A stretch of 64,000 nucleotides of DNA from the NCBI RefSeq assembly GCF_000160135.1, contig NZ_GG729937.1:1121-65120 (forward strand). Direction: 5' to 3'. Positions 1-64,000 of the stretch are shown one piece after another (position 1 is the first letter of the stretch; each line of letters begins with the position of its first letter). The notes under the pieces were generated by a model that worked only from the letters and a program-made list of their open reading frames with translations, ran no database searches and was not told the origin of the DNA. A program made the translations under genes and the position numbers. Source of the DNA: Oribacterium sp. oral taxon 078 str. F0262. Lineage in GTDB: Bacteria; Bacillota; Clostridia; Lachnospirales; Lachnospiraceae.

Positions 1-669
1 AAGGTGAGGATGCATCCCCGCCGCAAAAGGCCGGATACCGTAAAAGTCGATCCCAGGTGACGTGAAGGGCGCACTCTGAAAGATTTCAAGGTCTTTATGG
101 CTGAGAATCCGGACACCCCTGTGGTCGAGCTCGATTCGGTAGAGGGCACAAAAGGAGGGACTGTCATGCTTACGATCACCTTCGTGACAGACGGCCTGCA
201 GCTCGCTGTCCGACGGGAGCATAACGATTCTCAGTCGGTAACCGATCTCTTCCGCAGGCTGTATCTGGAACTTGGCCCGAACACGTTTCCCGATCTGTTC
301 CCGGTACTTCTGGCGGACAACGGCAGCGAGTTTTCTGATCCGAAGAGCATTGAATTTGATGCCAATGGGAACCGCCGCACATGGCTGTTTTACTGCAATG
401 CCTCTGCGCCTTATCAGAAAGGGAGCTGTGAGGTCCGTCATGAAATGATTCGCAGAATCATCCCCAAAGGCGTTGACATCACCCCTTATTCACAGGAGCA
501 GATCAACACCATGATGAGCCACATTAATTCTTACCGAAGGAAGACACTCGGTAATAAAAGTCCATACGAAATGTTTGCATTCCAGTATGGAGAGGACATA
601 CTCAAAAAATTCGGGCTCAGGAAAATTCCGCCCGACGAAATCATCTTGAGTCCGAAGCTTTTTAACTAA
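1..669 (+). pseudogene. IS30-family transposase, C-terminal part with an in-frame stop
   Basis: The frame is open from the window edge except for a TGA at 58-60, and codes for the catalytic half of an IS30-type DDE transposase. The DDE residues are visible: Asp in VVELDSVEG, Asp in LLADNGSEF, and Glu in QKGSCEVRHE, followed by the usual YRRKTLGNKSPYE end. The TGA falls in VDPR*REGRT, where relatives normally carry a Cys codon (TGC/TGT), so one substitution explains it. The N-terminal DNA-binding part lies outside the window. A downstream ATG at 97 could only give a protein lacking that domain. The element is probably dead; the right inverted repeat was not located. Confidence 0.8.
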
Positions 670-1022
670 CGCATATCGGCCGGAGCATCAGACCTTGAGG
701 ACCATCCCATGCACCTTTTTCAGGGGTGGAACTTAAAAGCTCCGAATTTTCGGTTTCAGTTCGACCTCCGGTTAGGATACGCGTTTTTCAGGAACGACCG
801 TTCCTATGTCTCAGTTATAGCCGTTTTCGGACTCATTGTACAGTGTTGCGAGGCGAAAAAATTGAACTTTTGATTGCAATCCGGACGAAACTGGAAGTTA
901 CCCCTTCAAACTGGAACCTCGGATTTCAACCGACCGTTTTGGCGCAGGAAGCCTCCCCTCCGCGCCTCTTATTTATCTTATCCAATCTTATCTTGCCTAT
1001 CTTATTTTAGTCCCCTGGCCGC
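670..1022. other. Gap after the IS30 remnant; no gene recognised
   Basis: This convergent gap probably holds the right end of the IS30 element, but no terminal inverted repeat could be fixed. Near 966-1006 there is an A+T-rich stretch with several copies of the hexamer TCTTAT. A 94-codon frame at 726-1010 has no ribosome site and no recognisable motif. Confidence 0.4.
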
Positions 1023-2426
1023 TCAATGAAACATCCCCATCATCTCCTTCGCGCTGTTTGCGCCGAGCGACATGATATTATTCAGGAAGAGAACATCCTT
1101 CACCTGATGCTCCCGGAGGAAGGCGACGAAATCCTCCCGGTAGTAGCGGTAGTCGAAGACATAGACATGCTGGTAGTGATCCACGAGGAAGGGCGCGAAG
1201 GCATTCCCGTAGGAATCCTTCACAAGGGCGATCGCGGATCCGTCGTTTCGATTCGGATTGTCGATCTCCGTGAACGCATTGTCTCCCATCAAAAAGCAGC
1301 TGTAGCGATTCCCCGCGCTCATCGCATTCGCGTCGTTGATCACAAGCGCGTCCCCCTCCTGCCCCTTCGGGTCCCGGAAATGCATCTTGTTTGTCGCAAG
1401 CGGAAGATAGGCCCGCACGGTGTCCGGATTCACCTTGAGTGCCTCCGCGCGCTTTGTCGCAAAGTAAAAGCTCCCGTAGAAGCCGGGATATTCCCTCTTC
1501 TGATATTCTGAGAGCGCATGCGGCGTAAAGCCCTTTTCTTTACAGAATACGAGATAGGCGTAGTACGCTCCCCTCTGCGTCCAGTGATGATCCGTATGGA
1601 AATAGATATACTCCTCCTTGTGAGAGAGAAGCTCCTCATAGATGGATACGCGCTTTACCTTCTCTCCCATGAGGCTGTAGCTGTAGCTGATCGCCTGATC
1701 CATGCCCGAGCTCGCGAGCTTTTCCTGCACGGCGGGGCTCAGCTTAATGCCGAAGGAATTCGGCACGATCATGGAATAGAGGCTGATATCCTCCGGGAGC
1801 AGGCTCCGGACCGTATTCATGAGAGAGGCGTGAGACCTCATGTTCTCCTGGCTGAAATAATAGAGCTCATAGCCGCAGTTTCCCGTGACATAGACCGTGC
1901 CTGCCTGCTCCCCCTGCACGTGGACTCCCTTCGTATCCTGCTTTTTCAGGATGAGATTTCCCTCGGCATCCGTCTCCGGCGCGGTCTCCGCCTCCCTGCT
2001 CTCCTCTACGCTCTCTGTCTCCGGCGCGGAGAGCGCCAGCGTCGGCGCGGTCTCTCCCGCGGTCTCCGGGATGCTCTCCTTCTTTCTCTCCCCTTTGGAA
2101 TAGATCGCCTCCCCCTGGAAGCCATAGTATTTCTCCAGCGAGGCCTCCCAGGAGAGGAGCTCCTCCCGGAAGGGAAAGGTATCGGAGTACCAGCTGGAGA
2201 AATCGCGGAACCAGCTTCCGTCGGAAAGAGTGCGAAGGCTCGGCGCGGGGAGCTCCGCGAGCTTCCGCTTCTCCGACTCGGAATACGAGGGGCGAAGCGG
2301 CAGGAGGAGGCCGAGGATCAGGAGGAAGAGCAGCGAAAGGGAGAGCGCAAGGCACATCCCGTATGCTCCGCGCGAGCTCTGCCTCTTCCTCCCGCGCTCC
2401 CGCGCATTTTCTCTCCTCTCGCTCAT
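1023..2426 (-). CDS. DHHW-family (AlgJ/AlgX-like) membrane-anchored protein, partner of the MBOAT acyltransferase
   Basis: 467 residues. An N-terminal membrane segment lies at about 24-48, an acidic Ala/Pro/Glu/Thr-rich stretch at about 110-160, and the family motif TDHHWT near 280. DHHW/AlgX-type proteins are SGNH-like O-acetylation factors that work outside the membrane with an MBOAT protein. The ATG at 2426 was chosen because AGGGGG precedes it by five bases; an upstream TTG in frame (2459) has no clear ribosome site. It lies 57 bases downstream of the MBOAT gene on the same strand, the usual order of such pairs. The polysaccharide it modifies is unknown; no synthase gene is adjacent. Confidence 0.8.
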   Translation of the reverse strand: MSERRENARERGRKRQSSRGAYGMCLALSLSLLFLLILGLLLPLRPSYSESEKRKLAELPAPSLRTLSDGSWFRDFSSWYSDTFPFREELLSWEASLEKYYGFQGEAIYSKGERKKESIPETAGETAPTLALSAPETESVEESREAETAPETDAEGNLILKKQDTKGVHVQGEQAGTVYVTGNCGYELYYFSQENMRSHASLMNTVRSLLPEDISLYSMIVPNSFGIKLSPAVQEKLASSGMDQAISYSYSLMGEKVKRVSIYEELLSHKEEYIYFHTDHHWTQRGAYYAYLVFCKEKGFTPHALSEYQKREYPGFYGSFYFATKRAEALKVNPDTVRAYLPLATNKMHFRDPKGQEGDALVINDANAMSAGNRYSCFLMGDNAFTEIDNPNRNDGSAIALVKDSYGNAFAPFLVDHYQHVYVFDYRYYREDFVAFLREHQVKDVLFLNNIMSLGANSAKEMMGMFH

Positions 2427-2483
2427 ATTCCCCCTCGCTTTCCCCGGCTGCTTTCCCAAAACTGCCTTCTCAAAACTGCCTTC

Positions 2484-4271
2484 TCAAAATTGATTATATA
2501 AAAACGGCATATAGCTGCTCCCCACCATCGCCATCACAGAGAGTGCGAGGAAGAGCAGGGCGGCGGCTCCCCTCTCGAGATAATAGAAAAACGCGGCTCT
2601 TCGGAGAGCCCTTTTCCTGCGGCGCGCCCGAAGCTGAATCCGCCTGAGGGCAATCTCGTGCTCATTCTCCGCCTCTGCCTCCGACTCCCGGTCGAAAAGC
2701 TGGAGGCTGTCGTCCCCGAAGCTCTCGTTGTCCCTGATCCGCTCGCTCCTCCTCTCCTCCTTCCTCCGAAGGGAGAGGCTCTGCTGAAGGCCGTTCTGCA
2801 TGGAAATCCCGATGTAATGAAAGAGCGGGGTAGAAGCGAGGAGACAGGCGAAGAAGAAGATAAGATTGTTCCAAAGGCTTAAGGCGGTGATCGGATCCCA
2901 AAGGGCGGATGCCCCGATGCCAAATTGAAGCTTCAGCGCGGCGATAAGCGCGTGAAAATCCGAAAAGCGAAAGAGGATCCAGCCGAAGTAGACGACGAGC
3001 AGAGTATAAAGATGAGAGAGGAGCCTCCTCCCCCGGATCTCTCTCCCGCGCTTTCCTCTCTCTCCGGCGCTCTGTCTCCTAAAGCCCGGAAAGCCTCTTC
3101 CTTCCTTCCCTCCGGAGCTCTCCGCCGCCTTCTCCTCCGGCTTCTCTTCTCTGTCTCTATCTTTCTCCTCTTCTTTTCTCTCCCCTTCTTCCCCTGTTCC
3201 GACTCTCTCTTCCTCCAGCTCCTCTCTCTCCCTCCTTCTCCTCAGATTCTCTATCATGATAAAGAAAAAGTAGTAGAGCCCCCAGAGGACGAAATTCCAG
3301 CTCGCGCCGTGCCAAAGGCCCGTGAGAGCCCAGACCAGAAGAAGATTCCGGCAAAGCTTTGGCAGGCTGACATGACTTCCGCCAAGCGGGATATAGACAT
3401 AATCCCGGAAGAAGGAGGAGAGCGAAATATGCCACCTCCTCCAGAAATCCCGCACGGAGTGCGCGGCGTAAGGATAGTCGAAATTCTCCGGATAGTCAAA
3501 GCCGCATACTCTCCCGAGGCCGAGCGCCATATCGGAGTAGGCGGAAAAATCCAGGTAGATCTGGAGCATATAAAAGATCCCGCCGAGCCAGGAGGCGAGG
3601 ACGGAGGGCGGATTCCCCTGGGAGGCCGCGTGCAGGAAGTCGAGCGGCAGAAACTGCCCCGCAAGCTTCCCCGCGTGGTCCGCGAGCAGCGTCTTCTTCG
3701 AAAGTCCGAGACAGAAACGGAACATGCCCTCACAGAAATCCTCCGGGCTCATCCTCCGCTCTCTGAGGGCGGCCTCCATCTCCCGGAAACGGACGATCGG
3801 CCCCTGAGAGATGATGTGGAAGTCTGCCGTATAGAGAAGCAGACTCTCGAAGCTCTGCGCGCGGAGCCTGCCGCTTTGGATATCCGAAAGATAGGAGATC
3901 AGCCGGAAGCTGTAAAAGGAGATGCCCAGGGGAAGAAGGGCTTCCGGAAGATGGAAGGGAAGGAGCGGAAGAAGCGGCCTTAGGAAAAATGCGCTGTACT
4001 TAAAAAACGCGAGGTTCAGAAGGAGGAGGGAGATCCCGATCACGAACCACCTCCTCTCCCCCCGGCGCTCCTCGATGAGATATCCGAAGCCGAAGCTCAG
4101 CGCCGTCATAAGGAGGAGGAGAAGGAGATAGTGGAGCCCCCCCGCGAGGTAGAAAAGGAGAGAAAAACACAAAAGCACCCGGTTTTTCCGCCGGACGCCG
4201 GGCAGCGCAGTATAAATCAGCAAAAAAAGCGGCAGAAAGCCCGCTGTAAAAAACAGACTGGAAAAGCTCAT
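2484..4271 (-). CDS. MBOAT-family O-acyltransferase (AlgI/DltB-like) with two charged insertions
   Basis: 595 residues, about 120 longer than usual for the family. Multi-spanning membrane protein with the MBOAT signature LTGLWHGASW, including the catalytic His, and the FWRRWHISLSSFFRDYVY segment. Two highly charged stretches (about residues 342-415, rich in Glu, Arg and Lys, and about 489-557) interrupt the C-terminal membrane half and account for the extra length. The start at 4271 follows GAGGT at good spacing. The protein should move acyl groups across the membrane to a surface polymer with the downstream DHHW protein. It is divergent from the SRP RNA gene, whose promoter lies just upstream. 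Confidence 0.88.
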   Translation of the reverse strand: MSFSSLFFTAGFLPLFLLIYTALPGVRRKNRVLLCFSLLFYLAGGLHYLLLLLLMTALSFGFGYLIEERRGERRWFVIGISLLLLNLAFFKYSAFFLRPLLPLLPFHLPEALLPLGISFYSFRLISYLSDIQSGRLRAQSFESLLLYTADFHIISQGPIVRFREMEAALRERRMSPEDFCEGMFRFCLGLSKKTLLADHAGKLAGQFLPLDFLHAASQGNPPSVLASWLGGIFYMLQIYLDFSAYSDMALGLGRVCGFDYPENFDYPYAAHSVRDFWRRWHISLSSFFRDYVYIPLGGSHVSLPKLCRNLLLVWALTGLWHGASWNFVLWGLYYFFFIMIENLRRRREREELEEERVGTGEEGERKEEEKDRDREEKPEEKAAESSGGKEGRGFPGFRRQSAGERGKRGREIRGRRLLSHLYTLLVVYFGWILFRFSDFHALIAALKLQFGIGASALWDPITALSLWNNLIFFFACLLASTPLFHYIGISMQNGLQQSLSLRRKEERRSERIRDNESFGDDSLQLFDRESEAEAENEHEIALRRIQLRARRRKRALRRAAFFYYLERGAAALLFLALSVMAMVGSSYMPFLYNQF

Positions 4272-4294
4272 CTTTACCTCTTCTCCCTCTCCCC

Positions 4295-4323
4295 TTGTAT
4301 TTTCTCTCTTCTTTCGGTATAAT
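4295..4323 (+). promoter_or_regulatory. Sigma-A promoter of the SRP RNA gene
   Basis: TTGTAT (4295-4300), 17-base spacer, TATAAT (4318-4323). The expected start point at about 4330 coincides with the first base of the SRP RNA closing helix. Confidence 0.85.
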
Positions 4324-4330
4324 GATTCCA

Positions 4331-4460
4331 CTTCGGGGCGGCGATGAAGTCCGGGCCCCACGCAATGAGAGACCTCGAACCGTGTCAGGATGGGAACATA
4401 GCAGCACTAAGGGGACACTTTCATGTGCCGTGGATTCTCCTGGGCGGAGCCGCCCCGAAG
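4331..4460 (+). ncRNA. ffs: Signal recognition particle RNA, small bacterial type
   Basis: The conserved apical domain is present: TGTCAGGATGGGAACATAGC followed by AGCACTAAGG and a return strand ending in GTGCCG. The ends pair perfectly (CTTCGGGGCGGC at 4331-4342 with GCCGCCCCGAAG at 4449-4460). The RNA binds Ffh and targets nascent membrane and secreted proteins. At about 130 bases it is slightly longer than the roughly 100-base minimal form. No clear U-rich terminator follows. It has its own promoter and lies between the MBOAT gene and tatD. Confidence 0.93.
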
Positions 4461-4652
4461 CTTTCGCTGAAATGCGTCAAATTCTCAATTCTCAGCACTG
4501 CTATAAATCTCGCGCGCCGCTGTGACGATCCATCGCCCCGGCGCTTCTTCTCCTTATAATATCGGTCCCCCGCTCCGATAAGTGCGGCGGTCGAAGCGGA
4601 AAGCCCCGTTCCCGGCGGGCAGGGAAAGGACGAAGAGACGAAGGAGAACGGC

Positions 4653-5705
4653 TTAGATCCGATAGACCGCTCTCGCGTTCTCCGCCGTGATCCGTATCAC
4701 TTCCTCCTCCCGGATTCCTTTGATTTCCGACAGCGCTCTCACGACATAGCGAAGATGAGCCGGATTGTTCCGCTCTCCCCTGTGAGGCAGGGGAGAAAGG
4801 TAAGGACTGTCCGTCTCCAAAACCATCATGGAAAGGGGAAGCTCTGCGACAAGTCTGCGGAGCTTTTTTGCGTTCGGAAATGTCAGAACCCCTCCGATCC
4901 CGAGGTACATGCCAAGCTCCGCAAACTGCCTCGCGACCTCGAGCGGATAGGAAAAGCAATGGACGATGCCGCTGTTTTTGTATCCTCCGCTGTCCCGAAG
5001 AAGCTCGTAGCTGTCCCGCGCGCTTTCCCTCGAGTGGATGACGATCGGAAGCCCCCGAAAGAGGGCAAGCTCAATCATCCGAAGATAGCAGCTCTTCTGG
5101 ATTTCCGGCTCCGGCGCATAGGAGAAATCCACCGATTCCGAGAGCTCCTTTAAGGCGCGGTAGCTCTTCTTGGAAAGGGAGAGGGCGGAGAGCTCCTCTC
5201 CCCTTGGCACAAAGGAAAGGAGCTCCTCTTCGCCCGGCTCCTTCTCCCGGAGAAGCTGCTCTCTCTCCTCCCTTCTCAAAAGAAGCTCTCTTTGCAGCCT
5301 GAGAAATTCCCCCTTTGCCCGGACTGCCTCCTCCCTCTGAGAGGGGCTTCTTTTATCGAGGTGATAGTAGTCGAGCCCGACCTCTCCGATCGCAGCGACG
5401 CCCTTCCTGAGAGAGAGCTCCGAGAGCTCCCGCACGACTTCATCGGAGCAGTCCGCCGCATGATCCGGGTGAAGTCCGACGGCGGCATAGATCTCCGGCC
5501 CCGCCTCCACGCCGCTTCCTCCCTCCGGACCCTGCCGGAGGGATAACTGCTTTTCCGAAAACTCCGCCGCCCTCCGGGAGCTCTCAAGATCAAAGCCGAT
5601 CTCCGTCACAGCGCAGACCCCCTCCCCGGGAAGGCGGGAGAGAAGAGCTTCCCGATCCCTGTCGAAGGCCGGGTCCAGAAGATGCGCATGGCTGTCAAAG
5701 ATCAT
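4653..5705 (-). CDS. tatD: TatD-family metal-dependent deoxyribonuclease/hydrolase with an internal insertion
   Basis: 350 residues; typical TatD proteins have about 255. The metal-binding motifs are intact: DSHAHL at the N-terminus, GEVGLDYY near 110, VIHSRE, VHCFSY and LETDSPYL near the C-terminus. The excess is one charged, helix-rich insertion at about 116-198, between GEVGLDYY and the second half of the barrel. TatD enzymes are cytoplasmic 3'-5' DNA exonucleases linked to repair. AAAGGTGAG precedes the ATG. It is the last gene of the lipoprotein-metG-traX-tatD run; metG with tatD is a common Bacillota arrangement. Confidence 0.92.
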   Translation of the reverse strand: MIFDSHAHLLDPAFDRDREALLSRLPGEGVCAVTEIGFDLESSRRAAEFSEKQLSLRQGPEGGSGVEAGPEIYAAVGLHPDHAADCSDEVVRELSELSLRKGVAAIGEVGLDYYHLDKRSPSQREEAVRAKGEFLRLQRELLLRREEREQLLREKEPGEEELLSFVPRGEELSALSLSKKSYRALKELSESVDFSYAPEPEIQKSCYLRMIELALFRGLPIVIHSRESARDSYELLRDSGGYKNSGIVHCFSYPLEVARQFAELGMYLGIGGVLTFPNAKKLRRLVAELPLSMMVLETDSPYLSPLPHRGERNNPAHLRYVVRALSEIKGIREEEVIRITAENARAVYRI

Positions 5706-5741
5706 ATCTCACCTTTCGCATTGCCGCGCGGCGGACTCATC

Positions 5742-6527
5742 CTAGGAGGTAATCATCGAGCCCGCATAGATCATCAGGTACATGACGATCAGATGCAGCG
5801 GATAGTAGATATAGAAGAGCCAGCGGGAGTGAAAGCGGCCCCGTTCTCCGTTATAGAGAAAAATCGGGAGAAAGGCCGCCGCCCCGAGGCAGAAGCTCTC
5901 ATAGGAGTTCACAGCGGAGCAAAGCGCTCCGGAAAAGGTCTGGAGGGCCTTCTCCTTCCGAAAGTTATACATCAGGGCGATGGAAAGAATGGCGACCGCC
6001 CCGTAGTCAAAGCGCAGAAGCTCTGCCATAGCGCAGGATAGGACCACGCCCAGCCACTTATAGAGAGGCTTCTTCCGGAAGCGCTTCATGCCGTACAGCA
6101 TGAGCAGTCCGCAGGCGAGCGTAAAGCCCGTATTCTGCCTCTCGAAATGATAGATCGCGTTAAAAAAGGCGAGGTCGTAGGGAAGCTCCGATAGAAGCGC
6201 CATCAAAAAGACCCTTCTGAAATATTTCCAGAAATCTCCGGTGTGGATGAAGCCCTCCACCAGGAGAAAGGCAAAGATCGGAAACGCGAGCCGTCCGAGC
6301 AGACGGAAGACCCGGTAGAGCGCAAGCCAGCGCTGTCCCGCCGGAGTCGCGATCGCCATCTGATAGTACTCCGGGGAATAGCCATAGAGCTTTCCATTCC
6401 GAATGATAATCACCGCGAAGTGGTCCAGCGTCATGGAGAGGAGAGCAATCGTCTTCAAAAGCCCTCCCGAGAAGCCGGCCCGCTTTCGGAGCATATCCAG
6501 GGCCTTCTGCGCGCTGTGAGCTCCCAT
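5742..6527 (-). CDS. TraX-family integral membrane protein
   Basis: 261 residues with about seven hydrophobic segments. LLKTIALLSMTLDHFAVI near the N-terminus and the FPIFAFLLVEGF segment match the TraX family, named after an F-pilin acetylase but common in clostridial chromosomes with no known substrate. The ATG lies three bases after the metG stop, suggesting translational coupling; its ribosome site is weak. An in-frame ATG at 6494 with AGAAGG upstream is a possible alternative. No conjugation genes are nearby, so a pilin-modifying role is not supported here. Confidence 0.8.
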   Translation of the reverse strand: MGAHSAQKALDMLRKRAGFSGGLLKTIALLSMTLDHFAVIIIRNGKLYGYSPEYYQMAIATPAGQRWLALYRVFRLLGRLAFPIFAFLLVEGFIHTGDFWKYFRRVFLMALLSELPYDLAFFNAIYHFERQNTGFTLACGLLMLYGMKRFRKKPLYKWLGVVLSCAMAELLRFDYGAVAILSIALMYNFRKEKALQTFSGALCSAVNSYESFCLGAAAFLPIFLYNGERGRFHSRWLFYIYYPLHLIVMYLMIYAGSMITS

Positions 6528-6530
6528 AGC

Positions 6531-8552
6531 TCAGCAGATCCCGGCGCCGGAGGGCATATCCCGCATCGGCGTCATAAGAGCGAGCTCTCCGCCGTGCCCC
6601 TCTGCAGAGAGGATCATCCCCTGGGACTCATAGCCTGCGATCATTCTGGACTTCAGATTGCAAAGCACCATGACCTTTTTCCCGACGAGCTCCTCCGGGC
6701 GGTAGAAGGATTTGATGCCGGAGAGGATCTGCAGCTTCTCCTCTCCGACCAAGACCTCGAAGCGGAGGAGCTTCTTCGACTTCTTCACCTCCTCTGCGGA
6801 GAGGATCTCCCCCACGCGGAACTGAAGCTTCTCAAAGTCCTCATAGCCGATCTCGGCCTTCTTCTCTGCGAGAATGGGACTCTCCCCTTCGGAAGCGCTC
6901 TCCGGCGTCTCTCCCTCTCCCGCGCCGCTTTTCCCTTTCTCTCCTCCGAAGGCCCCGCTCTCCCTGGAGAGCTTCTCCACCTCGGAGAGAAGCTGCTTCA
7001 GATCCTTTCTCTCAAAGAGCGTCTTCGGATCCCCGGTGACGCGGGTCCCGGAGGGATAGAGACCGAAGCGGTCCATCTGCTCCAAGGGCCTGGCCTCTGT
7101 ATTCAGCTGCCGGAGGATCTCCTCCGCGGTCCTTGGCATAAAGCTTTCCAGGACAGAGGCCCCGATCACGATCGCCTCCGTGAGATTGTAGAGTACGGTC
7201 TCGAGACGAGCGGATTTCCCCTCCTCCTTTGCGAGAAGCCAGGGCTCCGTCTCATCGATATATTTGTTCGAGCGGCGGAAGATGTCAAAGAGCAGGTCCA
7301 GGGCATCCGCAATGCGGAGCTCATCCATCTTCGCGACGATGGCCCGCACATTTTTCAGGACGGTCTCCTTCAGATCCTCATCGACCGGCTCCGCGGCCCC
7401 GCTGTCCCGCACGATGCCTCCGAAGTACTTATTGCTCATCGCGATGCTTCTTTTTACGAGATTTCCGAGGATATTGGCGAGCATGCCGTTGTAGCGCTCC
7501 GCCATGAGCTCCCAGGAAATGACGCCGTCGTTCTCGAAGGGCATCTCGTGGATCACGAAGAAGCGGACTGCGTCGACGCCGAAGAGCCGCACCAGCTCAT
7601 CCGCATAGATCACATTACCGCGGGACTTTGACATCTTCACCCCCTCCTCCGACTTTCCGGCCGCGGTGAGGAGCCAGGGATGGCCGAAGACCTGCTTCGG
7701 AAGAGGGAGCTCCAGACTCATCAGAAAGATGGGCCAGTAGAGCGTGTGAAAGCGTATGATATCCTTCCCGATCAGATGGAGATCCGCGGGCCAGTATCTA
7801 TGGAAGCGCTCCGAGGAATTCCCGTCCACATCGTAGCCGAGGCCGGTGATATAGTTCGTGAGCGCATCCAGCCAGACGTAGATGACGTTCTCCGGATCGA
7901 AATCCACGGGGATGCCCCACTTGAATACGGTCCGTGAGACACTCAGATCCTGCAGTCCCGGCTTCAGAAAGTTATTTACCATCTCGTTTTTCCGGGATAC
8001 CGGCTGGATGAATTCCGGGTGCTCCTCGATATGCTTCATCAGGCGGTCCGCATACTTTGACATCCGGAAAAAATAGGAGGACTCACTGGCCCTCTCCACC
8101 GGCCGTCCGCAGTCCGGGCATTTCCCGTCCACAAGCTGCGAATCCGTCCAGAAGGACTCGCAGGGGGTACAGTACCAGCCCTCATAGACTCCCTTATAGA
8201 TGTCCCCCTTCTCGTACATCTTCCGGAACATCTTCTGAACCTGCTTCTCATGGTAGGGGTCCGTGGTCCTCATGAACTTGTCATAGGAGGTGTTCATGAG
8301 ATCCCAGATCGCCCGGATCTCCCCGACGACTCCGTCCACATACTGCCCGGGCTCCATCCCGGCCTCCCTCGCCTTCTGCTCGATCTTCTGCCCGTGCTCA
8401 TCCGTCCCGGTCTGAAAGAAGACGTCATAGCCCTCGAAGCGCTTGAAACGCGCGATCGCGTCCGCGAGCACAATCTCATAGGTATTTCCGATGTGCGGCT
8501 TTCCGGAAGCATAGGCGATCGCGGTCGTGATATAATAAGCTTTCTTCTCCAT
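6531..8552 (-). CDS. metG: Methionyl-tRNA synthetase
   Basis: 673 residues. It charges tRNA-Met with methionine at the expense of ATP. Visible elements are the HIGH-type signature (GKPHIGNTYE), the zinc-binding pair of Cys pairs (CTPC and CPDC), KMSKSRGN near 306, and a C-terminal EMAP/Trbp-like tRNA-binding domain from about 574 (FRVGEILSAEEVKKSKKLL). A low-complexity Gly/Glu/Ser linker joins the body to that domain. The ATG at 8552 follows a GGAGAGGCGGAGG stretch; an in-frame TTG further upstream overlaps the previous gene and is less likely. No T-box leader was seen upstream. Confidence 0.97.
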   Translation of the reverse strand: MEKKAYYITTAIAYASGKPHIGNTYEIVLADAIARFKRFEGYDVFFQTGTDEHGQKIEQKAREAGMEPGQYVDGVVGEIRAIWDLMNTSYDKFMRTTDPYHEKQVQKMFRKMYEKGDIYKGVYEGWYCTPCESFWTDSQLVDGKCPDCGRPVERASESSYFFRMSKYADRLMKHIEEHPEFIQPVSRKNEMVNNFLKPGLQDLSVSRTVFKWGIPVDFDPENVIYVWLDALTNYITGLGYDVDGNSSERFHRYWPADLHLIGKDIIRFHTLYWPIFLMSLELPLPKQVFGHPWLLTAAGKSEEGVKMSKSRGNVIYADELVRLFGVDAVRFFVIHEMPFENDGVISWELMAERYNGMLANILGNLVKRSIAMSNKYFGGIVRDSGAAEPVDEDLKETVLKNVRAIVAKMDELRIADALDLLFDIFRRSNKYIDETEPWLLAKEEGKSARLETVLYNLTEAIVIGASVLESFMPRTAEEILRQLNTEARPLEQMDRFGLYPSGTRVTGDPKTLFERKDLKQLLSEVEKLSRESGAFGGEKGKSGAGEGETPESASEGESPILAEKKAEIGYEDFEKLQFRVGEILSAEEVKKSKKLLRFEVLVGEEKLQILSGIKSFYRPEELVGKKVMVLCNLKSRMIAGYESQGMILSAEGHGGELALMTPMRDMPSGAGIC

Positions 8553-8565
8553 CCTCCGCCTCTCC

Positions 8566-9105
8566 CTACTTAAGGACGAGCTCAACCTCGTTCAGCTGGT
8601 AGTTCTCCCGGAAGCTGTCCGAGACCGCCTGCTTTGCCGTCTCCTCGTCGAGCCCCTTTCCCGGGGCAAAGCCGGAGATCGTGACGGTGGCGTTCTTTAC
8701 CTTGCTTCCGCCGCTGTCCTTCACGCCGGGCCCCGCCATCCTGGTCTCCGCGCTGTCCGTCTGCTCCATGCTGACAAACTTCGCGCCCTCCTTCAGCGTG
8801 CCGTTCTCGACGAGGAGCTTCACGATCGCCTCCTCCGTGAGCTTCTCCGCGGCCTCCATCTTCTCTATGATCTTCCCCTGCCCGTCCGGAGCGTAGATCA
8901 CGATGGATTCGAGCACCGGAGCGGTGGGGTCCGGCTGCTTGGAGAGCGGAAGCCCGTTCTCCGGATTCGTCTCCTCCGGCGTGCTCGGCGCCGCGCTGGG
9001 CATAGCCGCGGCATCGGGGGCCTTTCTCTTTCCGCCCTCCTTCCCCCCGCAGGCTGAAAGCAGTGCCGCCGTCAAAAGCAATATCATCCAAAAGCATTTC
9101 TTCAT
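8566..9105 (-). CDS. Lipoprotein with a GerMN-like domain
   Basis: 179 residues. A short signal peptide ends in the lipobox LLSACGG, so the mature protein should be anchored to the outer face of the membrane. A Pro/Ala-rich linker is followed by one domain (IVIYAPDGQGKIIEKMEAAE onward, with a repeated strand-helix pattern) that resembles GerMN domains of spore-germination and sporulation proteins. That match is weak by eye, so the family is tentative. AGAGGTG precedes the ATG at 9105. It lies 13 bases before metG and shares its promoter. Confidence 0.7.
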   Translation of the reverse strand: MKKCFWMILLLTAALLSACGGKEGGKRKAPDAAAMPSAAPSTPEETNPENGLPLSKQPDPTAPVLESIVIYAPDGQGKIIEKMEAAEKLTEEAIVKLLVENGTLKEGAKFVSMEQTDSAETRMAGPGVKDSGGSKVKNATVTISGFAPGKGLDEETAKQAVSDSFRENYQLNEVELVLK

Positions 9106-9335
9106 CGTCTTCACCTCTGATTTTTCTTCTGCCCTTCCGAAAGAGGAGGGAAAGCTCCCCTTCCTGAACCGGGGCCGCCGGGAATCCTCTGCCGCAGTCA
9201 TTTTGCCGATCCGGCGGCTCCCCCGCGCGCTTCCTCCGGAGCTCCGCCGCTCTCCCGGAGCGGGGAGCCATCCGAAAATCCCCTGCCTTAAGCGCTTTCC
9301 GCCCCGGGAATCAACGCCGGGATCAGCGCTTCCTT

Positions 9336-9364
9336 AGTATATCGAAAGCCCCCCTCTTTTTCAA
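9336..9364 (-). promoter_or_regulatory. Promoter of the lipoprotein-metG-traX-tatD operon
   Basis: TTGAAA (9359-9364), 17-base spacer, TATACT (9336-9341) on the minus strand. It leaves a leader of about 220 bases before the lipoprotein ATG. The leader shows a short AAGCGCT/AGCGCTT pairing but no T-box or known riboswitch core. Confidence 0.7.
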
Positions 9365-9431
9365 GTCTTGGCCGCTCTGTCAATCCCCCTATATCCGGAA
9401 GCTTCCTTCTGTGCGCCCTCTCAAAAACGCT

Positions 9432-9460
9432 ATGACAAAAAAACGGCGATGAAGTATACT
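9432..9460 (+). promoter_or_regulatory. Promoter of rsmI
   Basis: ATGACA (9432-9437), 17-base spacer, TATACT (9455-9460), about 100 bases before the rsmI ATG and divergent from the metG operon promoter. Confidence 0.65.
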
Positions 9461-9563
9461 GGAATCCGGGAAAATGCCGCTCCGGCAGCGCGGAATGGAG
9501 AGGCGGCAAAGCGGCGGGATTTTGGCAGCGGAATCGGGAAAAGGCTCAGGAGGGGAAAACAGC

Positions 9564-10439
9564 ATGGAAAAGGGAAGGCTCTGTCTTTGCGCGACGCCGA
9601 TCGGGAATCTGGAGGACATCAGCCTCCGGGTGCTCCGCTGTCTTCGGGAGGCGGATCTGATCGCGGCGGAGGATACCAGAAATTCCGCCCGCCTGCTCGC
9701 TCACTTCGGGATCCGGACGCCGATGACCTCCTATCATGAATTTAATAAATATGATAAGGCGAAGCTTCTATTGCAGGAGCTTCTGAAGGGGAAAAGCATC
9801 GCGCTCATCACCGACGCGGGCATGCCCTGCATCTCGGATCCGGGGGAGGAGCTGGTCCGGGAGGCCGCTATGGCCGGGATCTCCGTCACAAGCCTGCCCG
9901 GTCCCTCCGCCGTCCTCACAGCGCTCAGCCTCTCCGGACTTCCCTCCGGGCGCTTCTCCTTCGAGGGCTTTCTCCCCAGAGATAAAAAGGAAAGGCAGGA
10001 ACGCCTCCGGGAGATCGCGGAGGAGCCCAGGACTCTGATCCTCTATGAGGCCCCCCACCGGCTCCGGAAGACCCTATCGGAGCTTTGCACCGCGCTCGGA
10101 GAAAAGCGCAGAATCTCCCTCTGCCGGGAGCTCACAAAGCTCCACGAGGAGATCCTCCGGACAGATCTCTCCGAGGCTCTTCTCCGATATGAGAGCGAGG
10201 ACCCGCGGGGAGAATACGTCCTTGTGATCGAGGGAAAGCCGCGGCGGGAGCTTCTTCGGGAGGCGGCCTCCCGCTGGGAATCGCTCAGCCTGGAGGAGCA
10301 TCTCTCGCTCTACCTAAAGGAGGGATTGAGCGAAAAGGAGGCGATGAAAAAGGCCGCGAGAGACCGCGGAATCGGAAAGCGGGAGATCTACCGCGCCCTG
10401 AAGGGAGACGGGCGGGAAAGCGAAAAGGGCAGCCCGTAA
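9564..10439 (+). CDS. rsmI: 16S rRNA (cytidine-1402-2'-O)-methyltransferase
   Basis: 291 residues, the family's normal length. It methylates the ribose of C1402 in 16S rRNA using S-adenosylmethionine. The tetrapyrrole-methylase fold signatures are clear: CATPIGNLEDIS at the N-terminus, AAEDTRN, ALITDAGMPCISDPG and LPGPSAVLTALSLSG. The C-terminal part (LSEKEAMKKAARDRGIGKREIY) is the helix-turn-helix-like tail of RsmI. AGGAGGGG lies ten bases before the ATG at 9564; earlier in-frame ATGs lack a ribosome site. It is transcribed alone and ends at a strong hairpin. Confidence 0.96.
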   Translation: MEKGRLCLCATPIGNLEDISLRVLRCLREADLIAAEDTRNSARLLAHFGIRTPMTSYHEFNKYDKAKLLLQELLKGKSIALITDAGMPCISDPGEELVREAAMAGISVTSLPGPSAVLTALSLSGLPSGRFSFEGFLPRDKKERQERLREIAEEPRTLILYEAPHRLRKTLSELCTALGEKRRISLCRELTKLHEEILRTDLSEALLRYESEDPRGEYVLVIEGKPRRELLREAASRWESLSLEEHLSLYLKEGLSEKEAMKKAARDRGIGKREIYRALKGDGRESEKGSP

Positions 10440-10540
10440 AGCGCGGATTTCCAAAGTACGCCCGCTGCCGGCCTTCTCCGGATATGCGGGGAAAATCGGA
10501 AGGATTCCCTGCATAAGATTGTTCATCCATGACAGCAGAA

Positions 10541-10581
10541 AGGAAAGAGCCGGACCTCCGATGGGAGGCCGGCTCTTTCCT
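10541..10581. terminator. Hairpin terminator between rsmI and the wall-binding protein gene
   Basis: An approximately 18-bp inverted repeat (AGGAAAGAGCCGG... with ...CCGGCTCTTTCCT) with a short loop, lying between two convergent genes. The U-tract on either strand is modest (TTTC/TTCT), so it may work in both directions. Confidence 0.75.
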
Positions 10582-10612
10582 TTCTGGCTTTTGGGACTTC
10601 TGTCCGCGGCTT

Positions 10613-12550
10613 TTATTTTGTCTGTACCGCGCCGTTCACCGTCCACTCGCCGTTCGCGTTGACCGTATAGCCGTCCGGCGTCGTGGTATTCTCATACATA
10701 TGTCCGAAGTTCTTCCCGGCTGTCGGCTCCAGATAATAGCACTTTCCGTTGATCCACTGCCAGCCGCTCATGACATAGCCGTCGGCACCGAAATAGTACC
10801 AGTACTGTCCGCCGTTCCAGCTGTAGCGCTGCCATACGGAGGCCGGCCAGGAGCCGTTATTCAGCCTGACCCACCAGCCCTTGGCATCCTGCACCCACTC
10901 CTTGAAGCTTCCGGCCGTATTCGTCGTCACACTGCCCCCGCCGGATCTCCCGGATCTCCGTCCCGATCCTCCGCCGGAGCCGCCGGAACCACCGGAGCCG
11001 CTTCCGCTTCCGCCATTGTTCGCCTTCTCTGGCTTGGAAACCGAAGCCTTGACCGAGGGATAGCCGTCCGATGTGATTTCGATCTGGTAATTTCCGTCGT
11101 CCGGGAAGGCCACGGTCTTTGTGTTATGGCGTCCCGGCACCACCGCGTCCAGCTTGAGCTTTCCGTTCTCGTCGAAGAAGATCTTTCCCAAAGTCAGCTT
11201 CGGGTCCGAGAAGGAGAGCTCGGAGCCCGCAACGACCTTTCCGGCCGCATCCAGCTTGCTCACCTTGACCGCGGAGATATTTCCGATGTAGGCGGCCGTC
11301 GTGATGCCGTAGGGAAGCTGCAGGGTATTTCCGGAGAACCTCACACTACCGTCCGGATGTCCCGAACTCAGCCTGAACTCCACCTTGATATCCTCATACT
11401 TCTCGTCTGTGAATACCAGAGTATAGAGTCCGATTCCGGTATTGGCGTTCGTCTTTACCTTAAGAAGCTTCGAAGCACTGTCATAGCTGTAATCCGCATC
11501 CTTTGCGAGCTCCTTTTGCTTGAAGCTTACGCTCTTCAGCTGATAGGAGGAGTCCGACGGGACGGAAAAGCTGAGGGAAACATCGGAGCTCTCCTTCCCA
11601 TAGACATTATCCTTCGCCGTGATCTTCGAGCTGTCGTCGAGAAGAGTCTTCACCTTCAGCTTCGTGTCGATCACAACATCCTTCTTCCCTTTCAGGAGAT
11701 AGGTGATCCTTCGGATCGTCTTCCCCTGCATATCCTGGAAGCGCTGATAGCCCGGCGTATTTCCGTGCGGCTCGGTGTAGGAGCGGACGGAGAACGCCAT
11801 CTCATCGGAGCGAAGGAAGATATTGTCCATCGGCTTCATGCCGTACTTTGCTCCGTCCTCGGTCTCCAGGATCGCTCCCATGATGTCCGCGGACTTCGGG
11901 GCATTCTCCAGATTGAGCTCCAGCGTATAGTTCCCAAAGCGCTTCCCCGTCACGATCTCCGCCGCCTTGGCTTCGACCGTCTCCGTATCCGTCTTCATCT
12001 TCGTAAGGGAGCCGTCTCCGTTCAGCGTCTTGTATTCGTCCGGCACCGGAATCGTCGAGGATGTCGCGATCTCCGGAAGGCTTCCGACGATGTTGAGAAG
12101 CTCGTTGCTGCACTGCGCGTTCCCCGCCTGCGCGGCCTTCGCGCTGTTATAGAGGCTCTCCGGAATCCGCACCGTGACCTTGCGGATCCCCGTCGCAACC
12201 GTCTTTCCGGAGGAGGTATCGGATTTCACCTGCTCCCATTTCGCCGCCTTTCCGACTGTGGCGCTCGACACCGCATCGTAGTAGCCCTCCGCCCGAAGTG
12301 CCGCTGCCGGGTCCTGCGCATTCAGCTCCATCGTCGGATTTTCCTGAGGATCCTTTAATTCGCCGTAGAAAAAGTCCGCATAATCCACATCCAGCTGCGC
12401 ATATACATCGTTTCCGCTTTTAAAGGGCTTAAAATCCGCATCGGAAGAGGGGGACGCCCCGGCGTATGCCGAGAGCGGCGCCGCAAAGACAAAAAGTGCC
12501 GCGAGCAGCGCGAGCACGGATGCCGACCGGAAAACCTGCCTTTCGCTCAT
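10613..12550 (-). CDS. Secreted cell-wall-binding protein with choline-binding-type repeats
   Basis: 645 residues. An N-terminal signal peptide (hydrophobic LALLAALFVFAAP, cleavage near SAYA) is followed by a long all-beta region. FPDDGNYQIEITSDGYPSVK resembles hemoglobin-interacting-type (DUF1533) strands. A Gly/Ser/Arg linker at about 515-545 leads to C-terminal wall-binding repeats with the aromatic pattern WYYFGADGYVMSGWQWINGK. Such repeats hold proteins to teichoic acid or other wall polymers. The early YDAVSSAT segment recurs in secreted clostridial proteins of unknown function. AGGAGGT precedes the ATG. The ligand is unknown. Confidence 0.75.
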   Translation of the reverse strand: MSERQVFRSASVLALLAALFVFAAPLSAYAGASPSSDADFKPFKSGNDVYAQLDVDYADFFYGELKDPQENPTMELNAQDPAAALRAEGYYDAVSSATVGKAAKWEQVKSDTSSGKTVATGIRKVTVRIPESLYNSAKAAQAGNAQCSNELLNIVGSLPEIATSSTIPVPDEYKTLNGDGSLTKMKTDTETVEAKAAEIVTGKRFGNYTLELNLENAPKSADIMGAILETEDGAKYGMKPMDNIFLRSDEMAFSVRSYTEPHGNTPGYQRFQDMQGKTIRRITYLLKGKKDVVIDTKLKVKTLLDDSSKITAKDNVYGKESSDVSLSFSVPSDSSYQLKSVSFKQKELAKDADYSYDSASKLLKVKTNANTGIGLYTLVFTDEKYEDIKVEFRLSSGHPDGSVRFSGNTLQLPYGITTAAYIGNISAVKVSKLDAAGKVVAGSELSFSDPKLTLGKIFFDENGKLKLDAVVPGRHNTKTVAFPDDGNYQIEITSDGYPSVKASVSKPEKANNGGSGSGSGGSGGSGGGSGRRSGRSGGGSVTTNTAGSFKEWVQDAKGWWVRLNNGSWPASVWQRYSWNGGQYWYYFGADGYVMSGWQWINGKCYYLEPTAGKNFGHMYENTTTPDGYTVNANGEWTVNGAVQTK

Positions 12551-12654
12551 TCTTACCTCCTGTTTGGGAAATGCATCGTCCCTGTACCGCAGGGACGGAT
12601 AACTTCGATACTGCCGAAATGATCGGCGGAAGCCTTTAGTTAGAGCAAGCTAAC
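12551..12654 (-). promoter_or_regulatory. Structured 5' leader of the wall-binding protein gene
   Basis: The roughly 100-base leader has three consecutive hairpins: GTTAG/CTAAC (12639-12654), GCCGA/TCGGC (12613-12627) and a perfect 8-bp stem CGTCCCTG/CAGGGACG (12577-12597), just before the AGGAGG ribosome site. There is no U-tract, so control of translation or message stability is more likely than attenuation. No known riboswitch class was recognised. Confidence 0.45.
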
Positions 12655-12660
12655 AGCCAT

Positions 12661-12690
12661 AGTATAGCGAAAAGAGCGAAAGTTCGTCAA
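12661..12690 (-). promoter_or_regulatory. Promoter of the wall-binding protein gene
   Basis: TTGACG (12685-12690), 18-base spacer, TATACT (12661-12666) on the minus strand. Confidence 0.75.
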
Positions 12691-12740
12691 GTCCATGATA
12701 AAATCTTATTATAAATGTAAGTTTTCCGTCTCAGATACCG

Positions 12741-12773
12741 AAAAAGTCCCCGGGAGGAATTCCTCCCGGAGAC
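12741..12773 (-). terminator. Terminator of the MMPL/coiled-coil operon
   Basis: A perfect palindrome CCGGGAGG-AATT-CCTCCCGG (12750-12769) is followed on the minus strand by GGACTTTTT. It lies just after the stop codon at 12783. Confidence 0.85.
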
Positions 12774-12782
12774 CTTTAAAGG

Positions 12783-15275
12783 CTAGCTCGTCTTTCCCTT
12801 CTTCTTTCCAATTCCGAGGACGCTCCTCATCCCCTCCCAGATCTTTCGGAATACCCGGGCGATCCTCTGCCAGGGGCTCTGCTGCTCCTCGGCCTCCTCA
12901 CTGTCCAGGCTCTCCGCGGAATCCTCCTTTTTCGAGATCTCCTCCGTGCGGCAGACGATCGCGAGACTCGAGGGCTCCGGATTTTCCTCGCTGGTAAAGG
13001 AGACCTTCGGGGCCTCCGGATCCATATTGAGGAAATTATTGTCCGCCTCCTGCTCATCCAGCTCATCGTTGATGGATTTTCGGAGCTCGGAGCCGGATTC
13101 TTTGAATTTCTTCGTGTTCTCGATCATATCTTTGCCATTGTCCACCGCCTTCTGCCCGGCGGCAAGCCCGGCGTCCGCGGCGCTTCCGAAATTCCCGGAG
13201 GCGGAGCGGAGCGTATCGTTCGCGAGCTGAAGAGTCCCCGAGATATCATTGGAGGCCTTCTGCACCGACTGGAGGGTGTTCCCCGAATTCGTGAGAGCGG
13301 TCTGGACATCCGGATAATAGAGATTCATGGTCCCGATCAGGGTATTCACGTCCCCATTTAAGAGCACGAGCTGATCGACGAGCTTTGCGCTCTGCTTCGA
13401 AACGGAGCCCGCCTCCAGGCTCACGCTCTCGATATCCGCAGAGAGCTGATCGATCTGCGCGATGAGATTCTCCGCGTTCACGCTGCCGTAGGCCTGGGCG
13501 GCCCCCGCGGCGAGCTCGGAAAGGGCATCGCTCAGCCCCTTCAGATTCCCCGCCGCCGCGCTCTGAACCGCGCTGCCCCTCTGCGCTGCCTTTTGGGAGA
13601 GCTCCTCGATTCGGCTGTTTTGCTGACGGAGGGAACGCAGTCTCCCGAGAAAGCGGGAGGCATTCTCCTTCTGCGCGGCCGTCGCAAGCCGTACCGCCCC
13701 CTCCGTCGCCGCGGCCGGATTCCCGCCCGCAGCCGCTGCGGCGCGGGCCGCCGCCTCCCGGATATCCTGAGCGCTCACCGCGCGGTTTTGTCCCGCCGCG
13801 GCAAGCTGCGACAAAAGCTGATCGTGCGTATAGAGAAGGGCCGTGAGCGTCTGCTTCATCGAGGAGAGCTCCTCCTCGGAATAGGAGCCGATATCCTTCC
13901 CGCCGGATGAGATCTGCTGCTCTATGAGCTCGATGACAGACTCCGGAAGGTAGGCCTCATCGTAGCTCGCCTGAGAGAGTGCCGCGGACTTCGTGATATT
14001 GGAGGCGGTCGCGATGATCTCCGCGCCGTCGCTGAGCGCTCCCCTTGCGATATAATTCAGATTTCCGGCCGCCCTTTGTCCTCCCGCGATTCCGCCCCTT
14101 ATCCTCCGAAGTGCCTCATTGGTACTCTCCAGACTCGAGCGAAGCTCCGATGTATCCACTCCCTCCACGCCGTTTAAGGAGGAGCCGAGATTTTGAAGGC
14201 GGATCTTCAGCTGATCCAGCTTATCATTTCCGTTGATGAGATCCTGATTCAGACTGTTTAAATTCCGGTTGATATCGTAGACCATCCACTGCGTATCCTT
14301 CAGGGAATTCCGGAGCGGGCTCAGGCTGTCGGAGAGCTCCCGGATATCCCGGATCGCGAGATCATTTCCCGCAAAGATCGAGTCCTTCGCGCTGTGGAGC
14401 TTGTCCTTCCCCGCCCTGAGCTCCCGGATCATCTCGCTGCTAAGATCCAGCTGCGAGGACATATTCGCGACATTGTCGAGGAGTGCATCCGCATCATCCA
14501 TCATATCGTTGGTATTTCCCCGGAACTTATCCTTTAATTCCTTGATATCCTTTATCTCCGAAAGGCCGCCCAGCGTGCCGGGGCTCATGATCATGACCGC
14601 CCCCACAGTCTCGAAGCTGTCTGTCCCCATGCGGACGGTGAAATGTCCCTCCTGCCCGGGAAGCGCCGCAAAGACGACGCCGCTGTACTGCCCGAGGGAC
14701 ATGGTCTGAGAATCCGGCGCATCGATCGAGTAAATCTTATTGCTGTCGATCGGAAGGGCCAGGATCAGCATGAAATTATTCTTCATGTAATCGGAGGCCG
14801 CTTCATTCGGCCAGGCGTCGATATTCATCTCCACAAGGCCGGAGGCCCCGGCGAGCTCCTCCGCGTTCACGGGGACGCCGTTCAGCTTATAGCTTATATC
14901 GAATTTCCAGGGGGAGACGGCTCTCTCCGGATCAAGTCTCCCCTCAAAGAAGAACTTCCCCGGCTTCTCCGGTGCCTTCCAGGTCACACTGTCCCCGTTT
15001 TGCTCCGGCTTCTCCGTACCGGACATATTGATGAGCTCTGTGTAATTCCCGTGGTCCGTATAGCTCGGCTGGGAATTGAAATTCACGGATTTTACGACAT
15101 TGGCCTTCGAAATCTGACCGTAGTGATTCAGATTGAGATACATCGTCTCCTCGACGGATGCCTCAGCGGGGCCCGCAGCACTCACGATCGGGCACAGCGC
15201 CTCCGTCAAAAAGCAGAGCGCCGCGAGGCCGCACGCGCTTTTCCTCTTAAATTCTCTGATCCATTGCTTTCTCAT
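12783..15275 (-). CDS. Secreted coiled-coil protein, partner of the MMPL exporter
   Basis: 830 residues. A signal peptide (CGLAALCFLTEALCPIVSAAG) leads into a roughly 200-residue beta-rich N-terminal region, then about 450 residues of predicted coiled coil rich in Leu, Ser, Asn and Gln, resembling the periplasmic-loop part of YhgE/Pip-type proteins, and a basic C-terminus (IGKKKGK). The function is not known. It sits 109 bases downstream of the MMPL gene, and proteins of this kind repeatedly accompany such exporters, so it may be an extracytoplasmic adaptor. The ATG at 15275 has GGAGGG 12 bases upstream; an ATG at 15299 is the alternative. No sorting motif or terminal membrane anchor is evident. 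Confidence 0.7.
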   Translation of the reverse strand: MRKQWIREFKRKSACGLAALCFLTEALCPIVSAAGPAEASVEETMYLNLNHYGQISKANVVKSVNFNSQPSYTDHGNYTELINMSGTEKPEQNGDSVTWKAPEKPGKFFFEGRLDPERAVSPWKFDISYKLNGVPVNAEELAGASGLVEMNIDAWPNEAASDYMKNNFMLILALPIDSNKIYSIDAPDSQTMSLGQYSGVVFAALPGQEGHFTVRMGTDSFETVGAVMIMSPGTLGGLSEIKDIKELKDKFRGNTNDMMDDADALLDNVANMSSQLDLSSEMIRELRAGKDKLHSAKDSIFAGNDLAIRDIRELSDSLSPLRNSLKDTQWMVYDINRNLNSLNQDLINGNDKLDQLKIRLQNLGSSLNGVEGVDTSELRSSLESTNEALRRIRGGIAGGQRAAGNLNYIARGALSDGAEIIATASNITKSAALSQASYDEAYLPESVIELIEQQISSGGKDIGSYSEEELSSMKQTLTALLYTHDQLLSQLAAAGQNRAVSAQDIREAAARAAAAAGGNPAAATEGAVRLATAAQKENASRFLGRLRSLRQQNSRIEELSQKAAQRGSAVQSAAAGNLKGLSDALSELAAGAAQAYGSVNAENLIAQIDQLSADIESVSLEAGSVSKQSAKLVDQLVLLNGDVNTLIGTMNLYYPDVQTALTNSGNTLQSVQKASNDISGTLQLANDTLRSASGNFGSAADAGLAAGQKAVDNGKDMIENTKKFKESGSELRKSINDELDEQEADNNFLNMDPEAPKVSFTSEENPEPSSLAIVCRTEEISKKEDSAESLDSEEAEEQQSPWQRIARVFRKIWEGMRSVLGIGKKKGKTS

Positions 15276-15384
15276 CTTTTCCAAACTCCCTCCGGACATC
15301 CTGCACCCCTTATCCTCTATCGCGGCCGAAAAGCAGCACGCCGCCGTCCTGCGTCCCATAGCCTGGCTATATCCATTCCTATCT

Positions 15385-17649
15385 CTATTCTTTTCTCTCT
15401 TCTTCTCTGCCCCTCTGTTTTGCCCGGACCCTCTCCGTCCCGGCCCTGAGGACCTCCTCCCCTCCTCCGCTCAGGATTTCCTGTATCTTACGGCGGAGCT
15501 TCCTTCTGGTATTTCTCGCATTCATCGCGGCCTCCTTGATCGCGGCCCGGCGTCTCGCCTTCTTTTCCGCGGCCGGCGTCGTGATAAAGGGATCGATCAG
15601 CTGCAAAAGGAAGGGCATCATCAGAACCACGAATGAGACCGACAGAATCGCGCCGCGCCCGACGAGATGCCCGACCTCACTGATCGCGGGGATCGAGGAG
15701 AGGAAGCTGATCGCATAGCCGCAGACCACGAGGATCGTCCCCGAGGTCAGGATAGAGGGAAGCGAGCGCTCCGTCATGAGCTCCGCCGCCCTTTGTTTAT
15801 CCTTCTCGCTCTGCCGGATCTGGAGATAATTCTCCGTGGAGGAGATCGCATAGTCGATGGTCGAGCCGAGCTGGATGCAGGAGACCACGGCGTAGGCGAT
15901 GAAGATGAGCTTCTGTCCTCCCACATAGGGGAAGGCCATATTCACATAAATCGCCATCATGATCGGGATCATCGCCGCGATCGGCATGAGCGGGGAGTGG
16001 AAGGAGAGCGCCACGACGATGAAGATGCTCAGCATTGCGAGATTGTTCACGAGGGTATAATCCGGGATCAGGATCTTCTCCATATCCTCCGTCGTCGGCG
16101 TGTTCCCGGTGATATAGCTCTCCTCCGGGTAATATTTTCGTATCCTCTCGCTGACAAGCTCCGTGTCCTTATAGGCCGTCCTGCTCTCCGGCTTTGTCTT
16201 GATATAGATGAGGAGCCTCGTATAGCCGCTCTTATGAAAGAGCTCCGTGACGCTCTCAGGCAGAAAATCATCCGGTATGCCGTCCGGCAGATAGGCGGAA
16301 AGCCCCATCACCTTCTTCACATAGTCCTGCTCCTTCAGCTCATCCACGAGCGTCCTCTCTTTCTCCGGCTCCGTATCCGGGAAGATAGCGACGAGGAGAT
16401 TGGAGCGGCCGAACTTCCGGTCGATCTCCGCCGCCTCCTCGTAGATCTTCGTCCCGGGCCCGGCCCCCGTCGCGTCCGAGCCATAGAGGAAGTGATTCAT
16501 CCCCTGTGCGACATAGATCGGAGCGGCGAGGAGAAGAGAGAGCGCGAGAACCGCCGGACTCAGCCTCGCGATGAGCTTCGAGCTCTTCTGAAATTTCGGC
16601 AGGAAGGGGCGGTGCCTCGTCCGATCGATCCGATCCGACCAGGACAGAAGGAGCGAGGGCATCAGGAAGATCACCATGAGAAGGGAGCATATAATGCTCT
16701 TCGACATGACGACCCCCATGTCAAAGCCCATTCGAAAGCGCATGAAGACGAGAACGATGAAGCCGAAGAAGGTCGTCATGGAGGACGCCAGTATCGTCGT
16801 GATCGTGCTCATGAGCCCGGCCTTCAGGGCCTCCTCCTTCCCAAGCCCCCTCTCCCGCTCCCGCTCATAGGCGTGGAGCAGGAAGACGGAGTAATCCATC
16901 GAGGTCGCAAGCTGCAGGACATCGGAGATATTATTCGTGATATAGGAGATCGTCCCGAGGAAGATATTCGTCCCCTTGTTGATGACGATCGCGCAGCCGA
17001 TGACGGTCAAAAAGAGCACGGGCTCAAACCAGGAGGTCGTCGTCAGAAGGAGGATCAGGAAGATGAAGACCACGGCGACGGCCATGATCATCTTCATCTG
17101 CTCCTGGACATTCTCCTCAATGAATTTGTTGGTCGGCGACATCCCCACCAGGCTTCCCCTGTCCCCGACGATCTCTTCGATCTCATCGATCGCCCGGTGC
17201 GTGAGCTTATGGGTATCCCCCTTCACAAAGGTGATATCCATAACGGCGTCTCCATCCTTATAATAATCGGAGATATCCTTCGCATCGATAAAGTCCGAGG
17301 AGCTGTAGATCTGCGTCTTCGTATCGCACCAGACGACCTGATCGACGCCCTCTACCTTTTCGATCTGATTTTTATACTGCTTCGCCTCATAGAGCGTCAC
17401 ATCCTTCAGCATGAGACGCCCGGTCCCCGGGTAGCCGAAGACCTCCTTCATCTTATTGATCGCCACCTTCGAGGGGACATAATCCGGAAGATAGGAGGTG
17501 AGATCATAGTTTACCCCGACGAAGAAGTAGCAGACCGCACTCAGGATCACAAAAAAGAAGACGATATCCCGGATCCCCTTATTGTGATCCACGATAAAGT
17601 CCGCAAGATTATGATGCTTTTTCTTCTCTTCCCTTTTTTCCTCTGCCAT
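15385..17649 (-). CDS. MMPL/RND-family membrane exporter
   Basis: 754 residues with two repeats of one membrane helix, a large outer loop and five further helices, as in MMPL-type RND transporters. Asp residues in the fourth helix of each half (TSMDYSVFLLHAYE near 250 and STIDYAISSTENY near 596) fit the proton-relay positions. The ends are basic and cytoplasmic. These proteins export lipids or hydrophobic compounds; the substrate cannot be named. The ATG at 17649 has GAGGAG upstream and is preferred to the one at 17670. It is divergent from a TetR regulator and followed by the secreted coiled-coil gene. Confidence 0.9.
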   Translation of the reverse strand: MAEEKREEKKKHHNLADFIVDHNKGIRDIVFFFVILSAVCYFFVGVNYDLTSYLPDYVPSKVAINKMKEVFGYPGTGRLMLKDVTLYEAKQYKNQIEKVEGVDQVVWCDTKTQIYSSSDFIDAKDISDYYKDGDAVMDITFVKGDTHKLTHRAIDEIEEIVGDRGSLVGMSPTNKFIEENVQEQMKMIMAVAVVFIFLILLLTTTSWFEPVLFLTVIGCAIVINKGTNIFLGTISYITNNISDVLQLATSMDYSVFLLHAYERERERGLGKEEALKAGLMSTITTILASSMTTFFGFIVLVFMRFRMGFDMGVVMSKSIICSLLMVIFLMPSLLLSWSDRIDRTRHRPFLPKFQKSSKLIARLSPAVLALSLLLAAPIYVAQGMNHFLYGSDATGAGPGTKIYEEAAEIDRKFGRSNLLVAIFPDTEPEKERTLVDELKEQDYVKKVMGLSAYLPDGIPDDFLPESVTELFHKSGYTRLLIYIKTKPESRTAYKDTELVSERIRKYYPEESYITGNTPTTEDMEKILIPDYTLVNNLAMLSIFIVVALSFHSPLMPIAAMIPIMMAIYVNMAFPYVGGQKLIFIAYAVVSCIQLGSTIDYAISSTENYLQIRQSEKDKQRAAELMTERSLPSILTSGTILVVCGYAISFLSSIPAISEVGHLVGRGAILSVSFVVLMMPFLLQLIDPFITTPAAEKKARRRAAIKEAAMNARNTRRKLRRKIQEILSGGGEEVLRAGTERVRAKQRGREEERKE

Positions 17650-18039
17650 GAAAGCACTCCTCTTTTCCATTCTGCCGCCGAAGGATCCCGGCCGCTTTGC
17701 TTTCGTCTTTTGCCATAGCTCTCCCTTGCCGGGAGCATTCCGAAATCAACGGTATCGCCGAAGCTCCGAATGCCCTTTTATCCTGTATTTCCCTTCCTGC
17801 TCTCTTTGTTCAATTTTCGTCAGCATTTTGATAATTGACATCTGTCTATTTATGTAGTAGTGTTCATTATAGGATTCGGAGTCGAGTAACGCAATACCCA
17901 ATAATCAATCCTAAGTTCGTTTATCATCATATTTACACTTTATGCCCGTTTATCCTCCTCTATAAGGATAGGCGCGAAGAAAAGCATGCCGCAGAGAAAG
18001 AAGCAGGAGAAATCAGGAGCTTATGAAGGAGGGGAAATT
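17650..18039. promoter_or_regulatory. Divergent control region between the exporter and tetR genes
   Basis: A plus-strand promoter TTGACA (17835-17840), 17-base spacer, TAGTGT (17858-17863) can serve the TetR gene. The -35 box overlaps a small inverted repeat GACA-TC-TGTC (17837-17846), a possible operator half. A minus-strand promoter for the exporter was not clearly resolved. The segment 17820-17950 is much richer in A+T than its surroundings. Confidence 0.5.
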
Positions 18040-18660
18040 ATGGCTGTGAAGGGGAAACCGGGAAAGCTGGAGAAAAGCCGGGAGCGAAGCGTGAAGATGG
18101 ACACCCCGAGGCGGGACCGCAGGGTGAGAAAGACCACAAACGCCCTGAAGCACGCTCTCACCGTGCTCATGCAGAAAAAAACCATCAAGGATATCACCGT
18201 AAAGGAGCTCACAGATATCGCCGACGTAAACCGCGGCACCTTCTACCTTCATTATGAGGACGTCTTTGATCTCCTCTCGCAGTCGGAGGGAGACTTCTTC
18301 GCAAAGCTCCGGGAAGCCGTCGAGCTTCACAGCGAAGACTTCATGAGCGGAAATCCGGTGCCGCTCTTTTGCGGCGTCTATGAGCTCTGCCGGGACAACG
18401 CGGATCTGGTCAGCATCCTGATCGGCGAAAACGGGGACATCAATTTTCTGAATCAGCTCAAGACCTTCCTCCGGGAGAAGTGCCTGAACGACTGGAGCGC
18501 CATCCTGAGAAGGCAGGGGATCCAGCACTTCGACGCCTACTTCTCCTTCATCGTCGGCGGCTGTCTCAGTCTTCTCCAGTACTGGTTCCACGGCGGCATG
18601 ATAGAAAGCCCGGAGGAGCTCGCGGAAATCACCGGAGTCTTCCTCGCGCACCATATGTGA
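18040..18660 (+). CDS. TetR/AcrR-family transcriptional regulator
   Basis: 206 residues. The N-terminal helix-turn-helix (KDITVKELTDIADVNRGTFY, about 50-70) is typical of TetR proteins, with LHYEDVFDLL following. The C-terminal ligand domain is of the Firmicutes type. GGAGGGG lies just before the ATG at 18040; an earlier ATG at 17986 has no ribosome site. Its divergent position suggests that it represses the MMPL exporter operon and itself in response to an exported or membrane-active compound (inference). Confidence 0.88.
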   Translation: MAVKGKPGKLEKSRERSVKMDTPRRDRRVRKTTNALKHALTVLMQKKTIKDITVKELTDIADVNRGTFYLHYEDVFDLLSQSEGDFFAKLREAVELHSEDFMSGNPVPLFCGVYELCRDNADLVSILIGENGDINFLNQLKTFLREKCLNDWSAILRRQGIQHFDAYFSFIVGGCLSLLQYWFHGGMIESPEELAEITGVFLAHHM

Positions 18661-18786
18661 TAAGCCCCGGCGCTCCAGAGTACAAAAAGAAGACCGGGGC
18701 AGGGGCGTACAGCCCCCCAATGCGAAAAAGGCCGGGACAGGAACGCAGCCGCCTTAACAGCTAATGGGAGAATATTCCATAAAAAT

Positions 18787-18831
18787 AAACGCGAAAAAAG
18801 CGAGAGATGGGGCTCTCGCTTTTTCGCGTTT
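18787..18831. terminator. Strong hairpin terminator after tetR and the minus-strand RNA
   Basis: The arms AAACGCGAAAAAAGCGAGAG and CTCTCGCTTTTTCGCGTTT pair over nearly 20 bases with a five-base loop. T-runs are present on both strands, so it can end tetR transcription and the minus-strand RNA. Confidence 0.85.
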
Positions 18832-18994
18832 CCCGCCGCATCACTGCTGGCGGTCACTTAAGTTGAGTCTATCTATTTCAGGAGATTTCCAAGTGAACGT
18901 GCTTATGGTCAGGAGGACACGAACACCCGGCGCGTTATGGTGATTGCAGATCAGGAATTCTGCAGCCCCACAGGTTAGTTATATCTAACTAACT
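18787..18994 (-). ncRNA. Candidate structured non-coding RNA, about 210 bases
   Basis: A consensus promoter (19001-19029) points into a stretch with no open frame, which ends in the hairpin at 18787-18831. The predicted RNA starts with a hairpin (CTGCAG...CTGCAG enclosing GTTAGTTA/TAACTAAC). It then has a central segment where GTG-TTC-GTG can pair with CAC-GTT-CAC around an internal loop. The size suits a stable stand-alone RNA. 6S RNA, tmRNA and RNase P signatures were not recognised, so the family is open. Confidence 0.55.
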
Positions 18995-19000
18995 GCAGAA

Positions 19001-19029
19001 AGGATACAACATAAAATCCCAGTTGTCAA
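19001..19029 (-). promoter_or_regulatory. Promoter of the non-coding RNA candidate
   Basis: TTGACA (19024-19029), 17-base spacer, TATCCT (19001-19006) on the minus strand, in an A+T-rich setting. Confidence 0.7.
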
Positions 19030-19104
19030 TAGGAATTTTAAAATTTCTCGAAAAAATTTCAGGGCCCCGGAAAATGAGCGCTTGCGGCATGATTCCCGCA
19101 AAAT

Positions 19105-19189
19105 AAAATGTCTCCCCTTGGGACACATCGTTGAGAGGTGCGGGGAGTCCTGTTGTTTTTTATTATACGGACTTTAGCTGGTTTTACAA
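19105..19189 (-). promoter_or_regulatory. Promoter followed at once by a terminator-like hairpin
   Basis: TTGTAA (19184-19189), 16-base spacer, TATAAT (19162-19167) on the minus strand. About 40 bases downstream the stem ATGTGTCCC/GGGAGACAT (one mismatch) is followed by TTTTATTTT. The segment ACTCCCC upstream can instead pair with GGGGAG of that stem, so two exclusive folds are possible. It may be a very short RNA or an attenuator before the next promoter. Confidence 0.35.
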
Positions 19190-19233
19190 TAATAAACTTG
19201 GCGAAAAATATATCTTTTCCCTGCACAAAAGCA

Positions 19234-19272
19234 CAAAAAGAGGGCCACCACCATGCAAGCGGCAGCCCTCTT
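19234..19272 (-). terminator. Terminator of the DUF1858 gene
   Basis: Minus-strand stem AAGAGGGC/GCCCTCTT (19238-19245 with 19265-19272) followed by TTTTTG, about 40 bases after the stop codon at 19314. Confidence 0.7.
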
Positions 19273-19313
19273 CCTTTCATTATAACACGCTTTCCTCCGG
19301 GAGAGGGGGTCCT

Positions 19314-19559
19314 CTAATCTGTCTTTCCCCCTGCCTCCGCCTCTTTCTGCGCCTCCGCATACTCCCGGATCACATCATTTAAATCCTCAGCCAGCGCATC
19401 CGGGTCAATGCCGTGGACCTCGCAGGCCTCCTCCAGGGATTCCTCCTGAGACGCCGGGCAGTAGACACAGCCCATGCCGTTTTGCATCAGGAAGGGGGCG
19501 ATCAATTCATTGATTGCCAGAATATCCCCGATTCTCATATCCTTTGTAACCTCTGCCAT
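19314..19559 (-). CDS. DUF1858 redox-disulfide domain protein
   Basis: 81 residues forming one DUF1858 domain, the family found next to hybrid-cluster proteins. MRIGDILAINELIAPFLMQNG is followed by the Cys pair in GCVYCPASQEESLEEA. The two Cys may form a redox-active disulfide or bind a metal. The ATG at 19559 lies downstream of AAGG; a GTG at 19568 is possible. It follows mecA by about 40 bases on the same strand and probably shares its transcript. No specific partner is apparent here. Confidence 0.85.
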   Translation of the reverse strand: MAEVTKDMRIGDILAINELIAPFLMQNGMGCVYCPASQEESLEEACEVHGIDPDALAEDLNDVIREYAEAQKEAEAGGKTD

Positions 19560-19597
19560 CCGGATCACCCTTATCCTTTCTCCGCGCCGGGAGCTCT

Positions 19598-20314
19598 TTA
19601 GATCAATGCGAGCTTCCGCATCGCATCCTTTCCCATCAGAGTCTCGAAATGCTCCTCATAATAGGCCTCGTTCAGTTCATCCCCCTCCACCTTTTCACCG
19701 TACTCCGAAAGCAGATTGGAAAGTCGGGAGATATCCTCCCCCTTTCCGCTTTCGGGATGAAGCGTAAGGTAATAGCGCCGCCGGTCTTCGTCCTTATACA
19801 GTGTGCTTCCGCCGCGGAAGCTGTCCCCGGCCGCGGCGGCGGCATCCATGACACGGTCCAGGCTGTCAAAGCGGAAGATCCGCATCCCGGATTCCTCCTC
19901 TTCCGCAGCGTTCTTTCCGCCTCCCGCGGCCGCGTCCTCCGTCTCCTGTGCCTGCTTCAAAAGTCCCTGCGCTCCCTCCAGGATCTGGCTTGCGAGGCGG
20001 GAGAAAATACTCCCCTGCCCGTCTCCCCTCTGGGTAAACTTCGAAAAGCGCGTGTCCAGCTCCTCCGGATCCTCCACCTTGGAGATGATGAGCTGCACGG
20101 ATCCTCCCTGCAGCGGAATCGCCTCAATCATGAGCGGCGTATTGTCCAGTATAAAGCCGAGTTCCACCCGCGCCTTTTGCATCATCTCATTGAACAGCTG
20201 CTTCGCCGCCTGAGAACCATACGTCATATCACGGAGATTCAGATTCCTGGAAGAAAGATCCAGACTGCTCAGCGTGCACCTGATGGAGTTGTCATCAATT
20301 TTTTCCAATTTCAT
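19598..20314 (-). CDS. mecA: MecA-family adaptor protein for ClpC
   Basis: 238 residues. The N-terminal substrate-binding part (KLEKIDDNSIRCTLSSLDL) and the conserved PLMIEAIPLQ...VEDPEELDTRFSKF block match MecA. A low-complexity Ala/Glu/Gly linker at about 120-145 leads to the C-terminal ClpC-binding domain (MRIFRFDSLDRVMDAA...LSEYGEKV). MecA delivers proteins to the ClpCP protease and in Bacillus controls competence. GGGGAGGAG precedes the ATG. It has its own promoter after dnaB. Confidence 0.93.
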   Translation of the reverse strand: MKLEKIDDNSIRCTLSSLDLSSRNLNLRDMTYGSQAAKQLFNEMMQKARVELGFILDNTPLMIEAIPLQGGSVQLIISKVEDPEELDTRFSKFTQRGDGQGSIFSRLASQILEGAQGLLKQAQETEDAAAGGGKNAAEEEESGMRIFRFDSLDRVMDAAAAAGDSFRGGSTLYKDEDRRRYYLTLHPESGKGEDISRLSNLLSEYGEKVEGDELNEAYYEEHFETLMGKDAMRKLALI

Positions 20315-20382
20315 GGCTCCTCCCCCTCTCTGCCCGGACGAAAGAGGCTCTGTCCGCCGCCTTCTGTCCCTCTGGATACCGT

Positions 20383-20410
20383 ATCATATAACGAATCTTC
20401 CCGTTTGCAA
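20383..20410 (-). promoter_or_regulatory. Promoter of mecA
   Basis: TTGCAA (20405-20410), 16-base spacer, TATGAT (20383-20388) on the minus strand, about 70 bases before the mecA ATG. Confidence 0.55.
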
Positions 20411-20451
20411 AGCACTTTGATAAAAATTTATAGAAAGTTAATAAGCCTGTC

Positions 20452-21801
20452 TCAGCTCCCGCGCTCCGCATTGACAAATCGGGTATATTCCGGCTGCCAG
20501 AGCAGAGTCACGGTGCCGATCGGACCGTTCCTCTGCTTCGCGATGATGATCTCCGCCTCGTTCGGATGCTCGGTATCTTTATTGTAGTAGTCATCCCGAT
20601 AGAGGAACATGACGATGTCCGCATCCTGTTCGATCGCGCCGGAGTCCCTCAGGTCCGAAAGCATCGGGCGGTGGTCCGGGCGCTGCTCGCAGGCTCTGGA
20701 GAGCTGGGAGAGCGCGATCACCGGGCAGTTCATCTCCCGTGCCAGCGCCTTCAGAGAGCGCGAGATCTCCGTGATCTCCTGCTGCCGGTTCTCCGCCCTC
20801 TTCCCGGCGGAGCCGGTCATGAGCTGGAGATAGTCGATCATAATGAGGCTGAGTCCCCTCTCAAGCTTCGCCTTCCTGCACTTTGAACGGAGCTCCGATA
20901 CCGAGATCCCCGGCGTGTCGTCAATAATGATATTGGAGGCGACGACGCGATCGATCCCCTCAATGAGCGTCGCCCAGTCCTCGTCCGTGAGCGTTCCCTT
21001 CCTAAGCTTGTCCGCGTCGATCAGGGTCTCCAGGGAGAGCATGCGGTTTACCAGCTGCTCCTTCGACATTTCGAGGGAAAATACCATGGCCGGCATATTT
21101 TTCCGGACTCCCACATAATCCAGGATATTCAGGACAAAGGCCGTCTTTCCCATGGAGGGGCGCGCCGCGACCAGGATGAGATCCGAGGGCTGAAGCCCCG
21201 CCGTTCTGTAGTCGAGATCCAGAAAGCCCGTGGGCACTCCGGTGATCGGGTCCTTCTGCCGGGAGGCCTTCTCGATATTGTGGAGGACGGTCATCGCGAC
21301 ATCCTCGATCGGAGTGAATTCTCTCGCGCTTCTTTTCTGGAGGAGATCAAAGATCTTCTTCTCCGCGATGGAGAGCACCTCCTCCAGCTCCTCCCCCCCG
21401 GAATAGCAGAGCTCCGCGATCTCCTCATTCGCGCGGATCAGAGCGCGGAGGACGGACTTCTCCTTTACGATCGAGCAGTAGGAGCGCACATTCACGCTGG
21501 TCGCGACGGACTGCATGACCTCCTTCAAAAAGGCGATCTCCGAGAGCTCCGGCGGGATATCCTTCCCCCGGAGCTTCTCCTGCACCGTCACGAGGTCCAC
21601 CGGCTTCGCCTCATTATAGAGCTCCCGCATCACCCGAAAGAGTATGGCGTACTGCCGCTGGTAGAAGTCCTCCTCGCTGAGAAGCTCTGTCGCGGCGGCG
21701 ACCGCCTCCTTGTCCCGGAGCATGGAGCCGATGACGCTCTGCTCCGCCTCCTGAGAGTGCGGAATCACCCTCTGGATCAGCTTTTCCGAAAGCTCCGCCA
21801 T
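20452..21801 (-). CDS. dnaB: Replicative DNA helicase
   Basis: 449 residues, normal length. The N-terminal domain (IPHSQEAEQSVIGSMLRD) and the RecA-like motor with Walker A ARPSMGKTAF, Walker B-type MIDYLQLM and the arginine-finger region QQEITEISRSLKALARE are present. DnaB unwinds DNA as a hexamer at the replication fork. The ATG directly follows the rplI stop codon, so translation is likely coupled. It is the third gene of the gdpP-rplI-dnaB operon, an arrangement conserved in Bacillota. Confidence 0.98.
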   Translation of the reverse strand: MAELSEKLIQRVIPHSQEAEQSVIGSMLRDKEAVAAATELLSEEDFYQRQYAILFRVMRELYNEAKPVDLVTVQEKLRGKDIPPELSEIAFLKEVMQSVATSVNVRSYCSIVKEKSVLRALIRANEEIAELCYSGGEELEEVLSIAEKKIFDLLQKRSAREFTPIEDVAMTVLHNIEKASRQKDPITGVPTGFLDLDYRTAGLQPSDLILVAARPSMGKTAFVLNILDYVGVRKNMPAMVFSLEMSKEQLVNRMLSLETLIDADKLRKGTLTDEDWATLIEGIDRVVASNIIIDDTPGISVSELRSKCRKAKLERGLSLIMIDYLQLMTGSAGKRAENRQQEITEISRSLKALAREMNCPVIALSQLSRACEQRPDHRPMLSDLRDSGAIEQDADIVMFLYRDDYYNKDTEHPNEAEIIIAKQRNGPIGTVTLLWQPEYTRFVNAERGS

Positions 21802-22251
21802 CTATTCCGCCGCCTGAACGCTCAGGTGAAGCTTCGCCTCGACATCCCGGTGAAGCCGGATGCGAAGCTCATAGCCGCCGAGATTTCGGATCGGGACATC
21901 GCTCTCAATTTTCTTCTTATCGACCTCGATGCCGGTCTGCTCCTTCAGGGCCTCCGCGATCTCCTTCGTGGAAATCGCCCCGAAGGTCCTGCCCTCCTTT
22001 CCGGCCTTCATTTTCAGAACGATCTTCGCCTCCTCAAGTCTCCCCTTGAGGTCCTGCGCCTCCGCAAGCTTCTCCGCCGCGAGCTTCTCCTCCTTCTTTT
22101 TCTGCAGCTTTAAGCTGTTCAGGTTCTTCGCGTCGGCGAGAATCCCCGCCTTTGAGGGGATGATGAAATTCCGGCCATAGCCCTCATTGACCTCCACGAC
22201 ATCCCCCTTCTTTCCCAGCGACTTCACATCCTTTAACAAGATAAGCTTCAT
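21802..22251 (-). CDS. rplI: 50S ribosomal protein L9
   Basis: 149 residues. MKLILLKDVKSLGKKGDVVEVNEGYGRNFIIP is the L9 N-terminal 23S rRNA-binding domain; a long connecting helix rich in Lys, Glu and Leu and the C-terminal domain follow. Its ATG shares one base with the gdpP stop (TGATG), and the stop touches dnaB. Confidence 0.98.
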   Translation of the reverse strand: MKLILLKDVKSLGKKGDVVEVNEGYGRNFIIPSKAGILADAKNLNSLKLQKKKEEKLAAEKLAEAQDLKGRLEEAKIVLKMKAGKEGRTFGAISTKEIAEALKEQTGIEVDKKKIESDVPIRNLGGYELRIRLHRDVEAKLHLSVQAAE

Positions 22252-24296
22252 CAGGACACCTCTCCTTCCTCAATCATCTGATCAATCGCCTTTTTTACCT
22301 GCGCGATGATCTCGGGGATCTTCCCCGCCTTAAACTGCGCCCCCGCCACGGTGCGGTGCCCGCCTCCTCCGAGCTTCTCCATGAGCACCTGCACGTTCAT
22401 CTCGTCGATGGAGCGCGCGCTGACGTAGACCTTGCCGTTCCAGGAGGTCATGACGACACTGGCCTTGATCCCCCGGATATTCAAAAGCTCGTTGGCGGCC
22501 TGCGCACAGACGACGGTCGGGCTCTCCAGCCCCTGCGCCTTGAGAGAGCTGATCGCATAGGCATCCCTATAGATCTCCGCTCCGCTGATCGCCTCGGCCT
22601 TCGCCTGGTAATCCTTCAGATCCTCGCGGAAATTCTTCCGGATCCTCGTGATGTCCGCGCCGCACCTCCTTAAGTAGGCCGCCGCCTCAAAGGTCCTGAC
22701 CCCCGTCTGGCTCGTAAACTCCTGGGTATCAATGACGATGCCGCCGTAGAGACAGTCCGCCTCGATCGGACGGACCTTGATCCCGTCTCCGATATACTGC
22801 ATCATCTCCGCGATCATCTCCGAGGCCGAGGAGGCATAGGGCTCACAGTAGCTCAAGACCGCGCCCTGTATCGTCTCCGAGCTCTGCCTGTGGTGGTCAA
22901 AGACCACGATGGTTTTGCAAAGCTCCAGGAGATCCGGCTCATCCAATATCGAGGGGCGGTCACAGTCGACGACCACCAGGACCGTATTGCCGTCCACCAT
23001 CTCCTTCGCATCCTCTCCGGAGATGAACATGTCGTCCGGGTAGTCCTCATTGTTCAGAAAGCGCGCCTTTAAGGGAAGGATCGGAGGAGTCACCCGGTTC
23101 TGCACGATGCTCGCCCGCTTTCCGAGCTCGGCAGCCATGCGGAAGACGCCGACGGAGGCGCCGAGGCAGTCCATATCCCCGTTCGCATGCCCCATGATCA
23201 ACAGGCGGTCCTTATTCTCCAAAAGCTCCTCAAAAGCCTGCGCCTTCACTCTCGCCTTCACCCTCGTGACCCGCTCCGTGCTCTTGGACTTCCCGCCGAA
23301 GTAGCTCAGACTGTCCTGAGACTTCGCGATCGCCTGATCTCCTCCCCGGCCGAGCGCCATGTCGATGGAGACCCTCGCATACTCATAATTCTGCGCATAC
23401 TCCGCGGCCCCGTAGCCCACCCCGATGCTGAGCGTCACAGAGAGCTCATTTCCGATGCTGACCTGCCTCACCTCATCCAGGATCGAAAAGCGGTCGTCCA
23501 GCATCCGCTGCAAATACTCCCGCTTCATGACAAAGAAATATTTGTCCTTCTCGATCTTCTTGATCAGTCCGTTCACAGAGGAGATATAGCGATTGATCTT
23601 CCGGTCCACAAGGGCCGTGAGCAGCGATCTCCTCACCTCCTCGATCTGATCCAGGACCTCCTCGTAGTTGTCGATGTAGATGAGACCGCAGACGATGCGT
23701 TCGTCGGAGAGCTCCTTTGCGAGGCGAAGCTCGTCCGTCTCATCCCGGAGGTAGACGGAGACCACCTCGCTCTCCCCGTCATAAAACGACGGCTGCTCCG
23801 CGCTCTCTCCCGATATCAGAGCGGCCCTCCGAAAGTCGATGCAGTATTTTCTCCCCTGAAAGGAGGAGTGGATCTCCAGCATCGCGTCCTCCCTGAGAAG
23901 CATCTCCTCCGTGATATTCGGAAACATGCTGAGGAGATTTCCGGACAGGTTCTTCTCCTTCCGCGCGATCTCCGAAAAGGCGCTGTTCTTCCAGAGCACC
24001 GTCCCCCTGTCGTTCACAATCGCATAGGGAAAGGGCATCTCCCAGATACGGCGAAGCTGCTCCTCCCCGGTAGAAAGGGAAAAATTCAAAAGGGCGGAGA
24101 TCAGCCCGCTCCGCCTCGTAAAATAGAGCCGGAGCGCGATCAGAAGGTGAATGAGCCCCGCGATCAGGATCAAAAGGGCCGCGGCACGCGAAAAAAAACT
24201 CCCGATGAGGGCGAGTGGCAAAAAGAGCGCCGAAAGCCAGATCGGCCAGCGCAGATAAAGATCCATCATGCTCGCTTGTTTTTTCCGCTCTTTCAT
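22251..24296 (-). CDS. gdpP: Cyclic-di-AMP phosphodiesterase (DHH/DHHA1)
   Basis: 681 residues with the full GdpP layout: two N-terminal membrane helices (about 15-60), a PAS-like domain, a degenerate GGDEF domain (LSIGVGYGAAEYAQNYEYA), then DHH (IMGHANGDMDCLGAS; VVFDHHRQS near 470) and DHHA1 (SARSIDEMNVQVLMEKLGGGGHRTVAGA). The family hydrolyses c-di-AMP to pApA and tunes osmotic and cell-wall homeostasis. It heads the gdpP-rplI-dnaB operon. An AGGAAGGGAAGAGGGAG stretch precedes the ATG. Confidence 0.96.
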   Translation of the reverse strand: MKERKKQASMMDLYLRWPIWLSALFLPLALIGSFFSRAAALLILIAGLIHLLIALRLYFTRRSGLISALLNFSLSTGEEQLRRIWEMPFPYAIVNDRGTVLWKNSAFSEIARKEKNLSGNLLSMFPNITEEMLLREDAMLEIHSSFQGRKYCIDFRRAALISGESAEQPSFYDGESEVVSVYLRDETDELRLAKELSDERIVCGLIYIDNYEEVLDQIEEVRRSLLTALVDRKINRYISSVNGLIKKIEKDKYFFVMKREYLQRMLDDRFSILDEVRQVSIGNELSVTLSIGVGYGAAEYAQNYEYARVSIDMALGRGGDQAIAKSQDSLSYFGGKSKSTERVTRVKARVKAQAFEELLENKDRLLIMGHANGDMDCLGASVGVFRMAAELGKRASIVQNRVTPPILPLKARFLNNEDYPDDMFISGEDAKEMVDGNTVLVVVDCDRPSILDEPDLLELCKTIVVFDHHRQSSETIQGAVLSYCEPYASSASEMIAEMMQYIGDGIKVRPIEADCLYGGIVIDTQEFTSQTGVRTFEAAAYLRRCGADITRIRKNFREDLKDYQAKAEAISGAEIYRDAYAISSLKAQGLESPTVVCAQAANELLNIRGIKASVVMTSWNGKVYVSARSIDEMNVQVLMEKLGGGGHRTVAGAQFKAGKIPEIIAQVKKAIDQMIEEGEVS

Positions 24297-24435
24297 GCTC
24301 CCTCTTCCCTTCCTGAATGCTCTTTTACAATTTAATTATTATAACCGCTAAAGCGGAAAATGGGAAGCGGGGCTCCCCTCCGGAATTCCGCGCAAAAAAT
24401 CGCCCCGCCAAAGCGGAAAAGACCTCGCTTTTCCC

Positions 24436-24464
24436 TTCGGCTTCCCGCCGGACTGTGCTATACT
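24436..24464 (+). promoter_or_regulatory. Possible extended -10 promoter into the repeat region and glycogen operon
   Basis: TGCTATACT (TATACT at 24459-24464) is an extended -10 box; the -35 TTCGGC (24436-24441) at 17 bases is poor. Transcription would start at or just inside the 15-bp inverted repeat that opens the hairpin-rich region, giving a 5' leader of about 630 bases before the GH13 gene. Confidence 0.4.
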
Positions 24465-24466
24465 AA

Positions 24467-25033
24467 GTGCATAAGTCTCCGTCAAGCAGACAAATGCGAG
24501 GCAAGCTCGCTTGCGCGAGCATTTGGATATTTGACGGGACAACAGATATGAGCATGCAGGGCGATAGCCCGAAATGCGAATATCTGTCAGCGATGCGAAA
24601 GCGCAGAAGTCTGCCATCAGGCAGACTCGGAGCGTCCTTGACCACTTCTCGGAGAGAAGTTGAGTCTTAGACAGCTCTCAGACGGCTGATCTTTGCCGCC
24701 TTTCCTGCCGCCATGTCGGTCCAACGCAGGACGCTCTCGCTCCGGCTGCCGCGTCCAGCGGCGCGTAAGCGATTTAAAAAACCAAATCGCAAAGCGCCGG
24801 GGCGGCAGACGGCCTGCTTATGGACCGGCAAAGCGGCAGGGCGACAAAGTGCGGACAGCCGTTGGTGAAGCGGAAGCTTCGAAAGAGAGAAGTGTCTCCC
24901 GAAGGGAGATCGGCTGATGCCTCCCGGGCGAAGCCGAGTCCTGAGCTTCGAAGAAGCGAAGCAGCGCGGAGACTTATGCACGATGGATGACCATGCTTGC
25001 ATGAGCGGACATTCCGGCATCTGACGGGACAAG
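24467..25033 (+). repeat. Hairpin-rich repeat element bounded by 15-bp inverted repeats
   Basis: The ends GTGCATAAGTCTCCG (24467-24481) and CGGAGACTTATGCAC (24967-24981) are perfect inverted repeats. Inside is a chain of hairpins: CGTCAA/TTGACG with CAAATGC/GCATTTG (24480-24536), ACAGATAT/ATATCTGT (24542-24587), AGTCTGCC/GGCAGACT (24608-24627), ACTTCTC/GAGAAGT (24643-24660) and TCTCCC/GGGAGA near 24895. TGACGGGACAA occurs at 24532 and again at 25022. Three modules (24598-24649, 24795-24816, 24887-24940) recur at 50304-50434. It has no credible protein-coding content. Confidence 0.75.
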
Positions 25034-25103
25034 AGGCAAAGCCGCGGGGCGGCGGGAACCGATATTGCGAACAAGAGTGTATTTCGACGGGGAAGGGGGA
25101 AAA

Positions 25104-27017
25104 ATGCTGGGACTGAGGAAGGTGCAGGGCGGTTATGTATTTCTCGCTGCGGCGCGGACGGAGCAGCTCTATCTGAATCTCTACCGGGGAAAGCGGCGGG
25201 TTTCACGGCTTCCCTTCCCGCAGGAGGAGCGGATCGGCGATGTGTGGCGGCTCTTTCTCCCGGAACGGTATCGGACTCTCCTCTATTGCCTCGAGGCGGA
25301 CGGGAGAGAGTTTTCCGATCCGGAGGGAAGAGACTTTCTCGGCGGAACGCGCTTTGGAGAGCTCCGGGGAGCCGGAGAGGTCCTGAAGAGCCCGTTTCGC
25401 GAAAACGCGGAGCTCTTTGAGGCGAAGGCCCTGCCGCTCCGCCCGGGGATTCCCTACCGGGACTGCATCGTCTACCGCCTCCATGTCCGGGGCTTCACAA
25501 AGCACAGCTCCTCCGGCCTGCCCGCCGCAAAAAGAGGCAGCTTCTCCGGAATCATCGAAAAGCTCCCTTATCTCAAAGAGCTCGGCGTCAATGTCCTGGA
25601 GCTCATGCCCCCCTATGAGTTTCAGGAGCTGATGTTCGAGCGCTTCGAGCCCCTCTCCCCGAAGGCCCGGGAGCGCTGTCCGGACGGCCGGATCAATTAC
25701 TGGGGCTTCACGGAGGATGCTCTCTACTATTCGCCCAAGCACTCTTTTACGCAGAGCGGTCAGGACCCCTCCGAGAGCTTCCGCGCGCTTGTCCGGGCCG
25801 TACACGAACAGGGGATGGAGCTCGTTCTCGACTTTTACTTTAACTACGACGGCGGCCGGGAGCTCCCGGAACGGATCAGCGAGGTCCTCCGCTTCTGGAG
25901 AGTCCGCTATCAGATCGACGGCGCCCACATCATCGGCACAGCGCCGCTCGAGCTCCTTCGGAGAGATCCCTTCCTCTCGCGCTTTAAGCTCTGGGCAGAG
26001 CACTGGGAGGGGACGCTTCCCAGGTCCTCCGACGGGGAGAAGTACCTGGCGGATTACAACGACGGCTTCCAGACGGAGATCCGATGCGCTCTGAAGGGGG
26101 ACGAGAGCATGGTGGGGAGCCTGATGGAACGGATCCGGAAGAATCCGTCGGACCGGGGGGAGATTCAGTATCTTTCGAATGTCACAGGTCTGAGCCTCAT
26201 GGACTGCTTTTCCTATGACCGAAAGCACAATGAGGAGAACGGTGAGAGGGGAGCCGACGGCTGTGAGCAGAATTACTCCTGGAACTGCGGAGAGGAGGGA
26301 CCCAGCCGCAGAAAGAGCGTGCGCCTTCTCCGAAAAAAGATGTTTCGGAATGCCTGCCTGCTGCTCTTCCTCGCCCAGGGAACTCCGCTCATCCAGGCGG
26401 GCGATGAGTTCGGGGCGAGCCGGCGCGGAAACAATAATGCCTGGTGCCAGGATAATGAGCTGAACTGGCTGGACTGGAGGCTCCTGAAGAAAAACCGGGA
26501 TCTCTATGAATTTATGAAATATCTGATCCACTTCCGAAGGGAGCATCCCGTCTTTCACCAAAAGGAGGAGCTCACGCTTCTCGACAGCCGGGGGCTGGGG
26601 ATCCCGGATCTGAGCTTCCACGGGGAGAGCGCCTGGCAGCCGGACAGGGAGCCCTACCGGAGGCAGCTCGGCGTGATGTTCTCCGGGCTCTACGCGGAGG
26701 ATGAGACCTTCCTGCTCCTTTGCAATTTCCACTGGGAGGAGCACCGCTTTCTCCTGCCGCATCCGCCCGCGGGGACAAACTGGGCTATGGTGATCGACAG
26801 CTGCCGGGAGGAGCAAAACGGGATCTATCCGAAGGGGGAGCATCCCCTGCTTCCCGATGGGGAGAAGAAGCTTCTCCCCCGGAGCATTGTACTCCTGCAG
26901 GCGGAGGGCTGCGGGGAGATCCCGAAAAAGCGAAGGCGGAGGAGCGGACAGCGGAGGAAGAAGAGTTCCGAAGCCGGACAAAGAGCAGTGCAGGAGAAAC
27001 AGGAGGTCTTGCCATGA
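25104..27017 (+). CDS. GH13 (GlgX/isoamylase-like) protein lacking catalytic residues
   Basis: 637 residues with a CBM48-like N-terminal region and a GH13 barrel closest to GlgX-type debranching enzymes (INYWGFTEDALYYSPKHSF; KHNEENGERGADGCEQNYSW). The active-site motifs are degenerate. Region I reads DFYFNY (no His). Region II reads IDGAHIIG, where the nucleophile Asp and the Arg are replaced. The His-Asp of region IV is Val-Thr in NVTGLSLMD. Only the region III Glu (KLWAEHWEG) remains. It may bind glycogen or act as a regulatory subunit. The ATG at 25104 follows GAAGGGGG; its stop overlaps the glgB ATG (ATGA). Confidence 0.85.
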   Translation: MLGLRKVQGGYVFLAAARTEQLYLNLYRGKRRVSRLPFPQEERIGDVWRLFLPERYRTLLYCLEADGREFSDPEGRDFLGGTRFGELRGAGEVLKSPFRENAELFEAKALPLRPGIPYRDCIVYRLHVRGFTKHSSSGLPAAKRGSFSGIIEKLPYLKELGVNVLELMPPYEFQELMFERFEPLSPKARERCPDGRINYWGFTEDALYYSPKHSFTQSGQDPSESFRALVRAVHEQGMELVLDFYFNYDGGRELPERISEVLRFWRVRYQIDGAHIIGTAPLELLRRDPFLSRFKLWAEHWEGTLPRSSDGEKYLADYNDGFQTEIRCALKGDESMVGSLMERIRKNPSDRGEIQYLSNVTGLSLMDCFSYDRKHNEENGERGADGCEQNYSWNCGEEGPSRRKSVRLLRKKMFRNACLLLFLAQGTPLIQAGDEFGASRRGNNNAWCQDNELNWLDWRLLKKNRDLYEFMKYLIHFRREHPVFHQKEELTLLDSRGLGIPDLSFHGESAWQPDREPYRRQLGVMFSGLYAEDETFLLLCNFHWEEHRFLLPHPPAGTNWAMVIDSCREEQNGIYPKGEHPLLPDGEKKLLPRSIVLLQAEGCGEIPKKRRRRSGQRRKKSSEAGQRAVQEKQEVLP

Positions 27018-29512
27018 CGGACAAATTATATGAGCTTATGAACTGGGCGGATGTGGAAGAGGTCTGCTATCTTGAATGCTCGAACCCAAAGCGGATCCTG
27101 GGCGCGAGGCTTCTCCCGGAGGGACTCCTGATCCAGGCCTTCTTTCCTACTGCAAAGGAGGTTTCCGTAATGCTCTCCGGGAAGGCCTGGCCGATGGAGA
27201 GGGCGGACGAGGCGGGCTTTTTCGCAGTGCTTCTGCCGGAGGAGAAGCGCTTCCGGGAAAAGCTTCCGGATTACCGCTTCCGCCTCATCTATGACAACGA
27301 TACGGAGGAGACGCTCCAGGACCCCTACCGCTTTCCTTCGATCTACACGGAGGAGGATATCCGAAAGTTCGAAGCCGGAATCCACTACCGGATCTATGAA
27401 AAGATGGGGGCACATCCCATAAGCCTAGGCGGAACTTCCGGCGTCGTTTTCTCCGTCTGGGCCCCCGGGGCGCTCCGCGTCTCCGTGATCGGGGACTTCA
27501 ATCTCTGGGACGGACGCCGCAATATGATGCAGAAAATATCGGACAACGGCATCTTTGAGCTCTTTCTCCCCGGTCTTTCCGAGGGCACGATCTACAAATA
27601 CGAAATTCTCCGCCACGGGCAGGAGCCCTTTCTGAAGACAGATCCCTACGGCTTTTCCTTCGAGCTCCGCCCGAATACAGCCTCCGTCGTCTCCGATCTC
27701 CGCCGCTTTCACTGGGAGGACAGGGCCTGGCAGGAAAGAAAGAAGAGGGGGGGACAGAAGACGCAGCCGATGTCTGTCTACGAGCTCCATCTGGGCTCCG
27801 TCTTTCGAAAAAAGCTCACGGTCAATGAGGACGGAAGTCCGGTTCCCGGCTCTGAATTTTACAATTACCGGGAGCTTGCGGAGAAGATCGCATCCTATGT
27901 GAAGGCCGAGGGCTATACCCATGTGGAGCTCATGCCGGTGATGGAACACCCCCTCGATCAGTCCTGGGGCTACCAGATCACCGGCTATTACGCGCCGAGC
28001 TCCCGCTTCGGGAGTCCGGAGGATTTCCAGTACCTCGTCGACCGCCTTCACCAGGAGGGGATCGGCGTCATCCTGGACTGGGCGCCCGCACATTTTCCGC
28101 GGGACAGCTGGGGGCTCGCCTCCTTTGACGGAGGGGCTCTCTATGAGGATCCGGACCCGGTGCGGGGAAGCCATCCGCACTGGGGATCCCTCATCTTCCA
28201 CTATGCGCGGCACGAGGTCAGCAATTTCCTGATCGCAAATGCCTTCTTCTGGGCGGAGAAATATCACGCGGACGGCATCCGGATGGACGCGGTGGCCTCC
28301 ATGCTCTACCTGGACTACGGGAGACAGGGCGGAAACGCGCCGAGGAACATGTACGGCGGCAATGAGAATCTGGAGGCCGTCGAATTCCTGAAGCATCTGA
28401 ACAGTCAGTTCCGGATTGCCTTTCCGGGGACGCTTTTGATCGCGGAGGAGTCCACCGCCTGGGAAAATGTCACTCTCCCGGTGGAGGAGGGGGGACTCGG
28501 CTTTGACTTAAAGTGGAACATGGGCTGGATGAACGACTTCCTCTCCTACATGCAGACGGATCCCTTCTTTCGGAAGCAAAACTACCGCTCCCTCACCTTC
28601 TCCATGCTCTACAACTATTCGGAGGACTTCCAGCTCGTGCTCTCGCACGACGAGGTGGTTCACGGAAAGGGAAGCCTCCTCCAGAAGATGCCGGGGGACA
28701 GCCTCGAGAAAAAGGCGCAGAACCTCCGCGCGGCCTACGGCTATTTCTTCAGCTATCCGGGAAAGAAGCTTCTCTTCATGGGGCAGGATTTCGGAGAGGT
28801 CGAGGAGTGGTCCGAGGAAAGAGAGCTGCCCTGGGAGATCCTGAAATACCCTCTGCACAAGGGCATCCATGAGCTCGTGCGGGACCTGAATCAGCTTCTC
28901 CGGGAAAAACCGGCCCTAAGCCAAAGGGATTACTCCCCGGAGGGCTTCGAGTGGATCAACTGCTCCTATCCCGAGCTCTCCCTGCTCTTTTTCCTCCGAA
29001 AGGCGGAGAAAGCGGAGGACAACCTCCTCATCGTCACAAACTTCGACACGATGGACCACGCGGGCTTTCGCGTGGGACTCCCCTTCCCCTGCACGCTCCG
29101 ATCGATCCTCTCCTCGGAGGACAGGAAATACGGGGGAAGCGGCGCTGTCCGAAAGATCCTGCACCACTCGGAGCCCATCGAGTGGGACGAGAGAGCGGAG
29201 AGCGCGGCGATCCGGATCCCGCCCCTCTCCACGACCATCTATCAGCTCACGCCCCTGAGTAAGGAAGAGCTGGAGCTCCGCTCCGCCCGCGGAAGAAAAG
29301 AGGAAAGAGCGAAGAAAACGGCGAAGAAGGGGAAGCGGGGAAGCAGCAATAGAAGCAGCAATAGAAGCAGCAGTATAAAGGGAAAGAAAGTAAATAAGGA
29401 AAAGAAAGCGGAAAAAAGCCAAGGCGAGAAGCGGCATCCGGGCGAAGAAAGCGCGGAGAGGGAAAGTCAAAAGGCAGCAGGAAAAAAGCCGCTTCAGGAG
29501 GAAAAATCATGA
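27014..29512 (+). CDS. glgB: 1,4-alpha-glucan branching enzyme
   Basis: 832 residues; most GlgB proteins have 630-750. N-terminal carbohydrate-binding domains (CBM48 with VVFSVWAPGALRVSVIGDFN) precede a GH13 barrel with intact motifs: DGIRMDAVASMLYLDYG (nucleophile Asp), LLIAEESTAW (acid Glu) and VLSHDEVVHGKGS. It makes the alpha-1,6 branches of glycogen. A tail of about 75 residues, rich in Lys, Arg, Ser and Glu and including two copies of SSNR, extends the usual C-terminus. It overlaps its neighbours by ATGA on both sides, so the three genes are translationally coupled. Confidence 0.95.
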   Translation: MTDKLYELMNWADVEEVCYLECSNPKRILGARLLPEGLLIQAFFPTAKEVSVMLSGKAWPMERADEAGFFAVLLPEEKRFREKLPDYRFRLIYDNDTEETLQDPYRFPSIYTEEDIRKFEAGIHYRIYEKMGAHPISLGGTSGVVFSVWAPGALRVSVIGDFNLWDGRRNMMQKISDNGIFELFLPGLSEGTIYKYEILRHGQEPFLKTDPYGFSFELRPNTASVVSDLRRFHWEDRAWQERKKRGGQKTQPMSVYELHLGSVFRKKLTVNEDGSPVPGSEFYNYRELAEKIASYVKAEGYTHVELMPVMEHPLDQSWGYQITGYYAPSSRFGSPEDFQYLVDRLHQEGIGVILDWAPAHFPRDSWGLASFDGGALYEDPDPVRGSHPHWGSLIFHYARHEVSNFLIANAFFWAEKYHADGIRMDAVASMLYLDYGRQGGNAPRNMYGGNENLEAVEFLKHLNSQFRIAFPGTLLIAEESTAWENVTLPVEEGGLGFDLKWNMGWMNDFLSYMQTDPFFRKQNYRSLTFSMLYNYSEDFQLVLSHDEVVHGKGSLLQKMPGDSLEKKAQNLRAAYGYFFSYPGKKLLFMGQDFGEVEEWSEERELPWEILKYPLHKGIHELVRDLNQLLREKPALSQRDYSPEGFEWINCSYPELSLLFFLRKAEKAEDNLLIVTNFDTMDHAGFRVGLPFPCTLRSILSSEDRKYGGSGAVRKILHHSEPIEWDERAESAAIRIPPLSTTIYQLTPLSKEELELRSARGRKEERAKKTAKKGKRGSSNRSSNRSSSIKGKKVNKEKKAEKSQGEKRHPGEESAERESQKAAGKKPLQEEKS

Positions 29513-31092
29513 GACAGGCCGGGATATTGCTCCCCATCTTCTCCCTTCCGGGGAGATACGGGATCGGAACATTCGGAAGGGAAGCCCTGAAATTCGTCGA
29601 TCTGCTGGCAGAGAGCGGGAACCGCTTCTGGCAGCTCCTTCCCATGGGGCCGACCGGCTTCGGGGATTCTCCCTACCAATCCTTCTCTGCCTTTGCGGGA
29701 AATCCTTACTTTATCGATCTTGAGACTCTGATCTCCCGGGGGCTTCTCACGGAAGAGGAGCTCTCCGCGGAGGACTTCGGCAGCGAGCCGGAGAAAGTGG
29801 ATTACGGAAAGCTCTATCTTGCAAAGGACCATGCCCTGAGGACAGCCTACCGACACTTCCTCGAAAAGGAGGGGGAGGAAAAGAGCGGGGCTCTCCTCCA
29901 GGGCCTTCGGAAGGAGACACTGGACTACTGCGAGTTCATGGCGATCAAGAAGGCGCAGGACGGAAAGAGCTGGACACTCTGGGAGAAGGAGCTCCGGGAG
30001 AGGGAGGATTCCGCGATGGAGAGAGCCCGCAGGGAGCTCCTCCCGGAGATCTCCTATCAGGCCTTTGTGCAGGGGATTTTCGAGGAGCAGTGGCGGGAGC
30101 TGAAGCATTATGCCGGACTCCGCGGGATCCAGATGATCGGGGATATCCCGATTTACTGCGCGATGGACAGCGCGGATGTCTGGGCGAGGCGGGAGCTCTT
30201 CCAGTTCTCAGACGGAGGCGATCCGGAGAGTGTCGCGGGAGTACCGCCGGATTCCTTCTCCGCCACCGGCCAACTCTGGGGGAATCCTCTCTACCGCTGG
30301 GAGAAGCATGAGGAGAGCCGCTTCGAATGGTGGCTCTCCCGCATGGACTACTGCCTCTCCCTCTATGACGTCCTGAGGGTCGATCATTTCCGGGGCTTTG
30401 AAGCCTACTACTCCGTCCCCTTCGGCGCAAAGACAGCGGAGCAGGGGGAGTGGCTCCCCGGTCCCGGGATGGCGCTCTTTGACGCGATGTACCGCCACTT
30501 CGGGAAAAGGGAGCTCCCGATCATCGCGGAAGATCTCGGCGTCATCACGGATGAGGTCCGAAGCCTCATGAAGGAGACCGGCTTTCCCGGCATGAAGGTC
30601 CTGCAGTTTGCCTTCGGCTCCGACGCGGACAATTGCTATCTCCCGCACAACTTCGAGACGAGAAACTGCATCTGCTACACCGGAACCCATGACAATGACA
30701 CGCTCTCCCACTGGTTTGAGACTCTTCCGGACGGAGTCCGGGGCTATATCTTCCAGTACTGCTCTCGCTCAGAAGCGGAGCGCGAGCTCATGCCGGAGCT
30801 CCTCATAAAGCTCGCCATGTCCTCTGTCGCGGATACCGTGGTTATCCCCGCGGCGGACTACCTGAATCTCTCCGGGGAGGCCCGGATCAACGAGCCCGGA
30901 ACGACCGGGGGAAACTGGGTCTGGAGAATGCCGGAGAATTCCTTCTCCGAGGAAAAAAAGCTTTCCATCGCGAGGATCCTCGGAACCTACGGTCGCTACC
31001 GCCAGGCCGGGGCAAAGCCGGAAGTAAAGGAGGAAGCAAAGGAGGAAGCGGAAGAGGAGGGACTTAAGAATAGTGCCGATCCCCAAAAATAG
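29509..31092 (+). CDS. malQ: 4-alpha-glucanotransferase
   Basis: 527 residues, GH77. Family blocks are intact: RQAGILLPIFSLPGRYGIG at the N-terminus, LRVDHFRGFEAYYSVP (nucleophile Asp), IIAEDLGVITDEV (acid/base Glu) and YTGTHDNDTL. It disproportionates maltodextrins and works with GlgB in glycogen turnover. A charged tail (KEEAKEEAEEEG) ends the protein. The last 29 bases overlap the 3' end of the convergent yggS gene. Confidence 0.95.
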   Translation: MRQAGILLPIFSLPGRYGIGTFGREALKFVDLLAESGNRFWQLLPMGPTGFGDSPYQSFSAFAGNPYFIDLETLISRGLLTEEELSAEDFGSEPEKVDYGKLYLAKDHALRTAYRHFLEKEGEEKSGALLQGLRKETLDYCEFMAIKKAQDGKSWTLWEKELREREDSAMERARRELLPEISYQAFVQGIFEEQWRELKHYAGLRGIQMIGDIPIYCAMDSADVWARRELFQFSDGGDPESVAGVPPDSFSATGQLWGNPLYRWEKHEESRFEWWLSRMDYCLSLYDVLRVDHFRGFEAYYSVPFGAKTAEQGEWLPGPGMALFDAMYRHFGKRELPIIAEDLGVITDEVRSLMKETGFPGMKVLQFAFGSDADNCYLPHNFETRNCICYTGTHDNDTLSHWFETLPDGVRGYIFQYCSRSEAERELMPELLIKLAMSSVADTVVIPAADYLNLSGEARINEPGTTGGNWVWRMPENSFSEEKKLSIARILGTYGRYRQAGAKPEVKEEAKEEAEEEGLKNSADPQK

Positions 31093-31756
31093 CGCTTCCG
31101 ATCCGGACGAGGGTCGCCCCCTCCTCGATCGCGACCTCGAAGTCCCCGCTCATTCCCATGGAGAGCTGATCCATGGAGAGGGCGGGGATTTCCCGGTTCA
31201 TGGATTCAAGAAGCTCCCGGAGAGAGCGAAAGATCGGACGGCTCTCCTCTGCCTCCGAGGCAATGGGGGCGACCGTCATAAGACCCCGGATGCGGAGATG
31301 GGAAAGCTTTACGGCCTCGGAGAGAAAGCCGGGAAGCTCCTCCGGCAGCACTCCTCCCTTGGACTCCTCCCTCCCCACATTGACCTCGCAGAGGACGTCC
31401 ATCGAAATCCCATGCTTTTTACACTCCTTCTCGATCTCCTGCGCGAGTCCCAGACTGTCGACGGAGTGGATCATCTCCACCATGCCGGGGAGATACTTCA
31501 CCTTATTTTTCTGAAGCACTCCGATCATGTGCCAGTGGAGCTTCTCCGGGATCTCCGCTGTCTTTTGCCGAAGCTCCTGCACCCTGTTCTCCCCAAAGCA
31601 GCGGATCCCAAGGCGCATCGCCTCCCGGATGTCGGAAACCGGCTTCGTCTTTGAGACCGCGATGAGCTCTACGCTCTCCCGTTTCCTCCCCGCCCTTTCG
31701 CAGGCTGCAAAGATCCTCTCGGAAATCCTCTCGAGATTTTCAGAAATATTGCTCAT
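31064..31756 (-). CDS. YggS-family pyridoxal-phosphate homeostasis protein
   Basis: 230 residues. The PLP-binding Lys lies in ELIAVSKTKPVSDIREA; CFGENRVQELRQK, WHMIGVLQKNKVKYL and LRIRGLMTVAPI are typical of the family. YggS proteins bind PLP, have no known catalytic activity, and affect amino-acid and vitamin B6 balance. AAGGAAGGGG precedes the ATG. It is downstream of ogt and convergent with malQ. Confidence 0.94.
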   Translation of the reverse strand: MSNISENLERISERIFAACERAGRKRESVELIAVSKTKPVSDIREAMRLGIRCFGENRVQELRQKTAEIPEKLHWHMIGVLQKNKVKYLPGMVEMIHSVDSLGLAQEIEKECKKHGISMDVLCEVNVGREESKGGVLPEELPGFLSEAVKLSHLRIRGLMTVAPIASEAEESRPIFRSLRELLESMNREIPALSMDQLSMGMSGDFEVAIEEGATLVRIGSAIFGDRHYS

Positions 31757-31778
31757 AGCCCCTTCCTTTCTCCCTCTC

Positions 31779-32273
31779 TTAATTCTCCCCTCTCTCCATC
31801 GCGAGGAGCCTCCTCTTTCGCCAGATCCCCCCGGCGTAGCCCCTCAGGCTGCCGTCTTCTGCGATCACGCGGTGACAGGGGATGAAAAGCGAGATCGCAT
31901 TATGGGAGACCGCGCCTCCGACCGCCCGAGAAAGGGCTCTTCCTCCGCTCCTTCCCCCGATGCGCTCCGCGATCTCCCCGTAGCTCATGGTCTCTCCGTA
32001 GGGAATTTCCAGCATGATCCTCCAGACCGCTCTCCTGAATTCCGTCGTCTTCATGGAAAGAGGCGGCGTAAAATCCGGTTCCCTCCCGCTAAAATAAAGC
32101 CTTAGCCAGCGCTCGGCCTCCTCGAATACGGGAAGCATCCTCTCCTCGTGCTCCTCATCCAGAGTATCACCAAAATATTTCTGTCCGTCAAACCAAAGCC
32201 CGTTCAGCGCTCTGCCGTCACTTGCGATCGTGATGCCTCCGAGCGGAGAATCGTAATGATAGCTGTATTCCAT
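31779..32273 (-). CDS. ogt: Methylated-DNA-[protein]-cysteine S-methyltransferase
   Basis: 164 residues. The active-site motif is IPCHRVI with the acceptor Cys, preceded by the helix-turn-helix YGETMSYGEIAERIGG and followed by GYAGGIWRKRRLL. It removes alkyl groups from O6-guanine in a suicide reaction. The ATG at 32273 was chosen because the fold normally starts at YDSPLGG and GGGAGG lies nine bases upstream. An ATG at 32348 that overlaps the upstream stop (ATGA) is possible and would add 25 residues. Confidence 0.93.
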   Translation of the reverse strand: MEYSYHYDSPLGGITIASDGRALNGLWFDGQKYFGDTLDEEHEERMLPVFEEAERWLRLYFSGREPDFTPPLSMKTTEFRRAVWRIMLEIPYGETMSYGEIAERIGGRSGGRALSRAVGGAVSHNAISLFIPCHRVIAEDGSLRGYAGGIWRKRRLLAMERGEN

Positions 32274-32344
32274 GCGATAAGGCCTCCCGCCGCTTGATTC
32301 TGCCTCGATTATATCGCATATTTCCAGAAAGGAAAGCTCCCTCC

Positions 32345-33415
32345 TCATTCCCAGAGCGTGTGCTGCGCTCTGAGACTGCACTCGGCCGCTGTCCCATCCT
32401 CGTGGAAGCGAAGCTCTATCGTATATCTTTTCCAGAGCATGTACGGCTGCATCTGCAGCTGCAATTTGCAGTTTCCCTCCCATTTGTCTTCCCGGTAATT
32501 CGCGGGGGAGAGCGAGAAAATGTCAGAAAGCGGCCGCTCTCTTATCTCCTCCCATCGAAGATCGGAGAGCTCTCTCCCGCAGACTGCGATCTCCGGGAAA
32601 CGGGGATTCTCCGATGAAATGCGGTAGAAGCTGATGATGCAGTCCTTTAATTTCTCGCTTCCGCCCCAGGGCGGCGTCAGGCAAACTGTCCCATAGGAAT
32701 TCCCGCCGCATCGAAGCTCCGCCAGCTCTCCATCATAATAAAAATGGCGGTCCTCCGGCTTTCGGATCTCATCCTCCGCTCCCCTCTCCCCGCTTTCCTC
32801 GTTCTCCTCGCTCTCCTCATAAAAACGAAAGCCCACCCGAAGGAGCTCTGACGCCCTCGTGCTCCCGATGACGATCCGGCTTTTTTCAATCCGAAGCTCA
32901 GGTGCTCTCTCCGGAACTCCGCTGAGCATCAGGGACAGAAGAAGAAAAAATCCGCTCATAAAGATCATGCCGAAAACCGCGTTTCCGGACGCATAGTTCC
33001 GAAGCGTCCTCCCCGCCTTTTTCCCAAAGCAAAGCACGATCTCTATCCCGATTTTTACAGCGGTCCAGAGCATTCTGACGCTGAGAATCAGAAAGAATTC
33101 CGCCTTCAGACAGGAATACAGCGCCGCGTTCGCATTGAGCCCCTTATATAGACGCATATACAGAAAAAAGAGAAGATTGGCCGCAGCCAGTCCCAAAAGA
33201 AAGAGGTTCAGCTCTCTGAGCGCCGAATGATCCGTGATATCCTCATAGGAATCGCCTCCCCTTCCGATGATCGCGTGACCGATCCGATACATCCATCCGG
33301 GGACCTCTCTCCCTTTCCGAACCGCATTTTGCAGGATCCAGTATAGATATATGCTAAAGCAAAGGGAACATACTGTGATGAGACAAAAGCCCGCCGCTCC
33401 GATAAAATACTCCAT
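32345..33415 (-). CDS. Membrane protein of unknown function
   Basis: 356 residues, not recognised. Hydrophobic helices lie at about 4-27, 70-90, 95-125 and 145-165, followed by a soluble C-terminal half of about 190 residues with an acidic stretch (EESEENEESGERGAEDE) near 205. The N-terminal part resembles small multi-pass proteins of lactic-acid and clostridial bacteria but shows no defining motif. GGGAGG directly precedes the ATG. Its stop overlaps a possible upstream ATG of ogt, so the two genes are probably cotranscribed. Confidence 0.6.
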   Translation of the reverse strand: MEYFIGAAGFCLITVCSLCFSIYLYWILQNAVRKGREVPGWMYRIGHAIIGRGGDSYEDITDHSALRELNLFLLGLAAANLLFFLYMRLYKGLNANAALYSCLKAEFFLILSVRMLWTAVKIGIEIVLCFGKKAGRTLRNYASGNAVFGMIFMSGFFLLLSLMLSGVPERAPELRIEKSRIVIGSTRASELLRVGFRFYEESEENEESGERGAEDEIRKPEDRHFYYDGELAELRCGGNSYGTVCLTPPWGGSEKLKDCIISFYRISSENPRFPEIAVCGRELSDLRWEEIRERPLSDIFSLSPANYREDKWEGNCKLQLQMQPYMLWKRYTIELRFHEDGTAAECSLRAQHTLWE

Positions 33416-33514
33416 CCTCCCGACCCCTTCTTTTCCTCAGCGGGCCCTAACCCTATAGGTCCCTGCGATAAACATCTATTCTGATATTTTGTTTCTATAT
33501 ATTCCCCATATTTC

Positions 33515-33543
33515 TTGATCTTTGCCCTCTTTCACGCTATCCT
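33515..33543 (+). promoter_or_regulatory. Promoter of a small RNA candidate
   Basis: TTGATC (33515-33520), 17-base spacer, TATCCT (33538-33543) on the plus strand. No plus-strand gene follows. Confidence 0.5.
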
Positions 33544-33549
33544 GAGCTC

Positions 33550-33644
33550 AGGATTAAGGAATCTCCCATTCCTGATTCTCATAGGAGCGGCCTTCCAACA
33601 CCTTGCTTTGCCTGTTTGCCATAAGCCAGAGGCCGCTTTTTTTG
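33550..33644 (+). ncRNA. Small RNA candidate of about 95 bases
   Basis: Between the promoter at 33515-33543 and a T7 run at 33637-33643 lies a stretch without coding potential. It starts with the hairpin AGGAAT-CTCCC-ATTCCT (33557-33573) and ends with the stem AGCGGCCT/AGGCCGCT (33586-33593 with 33630-33637) before the T-run, as in an intrinsic terminator with a long loop. The rest of the 340-base gap (33416-33755) shows nothing else. Family unknown. Confidence 0.45.
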
Positions 33645-33755
33645 TTATTCACTATATCATCATCTTAATGGATCCGACAGCCGAAAATCCTCCTTTCGGC
33701 TCCCGCAGATTTTCCCTCGGGACTTTTTCTCGAGCTCGATCAGGAGCTTATCCCT

Positions 33756-34931
33756 TCAGGCGCGCTTTTTGGCGGGGATTTTTCTCCTCAGGCTCTCCAG
33801 ACGGTTCAGGGCCTCCAGAAGTGTCTCGTCCCTTTTCGCGAAGTGGAAGCGGATGAGGTGCTGCACCGGCTCCCGGAAGAAGCTGGAGCCGGGCACTGCT
33901 CCGACTCCCACCAGCCGAGCAAGATCCTCGCAGAATTTCAAATCGCTGTCATAGCCGAATTCGGAGATATCCAGTAAGACATAGTACGCTCCTTCCGGAT
34001 CATTGTGGATAATATGCAGCTCATCCAGGCCCTTGAGGAAGAGCTCCTTCTTGTGGGTATATTGGGCCAGCAGCCCATCATAGTAGTCCTGAGTGAATTT
34101 CAATCCCGGAATCACAGCCTCCTGCAGGGGAGCCGCCGCACCGACCGTCAGAAAATCATGCACCTTTTTTGCGCGCTCAATGATCCTTGGCGGGGCAATG
34201 ATGTAGCCCAGCCGCCAGCCGGTAACAGAGTAGGTCTTGGAAAGAGACGAGCAGGAGATCGTGCGTTCCCACATTTCGGGAAGCGCGGTAAAATAGCAAT
34301 GCCTATGGGGCGCATAGACGATGTGCTCATAGACCTCGTCCGTGATGACATAGAGATCGTACTTCGCGGCCAGCTCCGCGATAATCTCCAGTTCCCCGCG
34401 GCTGAAGACCTTGCCGCAGGGATTGGAGGGGTTGCAGAGCACCAGCGCCTTTGGGTGAGAGCGGAAGGCATCCTCCAGCACATTGGGGTCAAAATGAAAA
34501 TCCGGCGGCGTCAGCGGCACATAAATGGGTTCCGCTCCGGAGAGAATGCTGTCGGCAGCGTAGTTTTCGTAGAACGGGGAGAAGATAACGACCTTGTCCC
34601 CGGGGTTTACGATAGTCATCATGGCAGCCATCATGGCCTCCGTGCTTCCGCAGGTAGTGACAATCTCGCTGTCCGGATCGATGCTGCGGCCCATAAAGCG
34701 GGACTGCTTGGCAGCCAGCGCTTCCCGGAAATTCTGTGCTCCCCAGGTGATGGAATACTGGTGATAATCCTCGTAGGCCACCTGTGCCAGACGATCGAGG
34801 ATCTCCTTTGGCGGTTCAAAATCCGGAAAGCCCTGAGACAGATTGACGGCGCCATATTGAAGGGAAATGCGCGTCATCCTGCGAATAACGGAATCCGTAA
34901 AACCAGAGCTTCGCTCAGAAAGACTCTGCAT
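33756..34931 (-). CDS. PLP-dependent class I aminotransferase, possibly for 2-oxo-4-methylthiobutanoate/methionine
   Basis: 391 residues, fold type I. VNLSQGFPDFEPP near the N-terminus is characteristic of the KAT/YbdL branch that includes methionine aminotransferase. NPSNPCGKVFSRGEL, the PLP Lys in SCSSLSKTYSVTGWRLGY and the C-terminal LIRFHFAKRDETL are present. AAGGAGG precedes the ATG at 34931, and the gene overlaps glcD by 17 bases. As the last gene of a Met-attenuated metNIQ operon it probably forms methionine from its oxo-acid. The substrate is inferred from family and context, not from a diagnostic residue. Confidence 0.88.
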   Translation of the reverse strand: MQSLSERSSGFTDSVIRRMTRISLQYGAVNLSQGFPDFEPPKEILDRLAQVAYEDYHQYSITWGAQNFREALAAKQSRFMGRSIDPDSEIVTTCGSTEAMMAAMMTIVNPGDKVVIFSPFYENYAADSILSGAEPIYVPLTPPDFHFDPNVLEDAFRSHPKALVLCNPSNPCGKVFSRGELEIIAELAAKYDLYVITDEVYEHIVYAPHRHCYFTALPEMWERTISCSSLSKTYSVTGWRLGYIIAPPRIIERAKKVHDFLTVGAAAPLQEAVIPGLKFTQDYYDGLLAQYTHKKELFLKGLDELHIIHNDPEGAYYVLLDISEFGYDSDLKFCEDLARLVGVGAVPGSSFFREPVQHLIRFHFAKRDETLLEALNRLESLRRKIPAKKRA

Positions 34932-36321
34932 GATCTTTTCCTCCTTCGATATAAGATTTTTGGTCATTGAGAATATGCAGCGGGTCTAAAGCATCCTTGA
35001 TCTCGTTCATCACGGCGAGGTTCTCCGCCGCTGTCTCCCGCAGAAAATACCGCCGTTTGGACAGGCCGATGCCGTGCTCGCCGGATGCCACGCCGCCCAG
35101 GCTGTAGGCTTTTGCATAGGCGGAGTCCATATTGGCGTGCAGTTCGCGCCGCCATCTGTCCTCATCACGCTCACCCCGGACAACACACAGATGCACATTC
35201 CCGTCGCCGGCATGGCCGAAACTGATCATCCGCATGCCGGATGACACCTCCAGATCGTTGATGAAGCGGATGAAATCCACTGTATGGCTGATGGGCACCA
35301 CGATGTCCACAGGCTCTTGTTCGGAAACGGCTTCCACCGCCTTGACCAATGCTCCGCGGACCTTCCATATCTCCGCCGCCTGCGCCGGATCGGTGAGCAC
35401 GATATAATCCAGTGCGCCGTTTTCCAAAGCCAGCCCGCGCACCCGCGCGGTATTGAATTCCACCTCGCTCCGGTATCCGTCAAAGGTCAGAAGAATATAG
35501 GAGCCTGCGTCGGGCCTGGGATAACGCAGACCGGAGAAGTCCTCGCCCAGTGCCACGACCTTCCGCTCCATGAATTCCACTGCAGTGGGGTTCGCATTCG
35601 CGCGCAGAATCCTCAGTACGCTCCGGAGGCCGGTATTCAGATCAGGATAGGGAACAAGGACACTGACGGAGGTCTCCGGCTTCGGCAGCAGCCGCAGCAT
35701 ACATTTACTGATAAGTCCAAGTGTCCCCTCGGAGCCGATCAGCAGATGCTTAAGCGACAGCCCGCTGGCATCCTTGACCTGCTTGCCGCCAAGCCGCAAA
35801 ATCGTTCCGTCCGCCAGCACGACCTCCAGCCCCCTCACATAGTCGCGGGTGACACCGTACTTTACCGCCCGCATCCCTCCGGCATTGGTACTGATGTTGC
35901 CGCCGATGCTGGACGCCTTCTCGCCGGGGTCCGGCGGATAAAAGAAACCCCTGGCTTCCACATAGGTCTGCACATCCTGCAGCAGGATGCCGGGCTCTAC
36001 GGTCAGCGTCATGCTGTCCTCATCCAGCTCCAACACGCGATTCATGCGGGAAAAATCAAGGATAATACCTCCCTTGACGGGCACCGTGGAAGCTACCAGA
36101 TTCGTCCCCGCGCCGCGCGGCGTGACCGGGATACGGTTTTCACAGGCGTAACGCAGCACGTCGCTGATCTCTTCTGTCGACAGCGGAAAGATCAGAGCAT
36201 CTGCCGTGCCCTTCCGCCGCCCCAATGCATCGCTGAGATATTCCTTCGGGATATCTGTGTTGAAGATCAAGCGAGTCTTATCCGCAACAAGGTCTTTCAG
36301 TATCTGCCTGTCGATACTCAT
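34915..36321 (-). CDS. FAD-linked D-2-hydroxyacid dehydrogenase (GlcD-like)
   Basis: 468 residues. PCMH-type FAD-binding domain (VTPRGAGTNLVASTVPVKGG; PGEKASSIGGNISTNAGG) and the C-terminal FAD-oxidase domain with ISFGHAGDGNVHLCV and GGVASGEHGIGLSKR. Members oxidise D-lactate, glycolate or related D-2-hydroxyacids to 2-oxoacids and pass electrons to flavoproteins or quinones. No EtfAB genes are adjacent. GGAGG precedes the ATG at 36321. In this operon a plausible substrate is D-2-hydroxy-4-methylthiobutanoate (inference). Confidence 0.88.
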   Translation of the reverse strand: MSIDRQILKDLVADKTRLIFNTDIPKEYLSDALGRRKGTADALIFPLSTEEISDVLRYACENRIPVTPRGAGTNLVASTVPVKGGIILDFSRMNRVLELDEDSMTLTVEPGILLQDVQTYVEARGFFYPPDPGEKASSIGGNISTNAGGMRAVKYGVTRDYVRGLEVVLADGTILRLGGKQVKDASGLSLKHLLIGSEGTLGLISKCMLRLLPKPETSVSVLVPYPDLNTGLRSVLRILRANANPTAVEFMERKVVALGEDFSGLRYPRPDAGSYILLTFDGYRSEVEFNTARVRGLALENGALDYIVLTDPAQAAEIWKVRGALVKAVEAVSEQEPVDIVVPISHTVDFIRFINDLEVSSGMRMISFGHAGDGNVHLCVVRGERDEDRWRRELHANMDSAYAKAYSLGGVASGEHGIGLSKRRYFLRETAAENLAVMNEIKDALDPLHILNDQKSYIEGGKDHAESF

Positions 36322-36396
36322 AAATCGTTCCTCCATTATCGCTAAGTGCCGCCGGTAATCGAAAGAAATACCGGCGGCACTATGGCTAAAGACCGT

Positions 36397-37293
36397 TTAC
36401 TTTGCCAAAAGATTCTGATCCCAGCCGACCTTGATGAAATATCCGCCGTAGGTATCCTTGAATACCTTTTCCGTCTCGGGAGACTGAAAGGCCTTCACGA
36501 CTTTTTCGTAGACAGCCGCCTTGTCCGGGTCCTCCAGATCCGCAGTGCGGGCGGCGATCAGGTTCCAGTACTCCTCCACATCCAAAACGCTGTCCTTATA
36601 GATCGCTTCGTCGCTTTTCAGCCCAAAGTCCAGCGCATAGTTTCCGTTGACCACGGCGGCAGTCACATCGGACAGAGCGGAGGGGATTACATTGGCCTTC
36701 AGCTCCTCGATCTTGATGCCGACATCATACTTTACGATATTATCTATCGTGGGGTTAAACGCTGCATTGGGATCCAGCTCAATCAAGCCTGCCGCCTCCA
36801 GCACCTTCAGCGCACGGCCGCCGTTTGTCAGGTCGTCCGGGATCGCCACGGTATCTCCGTCCTTCAGCTCCTTCACGGAGGAGATCTTCCGGGAATACAG
36901 ATTCAGCGGAATGATAAAGGTGTTTCCGATATTCTGGATCTTATAGCCATGGCTGTCGATCTCGTTCTGAAGATAGATGCGGTGCTGGAAAGAGTTCAGA
37001 TCGATCTCCCCGTTTGCCAGGGCATTATTTGGTGTCACATAGTCGGAGAACTGCACCAGCTCAAGGTCGATGCCCTCACCCTTCAGTGCCTCTTTTGCAG
37101 GCTTCCAAAGATCCTCATAGATGCTTCCGACGACGCCAAGCTTTACTGTGACCCGGGCGGCGGATTCCGTCTTCTGTCCGCTTTCCGAGGATGAATCCCC
37201 CTTTGATGCATGGCTCTTAGAGCCGCAGGCGCTAAGTGCCAGTGCAAAAAGCGCGGCAGACAGTAAAACAGCGATAATCTTATTCCTTTTCAT
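36397..37293 (-). CDS. metQ: MetQ/NlpA-family methionine-binding lipoprotein
   Basis: 298 residues. Lipoprotein signal peptide with lipobox ALSACGS. The NlpA/MetQ domain shows KLGVVGSIYEDLWKPAKEAL, LVQFSDYVTPNNALANGEID (the family's usual position), HRIYLQNEID and VAIPDDLTNGGRALKVLEAAGL. It captures methionine, or a close analogue, for MetNI. It lies between the two hydroxyacid dehydrogenase genes of the same operon. Confidence 0.95.
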   Translation of the reverse strand: MKRNKIIAVLLSAALFALALSACGSKSHASKGDSSSESGQKTESAARVTVKLGVVGSIYEDLWKPAKEALKGEGIDLELVQFSDYVTPNNALANGEIDLNSFQHRIYLQNEIDSHGYKIQNIGNTFIIPLNLYSRKISSVKELKDGDTVAIPDDLTNGGRALKVLEAAGLIELDPNAAFNPTIDNIVKYDVGIKIEELKANVIPSALSDVTAAVVNGNYALDFGLKSDEAIYKDSVLDVEEYWNLIAARTADLEDPDKAAVYEKVVKAFQSPETEKVFKDTYGGYFIKVGWDQNLLAK

Positions 37294-37314
37294 TCTGATT
37301 CCCTCCGGATAATT

Positions 37315-38274
37315 TTACAAAGTCAAAGCCAGCTTGTAGTTTTCGCTCATGGTTTTGCAGGATGCGCTGAATTTTTCCTCTTCCTCAGGGCTGAGCTTTA
37401 ACTCGATGATATCAGCGATCCCATCCCGATTTAATACTGCGGGGACGCTGGCATACACATCCTTCTGTCCGTACTGCCCCTCTAAGAGAACGGATACGGG
37501 AAGGATTCGATTTTCGTCATGAAAAATGGCTCGAACCACCTCTGCAATGGATGCGGCGATGCCAAATTCTGTGGATCCCTTGCCTCCGAGGATCTTCCAG
37601 CCGCCCGCTTTTCCTTCCTCTGCGATGGCATCCGGATCGAGCATGCCATAGCTGTCCGGCCTTTCCTTTTGAAGCTGAGCCAGGGCTTTTCCGCCAAGTG
37701 TAACGGCGGACCACGCGACCATTTGGCTCTCTCCGTGTTCTCCCAGCGCGTAGGCATGGATGGATTTCTGATCCACGCCGGTCGCCTCGGCCAATGCCCG
37801 GCAGAGGCGGGCGGAGTCCAGCGTCGTGCCGGTAGACAGGATGCGTCTGGGAGGCCAATTCAGCTGATGCTGGATATAATGGGTGATGACATCGGCAGGA
37901 TTTGAAATATTTATTATGATTCCGGCAAAGCCGGACATTCGTATCGACTCCGTGACCTCCTTCATAATGACGATCGTCTGCCGAAGCGTGTCCATCCTGG
38001 TCTGCCCCTTGCTGATATCCGGCAGAGGGCCGGCCGCCGTGATCAAAAGCTGGGCATCCGCGATCTCCGTGTAATCTCCCGCATGCACCTTCGCTCTGCT
38101 CGGAAGATACTTTACCGCATCGGAGAGGTCCAGGGCCTGCGCGGCGGCCTTCTTCTCATCGACGTCAATGTAGACGATCTCCTCGGCCAGGCCCTGTGAA
38201 ATCAGGGAATAGCCGGCGTGCGATCCGACGTGTCCCGCTCCGATAATACCGATTTTTCTCTTTTGCAAATTCAT
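37315..38274 (-). CDS. NAD-dependent L-2-hydroxyacid dehydrogenase (lactate/malate dehydrogenase family)
   Basis: 319 residues. NAD-binding GIIGAGHVGSHAGYSL, the ISNPADVITHYIQ block, and the catalytic His in ALGEHGESQMVAWS. The substrate loop (AAGPLPDISKGQTRMDTLR) differs from that of typical L-lactate or malate dehydrogenases and is nearer to hydroxyisocaproate-type enzymes that take bulky side chains. AAGGAGG precedes the ATG at 38274. Its position between metI and metQ suggests the methionine oxo/hydroxy acid as substrate (inference). Confidence 0.85.
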   Translation of the reverse strand: MNLQKRKIGIIGAGHVGSHAGYSLISQGLAEEIVYIDVDEKKAAAQALDLSDAVKYLPSRAKVHAGDYTEIADAQLLITAAGPLPDISKGQTRMDTLRQTIVIMKEVTESIRMSGFAGIIINISNPADVITHYIQHQLNWPPRRILSTGTTLDSARLCRALAEATGVDQKSIHAYALGEHGESQMVAWSAVTLGGKALAQLQKERPDSYGMLDPDAIAEEGKAGGWKILGGKGSTEFGIAASIAEVVRAIFHDENRILPVSVLLEGQYGQKDVYASVPAVLNRDGIADIIELKLSPEEEEKFSASCKTMSENYKLALTL

Positions 38275-38283
38275 TTTTTTCCT

Positions 38284-38323
38284 CCTTAATGCCTGCTCTT
38301 TCTCCTTAATGCCTGCTCTTTCT
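38284..38323. repeat. Tandem 20-bp duplication at the metI/dehydrogenase junction
   Basis: The unit CCTTAATGCCTGCTCTTTCT (plus strand) occurs twice without a gap at 38284-38303 and 38304-38323. On the coding strand each copy carries TAAGGAG, so the metI stop and a ribosome site are duplicated; the copy nearest the dehydrogenase ATG is the working site. Confidence 0.85.
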
Positions 38324-38986
38324 GACAATATGAGCGCCGATGCATTCCATCATACAGACGAGGATGAGCAGAACGATCACGGTCACATTGGTCACATCCG
38401 ACATATTTCTGTCATGCCCGTAGCGGACGGCGAAATCACCGAGGCCGCCTGCACCGACCACACCGGCCATAGCGGTCAGGTTCAGAAGACTGATGGCTGT
38501 GATCGTGGTACTCCGTGCGATAGCCGCTATGCTTTCCCTCAAGTAGACACGAAAGATGATTTCTGCGGGACTGGAGCCCATGGAGAGCGCCGCCTCAATG
38601 AGCCCGGGATCCAACTCGGCCAAGGCGGTCTGCACCTGCCGGGTGAAAAAAGGAACACAGCCGAACACCAGCGGAACAATGGCCCCGCGCACATAAATCG
38701 CCGTCCCCATGATGGCACGAGACAGCGGCATGACCCATGTCAAGAGGATAATAAAGGGGATGGAACGGAACAGGCTGACCAGCTTGTCCAGGATCTGATA
38801 GACGATTTTATTTTCCAAAATGCCGTCCGGCTTCGTGACCGTGAGCAGCACACCAAGGATCAGGCCGAGGACAAAGGAGATAGCGCCTGACCAGATGAGC
38901 ATCAAAAGGGTGTCACCGATTGCGGCATAAAAGTCCGGCAGCTTCGCCATGACATTGGGAATCCAGTTATTCAGAAATTCTTGCAT
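38306..38986 (-). CDS. metI: Methionine ABC transporter permease
   Basis: 226 residues with five membrane helices. The permease loop that contacts the ATPase is present (ALAELDPGLIEAALSMGSSPAEII), as is SIPFIILLTWVMPLSRAIMGT. With MetN and MetQ it forms a D/L-methionine importer. Its start overlaps the metN 3' end by 20 bases. Confidence 0.96.
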   Translation of the reverse strand: MQEFLNNWIPNVMAKLPDFYAAIGDTLLMLIWSGAISFVLGLILGVLLTVTKPDGILENKIVYQILDKLVSLFRSIPFIILLTWVMPLSRAIMGTAIYVRGAIVPLVFGCVPFFTRQVQTALAELDPGLIEAALSMGSSPAEIIFRVYLRESIAAIARSTTITAISLLNLTAMAGVVGAGGLGDFAVRYGHDRNMSDVTNVTVIVLLILVCMMECIGAHIVRKSRH

Positions 38987-40019
38987 CCTTGATCACCTCC
39001 AGGCCTACCTTCTTCTCAATGAGATATTTCATCGCTTCTTCAATCCGTTCCCGCTCTCCGCTGATGATCGCCACCGTTCCGCCAATGGGTGCATCCTCTA
39101 CGATGCTGATATCCGCAAAGATGATATTCAGGGAAAGGCCAAACTTCTGTGATACCGTGGAGATCAGCGGCTCGGAGACATTTCTCTGTAAATAGGAGAG
39201 CCGAACGATCAGCTCCCCCGGCTGAAGCTGAACCACCGGGGAATTTTCAGAAAGCAGCTCCTCAATCTTCCGAAGATTCGAAGTTGTCTGGATGAAGTTT
39301 TTCGTGATCTCCTGTTCAGGCTTGGAAAATACATGAAATACCTCGCCCTGCTCCACCACACGCCCGTGCTCCATGACAGCGACGCGGTGACAGATTTCCC
39401 TGACCACTGCCATCTCATGTGTGATCATCACAATCGTAATGCCGAGTTTTTCATTCAGATGCTTCAGAAGCCGAAGAATAGACTTTGTGGTCTGGGGATC
39501 CAATGCGGAAGTGGCCTCATCGCAGAGCAGCACATTCGGCTCATTGGCCAAGGCTCTCGCAATCGCCACGCGCTGTTTCTGTCCGCCGGAGAGCTGAGAG
39601 GGATAGGCATTCGCCTTATCCTTAATACCCACAAGCTCCAGCAAGTCTGTCACCCTGTCCTCTGTCTCTTTTTTGCCGAGCCCGCTTCCCCGCAGCGGAT
39701 AGGCTACATTTCCCGCGACTGTGCGGGACGGCATCAGATTAAAATGCTGGAAGATCATTCCGATCTTCTTTCGTGTCCTCCGAAGTTCACGCGCGTTCAA
39801 AGCCGTGAGCTCTTTCCCGTCTACCGTGACCGTGCCTCTTGCAGGCCGCTCCAGAAGATTGATGCATCGAAGCAGTGTAGATTTTCCCGCTCCGGAAAAA
39901 CCGATAATCCCGAAAATCTCCGCTTTATCGATGGACAATGAAACATCGCGCAGCGCGTGAACCTGCTGCTGATCTTTCCCGAAATCCTTGGAAATATGCG
40001 TCAACTCAATCAAATCCAT
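38967..40019 (-). CDS. metN: Methionine ABC transporter ATP-binding protein
   Basis: 350 residues. Walker A GFSGAGKST, signature LSGGQKQRVAIARAL, Walker B VLLCDEAT and H-loop MITHEM. The C-terminal NIL (ACT-like) domain, in which MetN proteins bind methionine and shut down transport, is present from about 270 (IVRLSYLQRNVSEPLISTV). AAGGGAGA precedes the ATG at 40019, immediately after the attenuator terminator. Confidence 0.96.
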   Translation of the reverse strand: MDLIELTHISKDFGKDQQQVHALRDVSLSIDKAEIFGIIGFSGAGKSTLLRCINLLERPARGTVTVDGKELTALNARELRRTRKKIGMIFQHFNLMPSRTVAGNVAYPLRGSGLGKKETEDRVTDLLELVGIKDKANAYPSQLSGGQKQRVAIARALANEPNVLLCDEATSALDPQTTKSILRLLKHLNEKLGITIVMITHEMAVVREICHRVAVMEHGRVVEQGEVFHVFSKPEQEITKNFIQTTSNLRKIEELLSENSPVVQLQPGELIVRLSYLQRNVSEPLISTVSQKFGLSLNIIFADISIVEDAPIGGTVAIISGERERIEEAMKYLIEKKVGLEVIKDARISE

Positions 40020-40032
40020 TCTCCCTTCAACG

Positions 40033-40064
40033 AAAAAAGCGGGGGGCCCAAAGGCTCCCCGCTT
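40033..40064 (-). terminator. Attenuator terminator in the metN leader
   Basis: Minus-strand stem AAGCGGGGAGCC/GGCCCCCCGCTT (12 positions, one A-C mismatch) with loop TTTG, followed by TTTTTT, 14 bases before the metN ATG. AAGCGG at 40083-40088 can pair with the same 3' arm and may form a competing fold. Placement between a Met-rich leader peptide and metN is typical of translation-coupled attenuation. Confidence 0.88.
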
Positions 40065-40096
40065 CAAATGCGTCCATCAACTCCGCTTATCCTTGC

Positions 40097-40234
40097 TTAG
40101 CAGAGACACATTCGAGTCCGGATCTTCCGGAAAGGCAGCAAATGAGCACACGAAACTGTGGGCATCGGCATCAGCATAGCCATGTCCATATCCATGCAGC
40201 TCATCATTCGAGAATTACGATAAAACATGCTCAT
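40097..40234 (-). CDS. Methionine-rich leader peptide of the metNIQ operon
   Basis: 45 codons, ATG at 40234, TAA at 40097-40099. Eleven residues are Met, eight of them within residues 10-24 (MMSCMDMDMAMLMPM). AGGAAAGGGG lies just upstream. The stop is 32 bases before the terminator hairpin. Like leader peptides of amino-acid operons, it should sense charged tRNA-Met: stalling at the Met run when methionine is scarce would prevent termination and allow metN expression. No S-box, SAM or T-box element was recognised in this leader. Function is inferred from composition and position. Confidence 0.82.
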   Translation of the reverse strand: MSMFYRNSRMMSCMDMDMAMLMPMPTVSCAHLLPFRKIRTRMCLC

Positions 40235-40278
40235 GCCCCTTTCCTTTAAAATCCTGTATTTCCTGTATTGTGGCTTAG

Positions 40279-40307
40279 ATGGTACTGCTTGTTCCCCGCA
40301 ATGTCAA
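40279..40307 (-). promoter_or_regulatory. Promoter of the methionine operon
   Basis: TTGACA (40302-40307), 17-base spacer, TACCAT (40279-40284) on the minus strand; predicted start near 40272, about 38 bases before the leader-peptide ATG. Confidence 0.7.
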
Positions 40308-40738
40308 TCAGAACTTCATCAATTTCACAAAGTCCGTCGTCTTCTCTAAAGCATAATCGCTTCGCAAATGGAAATTCATCGCTTTGCCCTGCTTCCTCCG
40401 CGGCGCTTACACATGCTCGGGCGCCGAAGCGCAAGAAGATTACTTGACACATTTTCTTCACAGAAGCTTTTATGCAGTCCGTTTCCGTGCGTCTCAGTAT
40501 TGCCGCCTTTTGGGCATTGGAGGAAGCCCTCCGTCAGCAAAACATATGCGCCGCTTGTTCTGCCTTATCAAAACTGCTTACCACCATGTATCTGCATTTG
40601 GATCCTAAATTGCAATAACAAGTTGGACATCCTCCGCTAGGCAGTAGCCTGGTAGATTCGGTCGATTTCCTCCTCGAAGATTTCATCTGGGGTCCGGTTG
40701 GGATTCTTTGTGTCGATACAAAATATAATGACAATATG
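40308..40738. other. Gap without a supported gene
   Basis: The stretch between the methionine operon promoter and the toxin-antitoxin promoter has several short open frames on both strands, none with a ribosome site or recognisable motif. A minus-strand segment at about 40640-40720 (TKNPNRTPDEIFEEEIDRIY, then a stop) reads like the C-terminal end of a lost gene. It is probably decayed mobile DNA. Confidence 0.4.
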
Positions 40739-40793
40739 TTGATAGTAGACGAATAAATGTATATGATATAGATAGAATGGAGGTGTATATCAT
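40739..40793 (+). promoter_or_regulatory. Promoter and autoregulatory operator of the toxin-antitoxin pair
   Basis: TTGATA (40739-40744), 17-base spacer, TATGAT (40762-40767). The perfect inverted repeat ATGATATA (40763-40770)/TATATCAT (40786-40793) covers the -10 box, the GGAGGTG ribosome site and the start codon, a natural site for RelB/DinJ repression. Confidence 0.7.
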
Positions 40794-41064
40794 GGCTACT
40801 ACGAATCTGAATATCAGAACCGATAAGGAAATAAAAGACCAGGCCGACAGAATTTTTTCCGAGCTGGGTCTGAACATGACCACGGCTATCAATATGTTCC
40901 TCAGAACGACGATCCGGGAAAATGGAATTCCTTTTGCACTTAAGCTGGATGTGCCGAATGAAACAACCGCCGCTGCAATTGAAGAGGGCAGGCGTATCGC
41001 TTCCGACAGCAGCGTGAAGGGCTGCACCAATATGGATGACCTTAAGGCGGCGCTGGAAGTATGA
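40792..41064 (+). CDS. RelB/DinJ-family antitoxin
   Basis: 90 residues. TNLNIRTDKEIKDQADRIF and LGLNMTTAINMFLRTTIREN are the ribbon-helix-helix of RelB/DinJ antitoxins; the C-terminal part should wrap the toxin. The ATG at 40792 has GGAGGTG upstream and is preferred to the one at 40777. It overlaps the toxin gene by ATGA. Base composition is richer in A+T than flanking genes, consistent with acquisition by transfer. Confidence 0.93.
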   Translation: MATTNLNIRTDKEIKDQADRIFSELGLNMTTAINMFLRTTIRENGIPFALKLDVPNETTAAAIEEGRRIASDSSVKGCTNMDDLKAALEV

Positions 41065-41342
41065 AGTACGAGGTAAAGTTTACAAACCAGTTCAAGAAGG
41101 ATCTGAAGCTGGCAAAGAAACAGAACAAGGATCTGAATAAATTGTTTGAGGTCGTAAATATTCTTGCAGACGGGGGCACGCTGGATGCAAGATATCGCGA
41201 CCATGATCTGTCCGGCAGCTATAAAGGAACAAGGGAATGCCACATTGAGCCGGACTGGCTCCTGGTGTATGAAATCCGCGATGAGGTGCTGGTGCTCATG
41301 CTATATCGTCTCGGAACGCATTCGGAACTGTTTAAGAAATAA
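41061..41342 (+). CDS. YafQ-family mRNA interferase toxin
   Basis: 93 residues, RelE superfamily. Residues matching the YafQ active site are His48, His61, Asp65, His87 and Phe91 (DHDLSG, CHIEPDW, LGTHSELF). YafQ cuts mRNA at the ribosome. With the overlapping antitoxin gene upstream it forms a standard type II pair. Confidence 0.93.
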   Translation: MKYEVKFTNQFKKDLKLAKKQNKDLNKLFEVVNILADGGTLDARYRDHDLSGSYKGTRECHIEPDWLLVYEIRDEVLVLMLYRLGTHSELFKK

Positions 41343-41580
41343 TCCGAGAAATCGGAGCTTGTGAATAGGGATTATGAGTAATATTATCAGGCTGAATGCC
41401 GTGGAGCAAAGAAACACTACAGGAAGATGTAACGTTCATGATGGGGGTAATCGGGAAAGCCGAAAAGCCGGAAATATCCGAAAAGCTTAACTACCGTCCG
41501 GACATGAGAATCCTCACTCTGTGGTTAAGGAACTTGTTATTGCAATTTAGGAAAATTATTTGAATCGTGAATTAGATGGA
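41343..41580. other. Gap after the toxin gene
   Basis: A 38-codon frame at 41374-41490 has a poor ribosome site and no known motif. The sequence TTATTGCAATTTAG near 41540 resembles ATTGCAATAACAAG near 40607 in reverse, so the toxin-antitoxin pair may be flanked by ends of a decayed insertion. Nothing else was recognised. Confidence 0.3.
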
Positions 41581-41619
41581 AAGGGTTAGAGCCAACAATG
41601 CAGGCTCTAACCCTTTTTT
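41581..41619 (+). terminator. Rho-independent terminator
   Basis: Stem AAGGGTTAGAGCC (41581-41593) with GGCTCTAACCCTT (41603-41615) and a T6 run. It ends plus-strand transcription from the toxin-antitoxin locus before the convergent hydroxylase genes. Confidence 0.88.
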
Positions 41620-41679
41620 CTATGTTTATTTTTGTGTCAGCACTCAGATATCAGTCCCGTCGGCGATGCGGGTCCTTCC

Positions 41680-44267
41680 TCAGGATTTTTTCTTCCGGTA
41701 ATAGGTGTTGTCCATCGGAAGCTTCGTCCGGAAGATCCCGTCCAGCGCATAGTAGGCTCCGGCGATCGCGGGCGCGATGGGGATCGAGGAGATCTCTCCG
41801 ACTCCCTTTGCGCCGTAGGCAAAGGGAAGCTGCGTCTCTCTCTCCACATAGGTCGCATGGATATCCGGGATCTGATTCGCCCGGAGCAGTCCCAGGGTCC
41901 CGAGCTTTGCCGCGGGGATGCAGTCCTTCAGAGGAAAGTCCTCCGTCAGGGCATAGCCCATTCCCATCAGGACGCCGCCCTCGATCTGCCCCTGGATGGA
42001 GATCGGATTCACGACCTTTCCGGCATCGTGCGCCGCGTAGACATCGGTGACTTTCCCCTCCGGGTCGAGGATCACCACATTGGTCGCGTAGGCATAGGCC
42101 ACATGGCTCTTCGGGAATTCCTTCTCCGCCCCGAGCTTGTCGGTCGGATCAAAGAACTCATAGAAAAACTCTCTTCCCTCGAGCTCCGAGATCCTTCCCC
42201 CATGCAGATCCAGCTCCTTTCGGAAGAGCTTCGCGACCTCCTTCACCGCCTCCCCGGTGATCAGAGTCTGCCGGGAGCCGGAGGTCGTCCCGGAATCCGG
42301 GGCAAATTCCGTGCTGCCGGAGCCGACCCTGAGCTTCTCGAGGGGAAGCCCCGTCCCACTGCTCAGCATCTGGAGGAAGACAGTCCGGCAGCCCTGACCG
42401 ATATCGGAAGCCGCCGTATAGAGCACGGGGAGGCCGTTCTCCACGACCAGCCTGGCTCTTCCCTTGTCGGGAAGCCCGACGCCGACTCCGGCGTTCTTCA
42501 TCGCGCAGGCGATGCCCGCATGACCCCGGTTGCTCTCATAGACCTCCTTCACCGCGAGGAGGGATTCCTTCAGGGCGGTGGACTCATCCGCGATCTGCCC
42601 GTTTGGAAGGACCTTTCCCGGCTCGATCGCATTCCGGAAGCGGATCTCCCAGGGGCTGATGCCGACCTTCTCCGCGAGCTTATTGATAATCATCTCGAGG
42701 GCAAATTCGCTCTGGCATACGCCGAAGCCCCGGAAGGCCCCCGCGGGGGATTGTTGGTGTAATAGCCAAAGCCCCGGATGTCCGTGTTCTGATAGCAGTA
42801 GGGTCCCACGGAATGCGTACAGGCCCTCTCCAGCACCGGTCCGCAGAGGGAGGCATAGGCTCCGGTATCGAAGTAGATCTCACAGTCCAGGCCGGTAAAG
42901 ATGCCGTTTTCATCACAGCCGAGGGTAAAGGTCCCCTCCATCGCGTGGCGCTTCGGATGGAAATTGATGGACTCCTGCCGGGAAAACTTCACCTTGACCG
43001 GGCGGCCCGTCTTTAAGGCGAGCAGCACGGAGGTGTGCTGAACCGTCACATCCTCCTTTCCGCCAAAGCCGCCTCCGACCAGCTTGTTCTCGACGACGAT
43101 CCTATCCGGGTCCCACTCCAGCATGTAGGCGATTTCCTTCCTGGTATCGTAAACCCCCTGATCGCTCGTCAGGACCTTCACCCCGTCCTTATAGGGGAAG
43201 GCAAGACCGCACTCCGGCTCCATGAAGGCGTGCTCCGTAAAGGGTGTCGTGAAGCTCTCCGTGACCTTATACTTCGATTCCGCAAGCGCCTTCTTCGCGT
43301 CTCCCCTTGTGACATGCCTTTTCTGGCAGAGGTTTCCGTTTTCGTGGATTCTGGGCGCGCCCTCCGCCATGGCCTCATGAATATTATGGACCAGCGGAAG
43401 GACCTCATACTCCACCTTCACGAGCTTCTTCGCCTCCTCCAGGATCAGCGGGGACTCCGCGGCGATCAGGCAGAGCGCATCGCCGATACACCTTGTGATA
43501 TCGCCCTCCGCGATCATGACATCCCAGTCCTGCTGGATATGGCCGACCTTGTTTCTCGGGACATCCTCCGCCTTCAGGATGCAGACTACGCCGGGCAGAG
43601 CCCTTGCCCCTTCGGTGTCGATCTTTACGATGCGGGCTCTCGGGTACTCCGTCCTCACAGCTCCTCCGTAGAGCATGCCCGGCATGACAACATCGTCCAC
43701 GTATTCCCCTTCTCCCAGCACCTTCTCTCTGACATCCACGCGGAAGGCGGAGTCCCCGACCGCATAGCCTCTCTCCCCCTCCTCGACCGCCTCGTCGATC
43801 TCGAGCTCTCCTCGGAGGATCCGGGCCGCAAGGTCGATCCCCTCGATAATCTTCTTATAGCCGGTACAGCGGCAGATATTGCCCCGGATCGCCTTCTTGA
43901 TCTCCTCCTCTGTCGGAGCGGGATTTTGGTCGATCAGAGCCTTCGCGGACATCACCATTCCGGGGATGCAGAAGCCGCACTGCACCGCCCCGGCCCTTCC
44001 GAAGGCATAGACGAAGGCCTCCTTCTCCCGGAGACTGAGCCCCTCCGTCGTGATGATATTCTTTCCCGCGGCCTTCTTCGTGCTCATGATGCAGGAGCGC
44101 ACGGCCTTCCCATCGATAATGATGGTGCAGGTTCCGCAGGCGCCCTCGCTGCAGCCGTCCTTCACCGAGGTGAGCCTGAGCTCATCTCTGAGATAGCGGA
44201 GCAGCGGCTGCTCTGTCCTGCATTCTCTCTCCTCCCCGTTCACCGTAAAGCGAAAAATCTCCTCCAT
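41680..44267 (-). pseudogene. Fused FeS-molybdenum hydroxylase (xanthine dehydrogenase-like), 1-base frameshift
   Basis: Would encode about 862 residues: plant-type 2Fe-2S domain (CSEGACGTC), second 2Fe-2S domain (CGFC...CRCTGYKK), then the molybdopterin-binding region ending in KGVGEISS with the catalytic Glu. The frame breaks at CCCCCGCGGGGG (42738-42749). Before it the protein reads TNNPP; the frame with the expected AGAFRGFG motif follows only if one base is added to the C run. The two parts are open at 42690-44267 and 41680-42693. The break may be a real mutation, a sequencing error in a homopolymer, or slippage. GGGAGGAAAG precedes the ATG at 44267. Confidence 0.85.
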
Positions 44268-44398
44268 CTTTCCTCCCTGATACTCTCTATCCCGGTTCTC
44301 CCTGCCCCATGCAGGAATCCGCGGCACAATACAAAAACGGCCACAGTCACAGCGGGCTGATGGGCATTGTGACAAATCCCCATCGCATTGCCGGAAGC

Positions 44399-44884
44399 TC
44401 AGTCCGCGGCCCCGCGAAGATGCTCCTCCACCGACCGCGCGACAGCGTCCAGAATCTTCTCGTAGCCGGTGCAGCGGCAGAGGTGCCCGGAGATCAGCTT
44501 CCGAAGCTCCTCCCTCGTGTAGCGCTTCCCGGTCCCGACGATCTCCACCGCGCTCATGATAATGCCCGGCGTGCAGAAGCCGCACTGCACCGCCGCCTCC
44601 TCGATGAAGGCCTTCTGGATCGGAGAGAGATCACCCTCCCTGCTCTTCAGGCCCTCCACCGTCATGACGGACTTTCCGTCCGCCCACATCGCGAGGTAGA
44701 TGCAGCTGTCGATGGCCTCTCCGTCCACAAGCACGGTGCAGGCCCCGCACTCCCCGACCTCGCATCCCTTCTTCACGGAGCTTAGGTCCAGGCGATTTCT
44801 CAGAGTATCGAGGAGGGATTCCCGCTCATCGACCGCGATCTCTCTCTCCCGGCCGTTCACTGTGACATGAATGATCTTAAGCAT
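44399..44884 (-). CDS. Xanthine dehydrogenase-type 2Fe-2S subunit
   Basis: 161 residues with both iron-sulfur domains: CEVGECGACTVLVDGEAIDSC, then CGFCTPG and HLCRCTGYEKI. It passes electrons from the molybdenum site to FAD in the three-subunit hydroxylase formed with the next two upstream genes. AGGAGGTG precedes the ATG at 44884, which overlaps the FAD-subunit gene by eight bases. Confidence 0.95.
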   Translation of the reverse strand: MLKIIHVTVNGREREIAVDERESLLDTLRNRLDLSSVKKGCEVGECGACTVLVDGEAIDSCIYLAMWADGKSVMTVEGLKSREGDLSPIQKAFIEEAAVQCGFCTPGIIMSAVEIVGTGKRYTREELRKLISGHLCRCTGYEKILDAVARSVEEHLRGAAD

Positions 44885-45767
44885 GGATTTCACCTCCTGA
44901 CAGCTTCACGGCCTCTGACAGCGCGCGCTTTGCGAGCTCCGAAATCAACTGCATGCGAAACTCCCTGGAGGCTCTCCAGGAGCTCCGCGGATTCACCTCC
45001 GTAAGAGCTGTCTCTGAGAAATCGGAGAGAAGCCCGGGGTCCGAGAGGCTCCGATTCTTAAGCTTCTCCTCCGCCTTCCTGCAGCGGATCGGCGTGGGCG
45101 CCGCGACGCCGTAGGCAAGGCGCGCCTCTTCGATCCTGCTTCTGTCCCCATTCAGCTTCACGCGGACCGCACAGCCGAGTGTGGCGATCTCCATCGCCCG
45201 GCGCTTTCCGTACTTGATATACTTTCCCGTCCAGCCCTCATAGTCCTCTTTTCGGATCAAAAAGCCGGTGCAGACCTCCTCCCGTCTTCGGACCGTTCGG
45301 CCCGGTCCGGTATAAAAGTCATGGATCGAGATCCTCCTCTCCCCCTCCGGTCCCGTGAGCAAAAGCTCTGTATTGAGGGAGACCGCGCTCGCCGCGGAGT
45401 CCGCGGAGGTCGCGCCGTTGCATATATTCCCCCCCATGGTTCCCATGTTTCGGATCTGCGGGCCGCCGACCATATCCACGGCCTCTCCCAGCATCGGAAG
45501 ATGCTCCATGATCAGAGGATCATTCGTAATATGGGTAAAGCTCGTGCCGGCTCCGATCCAGATCGATTCGTCCGGAAGCAGCTTCACCCCCTTGATCTCC
45601 GGGATATTTTTCACAGATACGAGGGCTCTTCCCGCATCCTTTCCCGCCCTTACACGGATCAGGACATCCGTTCCTCCGTTAATCAGCTCGGCATTTTCAT
45701 CCTCCGAGAGCGCCCTGACAGCATCGTCTACACTGCGTGCCTCATAAAAGCCTGCGATATCAAACAT
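44877..45767 (-). CDS. Xanthine dehydrogenase-type FAD-binding subunit
   Basis: 296 residues. FAD-binding motifs are INGGTDVLIRVRAGK, IGAGTSFTHITND and RNMGTMGGNICNGATSADS, with the C-terminal CO-dehydrogenase flavoprotein-type domain (RMEIATLGCAVRVKLNG). It accepts electrons from the 2Fe-2S subunit and reduces NAD or another carrier. Confidence 0.95.
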   Translation of the reverse strand: MFDIAGFYEARSVDDAVRALSEDENAELINGGTDVLIRVRAGKDAGRALVSVKNIPEIKGVKLLPDESIWIGAGTSFTHITNDPLIMEHLPMLGEAVDMVGGPQIRNMGTMGGNICNGATSADSAASAVSLNTELLLTGPEGERRISIHDFYTGPGRTVRRREEVCTGFLIRKEDYEGWTGKYIKYGKRRAMEIATLGCAVRVKLNGDRSRIEEARLAYGVAAPTPIRCRKAEEKLKNRSLSDPGLLSDFSETALTEVNPRSSWRASREFRMQLISELAKRALSEAVKLSGGEIHA

Positions 45768-45839
45768 CTCCTGAACTCCTTCTATCTATCCTCTGCCAGC
45801 CCCATCCAGAGAGGGAAGCGCGGTCATGTCCTAAAGCGT

Positions 45840-48263
45840 CTACAGAAGCCCTCCTTCCTGGAAAGCCTCAATCAGTCTCTGACTGGTCATCGGGGCGACC
45901 TTCATGCCGATGCCTGTGGCCTGCAAAACGGCGTTTCGGATCGCCGGAGCCGCGGCGATCGTCGGCGGCTCTCCCAGGGATTTGTTGCCGTAGGGGCCCG
46001 TGGGATCCTCAAGCTCCACGAAGTCGATCCTCATATCCGGCACGTCCATCGCGGTCGGGATCTTGAAGTCCAGCAAGTTGTCATTCAGGACACGGCCCGT
46101 CTTCTCATCCACAAGGAGATCCTCCGAGAGCGCATATCCTATGCTCTGCGCGATTCCTCCGTGCACCTGGCCCTCCGCGGTCTTCCGATTGATGATGATG
46201 CCGGAGTCATGGAGCTCCACGAGATCCAGAATCTTCACCAGTCCGAGGGGAAGATCCACCTCGACCTCCGCGAAGCAGACGCCGGAGGAGAAGGTATTGT
46301 CCTTGCACTGGTTCGAGACCTCCGCCGTGATGTGGACCGCGCGGTCCAGAGAGTAAAAGGCGGTGTCCGCCAGGATCGAGAGAGGAAAGAGAGCTTCTCC
46401 CCCTTCCTTCAGGACGACGCGGGAATCCACGATCTCAAGCATCTCCGGCAGGATCTTCTCCTTGGGAGAGAGGGAGAGCTGAGAGCGGAGCTTCTCCTCC
46501 GCCCTGCTGACCTCCTTCGCATAGATCGTCTTCGAGATATCCTCCACGCTGTTGTTCAGCATATAGGCGGCATAATCGAGGATGCGGCTCCGGAATTCCT
46601 CCGCGACCTTCTTGCACGCCATGCCGGAGACATAGGTCTGGCGGGAGGCGTAGGCCCCGGTATCAAAGGGCGTCACATCCGTGTCCTGCGTGGAGACGAT
46701 GTAGATCTCATCAAAGCGAAGGCCGCTCGTATCCGCCGCCATCTGGGTGAATACCGTATCCGCGCCCTGTCCGATCTCCGTCGCCCCCATGATGAGCTGC
46801 GCGGAGCCGTCCTGATTCAGCACCATGCGGGCAGAGGCGGTCTCCAGGGAGATGGGATGCACGCCCGTCTTATAGCAAAAGATCGCCATTCCGACGCCGC
46901 GGCGCTTCATGCCGCTCTCATGCCCGTACTTTTCCCTCTTCTCCGTCCAGTGAAAGAGCTCCGCCCCCTTCTCCATGCACTGCTTTAAGCCATAGGAGCG
47001 AAAGGTGATGCCGTTCCCCGGATCACGGAAGCCTTCCTCCATGCAGTTTTTCATGCGGAGCTCATAGGGATCCATGCCGAGCTTTTTCGCAAGATCATCC
47101 ACCAGACACTCCGTGAACCAGATCGACTGCGGGATGCCGTAGGCCCGCATCGCCCCCGCCGTCGGGGAGCTCGTATAGACTGTCCAGCCATCCGCTTCCG
47201 TCCCCATGCGGTCCCGGTAGAGATCCTTAAACACCGTGCAGCAGTTCGCGCAGATCGCGTGCCCATGGGAGGCGTAGGCGCCGTTGTTCGCATAGGCGTC
47301 AAGACTCCTCGCGAGGATCGTGCCATCCCTTTTCGCAAGACCTCTCACATAGCCCGTGATCTTGTGCCGGGTTCTCGTAGAGATGATGGTCTCCTCCCGG
47401 GAGATCTCAAGACGCACCGGCCGTCCGCCGACCTGCATGCTCATAAAGGCGTTGAGCGGCTCATAGAGTACATCCTGCTTGTTTCCGAAGCCTCCCCCGA
47501 TGTAGGGCTTTATGATCCGGACCTTCCCCGTGGGGATCCCCAGAGCCATGGCCGTGTACAGCTTCACGATCGCGGGGATCTGCGTGGAGCAGGTCACAGT
47601 GACCTTCCCGTTATTGTCCACATAGGCCCAGGAGACCGGAAGCTCGATGTGGCAGTGGGAGATCCTCGGCGTATCCAGCTCCTCCTCTACATAGACGAGC
47701 TCTTCCTCTCCGTACTCTTTCTTCGCCTCCTCGAGGGCCTTCTCGAAGGAAAAGTCCGCCTTTCCCATCGTCATATGGCTGTGCACGATCACATTGTCCT
47801 TACGGAGATCCGGATGAAGCGGCGTGGCCCCCTCCGCCATCGCCTGCTCCACCGTCGGGATCGCAGGATACTCCTCATACTCCACCTTGATCTTTCGGAG
47901 GGCCTGCTGCGCCGCGACCTCATCCTCCGCGATGACGCAGGCGATGTCGTCCCCATAGAAGCGCACGCGCCGGTTCAGGAGCCTCCTGTCGCAGATATCC
48001 TGATGCTTCTCCTCCACACTCCAGGGATGCCCCGCAGTCGGAAACTGGCAGTCCGGCACATCGAAGCAGGTCAGTACCTTTACGACTCCCGGCACCTTCT
48101 CCGCCTCGGAGATATCCATGCTTTTCACCAGACCATTTGCGATTTCCGAGTGCAGTACCTTCCCATGCAAGATATTCTTCGGCTCCAGGTCCGCAGTATA
48201 CTTCGCTTCCCCGCACACCTTCGCATACGCGTCGACCCTGACCTTTCCCTGACCCACTTCCAT
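45840..48263 (-). CDS. Xanthine dehydrogenase-type molybdenum-binding subunit
   Basis: 807 residues. N-terminal a/b hammerhead domain (GQGKVRVDAYAKVCGEAKYT), then the molybdopterin domains with IGGGFGNKQD, GAMRAYG, GATEIGQGADTVF and a C-terminal LGEPPTIAAAPAIRNAV. It hydroxylates a purine or similar heterocycle. AGGAGG precedes the ATG at 48263. It heads the minus-strand hydroxylase operon, divergent from the xanthine/uracil permease. No accessory XdhC-type maturation factor or molybdopterin genes lie nearby. The exact substrate (xanthine, hypoxanthine, nicotinate or other) cannot be told from sequence alone. Confidence 0.93.
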   Translation of the reverse strand: MEVGQGKVRVDAYAKVCGEAKYTADLEPKNILHGKVLHSEIANGLVKSMDISEAEKVPGVVKVLTCFDVPDCQFPTAGHPWSVEEKHQDICDRRLLNRRVRFYGDDIACVIAEDEVAAQQALRKIKVEYEEYPAIPTVEQAMAEGATPLHPDLRKDNVIVHSHMTMGKADFSFEKALEEAKKEYGEEELVYVEEELDTPRISHCHIELPVSWAYVDNNGKVTVTCSTQIPAIVKLYTAMALGIPTGKVRIIKPYIGGGFGNKQDVLYEPLNAFMSMQVGGRPVRLEISREETIISTRTRHKITGYVRGLAKRDGTILARSLDAYANNGAYASHGHAICANCCTVFKDLYRDRMGTEADGWTVYTSSPTAGAMRAYGIPQSIWFTECLVDDLAKKLGMDPYELRMKNCMEEGFRDPGNGITFRSYGLKQCMEKGAELFHWTEKREKYGHESGMKRRGVGMAIFCYKTGVHPISLETASARMVLNQDGSAQLIMGATEIGQGADTVFTQMAADTSGLRFDEIYIVSTQDTDVTPFDTGAYASRQTYVSGMACKKVAEEFRSRILDYAAYMLNNSVEDISKTIYAKEVSRAEEKLRSQLSLSPKEKILPEMLEIVDSRVVLKEGGEALFPLSILADTAFYSLDRAVHITAEVSNQCKDNTFSSGVCFAEVEVDLPLGLVKILDLVELHDSGIIINRKTAEGQVHGGIAQSIGYALSEDLLVDEKTGRVLNDNLLDFKIPTAMDVPDMRIDFVELEDPTGPYGNKSLGEPPTIAAAPAIRNAVLQATGIGMKVAPMTSQRLIEAFQEGGLL

Positions 48264-48781
48264 GCTTATACCTCCTGATCCTTCCTGTTCCCTCATCTCA
48301 TTATAAAAAATACGAAAGCGGGCGTCCATTAACAGTTCTTTCTAATAATCTCTCTTCGTTTCTGTGGACAAGCGACAAAAAACTTTTTTAGATCCCTTCC
48401 CCCTCTCTCTCCGATATCGCTAAAAATCTCTTTGAGAGCCCGATCTGTGAATCAAAACGGGCCGCGTAAATCCTATCTTTTCGTCAATGGAGCCTAAAAT
48501 ATTTTTTGTCATATTTTTGTCATTTGAGAAAAAAGCCTGCCCTTTTCCGCATCTCCGCCCGGTGGACATCATGCTGCACTTTCAGTATATTAGTCTTTAT
48601 ATTAGTCTTTGTCTTCTTGCCTTCTGTCCGCCCGGAGGGCACAGGAAGCTCCCGCTCCCTGCGCATGACTTTTATTCATAAAGGATGAGAAAAACACCGG
48701 GAAAAGACAGCCAAAGCTCAGGCAATCTCAGACAGAAGGCTTTCATTTTCGCGGTACCGGCTTTAGGAGGGGCCTTTTACC
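48264..48781. other. Divergent control region between the hydroxylase operon and the permease
   Basis: A 518-base A+T-rich gap. It holds a tandem 12-bp repeat (ATATTAGTCTTT at 48587-48598 and 48599-48610). No guanine/xanthine riboswitch core was recognised and no promoter with two good boxes could be assigned to either gene. Short open frames near 48487-48690 lack ribosome sites. Confidence 0.4.
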
Positions 48782-50134
48782 ATGAGTCAGAAAAGCAGCG
48801 GGGCGGCCCGCATGGAAAACATCTACCAGCTGGACGGCAGGGTTCCGATCGGAAAGGCGATCCCCTTCGGTCTGCAGCATGTGCTCGCAATGTTCGTCTC
48901 CAATCTGGCGCCGATCACGATCATCGCCGGAGCCGCGCAGCCTGCCCTTTTGCCGGGACAGCTTGCAATGCTCCTGCAAAACGCGATGTTTGTCGCGGGA
49001 ATCGCGACCATGATCCAGCTCTTTCCCCTCTGGAAGATCGGGGCCAGACTCCCGATCGTCATGGGTGTGAGCTTCACCTTCGTGACAATTCTAAGCAGTA
49101 TCGCGGCAAACTACGGCTATCCGAGCATGATCGGCGCCGTGCTCGTGGGAGGGATCTTCGAGGGCAGTCTCGGCCTGCTCGCCCGCTACTGGAAGCACTT
49201 CATCGCTCCGATCGTCTCCGCGACCGTCGTGACCGCGATCGGCTTCTCCCTCTTCACCGTGGGGGCCCGTTCCTTCGGAGGCGGCTACAATGATGATTTC
49301 GGCTCTCTTCAGAATCTCTCTGTCGCGGGCATCACGCTTCTCACCTGCATTCTCTGGAGCATCTTTGCGAAGGGATACTTAAAGCAGCTCTCCGTCCTCG
49401 CGGGACTCATCGTCGGCTATATCCTCTCCGCTGTCCTCGGGATGGTGGATTTCAGCGGGATCTTCTCCGGCGGTCTCCTCTCACTCCCGCATCTCCTTCC
49501 CTTCCGTCCGGTCTTCCACCCCGGGGCGATCTTCTCCGTCTGCATCATCTTCCTGGTCTCCGCCGCAGAGACGATCGGAGATACCTCCGCCATGGTCTCC
49601 TCCGGTTTAAACCGGGAGATCACGGAACAGGAGGTCTCCGGTTCCCTGGGCTGTGACGGCTTCGCCTCCAGCATCTCCGCCCTCTTCGGCTGTCCTCCCG
49701 TGACCTCCTTCTCCCAGAATGTGGGGCTCATCGCGATGACAAAGGTCGTAAACCGCTTCACGATCGCGACCGGAGCCGCGGCCATGCTGCTCGCGGGCCT
49801 TCTGCCCCCCGTCGGAAACTTCTTCGCCTCCCTCCCGCAGTGCGTCCTCGGGGGCTGCACGATCATGATGTTCGGAAGCATCGTGAGCTCCGGCATCCAG
49901 ATGATCTCCGCCTGCGGCTTCAGCCAGAGGAACATCATCATCACCTCCCTCTCCCTCGCGGTCGGAATCGGCTTTACGACGAGCCCGGAGAGTGAGATCT
50001 GGAAGAATTTCCCGCCTCTCATCCAGACGGTCTTCGGGGGAAACGTCGTCGCCGTGGTCTTTGTCGTCGCCCTCCTTTTAAACGGCATCCTGCCAAAGAA
50101 CATGGAGAGCGGAAGGCTTCCGGTTCAGGAATAG
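48782..50134 (+). CDS. Nucleobase:cation symporter-2 family xanthine/uracil permease
   Basis: 450 residues, about 13-14 membrane helices. NCS2 family blocks are visible: PFGLQHVLAMFVSNLAPI, the AETIGDTSAM signature helix with the substrate-binding Glu, and PPVTSFSQNVGLIAMTKV (QNxG motif). The gene is divergent from a xanthine dehydrogenase-type operon, so a purine such as xanthine is the likely cargo. TAGGAGGGG lies before the ATG. It ends at a strong terminator. Confidence 0.93.
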   Translation: MSQKSSGAARMENIYQLDGRVPIGKAIPFGLQHVLAMFVSNLAPITIIAGAAQPALLPGQLAMLLQNAMFVAGIATMIQLFPLWKIGARLPIVMGVSFTFVTILSSIAANYGYPSMIGAVLVGGIFEGSLGLLARYWKHFIAPIVSATVVTAIGFSLFTVGARSFGGGYNDDFGSLQNLSVAGITLLTCILWSIFAKGYLKQLSVLAGLIVGYILSAVLGMVDFSGIFSGGLLSLPHLLPFRPVFHPGAIFSVCIIFLVSAAETIGDTSAMVSSGLNREITEQEVSGSLGCDGFASSISALFGCPPVTSFSQNVGLIAMTKVVNRFTIATGAAAMLLAGLLPPVGNFFASLPQCVLGGCTIMMFGSIVSSGIQMISACGFSQRNIIITSLSLAVGIGFTTSPESEIWKNFPPLIQTVFGGNVVAVVFVVALLLNGILPKNMESGRLPVQE

Positions 50135-50166
50135 CTTCTCCGGGAAAACGCGGTGTACAGCCAAGG

Positions 50167-50209
50167 AAAGGGGGAGTCGGCTTTCGCAGGAAGGCCGACT
50201 CCCCCTTTT
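50167..50209 (+). terminator. Terminator of the permease gene
   Basis: Perfect 15-bp stem AAAGGGGGAGTCGGC/GCCGACTCCCCCTTT (50167-50181 with 50194-50208) followed by a short T-run, 33 bases after the stop codon. Confidence 0.88.
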
Positions 50210-50303
50210 CCCAGCTGTCCCTTCTCTCCCCGGGAGACAATTCTCTTTGAGAAGACTCAGGGATGCACCAAGCTGCCGCCCTGCCATTTTGTCCGTCCGC
50301 GCA

Positions 50304-50434
50304 CAGGCCGTCTGCCGCCCCGGCGACTCGGCTTCGCCCGGGAGGCTTCAGCCGATCTCCCTTCGGGAGACACTTCTCTTCAAGAAGTGGTCAAGGACGC
50401 TCCGAGTCTGCCTGATGGCAGACTTCTGCGCTTT
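50304..50434 (-). repeat. Second copy of the modular hairpin repeat
   Basis: On the minus strand three modules also found in the 24.5-25.0 kb element follow each other closely: 52 identical bases at 50383-50434 (= 24598-24649), 54 bases with one mismatch at 50325-50378 (= 24887-24940) and 22 identical bases at 50304-50325 (= 24795-24816). The modules are compacted and in a different order. The first module runs into the 3' end of the adenylating-ligase gene. Confidence 0.85.
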
Positions 50435-51914
50435 GTCTTCTCAGGAGCTTTCCCATCGCATTTTTCGGGAGCTCTTCCTCCGTGATCGAGAGCTCCTTGA
50501 TCTGCTCCGCCATCGGAAGCCCCCGGTTCATCTCCTTCACATAGGCTCGAATCTCCCCTGCGAGCTCCGGCCTCTCCGAAAGGGCAGAGCTGTATATCTT
50601 CGCGGCGATTTTCTCCCCCTCCGAGAAGACGAGGCATTCGTCGATGAGGGGACAGGCGTAGAGCTTCTCCTCCAGCTCCTCCGGGGAGACATTCTCTCCG
50701 TTTGAGAGAATGATGATATTCTTGATCCGGCCCGTGACATAGAGATAGCCGTCCTCATCCAGCCTCCCCAGATCTCCGGTCCGAAGCCAGCCGTCCCGGA
50801 AGGCCTTCCGGTTCTCCTCCTCATTGTTCAAGTACGCCTTCATGACATTTTTCCCGCGCACGAGGATCTCTCCGTCCTCGATCTTCAGCTCGCAGTAGGA
50901 GGCGAGCTTTCCGCATGCGCCGTCCCGGTAGGCTCCGCGGTAGGTGACGGTTCCCGCCGTCTCCGTCATGCCGAAATACGTCCTTGGCTCGATCCCGAAG
51001 CTCCTCATCCCGCTTATGAGAGAGGCGTTCATCCCCGCTCCGAGGCAGAGGGCTTCCTCCGCCCTCTTAAGGCTCTTTGAAAGAGCAGAGGAGCGGGGAG
51101 CTCTCTCGATCAGCTTCTTCATCACCGCCGGGACCGTGATGAGGCGGTCGAAGCCCCCTCTTTCGAGGTCTCCCAGAAAGCGCTTTGCGCTGCTCAGATA
51201 GCAGCAGTCCCCCCGCGCCATCTCGTCCAGAATCCCGATAATGCCTCCGATATGATAGAGCGGGAGCATGTGGATCGAAGAAATCATATGGGAGAGGTCT
51301 GTGCTCTTTTTCTCCTCCCCGCTTTGGAAGAGCTCCCAGGCATAGACCGAGAGGTTCTGACTGCTGAGCTGCACGACCTTGCTCTTTCCGCTGGTCCCGG
51401 AGGAAAGCAGCATGAGGACGACCGCATCCGGATCCCCGTCGGAAAGCGGGGCCTCCTCGGAAGAGAGCCTGTGCTCCGAAAAAAGCTTCTCCAAGGAGAA
51501 GCTTCTCCCCTCCTCCTCGGGAAAATCCTTTCCGGGAAGCTCGGGGAGCTCCCGGAGATTTTCCCCGAGGAGGAGCGCGTCAAAACCGATCTCCCCCGCG
51601 ATCTCCAGGATTCTCTCCGGGGAAAAGCTCTGGTTGAGCGGAATCACGGTATTGCCGGAGGCGATGATACCGAGATACTCGGCGAGATAAGCATAGGAAT
51701 TCTCCGCGGCGATTCCGATCCGAAAGCGCCCTCCGCTCCGGCTCTTCCTCCCTCTTCCCCACGAGTCCCAAAAGGCCGCCGCCCTCCGGATATCTCTCTC
51801 CAGCTCCTCTGTCGTGACCTTCGCGGGCTCTGCCTGCTCGGGATCCGTGTAGAAAAAGGCCGTCCGCCCCCGGAAGGACGAGAAATACTGCTTTAAAAAT
51901 CCGATCAGAGTCAT
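50391..51914 (-). CDS. Acyl-adenylating ligase (AMP-binding family), cellulose cluster
   Basis: 507 residues. Core motifs: LMLLSSGTSGKSKVV (P-loop), YFGMTETAG, GWLRTGDLG and the catalytic Lys in LPKNAMGKLLRR. It activates a carboxylic acid as acyl-AMP and, given the overlapping carrier-protein gene, probably loads it onto that protein, as DltA does with D-alanine. The ATG overlaps the carrier-protein stop (ATGA). The final residues (QSAEVCHQADSERP) and the stop codon come from the repeat at 50304-50434, so the native C-terminus was replaced just after the catalytic Lys. The acyl substrate is not predictable by eye. Confidence 0.88.
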   Translation of the reverse strand: MTLIGFLKQYFSSFRGRTAFFYTDPEQAEPAKVTTEELERDIRRAAAFWDSWGRGRKSRSGGRFRIGIAAENSYAYLAEYLGIIASGNTVIPLNQSFSPERILEIAGEIGFDALLLGENLRELPELPGKDFPEEEGRSFSLEKLFSEHRLSSEEAPLSDGDPDAVVLMLLSSGTSGKSKVVQLSSQNLSVYAWELFQSGEEKKSTDLSHMISSIHMLPLYHIGGIIGILDEMARGDCCYLSSAKRFLGDLERGGFDRLITVPAVMKKLIERAPRSSALSKSLKRAEEALCLGAGMNASLISGMRSFGIEPRTYFGMTETAGTVTYRGAYRDGACGKLASYCELKIEDGEILVRGKNVMKAYLNNEEENRKAFRDGWLRTGDLGRLDEDGYLYVTGRIKNIIILSNGENVSPEELEEKLYACPLIDECLVFSEGEKIAAKIYSSALSERPELAGEIRAYVKEMNRGLPMAEQIKELSITEEELPKNAMGKLLRRQSAEVCHQADSERP

Positions 51915-52159
51915 CCCTGTTTTTCCATCCTTTTCATCACGGCATCCGCGATATCTCCGACGGTCTCCGTCTCCGCGAGGACTCGCTCCGGCATCCGGAT
52001 ATGAAAGGCGGATTCCAGCGCCCCCAAAAGATTATAAAAATCCAGGGAATCGATCCCAAGATCCTCCTGCATGGAGGTCTCCTCGTCGATCTCTTCCTGA
52101 GAGTCCATCACCTCCCGTATGATCGGGATCAGCTTCTCCAAAATCTCTTCTCTGTCCAT
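51911..52159 (-). CDS. Acyl carrier protein
   Basis: 82 residues, acidic. The phosphopantetheine-attachment Ser lies in LGIDSLDFYNLL. It is too far from fatty-acid genes to be the housekeeping carrier and sits between the serine hydrolase and the ligase gene, so it probably carries the acyl group for polysaccharide modification, like DltC. AGAGG precedes the ATG. Confidence 0.93.
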   Translation of the reverse strand: MDREEILEKLIPIIREVMDSQEEIDEETSMQEDLGIDSLDFYNLLGALESAFHIRMPERVLAETETVGDIADAVMKRMEKQG

Positions 52160-52191
52160 ATTCTAAAACCTCTCTTTCCCGAAACAGCGCC

Positions 52192-53565
52192 TCAGCTTCC
52201 CGCGCCCTCTGCCTTTTCCGTCTCCTTTGCTTCTCCCGCCTCCAAGGAGGAGGGCGGACTCATATCCTTCGCGGCTTTTCCCCGCTCCGAGGATAGCTCT
52301 GTGCCACCCTGTACCGTAGGTTCTGCCGCGCTTCCCTGTGCCGGGGCTCCTGTCATGCCTCTCTGTGCCGGAGATTCTGCCGCGTTTCCCTGCGCCGAGG
52401 ATTCCGCCGCGCTCTCCTGCTCCGTGGAGGAGGATTCCAGAAAGCGGAATTTTCCGTCCCCACGGACTTCCTCACCCCCGATTCCATGCCGGAGCTTCCG
52501 CTCCGCCACGTAGTATTGCTTTGCGAAGCTGTAGAGCTTCTCCGCAAGCTTCGAAAGATCCGCATTCGAGCGATTGCTCAAGAGGATGATCTGCCCGTCC
52601 GTCTCTTCGTCATAGAAGATATAGGAGCGGCAATATTTTCCCGCGCCGCTGTGATGGAAAACCCTGCCCTCCTTGCTGAGACCCATGGTATAGCTTTTCC
52701 CGTCCGAAAAAATCTCATCCGGGTTTACTCCGGGAATCCCTCCCTTATACAGCGCATTCTGCCACTCATAGAGGTCGATGACATCGGAGCTCATCCCGCC
52801 CGCGCTGAAGCTGAAATTCGAGGAGTATTCCTCCCCGTCCGACTTCGTCTCTCCGTCATAGGGCTTTACCTCTGCGTCCTGCGCGGAGCTGCTGCTATGC
52901 GAAAGCCCCAGCGGCTTTAAGAACTCCGACTCGATATAGTCCCCGTAGCTCTGCCCGGAGAGCTTCTCGATGATTGCGCCCAGGAGAACATAGTTCGAAT
53001 TGCTGTAGTGAAACTCTCCTCCGGTGCTTCCGTCCAGCTTGAACTGGAGAATCGCATCCACAAGCTCCGCTGTCTCTACTATCCCCGTGCCCCCGGAAAA
53101 GCGGGACAAAAAGTCCTGATCATCGGTATAGTTTGGGATGCCGGAGTTCATCTCGAGAAGCTGCCGGACCGTCACCCTGTCCGCATAGCCGCAGTCCGGA
53201 AAGAAGCGGCGCAGCGTCTCATCCTGCGAGAGCTTTCCCTCGGAGATCAGCCGAAAAACCGCGGCTCCCGTGAACTGCTTCGTGATGGAGTTGATGGGAA
53301 GGCTGCTGTCCCTCCCGATCTTCTCCTTCCCCTCCGCACTGATCCTTCCGTACCCGCCGGAGAAGAGAATCTTCCCGTCCTTAGACAGGAGATAGGAGCC
53401 GTGATAGCCGAAGCTTCGGAAGATCCCCTCCAGCTTCTTCTGATAATGCTTCTTCATGCTGCTGTAGGAACGCACCGAATACATCCGGAACACAAAGAGC
53501 GCTGCCAGTAAAAAGGCCGCGGCAATCAGTCCGGAAAATATCCTCTTGTTCCGTTCTTCCTTCAT
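52192..53565 (-). CDS. Membrane-anchored class C beta-lactamase-type serine hydrolase
   Basis: 457 residues. An N-terminal membrane helix (about 9-27) anchors an outer domain with the three family motifs: SITK (NSITKQFTG), YSN (FHYSNSNYVLLG) and HSG (VFHHSGAGKY). A low-complexity tail of about 90 residues holds degenerate repeats of the type AAESPAQ/GAPAQGS. Relatives include penicillin-binding esterases such as FmtA, which removes D-alanine esters, so it may trim acyl groups from the polymer made here (inference). It starts just after the GH5 stop. Confidence 0.87.
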   Translation of the reverse strand: MKEERNKRIFSGLIAAAFLLAALFVFRMYSVRSYSSMKKHYQKKLEGIFRSFGYHGSYLLSKDGKILFSGGYGRISAEGKEKIGRDSSLPINSITKQFTGAAVFRLISEGKLSQDETLRRFFPDCGYADRVTVRQLLEMNSGIPNYTDDQDFLSRFSGGTGIVETAELVDAILQFKLDGSTGGEFHYSNSNYVLLGAIIEKLSGQSYGDYIESEFLKPLGLSHSSSSAQDAEVKPYDGETKSDGEEYSSNFSFSAGGMSSDVIDLYEWQNALYKGGIPGVNPDEIFSDGKSYTMGLSKEGRVFHHSGAGKYCRSYIFYDEETDGQIILLSNRSNADLSKLAEKLYSFAKQYYVAERKLRHGIGGEEVRGDGKFRFLESSSTEQESAAESSAQGNAAESPAQRGMTGAPAQGSAAEPTVQGGTELSSERGKAAKDMSPPSSLEAGEAKETEKAEGAGS

Positions 53566-53571
53566 TTCGCT

Positions 53572-54600
53572 TCATCCCTTCTCGAGCTCCCCGCAGATAA
53601 AGGCTCCGCCCGGGGTCATATCCTTCTTCTCCCAGCCGCTCTTTTTCCCGGAGGAGGGGAGAATCATACTGTGTGCTTCCGGCTTATTCGAGAGAGACCA
53701 AAAGCACCAGCTGATATTGTTTTTCTTCAAAATGTCCAGAAACTGGGAGGCCTCACGGAAGGAGAGCCTGCTGTCCTGACTGCTCGAGATATGCTTATCA
53801 TCCAGGGAGCCGTAGGAGATCCCCCACTCACTCACAAAGATCGGGAGCCCGCTCCGGATCAGCTTTTCCAGGTAGACGGACTTATAGTCCTTGTCCTTGG
53901 AGCAGTCCGAATAGAAATGCATGCTGTACATGAGATTCGGAAAATTCAGCGGTGCCTGGAGAGGGCCGTCCAGGTTGGCGCAGTACTCCGGCGTGCCGAC
54001 GAGGATCAGCGCATCCGGGGAATTCTTCCGGATGATCGGGATGATCTCTTCCGCGTAGCTTCGGATATCCTCCCAGCTCGTCGCACCGTTTGGCTCATTG
54101 CAGATCTCATAGATCAGGCCCGGCTGATCCCGATAGCGCTCCGAAAGCTTTGAAAAGAAGTCCTTCGCAAGCTCCTTGTACTTAAGAGGTGTCTCCTCCC
54201 TTAAGACATGCCAGTCCGCAATCACGTAGAGTCCCTCGGAGAGCGCATTGTCGACGGCACTGTAGAGCCGCTCTGTATTGGTCTTCGGATCGACGCTGTA
54301 GCTTCCCGCCTGCTCCGTATACATCGCCGCGCGGAAGACATTGATGCCGTAGCCCTTCATGCTCTGCATCGCCTCCCTCGTGGTAAACTCCGGATACCAG
54401 TTCAGGCCGTGACTGCTCACGCCCCGAAGCTGGAACTTTTCCCCGCGCCCGTCACACAACGTTCCATCCTTTACCGAGAGCTTCCCGTGCTCTGCGACAT
54501 AATTTCGGTTCTCCATGGCGCTCCCCCGGAGAAAGGAGAGAGAGAGAACGCCAAGTCCCACCGCCGCAGCCGCTGCAAAAAACTTCATCCCTTTCAACAC
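53572..54600 (-). CDS. GH5-family endoglucanase of the cellulose cluster
   Basis: 342 residues. An N-terminal hydrophobic signal/anchor is followed by a GH5 barrel: LRGVSSHGLNWYPE, acid/base Glu in YEICNEPNGA, and nucleophile Glu in IFVSEWGISYG. Cellulose operons usually carry one such glucanase to edit the nascent chain (BcsZ in Proteobacteria, CcsZ in clostridia). A GTG at 54600 was taken as start because GGAGGAGGG lies five bases upstream; the ATG at 54588 has no such spacing. It follows the synthase gene by 30 bases. Confidence 0.92.
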   Translation of the reverse strand: MLKGMKFFAAAAAVGLGVLSLSFLRGSAMENRNYVAEHGKLSVKDGTLCDGRGEKFQLRGVSSHGLNWYPEFTTREAMQSMKGYGINVFRAAMYTEQAGSYSVDPKTNTERLYSAVDNALSEGLYVIADWHVLREETPLKYKELAKDFFSKLSERYRDQPGLIYEICNEPNGATSWEDIRSYAEEIIPIIRKNSPDALILVGTPEYCANLDGPLQAPLNFPNLMYSMHFYSDCSKDKDYKSVYLEKLIRSGLPIFVSEWGISYGSLDDKHISSSQDSRLSFREASQFLDILKKNNISWCFWSLSNKPEAHSMILPSSGKKSGWEKKDMTPGGAFICGELEKG

Positions 54601-54630
54601 TGTTCCCTCCTCCGCCTCTTTCCCGCTGTC

Positions 54631-56901
54631 CTATTTCTGCTTTTTCTCCCATTCCCTGAGCTTCTCCAGGAAGCTTTGGTTTTTCAGGAGCGCCTTCGAA
54701 TTGGTGATTTTATAGATGCCGTTCCGGAGTCCGGAACGTTGACAGTTTACTTCATAGCCCGTGCCTTTGTAAAGCACCAGTCTCTTCGGAAGCCTCGCAC
54801 CCTTCAAGGGGCTCAGCCTGAGATAGCGGTAATTGAAGTCCTCCAGCATCAGCTCCGTTCCGTCTTCAAGCCTGCATTTCACCCTCACGCGAAAGCGCGG
54901 AAGCCGCCTCCTCTGCTCCTCTCTCTCCCTCGTTGAGTTGTCCATGATCTTTAAGACATCGTCGAAGTAGCTCGTATCCTCGCTGAGCTTCTGCGGCAGC
55001 GGATTATCCCTGTCGTAGACGATCTGCATGTACTGCCTCTTCGTCTCCCAGTCCATTTCCCCGGAGAGCTTCACCCGGTAGACCCAGCGCTTCTCCTTCT
55101 TTTCGCGGTTGACGGAGATCAGCTCCCCGGAGAGAAGCGCAGTATAGTCTCTGTCCTTGATCCGGAAGCAAAGCTCCTTCTCCCCCTCCGTATCGAGCTC
55201 CAGCGCGCGGCTGCTCCAGAAGGCAAATCCCCCCTCGGAGATATCCTGAATCCGCCCTTCGAGCGGCTTTTCCCCCGCGAGGATCTCCAGCGGGATGTCC
55301 GCGCGGAAGCGCTCCGATCCCCGTTCATTGATCCGCCCCTTCATGAAGAAGATCGCCATGAGGAGGCTGAAGGAGTTCACGGCGATCCACGCCGTCATGA
55401 TGATGAGGCCAAAGGCCCTGTGCAGGATCAGCGCCCGCATCGCAAAGAGCAGAGAGAGCAGGGAGATCCCGAGCAGGCAGATATGCGGAATCGCAAGGTA
55501 AAATTCATTTTGCTCGTTCAGATCCCTGGACTTCGCCGTGACGCTGAACTTCTTTTCATTGATGTGCAGCTCCTCCGCCCAGATCGGGATCAGCAGATAA
55601 GGGAACATGATCGTGTCGATCGTATTGCTCCAGCGGGCATCCCGGATCTCGCTGGACACATGCCGAAGGAGGAAGGAGTAGAGGATGTAGTAGGGCAGCC
55701 AGATGAAGAGAAGCTGCCGGAGATTCAGGACGACGAGCGGAATCCCGAGGAGCAGGAAAAAGACCGGGGACAGGATATAGATGAGTCTCCTGGAGAAGCT
55801 CTCCCAGTAGATGCGGCAGGAATAGTAGGAGAGCTTGAGCTGCGGGCTGAATTCCTTATTTGTGAGAAGGTGCACCTTCCGAAGGGAGTAAATGCAGCCC
55901 CTGCCCCAGCGGACGCGCTGCTTGATCAGGCTGGAGATGGTGATCGGCGCAAGGCCCTGTGCGACGACCTTCCGGACCGCGTAGCAGCGGTAGCCCCTGG
56001 CCTCGATCCGAAGCCCCGTCTCAAAGTCCTCCGTGATCGTCCCCGTCGCGATCCCCCCGACCTCCTCCAGGGCCTTCCGGGAGATCACGGTATTGGAGCC
56101 CGCGTAGAGGACGGAATTCGTGCTGTTCTTCCCGATATTCACCTGGCGGAAGAAATAGTCCTGCTCATTCGGGACCCTCTTCTCCGCGTAGAGATTGTAC
56201 TGGAAGAGATCGGGATTATAGAAGGCCTGCGGCGTCTGGATAAAGCCGACCTCCTCCTTCTCATCGATCTCCTCCGGGCTCTTCTCAAGCCAGTTTCCCT
56301 CCTCATCCCTCTTCATCCTGGGAAGGAAGAAGTAGGGGATCGTCTCCATCAGGAAATTGCTCTTTGGGATCATATCCGCATCGAAGGTCGCGATCAGAGG
56401 GGAGTGAGACTTGGAGAGCGCGTTATTGATATTCCCCGCCTTTGCGAACTTATTGTTCTTCAGCCCGAAATACCCCACTCCAAGCTTCTTCGCGAGCTCC
56501 TCCACCTCCGGGCGCGCCGTGTCGTCGCAGAGGTAGACATGGACCTTCGAGGGATCCGGGTAGTGGAGCATCGTACAGGCATTCGCCGTCTTAAAGAGAA
56601 GCTCCGTATCCTCATTGTGCGTGGAGATAAAGACATCGACATCCGGGTACCAGTCCTCCGGGATCTCCGGCATCTCCGGCTCCCAGACATCCCTCTGCGC
56701 AAGATAATGCGTCATGGCCTCATAGGAGGAGAAGATCTCCGCGATCAGGAGCAAAAGCCCCCCGAAAAAGGCGAGCCAGCCCTCCTTCCCGGGAAGGGGC
56801 AGCGTGAAGAAGATCCTCCAGATGCTGTAGCAAAGCATCACAATACCCACGAAGATCCCAAGGCCAAGCGATTTCGTCCCGTCTCTTTTTTTCTCAGACA
56901 T
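54631..56901 (-). CDS. bcsA: Cellulose synthase-like glycosyltransferase with PilZ domain
   Basis: 756 residues. N-terminal membrane helices, then a GT2 domain with CDDTARPE near 125, TFDADM near 174, the TED motif in GTITEDFETGLR near 289 and QRVRWGRG near 329, then five or so helices and a C-terminal PilZ domain from about 525 (RGSER and DISEGG, the RxxxR and DxSxxG c-di-GMP motifs). It polymerises UDP-glucose to beta-1,4-glucan and should be switched on by c-di-GMP. No separate BcsB homologue is seen. The ATG directly follows the CotH stop codon. Confidence 0.93.
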   Translation of the reverse strand: MSEKKRDGTKSLGLGIFVGIVMLCYSIWRIFFTLPLPGKEGWLAFFGGLLLLIAEIFSSYEAMTHYLAQRDVWEPEMPEIPEDWYPDVDVFISTHNEDTELLFKTANACTMLHYPDPSKVHVYLCDDTARPEVEELAKKLGVGYFGLKNNKFAKAGNINNALSKSHSPLIATFDADMIPKSNFLMETIPYFFLPRMKRDEEGNWLEKSPEEIDEKEEVGFIQTPQAFYNPDLFQYNLYAEKRVPNEQDYFFRQVNIGKNSTNSVLYAGSNTVISRKALEEVGGIATGTITEDFETGLRIEARGYRCYAVRKVVAQGLAPITISSLIKQRVRWGRGCIYSLRKVHLLTNKEFSPQLKLSYYSCRIYWESFSRRLIYILSPVFFLLLGIPLVVLNLRQLLFIWLPYYILYSFLLRHVSSEIRDARWSNTIDTIMFPYLLIPIWAEELHINEKKFSVTAKSRDLNEQNEFYLAIPHICLLGISLLSLLFAMRALILHRAFGLIIMTAWIAVNSFSLLMAIFFMKGRINERGSERFRADIPLEILAGEKPLEGRIQDISEGGFAFWSSRALELDTEGEKELCFRIKDRDYTALLSGELISVNREKKEKRWVYRVKLSGEMDWETKRQYMQIVYDRDNPLPQKLSEDTSYFDDVLKIMDNSTREREEQRRRLPRFRVRVKCRLEDGTELMLEDFNYRYLRLSPLKGARLPKRLVLYKGTGYEVNCQRSGLRNGIYKITNSKALLKNQSFLEKLREWEKKQK

Positions 56902-58509
56902 CTATTTCACCCTCTTGCCGATCACATAGATCGACGCGACAAAGCAGAGCACGAAGGCCAGCGCGAGCGCAGAATAGGTCCTCCTCTCCCTCTCCTCCAT
57001 GGTCTCCGTCACGAAGCCGGAGAGGTAGTCGTCCATATACTGATCGAGCCAGAGCCCGTGTCCCCGGACCATATCCTTTAAGCGCACAAGCTCCTCCGCA
57101 TAGGTCTCCCGGTTCCGGTCAATGATATAGCCGTGCCCCTCCTCTGCGGGCGCGAGCATATGCTTTTCCTTGTAGACCTCCCTCCAGCGGCTCCGATCTC
57201 TCTTCGAGGCATTGCCCAGATAGGCCACCGTGCTGTCGATGAAGGAGAGGACATTCTGCTCGGAGAAAATCCCCTTCCGAAGCTCCCGGTAGCGGCGCAC
57301 GACCCGCTCATCGAAGGCGGGATCCCGGACGAGCCGCTCAAACCAGGGCCGCTCCGGCATGACCATATATTCCGCGCCTCCCGCCGCAAACTTATAGTTG
57401 TCCCAGCAGTTGTCGTAGTCCCAGAGGGGCCCCATGCTGAGCTTCCGGGAGGGATCCTGATAATAATAGGTGGAGTTATTCCCCGAATCATAATTCATGA
57501 AAAACTCATTGATCACGAAGTAATCCACGAAGGAGTCCACGTCGATGTACTGGGGATACTTCCGAAAGATCCTCCAGTCATCGCTGTAGAGCGTCTTCTC
57601 CACCGTCGAGAGCTCATCCTGAATCCGTTGAATCGCCTTCTCCGTGAGCAGGGATTCCTTCGGATATTTGAAGGTGAACCAGCCGTAGCAAAGCTGCGTA
57701 TCCGAGGCCCAGGTGGAGAGCGTCGTCTTCGTCCGGTCCGCCCGGTCGCGGACGAGGATGAAGCTCGGGTGCTTCTCCCTGGGATCAAAGTCCTGGATAT
57801 CCACATGCCCCTTCCCCTGCTTCACCGGCTCCGTCAGGAGATAGATTCCGCGGTAGTTATACTGCTCCCCATCCTTTATGAAGAGCTCGCAGAAGCGGCA
57901 CTCCGGCGTATAGGGCATGAGCTGCCCGCCCAGATTGTAGGCGATATAATTTCTGATCTGACTCGCATCAAGGATAGAATTCGAGAGCACCCAGTCCTCG
58001 TCCTTATCCATGCCGAGAAGGGGATATTCAAGCTCCTTCCCCTCCTCATCCAGGAGCTTCAGACCGTACTGCTGCTTCTGAAAGGAGCGGGAGCTCGCCC
58101 CGCGGAGCTTGATCTTCCCGTGGTTCACAAAGGACGGCTGATCGGTGATATGATTCTGATCGTTCGCGTTTTGGATCAGACTGAAGTTCACGCTGATCCA
58201 GGGATCCGTGACCGCGGGGTCCCGGTACTCCCGGATCTGGCCGTCCCCCACCATCTTAAAGATATCCGGCGGAGTCTGTCCGTTCATGTCCAAAACGACG
58301 AGCGGAAGATGCGAGACGAAGCTCTCCGGGTCGACGCTCCCGTCTCCCGGCATGCTGTCCGGCCCGATCCCGGAATCCGCCCCCGCATCCTCCTCATGCT
58401 GATAGGGGCGGAACTTCGTGGAAAGAAGGGCCTTCCCGTAGCGGAAAACCCGAACAAAAAGAAGCAGGACGAGAAAGACCGCCGCCGCGCTTATCATTGA
58501 TTTTTTCAT
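56902..58509 (-). CDS. CotH kinase-family membrane protein
   Basis: 535 residues with a membrane helix at each end (about 6-22 and 513-530) and a CotH domain between them: KIKLRGASSRSFQKQQYGLKL, YRGIYLLTEPVKQG, FVDYFVINEFFMNYDSG and GPLWDYDNCWDN, the metal-binding Asp region. CotH proteins are atypical kinases, known from spore-coat phosphorylation. Orthologues also sit beside VTC and DUF4956 genes, as here, with unknown substrates. The gene touches the cellulose synthase gene, so a role in polymer export, modification or anchoring is possible. Confidence 0.88.
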   Translation of the reverse strand: MKKSMISAAAVFLVLLLFVRVFRYGKALLSTKFRPYQHEEDAGADSGIGPDSMPGDGSVDPESFVSHLPLVVLDMNGQTPPDIFKMVGDGQIREYRDPAVTDPWISVNFSLIQNANDQNHITDQPSFVNHGKIKLRGASSRSFQKQQYGLKLLDEEGKELEYPLLGMDKDEDWVLSNSILDASQIRNYIAYNLGGQLMPYTPECRFCELFIKDGEQYNYRGIYLLTEPVKQGKGHVDIQDFDPREKHPSFILVRDRADRTKTTLSTWASDTQLCYGWFTFKYPKESLLTEKAIQRIQDELSTVEKTLYSDDWRIFRKYPQYIDVDSFVDYFVINEFFMNYDSGNNSTYYYQDPSRKLSMGPLWDYDNCWDNYKFAAGGAEYMVMPERPWFERLVRDPAFDERVVRRYRELRKGIFSEQNVLSFIDSTVAYLGNASKRDRSRWREVYKEKHMLAPAEEGHGYIIDRNRETYAEELVRLKDMVRGHGLWLDQYMDDYLSGFVTETMEERERRTYSALALAFVLCFVASIYVIGKRVK

Positions 58510-58646
58510 TCCTGTCTGGACTCCTCCCGAAACGATTCCTCTCCGGATTCTTCCGGAGAGCTCCCCTTTCCCACTCTTAAGACAGTTTCTTTCCCTTGCC
58601 GCCGCCCGTCTCAGAAGGCCGCAAAATGCTGTTTTTCAGCGCTTCT

Positions 58647-59330
58647 CTAGCGGCTGATCTCGTCATTCTGGCAGACCAGGTTGACGGATTCCACGCCCTT
58701 TATCGCAAAGAGGAGAGCATTGATCTCTATCCCCTCGTTCTTTTTCAGGGAGAGATCCAGATTCTTCTTCGAGACCTCATAGATCAGCTCCGTCCTCTCC
58801 CTGTCGGAATTATCGACGCGGAACAGCGCCTTGTGGGAGAAATATTCATTCACCGTCTGCTGAATCTCCTTCGCATCCCTCTTCCCCCGGATCACGAGGA
58901 GATAGCGGTCATTATTCCGGACATTCCCAAGGAGCAGCATCGCAAAAAAGATCACCCCCGTTCCGATCCCGACGACCGCATAGTCCTGGATGCCGCAGCA
59001 GATCCCGGCCGCGATGCACCAAAAAATATAGGCGGTGTCCCTGGAATCCTTGATCGCCGTCCGGAAACGGACGATGGAAAGCGCACCCACCATACCCAGG
59101 GAAAGCGCGATATTATTTCCGATCACGCTCATGACGAGGGTCGTGACCAGGGTCAGCATCACAAGGGATACATTGAACTTCGCGCTGTATACCGTCCCGG
59201 AATGGGAGAACTGATAGGACACAAAAATAATTCCCGCGATCACGGCCGCCGCGAGAAAGCTCATTATAATATCTCCGGTTGACAGACTCCCGCTCTGTGT
59301 TGACAGATACTGATACAAATTCTCTTTCAT
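58647..59330 (-). CDS. DUF4956 membrane protein
   Basis: 227 residues. Four membrane helices (about 22-125) with the conserved GMVGALSIVRFRTAIKDSRDTAYIFW block of DUF4956, followed by a soluble ferredoxin-like C-terminal domain. The function is unknown, but the family is a constant neighbour of VTC-type polyphosphate polymerases and CotH proteins. AAGGGGAG precedes the ATG at 59330. It is separated from the VTC gene by about 300 bases. Confidence 0.88.
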   Translation of the reverse strand: MKENLYQYLSTQSGSLSTGDIIMSFLAAAVIAGIIFVSYQFSHSGTVYSAKFNVSLVMLTLVTTLVMSVIGNNIALSLGMVGALSIVRFRTAIKDSRDTAYIFWCIAAGICCGIQDYAVVGIGTGVIFFAMLLLGNVRNNDRYLLVIRGKRDAKEIQQTVNEYFSHKALFRVDNSDRERTELIYEVSKKNLDLSLKKNEGIEINALLFAIKGVESVNLVCQNDEISR

Positions 59331-59504
59331 TGATACTCCCCTTCCCAATCAAAAAATCAAGATCCACACCGCATTTTTCGCACCGCTGTGCTATTTATAA
59401 TGAACCGCTCTCACCCCGGCCGCCAAAGCCGGCGCTGCTCTGCCTAAGCAATGGAAACACAGCACAGGCAAGGCGTTCTTCCATCTCCGCCGGTCCTCTC
59501 TTTG
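59331..59504. other. First part of the gap between the VTC and DUF4956 genes
   Basis: With the tandem repeat that follows at 59505, this makes a gap of 296 bases inside an otherwise compact operon. TATAAA-like sequence near 59393-59399 (minus strand) could be a -10 box, but no -35 is convincing. Confidence 0.3.
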
Positions 59505-59650
59505 TCAGGCATCAGCCAGACGATAAACCGAACGCCCTTCGGAGCTGTCCCCGCTGTCCTGCTCCCATCAGACATCATACGGACGATCGGATAGTGAGCC
59601 GCACATCTCGGAGCCGTTCCCTCTCGTCAGGCGTCATCCAGACCATAGCG
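59505..59650. repeat. Imperfect tandem repeat covering the 3' end of the VTC gene
   Basis: Three related units start at 59505 (TCAGGCATCAGCCAGAC), 59568 (TCAGACATCATACGGAC) and 59627 (TCAGGCGTCATCCAGAC), spaced 63 and 59 bases. The third is the 3' end of the VTC coding sequence with its stop codon; the others are decayed copies in the gap downstream of it. CGGAGC-GT-CCC is shared between the first two units. Confidence 0.6.
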
Positions 59651-60343
59651 CCGCCCCGCCACATATTTGCTGAAGGACTCCTCCGTCATATCCTGCAGCT
59701 GCAGAGCATCCTTTACATAGCTTAGCAGGAAGTGATTGTACTTCACCTCCAGCACAAGCTGCGTCTCTGTATCCGCGGGATAGCAGAGGGAGGGGAGCGG
59801 AGAGAAGAGATCGAAATTCCCCTCCGAGGTCTCGATATGACTGTCAAAGGTGATGCGGATGCTGTTGACCGGCACGGCAAAGGCTCTCCTTTGATAATTG
59901 ATGATGCAGCGGGGGCGGTAGAGCTCCTTCGTCATAATATAATAGAGCTCCATCGCAAGATCCTGTCCTGCCCCGAAATCCTCCTCGCAGAGGAAGCGGT
60001 AATCTCCGCCCGCCATCCGGATGGCCTGCTCTCTCGAAATAGAGAGAGAGACCTTGTGCTGATTTTCCCCTTGCTTTTGCTTTAGCTCAAGCTTAGCCTT
60101 CTGGTCCTCGGGACTGTAGATCCGGATCCGGATCTTTTTTCTGTCCCGGATTCCGTCCAGCTTGTCGAAGTAATCGTCGTCAAAATAAGAGTCAAAATAG
60201 AGGGAACGCACCAGATAGGGCTTATAGCCCTGGAACTCATCCCCGGGGAGAATCTTCCGAAGCTTCCCGTAGAGCGATTCCGCCACGCCCCGCTTCAGTA
60301 CGAATTTCCGCTCTACTCTGCTGACCTCCGCCGCTATATCCAA
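59627..60343 (-). CDS. VTC-domain polyphosphate polymerase-like protein
   Basis: 238 residues. VTC fold residues: SRVERKFVL, RSLYFDSYFDDDYFDKLDG, KIRIRIYSPEDQKAKLELKQK, RCIINYQRRAF, IRITFDSHI and LVLEVKYNHFLLSYV, forming the basic tunnel that binds ATP and polyphosphate in the yeast Vtc4 domain. No SPX domain. The start is probably TTG at 60343, nine residues before SRVERKF, because AGGAGGAAG lies just upstream; no ATG exists near the domain start. It sits between the DHHW and DUF4956 genes. Confidence 0.87.
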   Translation of the reverse strand: MDIAAEVSRVERKFVLKRGVAESLYGKLRKILPGDEFQGYKPYLVRSLYFDSYFDDDYFDKLDGIRDRKKIRIRIYSPEDQKAKLELKQKQGENQHKVSLSISREQAIRMAGGDYRFLCEEDFGAGQDLAMELYYIMTKELYRPRCIINYQRRAFAVPVNSIRITFDSHIETSEGNFDLFSPLPSLCYPADTETQLVLEVKYNHFLLSYVKDALQLQDMTEESFSKYVAGRRYGLDDA

Positions 60344-60362
60344 GCCTTCCTCCTCTCCTCTG

Positions 60363-61646
60363 CTACTGCGCGTTCTCCGCCGCGTTCTTGGGCGGAGCCG
60401 CTCCGGCCGCGTCCGTTTTCTTCTCCTCGATGCAGAAGGGAAGCCCCTCATTGCTGAAATTATCCATGGCGAGCGCCAGGATGACATAGTCGAAGTGCTT
60501 CTCCCCTAGAACCATCTTCTCGATCGTCCCCTGTCCCGTGGGGTTGAAGTGAATCGACCAGGCGAGCTCGATCCTGCTGCACATCGGGGAGAGGAAGGTG
60601 GCGACGGGAGAGGAGTAGGAATCCCGGATAAAGGCGATCGAAGGCCCCCCGGGGTTCAGCTCATTCTCGATCCGGTCGAAGCGGACGATTCCCTGCAAAT
60701 ATCCGTTGTTCATCTCCCGCTCATAGGGATCCTTATAGTCCAGGTACTTCCGCTCGATCAGGGTGTGGGCCATATCGCCCTCCTTCTGCCCCTCCTTACC
60801 GCCGCGGTAGCGGTAATAATACTTGAACTTTGTGTCGAATTTCGGATAGATAAAGGTATAGTCATCCAGCGGGCCCGCATAGATCTCCCCGGTATCTCTC
60901 CCCTGAGATCCCATATAGATATTTTCATAGGTCTCCGTCCGGTAGTTTCGGATATCCCGGTAGAAGCCGTCCGGATCGAGCCCTGCGTTAAAATGCTGAT
61001 TCAGATGCTCTATGAGCTTCCCCGTCGCAAAGAAGGCGGTGGGAACCGTCCAGTGATGGTCCGTCCGATAGAAGATATCGTCCATCCCCATCCCGGCGTC
61101 CTTCAGGATCTCCCGAAAATCCATATAGTCGACATCGTACCTCCGGAAGTAGCGGAGCACGTCGTCCCCGAAGCGGTTCAAGTCATTGTAGGGGATCCCA
61201 TAATAGCCGTCCGACCAGTCCTTATTGTACTTCGTCGGATACATGATGACCATGAACTTCGTATCCTTCTCCTTCAGCTTATCCTGCAGTCTCCTCACCC
61301 TCCCAGCAAGCTCCGCCGCGGAGACATCGGAATTGTTGTAGAAATTCCCGGAGTAGAGAAAGCCCTTTTTGTCCCGCACGTACTTAAAGGAGTTCTCCTC
61401 GTTCTTCCCGAGGGCGCGGTAGATGCTCCCGTAGAGCTCGTTCCAGCGATGCCCCCCCGCGATATTTTTCGTGATAAGCCCGTCCACGGACTGCATGTAT
61501 TCCTTCAGCTCCGCCGCCTTCTTCGGCTTCTCCAGCTCTGCGATGCCTCCCCGTATCGCCCCCCGCTCCCAGAAGAAGTTGAGGATCGAAAACGGGAGGA
61601 GCAAGAGGAGAAAGAGAACAGCAAATATTTTCTGATAGCGCTTCAT
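60363..61646 (-). CDS. DHHW-family (AlgJ/AlgX-like) O-acylation protein, cellulose cluster
   Basis: 427 residues. One N-terminal membrane helix (about 7-25), then an SGNH-like domain with FYRTDHHWTVPTAFF near 195 and FIRDSYSSPVATFLSP, the Ser-containing block. It should complete transfer of the acyl group to the polymer outside the membrane with the MBOAT protein encoded 12 bases upstream. The C-terminus is a low-complexity Ala/Lys/Pro tail. A GGGGGAAGCGGAG stretch precedes the ATG. Confidence 0.88.
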   Translation of the reverse strand: MKRYQKIFAVLFLLLLLPFSILNFFWERGAIRGGIAELEKPKKAAELKEYMQSVDGLITKNIAGGHRWNELYGSIYRALGKNEENSFKYVRDKKGFLYSGNFYNNSDVSAAELAGRVRRLQDKLKEKDTKFMVIMYPTKYNKDWSDGYYGIPYNDLNRFGDDVLRYFRRYDVDYMDFREILKDAGMGMDDIFYRTDHHWTVPTAFFATGKLIEHLNQHFNAGLDPDGFYRDIRNYRTETYENIYMGSQGRDTGEIYAGPLDDYTFIYPKFDTKFKYYYRYRGGKEGQKEGDMAHTLIERKYLDYKDPYEREMNNGYLQGIVRFDRIENELNPGGPSIAFIRDSYSSPVATFLSPMCSRIELAWSIHFNPTGQGTIEKMVLGEKHFDYVILALAMDNFSNEGLPFCIEEKKTDAAGAAPPKNAAENAQ

Positions 61647-61658
61647 CTCCGCTTCCCC

Positions 61659-63104
61659 CTAGAAATTGAAATAGATAAACGGATTATAGCCTCCCTTGGC
61701 CAGCACCAGCAGGGAGAAAAACAAAAAGGCCGAGAGAGAGAGGACATAGAGTGCCGCGCCGCCGCGAAAGAGTATCTCATGTCCCGGCAGATCCTCCGTT
61801 TTCTCCAGGATATAATCCCGGATCGGAAAGGCGAGGAGGACGGCCCCGAGGAGCGGAAGCCCGTATTCCTTCAGGAGCATCGGCACATAGGGGCTGTAGA
61901 AGCGGTTTCCGCCAAGACCAAAGAGGTCGGAGAAGAAGAGCGACATCTGCTCCCCGCTCTCACAGCGAAAGATCACCATGGCGAAGATGCTTGCCACAAT
62001 GACGTAGACATGGCGAAGGGCCTCGTGCCCCTCCACCCTGTCGAGGCGGAACACGATCTCCAGCACGATCAGAAGGAAAAAGTAAAGTCCCCACCAGACA
62101 TAGGTCCAGGCAGCTCCGTGCCAAAGCCCCGTGAGCAGCCATACGATGAAGAGATTCCGGATCATTTTGTCCATCTTCTCCGTGCTCCCGCCCCCGAGCG
62201 GCTTATAGACATACTGGCTGAACCAGGTCGCAAGAGAGATATGCCATCTCGTCATGAACTCCCGCACAGAGCGGCTCACGAAGGGATAGCGGAAATTCTC
62301 CTGAAACTGAAAGCCGAACATCCTTCCGAGTCCGATCGCCATGTCGGAATAGGCGCTGAAATCGTAGTAGAGCTGGAACATATAGCAGACCGCCCCGAGC
62401 CAGGCGAGAAGCACCGGAACCGGTATCGTGCTGTCCCCTCCCTTTGTCAGGTTGAAGACGGTATCCGCGACCACCGCCAGATTATTCGCGATGAGAACCT
62501 TCTTGCAGAGCCCCTCCGCGAAGCGGCAGATGCCGCCCGCGATGCCGTCCCAGTCGGAGCGGCGGTTTCGGATCTGCTCCGCGATCGTGGAATAGCGGAC
62601 GATCGGTCCCGCGATGAGCTGCGGAAAGAAGGAGATATAGAGCGCGATATCCAAAAGATTCCTCTGCGCCTCCGTCTTCTCCTCGTAGACATCTATGACA
62701 TAGGAGAGCGCCTGAAAGGTGAAGAAGGAGATTCCGATCGGAAGCGAAATCCCCGGGTAGGGCAGAAAGGCCCGCTCCATGATGCCGTTCACGGTCTCCA
62801 CGATAAAGCCCAGATACTTAAAGACTCCCAAAAGGCCGAGATTGAAGACGCAGGAGGAGAAAAGGATAAGCTTCCGCACCCTCTCCTCCTTTGGAAAACG
62901 GAGAAGGAGCAGGCCGAAGATCCAGTTCATAAAGATGGACGCGAGCATGATAAGGACATAGATCGGTTCGCCCCAGGCATAGAAGATAAGGCTTGCCGCA
63001 AGAAGCCAGATATTCTGAAGTCTCCTGGAAAAGGAAAAAGCGTAATAGACGAGGAAGACGAGGGGCAGAAAATATAATAGAAAAACTATGCTCGAAAATA
63101 CCAT
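61659..63104 (-). CDS. MBOAT-family O-acyltransferase, cellulose cluster
   Basis: 481 residues, the standard length, unlike the MBOAT protein encoded at 2484-4271. About ten membrane helices; YYDFSAYSDMAIGLGRMFGF, EFMTRWHISLATWFSQYVY and the catalytic-His block LLTGLWHGAAW are intact. AlgI-type proteins move acyl groups across the membrane for polysaccharide O-acylation; DltB does the same with a carrier-protein-bound amino acid. Its start overlaps the diguanylate cyclase gene by 19 bases. Confidence 0.94.
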   Translation of the reverse strand: MVFSSIVFLLYFLPLVFLVYYAFSFSRRLQNIWLLAASLIFYAWGEPIYVLIMLASIFMNWIFGLLLLRFPKEERVRKLILFSSCVFNLGLLGVFKYLGFIVETVNGIMERAFLPYPGISLPIGISFFTFQALSYVIDVYEEKTEAQRNLLDIALYISFFPQLIAGPIVRYSTIAEQIRNRRSDWDGIAGGICRFAEGLCKKVLIANNLAVVADTVFNLTKGGDSTIPVPVLLAWLGAVCYMFQLYYDFSAYSDMAIGLGRMFGFQFQENFRYPFVSRSVREFMTRWHISLATWFSQYVYKPLGGGSTEKMDKMIRNLFIVWLLTGLWHGAAWTYVWWGLYFFLLIVLEIVFRLDRVEGHEALRHVYVIVASIFAMVIFRCESGEQMSLFFSDLFGLGGNRFYSPYVPMLLKEYGLPLLGAVLLAFPIRDYILEKTEDLPGHEILFRGGAALYVLSLSAFLFFSLLVLAKGGYNPFIYFNF

Positions 63105-63922
63105 CCTGAATCCTTCTTTCTCCCTCTTCTCTCGTGCTTTTGATAAAACTCTCTCTTGTCCCGGTACATCCCGGCGTCCGCCTCGCGCTTTGCCTCCAGA
63201 ATCTCGGCGGCGCTCTCCTTCCAGGAGAATCCGGTCGCAGCCGTAAGTGTATCGCTCTCCTCGAGCTCTCTTTTCAGCCTGCGGCAGCGCTCCTGAAAGC
63301 TCTCCCGCATCATGCCGGGGACGATCACGGCGAACTCATCCCCCCCGATCCGGTAGATCTGGCTCCTCCCGAAGACGGAGGCCAGGATGTCCGCGGCCTC
63401 CTTCAGGAAGCGGTCCCCCGCATCATGCCCCTCCCGGTCGTTGATCTCCTTCAGACCATTGACATCCAAGATCAAAAGCCCGACCGGAAGATCCGCGCGC
63501 TTCTCCAGCTCCCGGACCCTCTCCTCCATCGCATTTCTGTTGTTTACCCGGAGTAAAATATCGGTGTTTCCCAGGTAGAGGAGGCGCCTCATCCGGTTCA
63601 TCCTCCCAAGCTCCGAGGAGAGAAAGCGGGAAAAGGCACGAAAAAAACGCCTCCAGCGAAGCCGGGAAAGAGGAGAAGGAAAGTGAACAAAAAGGGTCCC
63701 GGGCTTCTCCCGCTCAAAGCGGAGGGGAAGTCCCAGCACCCATTCCCTTCCTCGGCTCTCTTTTCCGACGAGATATTCCTTCTTTTCTTCTGTAAGCTCC
63801 AGTCTAAGGCAGACCGCCCCCGTATGGCGGAGTGCCAGAGAGAGAGTATCCCGAAGCCCTCCCTCGGTCCCCTTCTCTCTCATAGTCTCATAGGAGCGGA
63901 TCAGCAAATCAAGGCCATTCAT
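63086..63922 (-). CDS. Diguanylate cyclase (GGDEF) controlling the cellulose cluster
   Basis: 278 residues. The C-terminal GGDEF domain has an intact active site (YRIGGDEFAVIVPG), with LLILDVNGLKEINDREGHDAGD as the metal and substrate segment. The inhibitory RxxD I-site is missing (FGRS in its place), so product inhibition may be weak. The N-terminal 110 residues are a putative sensory region without membrane helices. It should supply c-di-GMP to the PilZ domain of the synthase. AGGAGG precedes the ATG at 63922. The frame stays open to the window edge, so a longer form is possible. Confidence 0.9.
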   Translation of the reverse strand: MNGLDLLIRSYETMREKGTEGGLRDTLSLALRHTGAVCLRLELTEEKKEYLVGKESRGREWVLGLPLRFEREKPGTLFVHFPSPLSRLRWRRFFRAFSRFLSSELGRMNRMRRLLYLGNTDILLRVNNRNAMEERVRELEKRADLPVGLLILDVNGLKEINDREGHDAGDRFLKEAADILASVFGRSQIYRIGGDEFAVIVPGMMRESFQERCRRLKRELEESDTLTAATGFSWKESAAEILEAKREADAGMYRDKREFYQKHERRGRKKDSGWYFRA

Positions 63923-64000
63923 CCTCTCCTCCTGCTCCGGAATCTCCTTTTCCTCCTCCCGGACTGCTGCGTCCCGGGAAAAGGAAAAATGCCGATTCTC
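63919..64000 (-). CDS. Possible 3' end of an upstream gene, cut by the window edge
   Basis: One minus-strand frame runs from the edge to a TGA that overlaps the GGDEF ATG as ATGA, the junction seen repeatedly in this genome. It would end in a basic stretch (RRKRRFRSRRRG). Only 26 residues are visible and no family can be given. Confidence 0.3.
   Translation of the reverse strand, partial: RIGIFPFPGTQQSGRRKRRFRSRRRG

Follow-up and report, generated by a model that had tools for sequence, protein, structure and literature searches.

A candidate methionine-codon attenuator with a Met- and Cys-rich leader peptide upstream of metN in Oribacterium

Leader peptides and methionine control in described systems

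In the attenuators of trpL, hisL and thrL, a run of cognate codons, mutually exclusive hairpins and a terminator precede the operon. In Bacillota, T-boxes are common, and methionine control is classically exerted through an S-box, a T-box or a MET-box. Leader peptides are also described in this phylum, as far as the available parts of the sources go, for His at the hisS paralogues of bacilli (PMC2965389) and for branched-chain amino acids in Staphylococcus and Listeria (PMC5794164, PMC5864092). The portions available of PMC2965389, PMC1262725 and PMC3766115 name no Met attenuator. The closest report found, and the sole earlier Met leader before metN in the literature searched, is the metL proposed before metNIQ of Streptomyces lividans TK24 (PMC8079986). 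According to the part of that paper at hand, it is a leaderless transcript encoding 29 residues, 3 of them Met counting the start, and the authors note the lack of a typical Rho-independent terminator structure.

The locus described here lies on the minus strand of a 64,000-nucleotide stretch of DNA from Oribacterium sp. oral taxon 078 str. F0262, referred to in its whole length as the window. As in S. lividans, a Met-containing leader peptide stands 5' of metN of the same transporter, but unlike the actinomycete metL as described in the available text, the leader has a Shine-Dalgarno sequence (SD), contains a dense run of Met, is enriched in Cys, is followed by a terminator and is conserved in several genera. 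With trpL, hisL and thrL it shares the cognate codon run and the terminator before the operon, and folding predicts mutually exclusive hairpins like theirs; it differs in the amino acid (Met, plus Cys), the transporter operon, the host phylum, and in that region 1 lies in the leader SD/start and not in the codon run. The His and branched-chain leaders cited above, as far as the sources were available, share leader-peptide attenuation in Bacillota but serve different amino acids and operons. T-box (RF00230) and S-box (RF00162) elements have the same target, metN, in relatives, and neither is found in the window leader. Within the literature searched, a Met(+Cys) attenuator with a terminator in Bacillota seems to be new. 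We consider it probable (about 0.82) that a ribosome-mediated transcription attenuator controls the methionine-uptake operon metN-metI-ldh-metQ-glcD. The Met-codon attenuator proposed by an earlier sequence-only reading gains support from the Met run, the terminator, the lack of an Rfam element, the homologous leaders and an alternative fold; the frame, terminator, conservation and alternative pairings were all obtained by computation.

The leader, the terminator and the operon

Read between 40307 and 40019, the minus strand presents, in this order, a promoter-like site, an SD, a 45-codon frame, a terminator and metN (Table 1). The ORF list and the codon count bear out the frame as first read, with its SD, its 11 Met codons and the 8 within 15 codons. 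It translates as MSMFYRNSRMMSCMDMDMAMLMPMPTVSCAHLLPFRKIRTRMCLC, with Met at positions 1, 3, 10, 11, 14, 16, 18, 20, 22, 24 and 42. The two strands of the window hold 507 ORFs of 20-80 codons; no other has 10 or more internal Met, and none is as dense in Met (22.7% vs 15.8% for the next). A count of 10 was not reached in any of 5000 dinucleotide shuffles of the leader region (mean 1.8, maximum 8). The cognate-codon run that a leader-peptide attenuator requires is therefore present beyond chance, and a short frame with a putative SD precedes the operon on the same strand, as it also requires. Searches of the leader peptides against Pfam and NCBIfam gave no family, the NCBIfam matches (E 0.13 to 0.9) being taken as chance. 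Elsewhere in the window's genome, Met repeats occur in an 87-codon frame and on contig C12, neither leader-like, and a tandem (ATGCTG)n repeat is found at G000:C10:396975-397103.

Table 1. Features of the leader region and the operon, in order of transcription
Feature	Position	Strand	Basis
Promoter-like site, TTGACA-N17-TACCAT	40279-40307	(-)	consensus scan, 10/12 matches
SD of the leader frame (putative), AGGAAAGGGG	40236-40245	(-)	sequence
Region 1, start-codon region, can pair with region 2 (1:2)	40229-40237	(-)	duplex -11.3 kcal/mol
Leader peptide frame, 45 codons, 11 Met, 4 Cys	40097-40234	(-)	ORF list, homologues
Met run, codons 10-24 (8 Met in 15 codons)	40163-40207	(-)	codon count
Region 2, GCTCATTTGCT, leader nt 88-98; pairs with region 3 or region 1	40137-40147	(-)	folding
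Intervening 12-pair hairpin, TCGAATGTGTCT / GGACGCATTTGA, inside the antiterminator	40064-40115	(-)	folding
Region 3, terminator 5' arm, AGCGGGGAGCC	40053-40063	(-)	folding
Intrinsic terminator, hairpin 3:4 and T6	40033-40063	(-)	folding, homologues
metN, methionine ABC transporter ATPase	38967-40019	(-)	ABC_tran and NIL domains
metI, permease	38306-38986	(-)	Pfam/NCBIfam
ldh, L-lactate dehydrogenase-type 2-hydroxyacid dehydrogenase	37315-38274	(-)	TIGR01771 327.6 bits, cut-off 303.6
metQ-type lipoprotein	36397-37293	(-)	family matches
glcD, GlcD-like FAD-linked oxidase, last gene considered	34915-36336	(-)	glcD model below its cut-off

The promoter-like site is present as the sequence-only reading gave it, but taken alone the match is weak, because the 901-base region holds two such sites on both strands versus 1.4 expected in shuffles. 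TTGACA or TTGACT stands at a similar place in L186, L054, L193 and the leaders of genus g345; neither was seen in the 90 bases inspected of L195 and L058. Between leader and metN, the consensus scan lists no separate promoter on that strand from which metN could start 3' of the leader.

The terminator required between the frame and the first gene is found by folding: AGCGGGGAGCCTTTGGGCCCCCCGCT followed by T6 forms a hairpin of -19.1 kcal/mol, and it ends 13 nt before the metN start. The GC-rich hairpin with T6 noted before metN thus stands, but its stem has 7 + 3 pairs flanking one mismatch (10 pairs) and not a clean 12. A simple terminator scan did not list it, and the support comes from folding and homologues.

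Neither an S-box nor a T-box was found in the leader by Rfam at the gathering threshold, and a permissive limit of E 10 adds only four sub-threshold matches, all to unrelated families, in agreement with the first impression that no such core could be recognised. The single SAM riboswitch that Rfam finds in the window's genome precedes a frame read as metK. Other Rfam matches in the window are the bacterial large SRP RNA and Clostridiales-1 RNA at 4331-4460 (+) and 24472-24629 (+).

The best NCBIfam match of the window metN is MetN, with 401.4 bits under a model cut-off of 499.7, and the family names point to Met as the probable substrate of the transporter. The start codon of ldh was chosen by us; the ORF list has TTG at 38328. 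Judging by gene order and spacing, the GlcD-like oxidase gene probably belongs to the operon. The dehydrogenase gene lies within metNIQ and the FAD oxidase gene behind it (34915-38274(-)), likewise in L054, G212 and G360, where the leader accompanies the same metN-metI-ldh-metQ-glcD set. Lachnoclostridium phytofermentans has ldh and no glcD match in the stretch examined, G210 has glcD and no ldh match, and G159 has neither. In G014 and G005, which lack the leader, a more distant ldh and a partial match to glcD likewise lie close to metNIQ, so the two genes are not strict markers of the leader. Two 2-hydroxyacid oxidoreductases encoded with Met uptake may suggest use of methionine hydroxy analogue.

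Alternative pairings and the proposed mechanism

The alternative antiterminator fold had not been fixed by hand; folding yields one, formed by regions 2 and 3. Region 2 makes 10 pairs with AGCGGGGAGC, enclosing a 6-pair and the 12-pair hairpin, the latter overlapping the leader stop codon, and the structure has -37.2 kcal/mol before the terminator 3' arm is made. If the front edge of the ribosome is taken to lie 15 nt from the first base of the A-site codon, the RNA is covered to nt 84 when a ribosome is stalled on Met24, the last Met codon of the cluster; region 2 begins at nt 88, at this assumed edge. The mean probability that the terminator arm is paired upstream is 0.87 with the ribosome at Met24 vs 0.25 at the stop codon. 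For the untranslated leader the probabilities are 0.90 for 3:4, 0.00 for 2:3 and 0.65 for region 2 with the SD/start region. The 1:2 duplex reaches p = 0.027 against shuffled region 1; as an addition to the earlier reading, the leader's own SD/start region can, in these models, act as a pairing partner.

When charged Met-tRNA (probably Cys-tRNA too) is scarce, the ribosome would stall on the Met run and leave region 2 free to pair with the terminator 5' arm, and RNA polymerase would enter metN. With Met plentiful, the ribosome would reach the stop codon, region 2 or the intervening hairpin would be disturbed, and the terminator would form. If the leader is untranslated, region 2 would be held by the leader SD/start region and the terminator would form as well. 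We infer that the leader is transcribed and translated, that ribosomes stall in it and that the operon responds to Met, with a contribution of Cys. A complication for any Met leader peptide is that starvation for Met should deplete the initiator tRNA as well.

Comparable sets of 1:2, 2:3 and 3:4 pairings are found in most of the 11 leaders tested. The region-1 pairing has p < 0.05 in six (the window, L186, L058, L205, L188 and L208, the last three from one genus) and not in L054, L193, L195, L206 and L207. The 2:3 test was done twice; for the second round the measure was altered, the limits of the arm were redrawn and the stall codon was moved in L054 (18 to 16) and L193 (15 to 12). The stall codons were picked after the folds had been seen, so the 2:3 tests are partly post hoc. 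The p values range from 0.025 to 0.66 by the first measure and from 0.002 to 0.57 by the second. By the first, p < 0.05 is reached in 1 of 11 leaders, and the five g345 leaders tested gave 0.20 to 0.63; by the second, with shuffled upstream sequence, it is reached in 6 of 11 (L186, L193, L195, L058, L205 and L208). The window antiterminator alone gives 0.06 by the first measure and, by the second, 0.15 with shuffled upstream sequence and 0.34 with a shuffled arm. Combined over seven leaders by the second measure, with the post hoc stall codons, p is 3e-5 (3e-4 with shuffled arms). Individual leaders depart from this picture: the antiterminator of L054 is weak (p 0.57), the untranslated fold of L193 favours 2:3 (0.89), unlike the window, and in L188 and L208 the first measure at the Met stall (0.39) is not above the stop values (0.45 and 0.44). 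Across leaders, the predicted pairings are only moderately better than shuffles.

Distribution, conservation and meaning

A Met/Cys-rich leader with a terminator precedes 14 of 132 distinct metN loci, in six genera of the family Lachnospiraceae and one Agathobaculum record, and encodes 13 distinct peptides; the loci are the best matches to the window MetN and not a random sample, further metN places being left out. The expectation that related Lachnospiraceae carry Met-rich leaders before metN thus holds for other genera of the family. The leader criterion (20-60 codons, at least 5 internal Met) selected 18 loci. Five were set aside: L068 and L128, with no terminator seen near metN; L202, whose upstream sequence we read as the end of a metQ-like gene; and L096 and L030, a decision based only on the frame. 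We included L206 manually, since its frame exceeded the length limit owing to an in-frame start further upstream. Three rows were dropped, L091 for too little upstream sequence and L055 and L058 for upstream sequence the same as in L008 and L196. The upstream of metN was also read in L194 and L200, with no leader. The L068 frame, from Parasutterella secunda and located about 303 to 195 nt before metN, ends in EMRMCMMTMVL; it is a possible independent Met leader in Pseudomonadota, with no clear terminator seen. In L208 and L209, about 120-130 extra bases separate the leader terminator from metN in comparison with L188.

The closest metN among named genomes is that of Agathobaculum sp. SUG777 (81%), with MYSLDYRMLGCMDMMMPMFFHAHLSPTR and a terminator. 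A five-fold ATGNNN pattern is common (216 of 397 family genomes); among the matches listed, only the place in G212 was followed, where the frame MYCVGCRMLSRMYMDMAMLMPTICYARLRSAGYIWE and a terminator stand ahead of a metN 78% identical to the window's. L. phytofermentans also has a Met/Cys-rich leader and a terminator before metN, and a 2041-base stretch of this locus is identical in G167, on which ground the family searched is taken to be Lachnospiraceae. A metN search of the 397 family genomes (E up to 1e-118) gave 17 genomes with one locus each; six have the leader (G000, G212, G360, G159, G210 and G167), and one of the 14 that were scanned with Rfam has a T-box. By genus, such a metN is found in 8 of 25 genomes in that of G360 (g345), all eight with the leader; in 2 of 24 in that of G212, one with the leader; and in 2 of 17 in that of G159, one with the leader and one with a T-box. 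An Rfam scan of 54 loci (without L194, L200 and L201) found a T-box before metN in 4 and a SAM riboswitch in 6, which makes metN a usual target of T-box/SAM control.

Loss of the Met run in close relatives, which the sequence-only reading would have counted against itself, gave a divided result. In the window's own genus, a search of 17 genomes for the leader DNA matches only the window's genome, and the eight metN loci examined are without the run (L004-L008, 61-66% identical, and the more distant L012, L016 and L032), but the leader is kept in the closest homologues, L054 (81%) and G212 (78%). The MetN tree (57 rows, 13 with leader) places L004-L008 in a separate, supported clade and requires 4 changes of the leader; this fits one origin with losses, and also several gains. 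G073 (L187), with a MetN 72% identical, has a terminator-like hairpin and no Met-rich leader; by our reading, a cysK-like gene lies upstream, as in G212. A leader profile gave clear matches in the 397 family genomes (E up to 1.5e-4) only before metN (n = 6), all six being leaders used to build the model, and none of the 10 marginal matches read (E 0.004 to 1) looked like a Met-rich leader before a gene. A wider spread is not indicated, since in 391 class genomes the profile (E up to 0.02) found only the window's genome and G360. The five matches listed from a plasmid search are only partial, covering at most 25% of the query.

In the 13 distinct leaders, Met makes up 16.9% and Cys 9.7% of the internal residues; for the five proteins encoded by the operon in the window, the values are 1.9% and 0.7%. 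Beyond the Met content observed earlier, Cys too is strongly enriched. The leaders of g345 keep an A-M-x-x-M-C-C core with silent changes (Ala GCA/GCC/GCG, Cys TGC/TGT). All eight also contain CTCCCA, in codon phase 2 at five loci, 0 at one and 1 at two, and its presence in three phases shows constraint at the RNA level. In seven of the eight, the terminator 5' arm contains the complementary GGGAG (L207 has GGGGG), and most g345 leaders also have a complementary GGGAG-like sequence in their SDs. Distant-clade leader peptides stay Met/Cys-rich though only 14-16% identical to the window's. CGA-ATG (Arg-Met) recurs in four leaders (the window, at codons 9-10 and 41-42, L186, L054 and L193); CGA is usually a rare Arg codon.

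Conserved residues other than Met (Ala and the Cys-Cys by the last Met codons in g345, AHL/ARL in the window, L054 and G212) would fit an arrest peptide, in which the nascent Met/Cys-rich chain stalls the ribosome on free Met, SAM or another effector, TnaC-like, and not at empty Met codons. The AHL/ARL codons of the window and G212 are also region 2, however, so their conservation can be RNA pairing; the positions and number of Met vary between clades, as codon sensing allows, and an arrest peptide would have no need of many Met codons. We regard it as unlikely that the peptide acts in this way, whether by sensing free methionine (or SAM) or by integrating Met and Cys status; if true, it would be a ribosome-based sulfur amino-acid sensor of Bacillota replacing T-box and S-box. 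An undescribed Met or SAM riboswitch overlapping an incidental frame would explain the strong overall fold of the window leader (z = -3.76; 0 of 200 shuffles as good) and accord with the T-box or SAM element at metN of some relatives, but the permissive Rfam search gave no match to such an element, the g345 core codons change silently while the residues stay, and the distant peptides keep their Met and Cys despite low identity, which makes it very improbable. Least credible is a small peptide with a function of its own, such as metal binding, followed by an ordinary terminator that acts constitutively: its high Met and Cys content would suit, but frame and terminator have complementary elements in common, the in-frame RNA element is kept across three codon phases, and the clear profile matches lie before metN only (a circular point, the leaders having been collected from metN loci).

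Within one family, then, metN is preceded by a leader peptide or a T-box, and in related families by a SAM riboswitch. If the attenuator reading is true, with a leader that reads Met and probably Cys, one and the same transporter gene has exchanged one principle of sensing for another. This raises the question of leader-peptide attenuation for an amino acid that also starts translation, and the homologous leaders in several genera, including that of Lachnoclostridium phytofermentans, make it testable.
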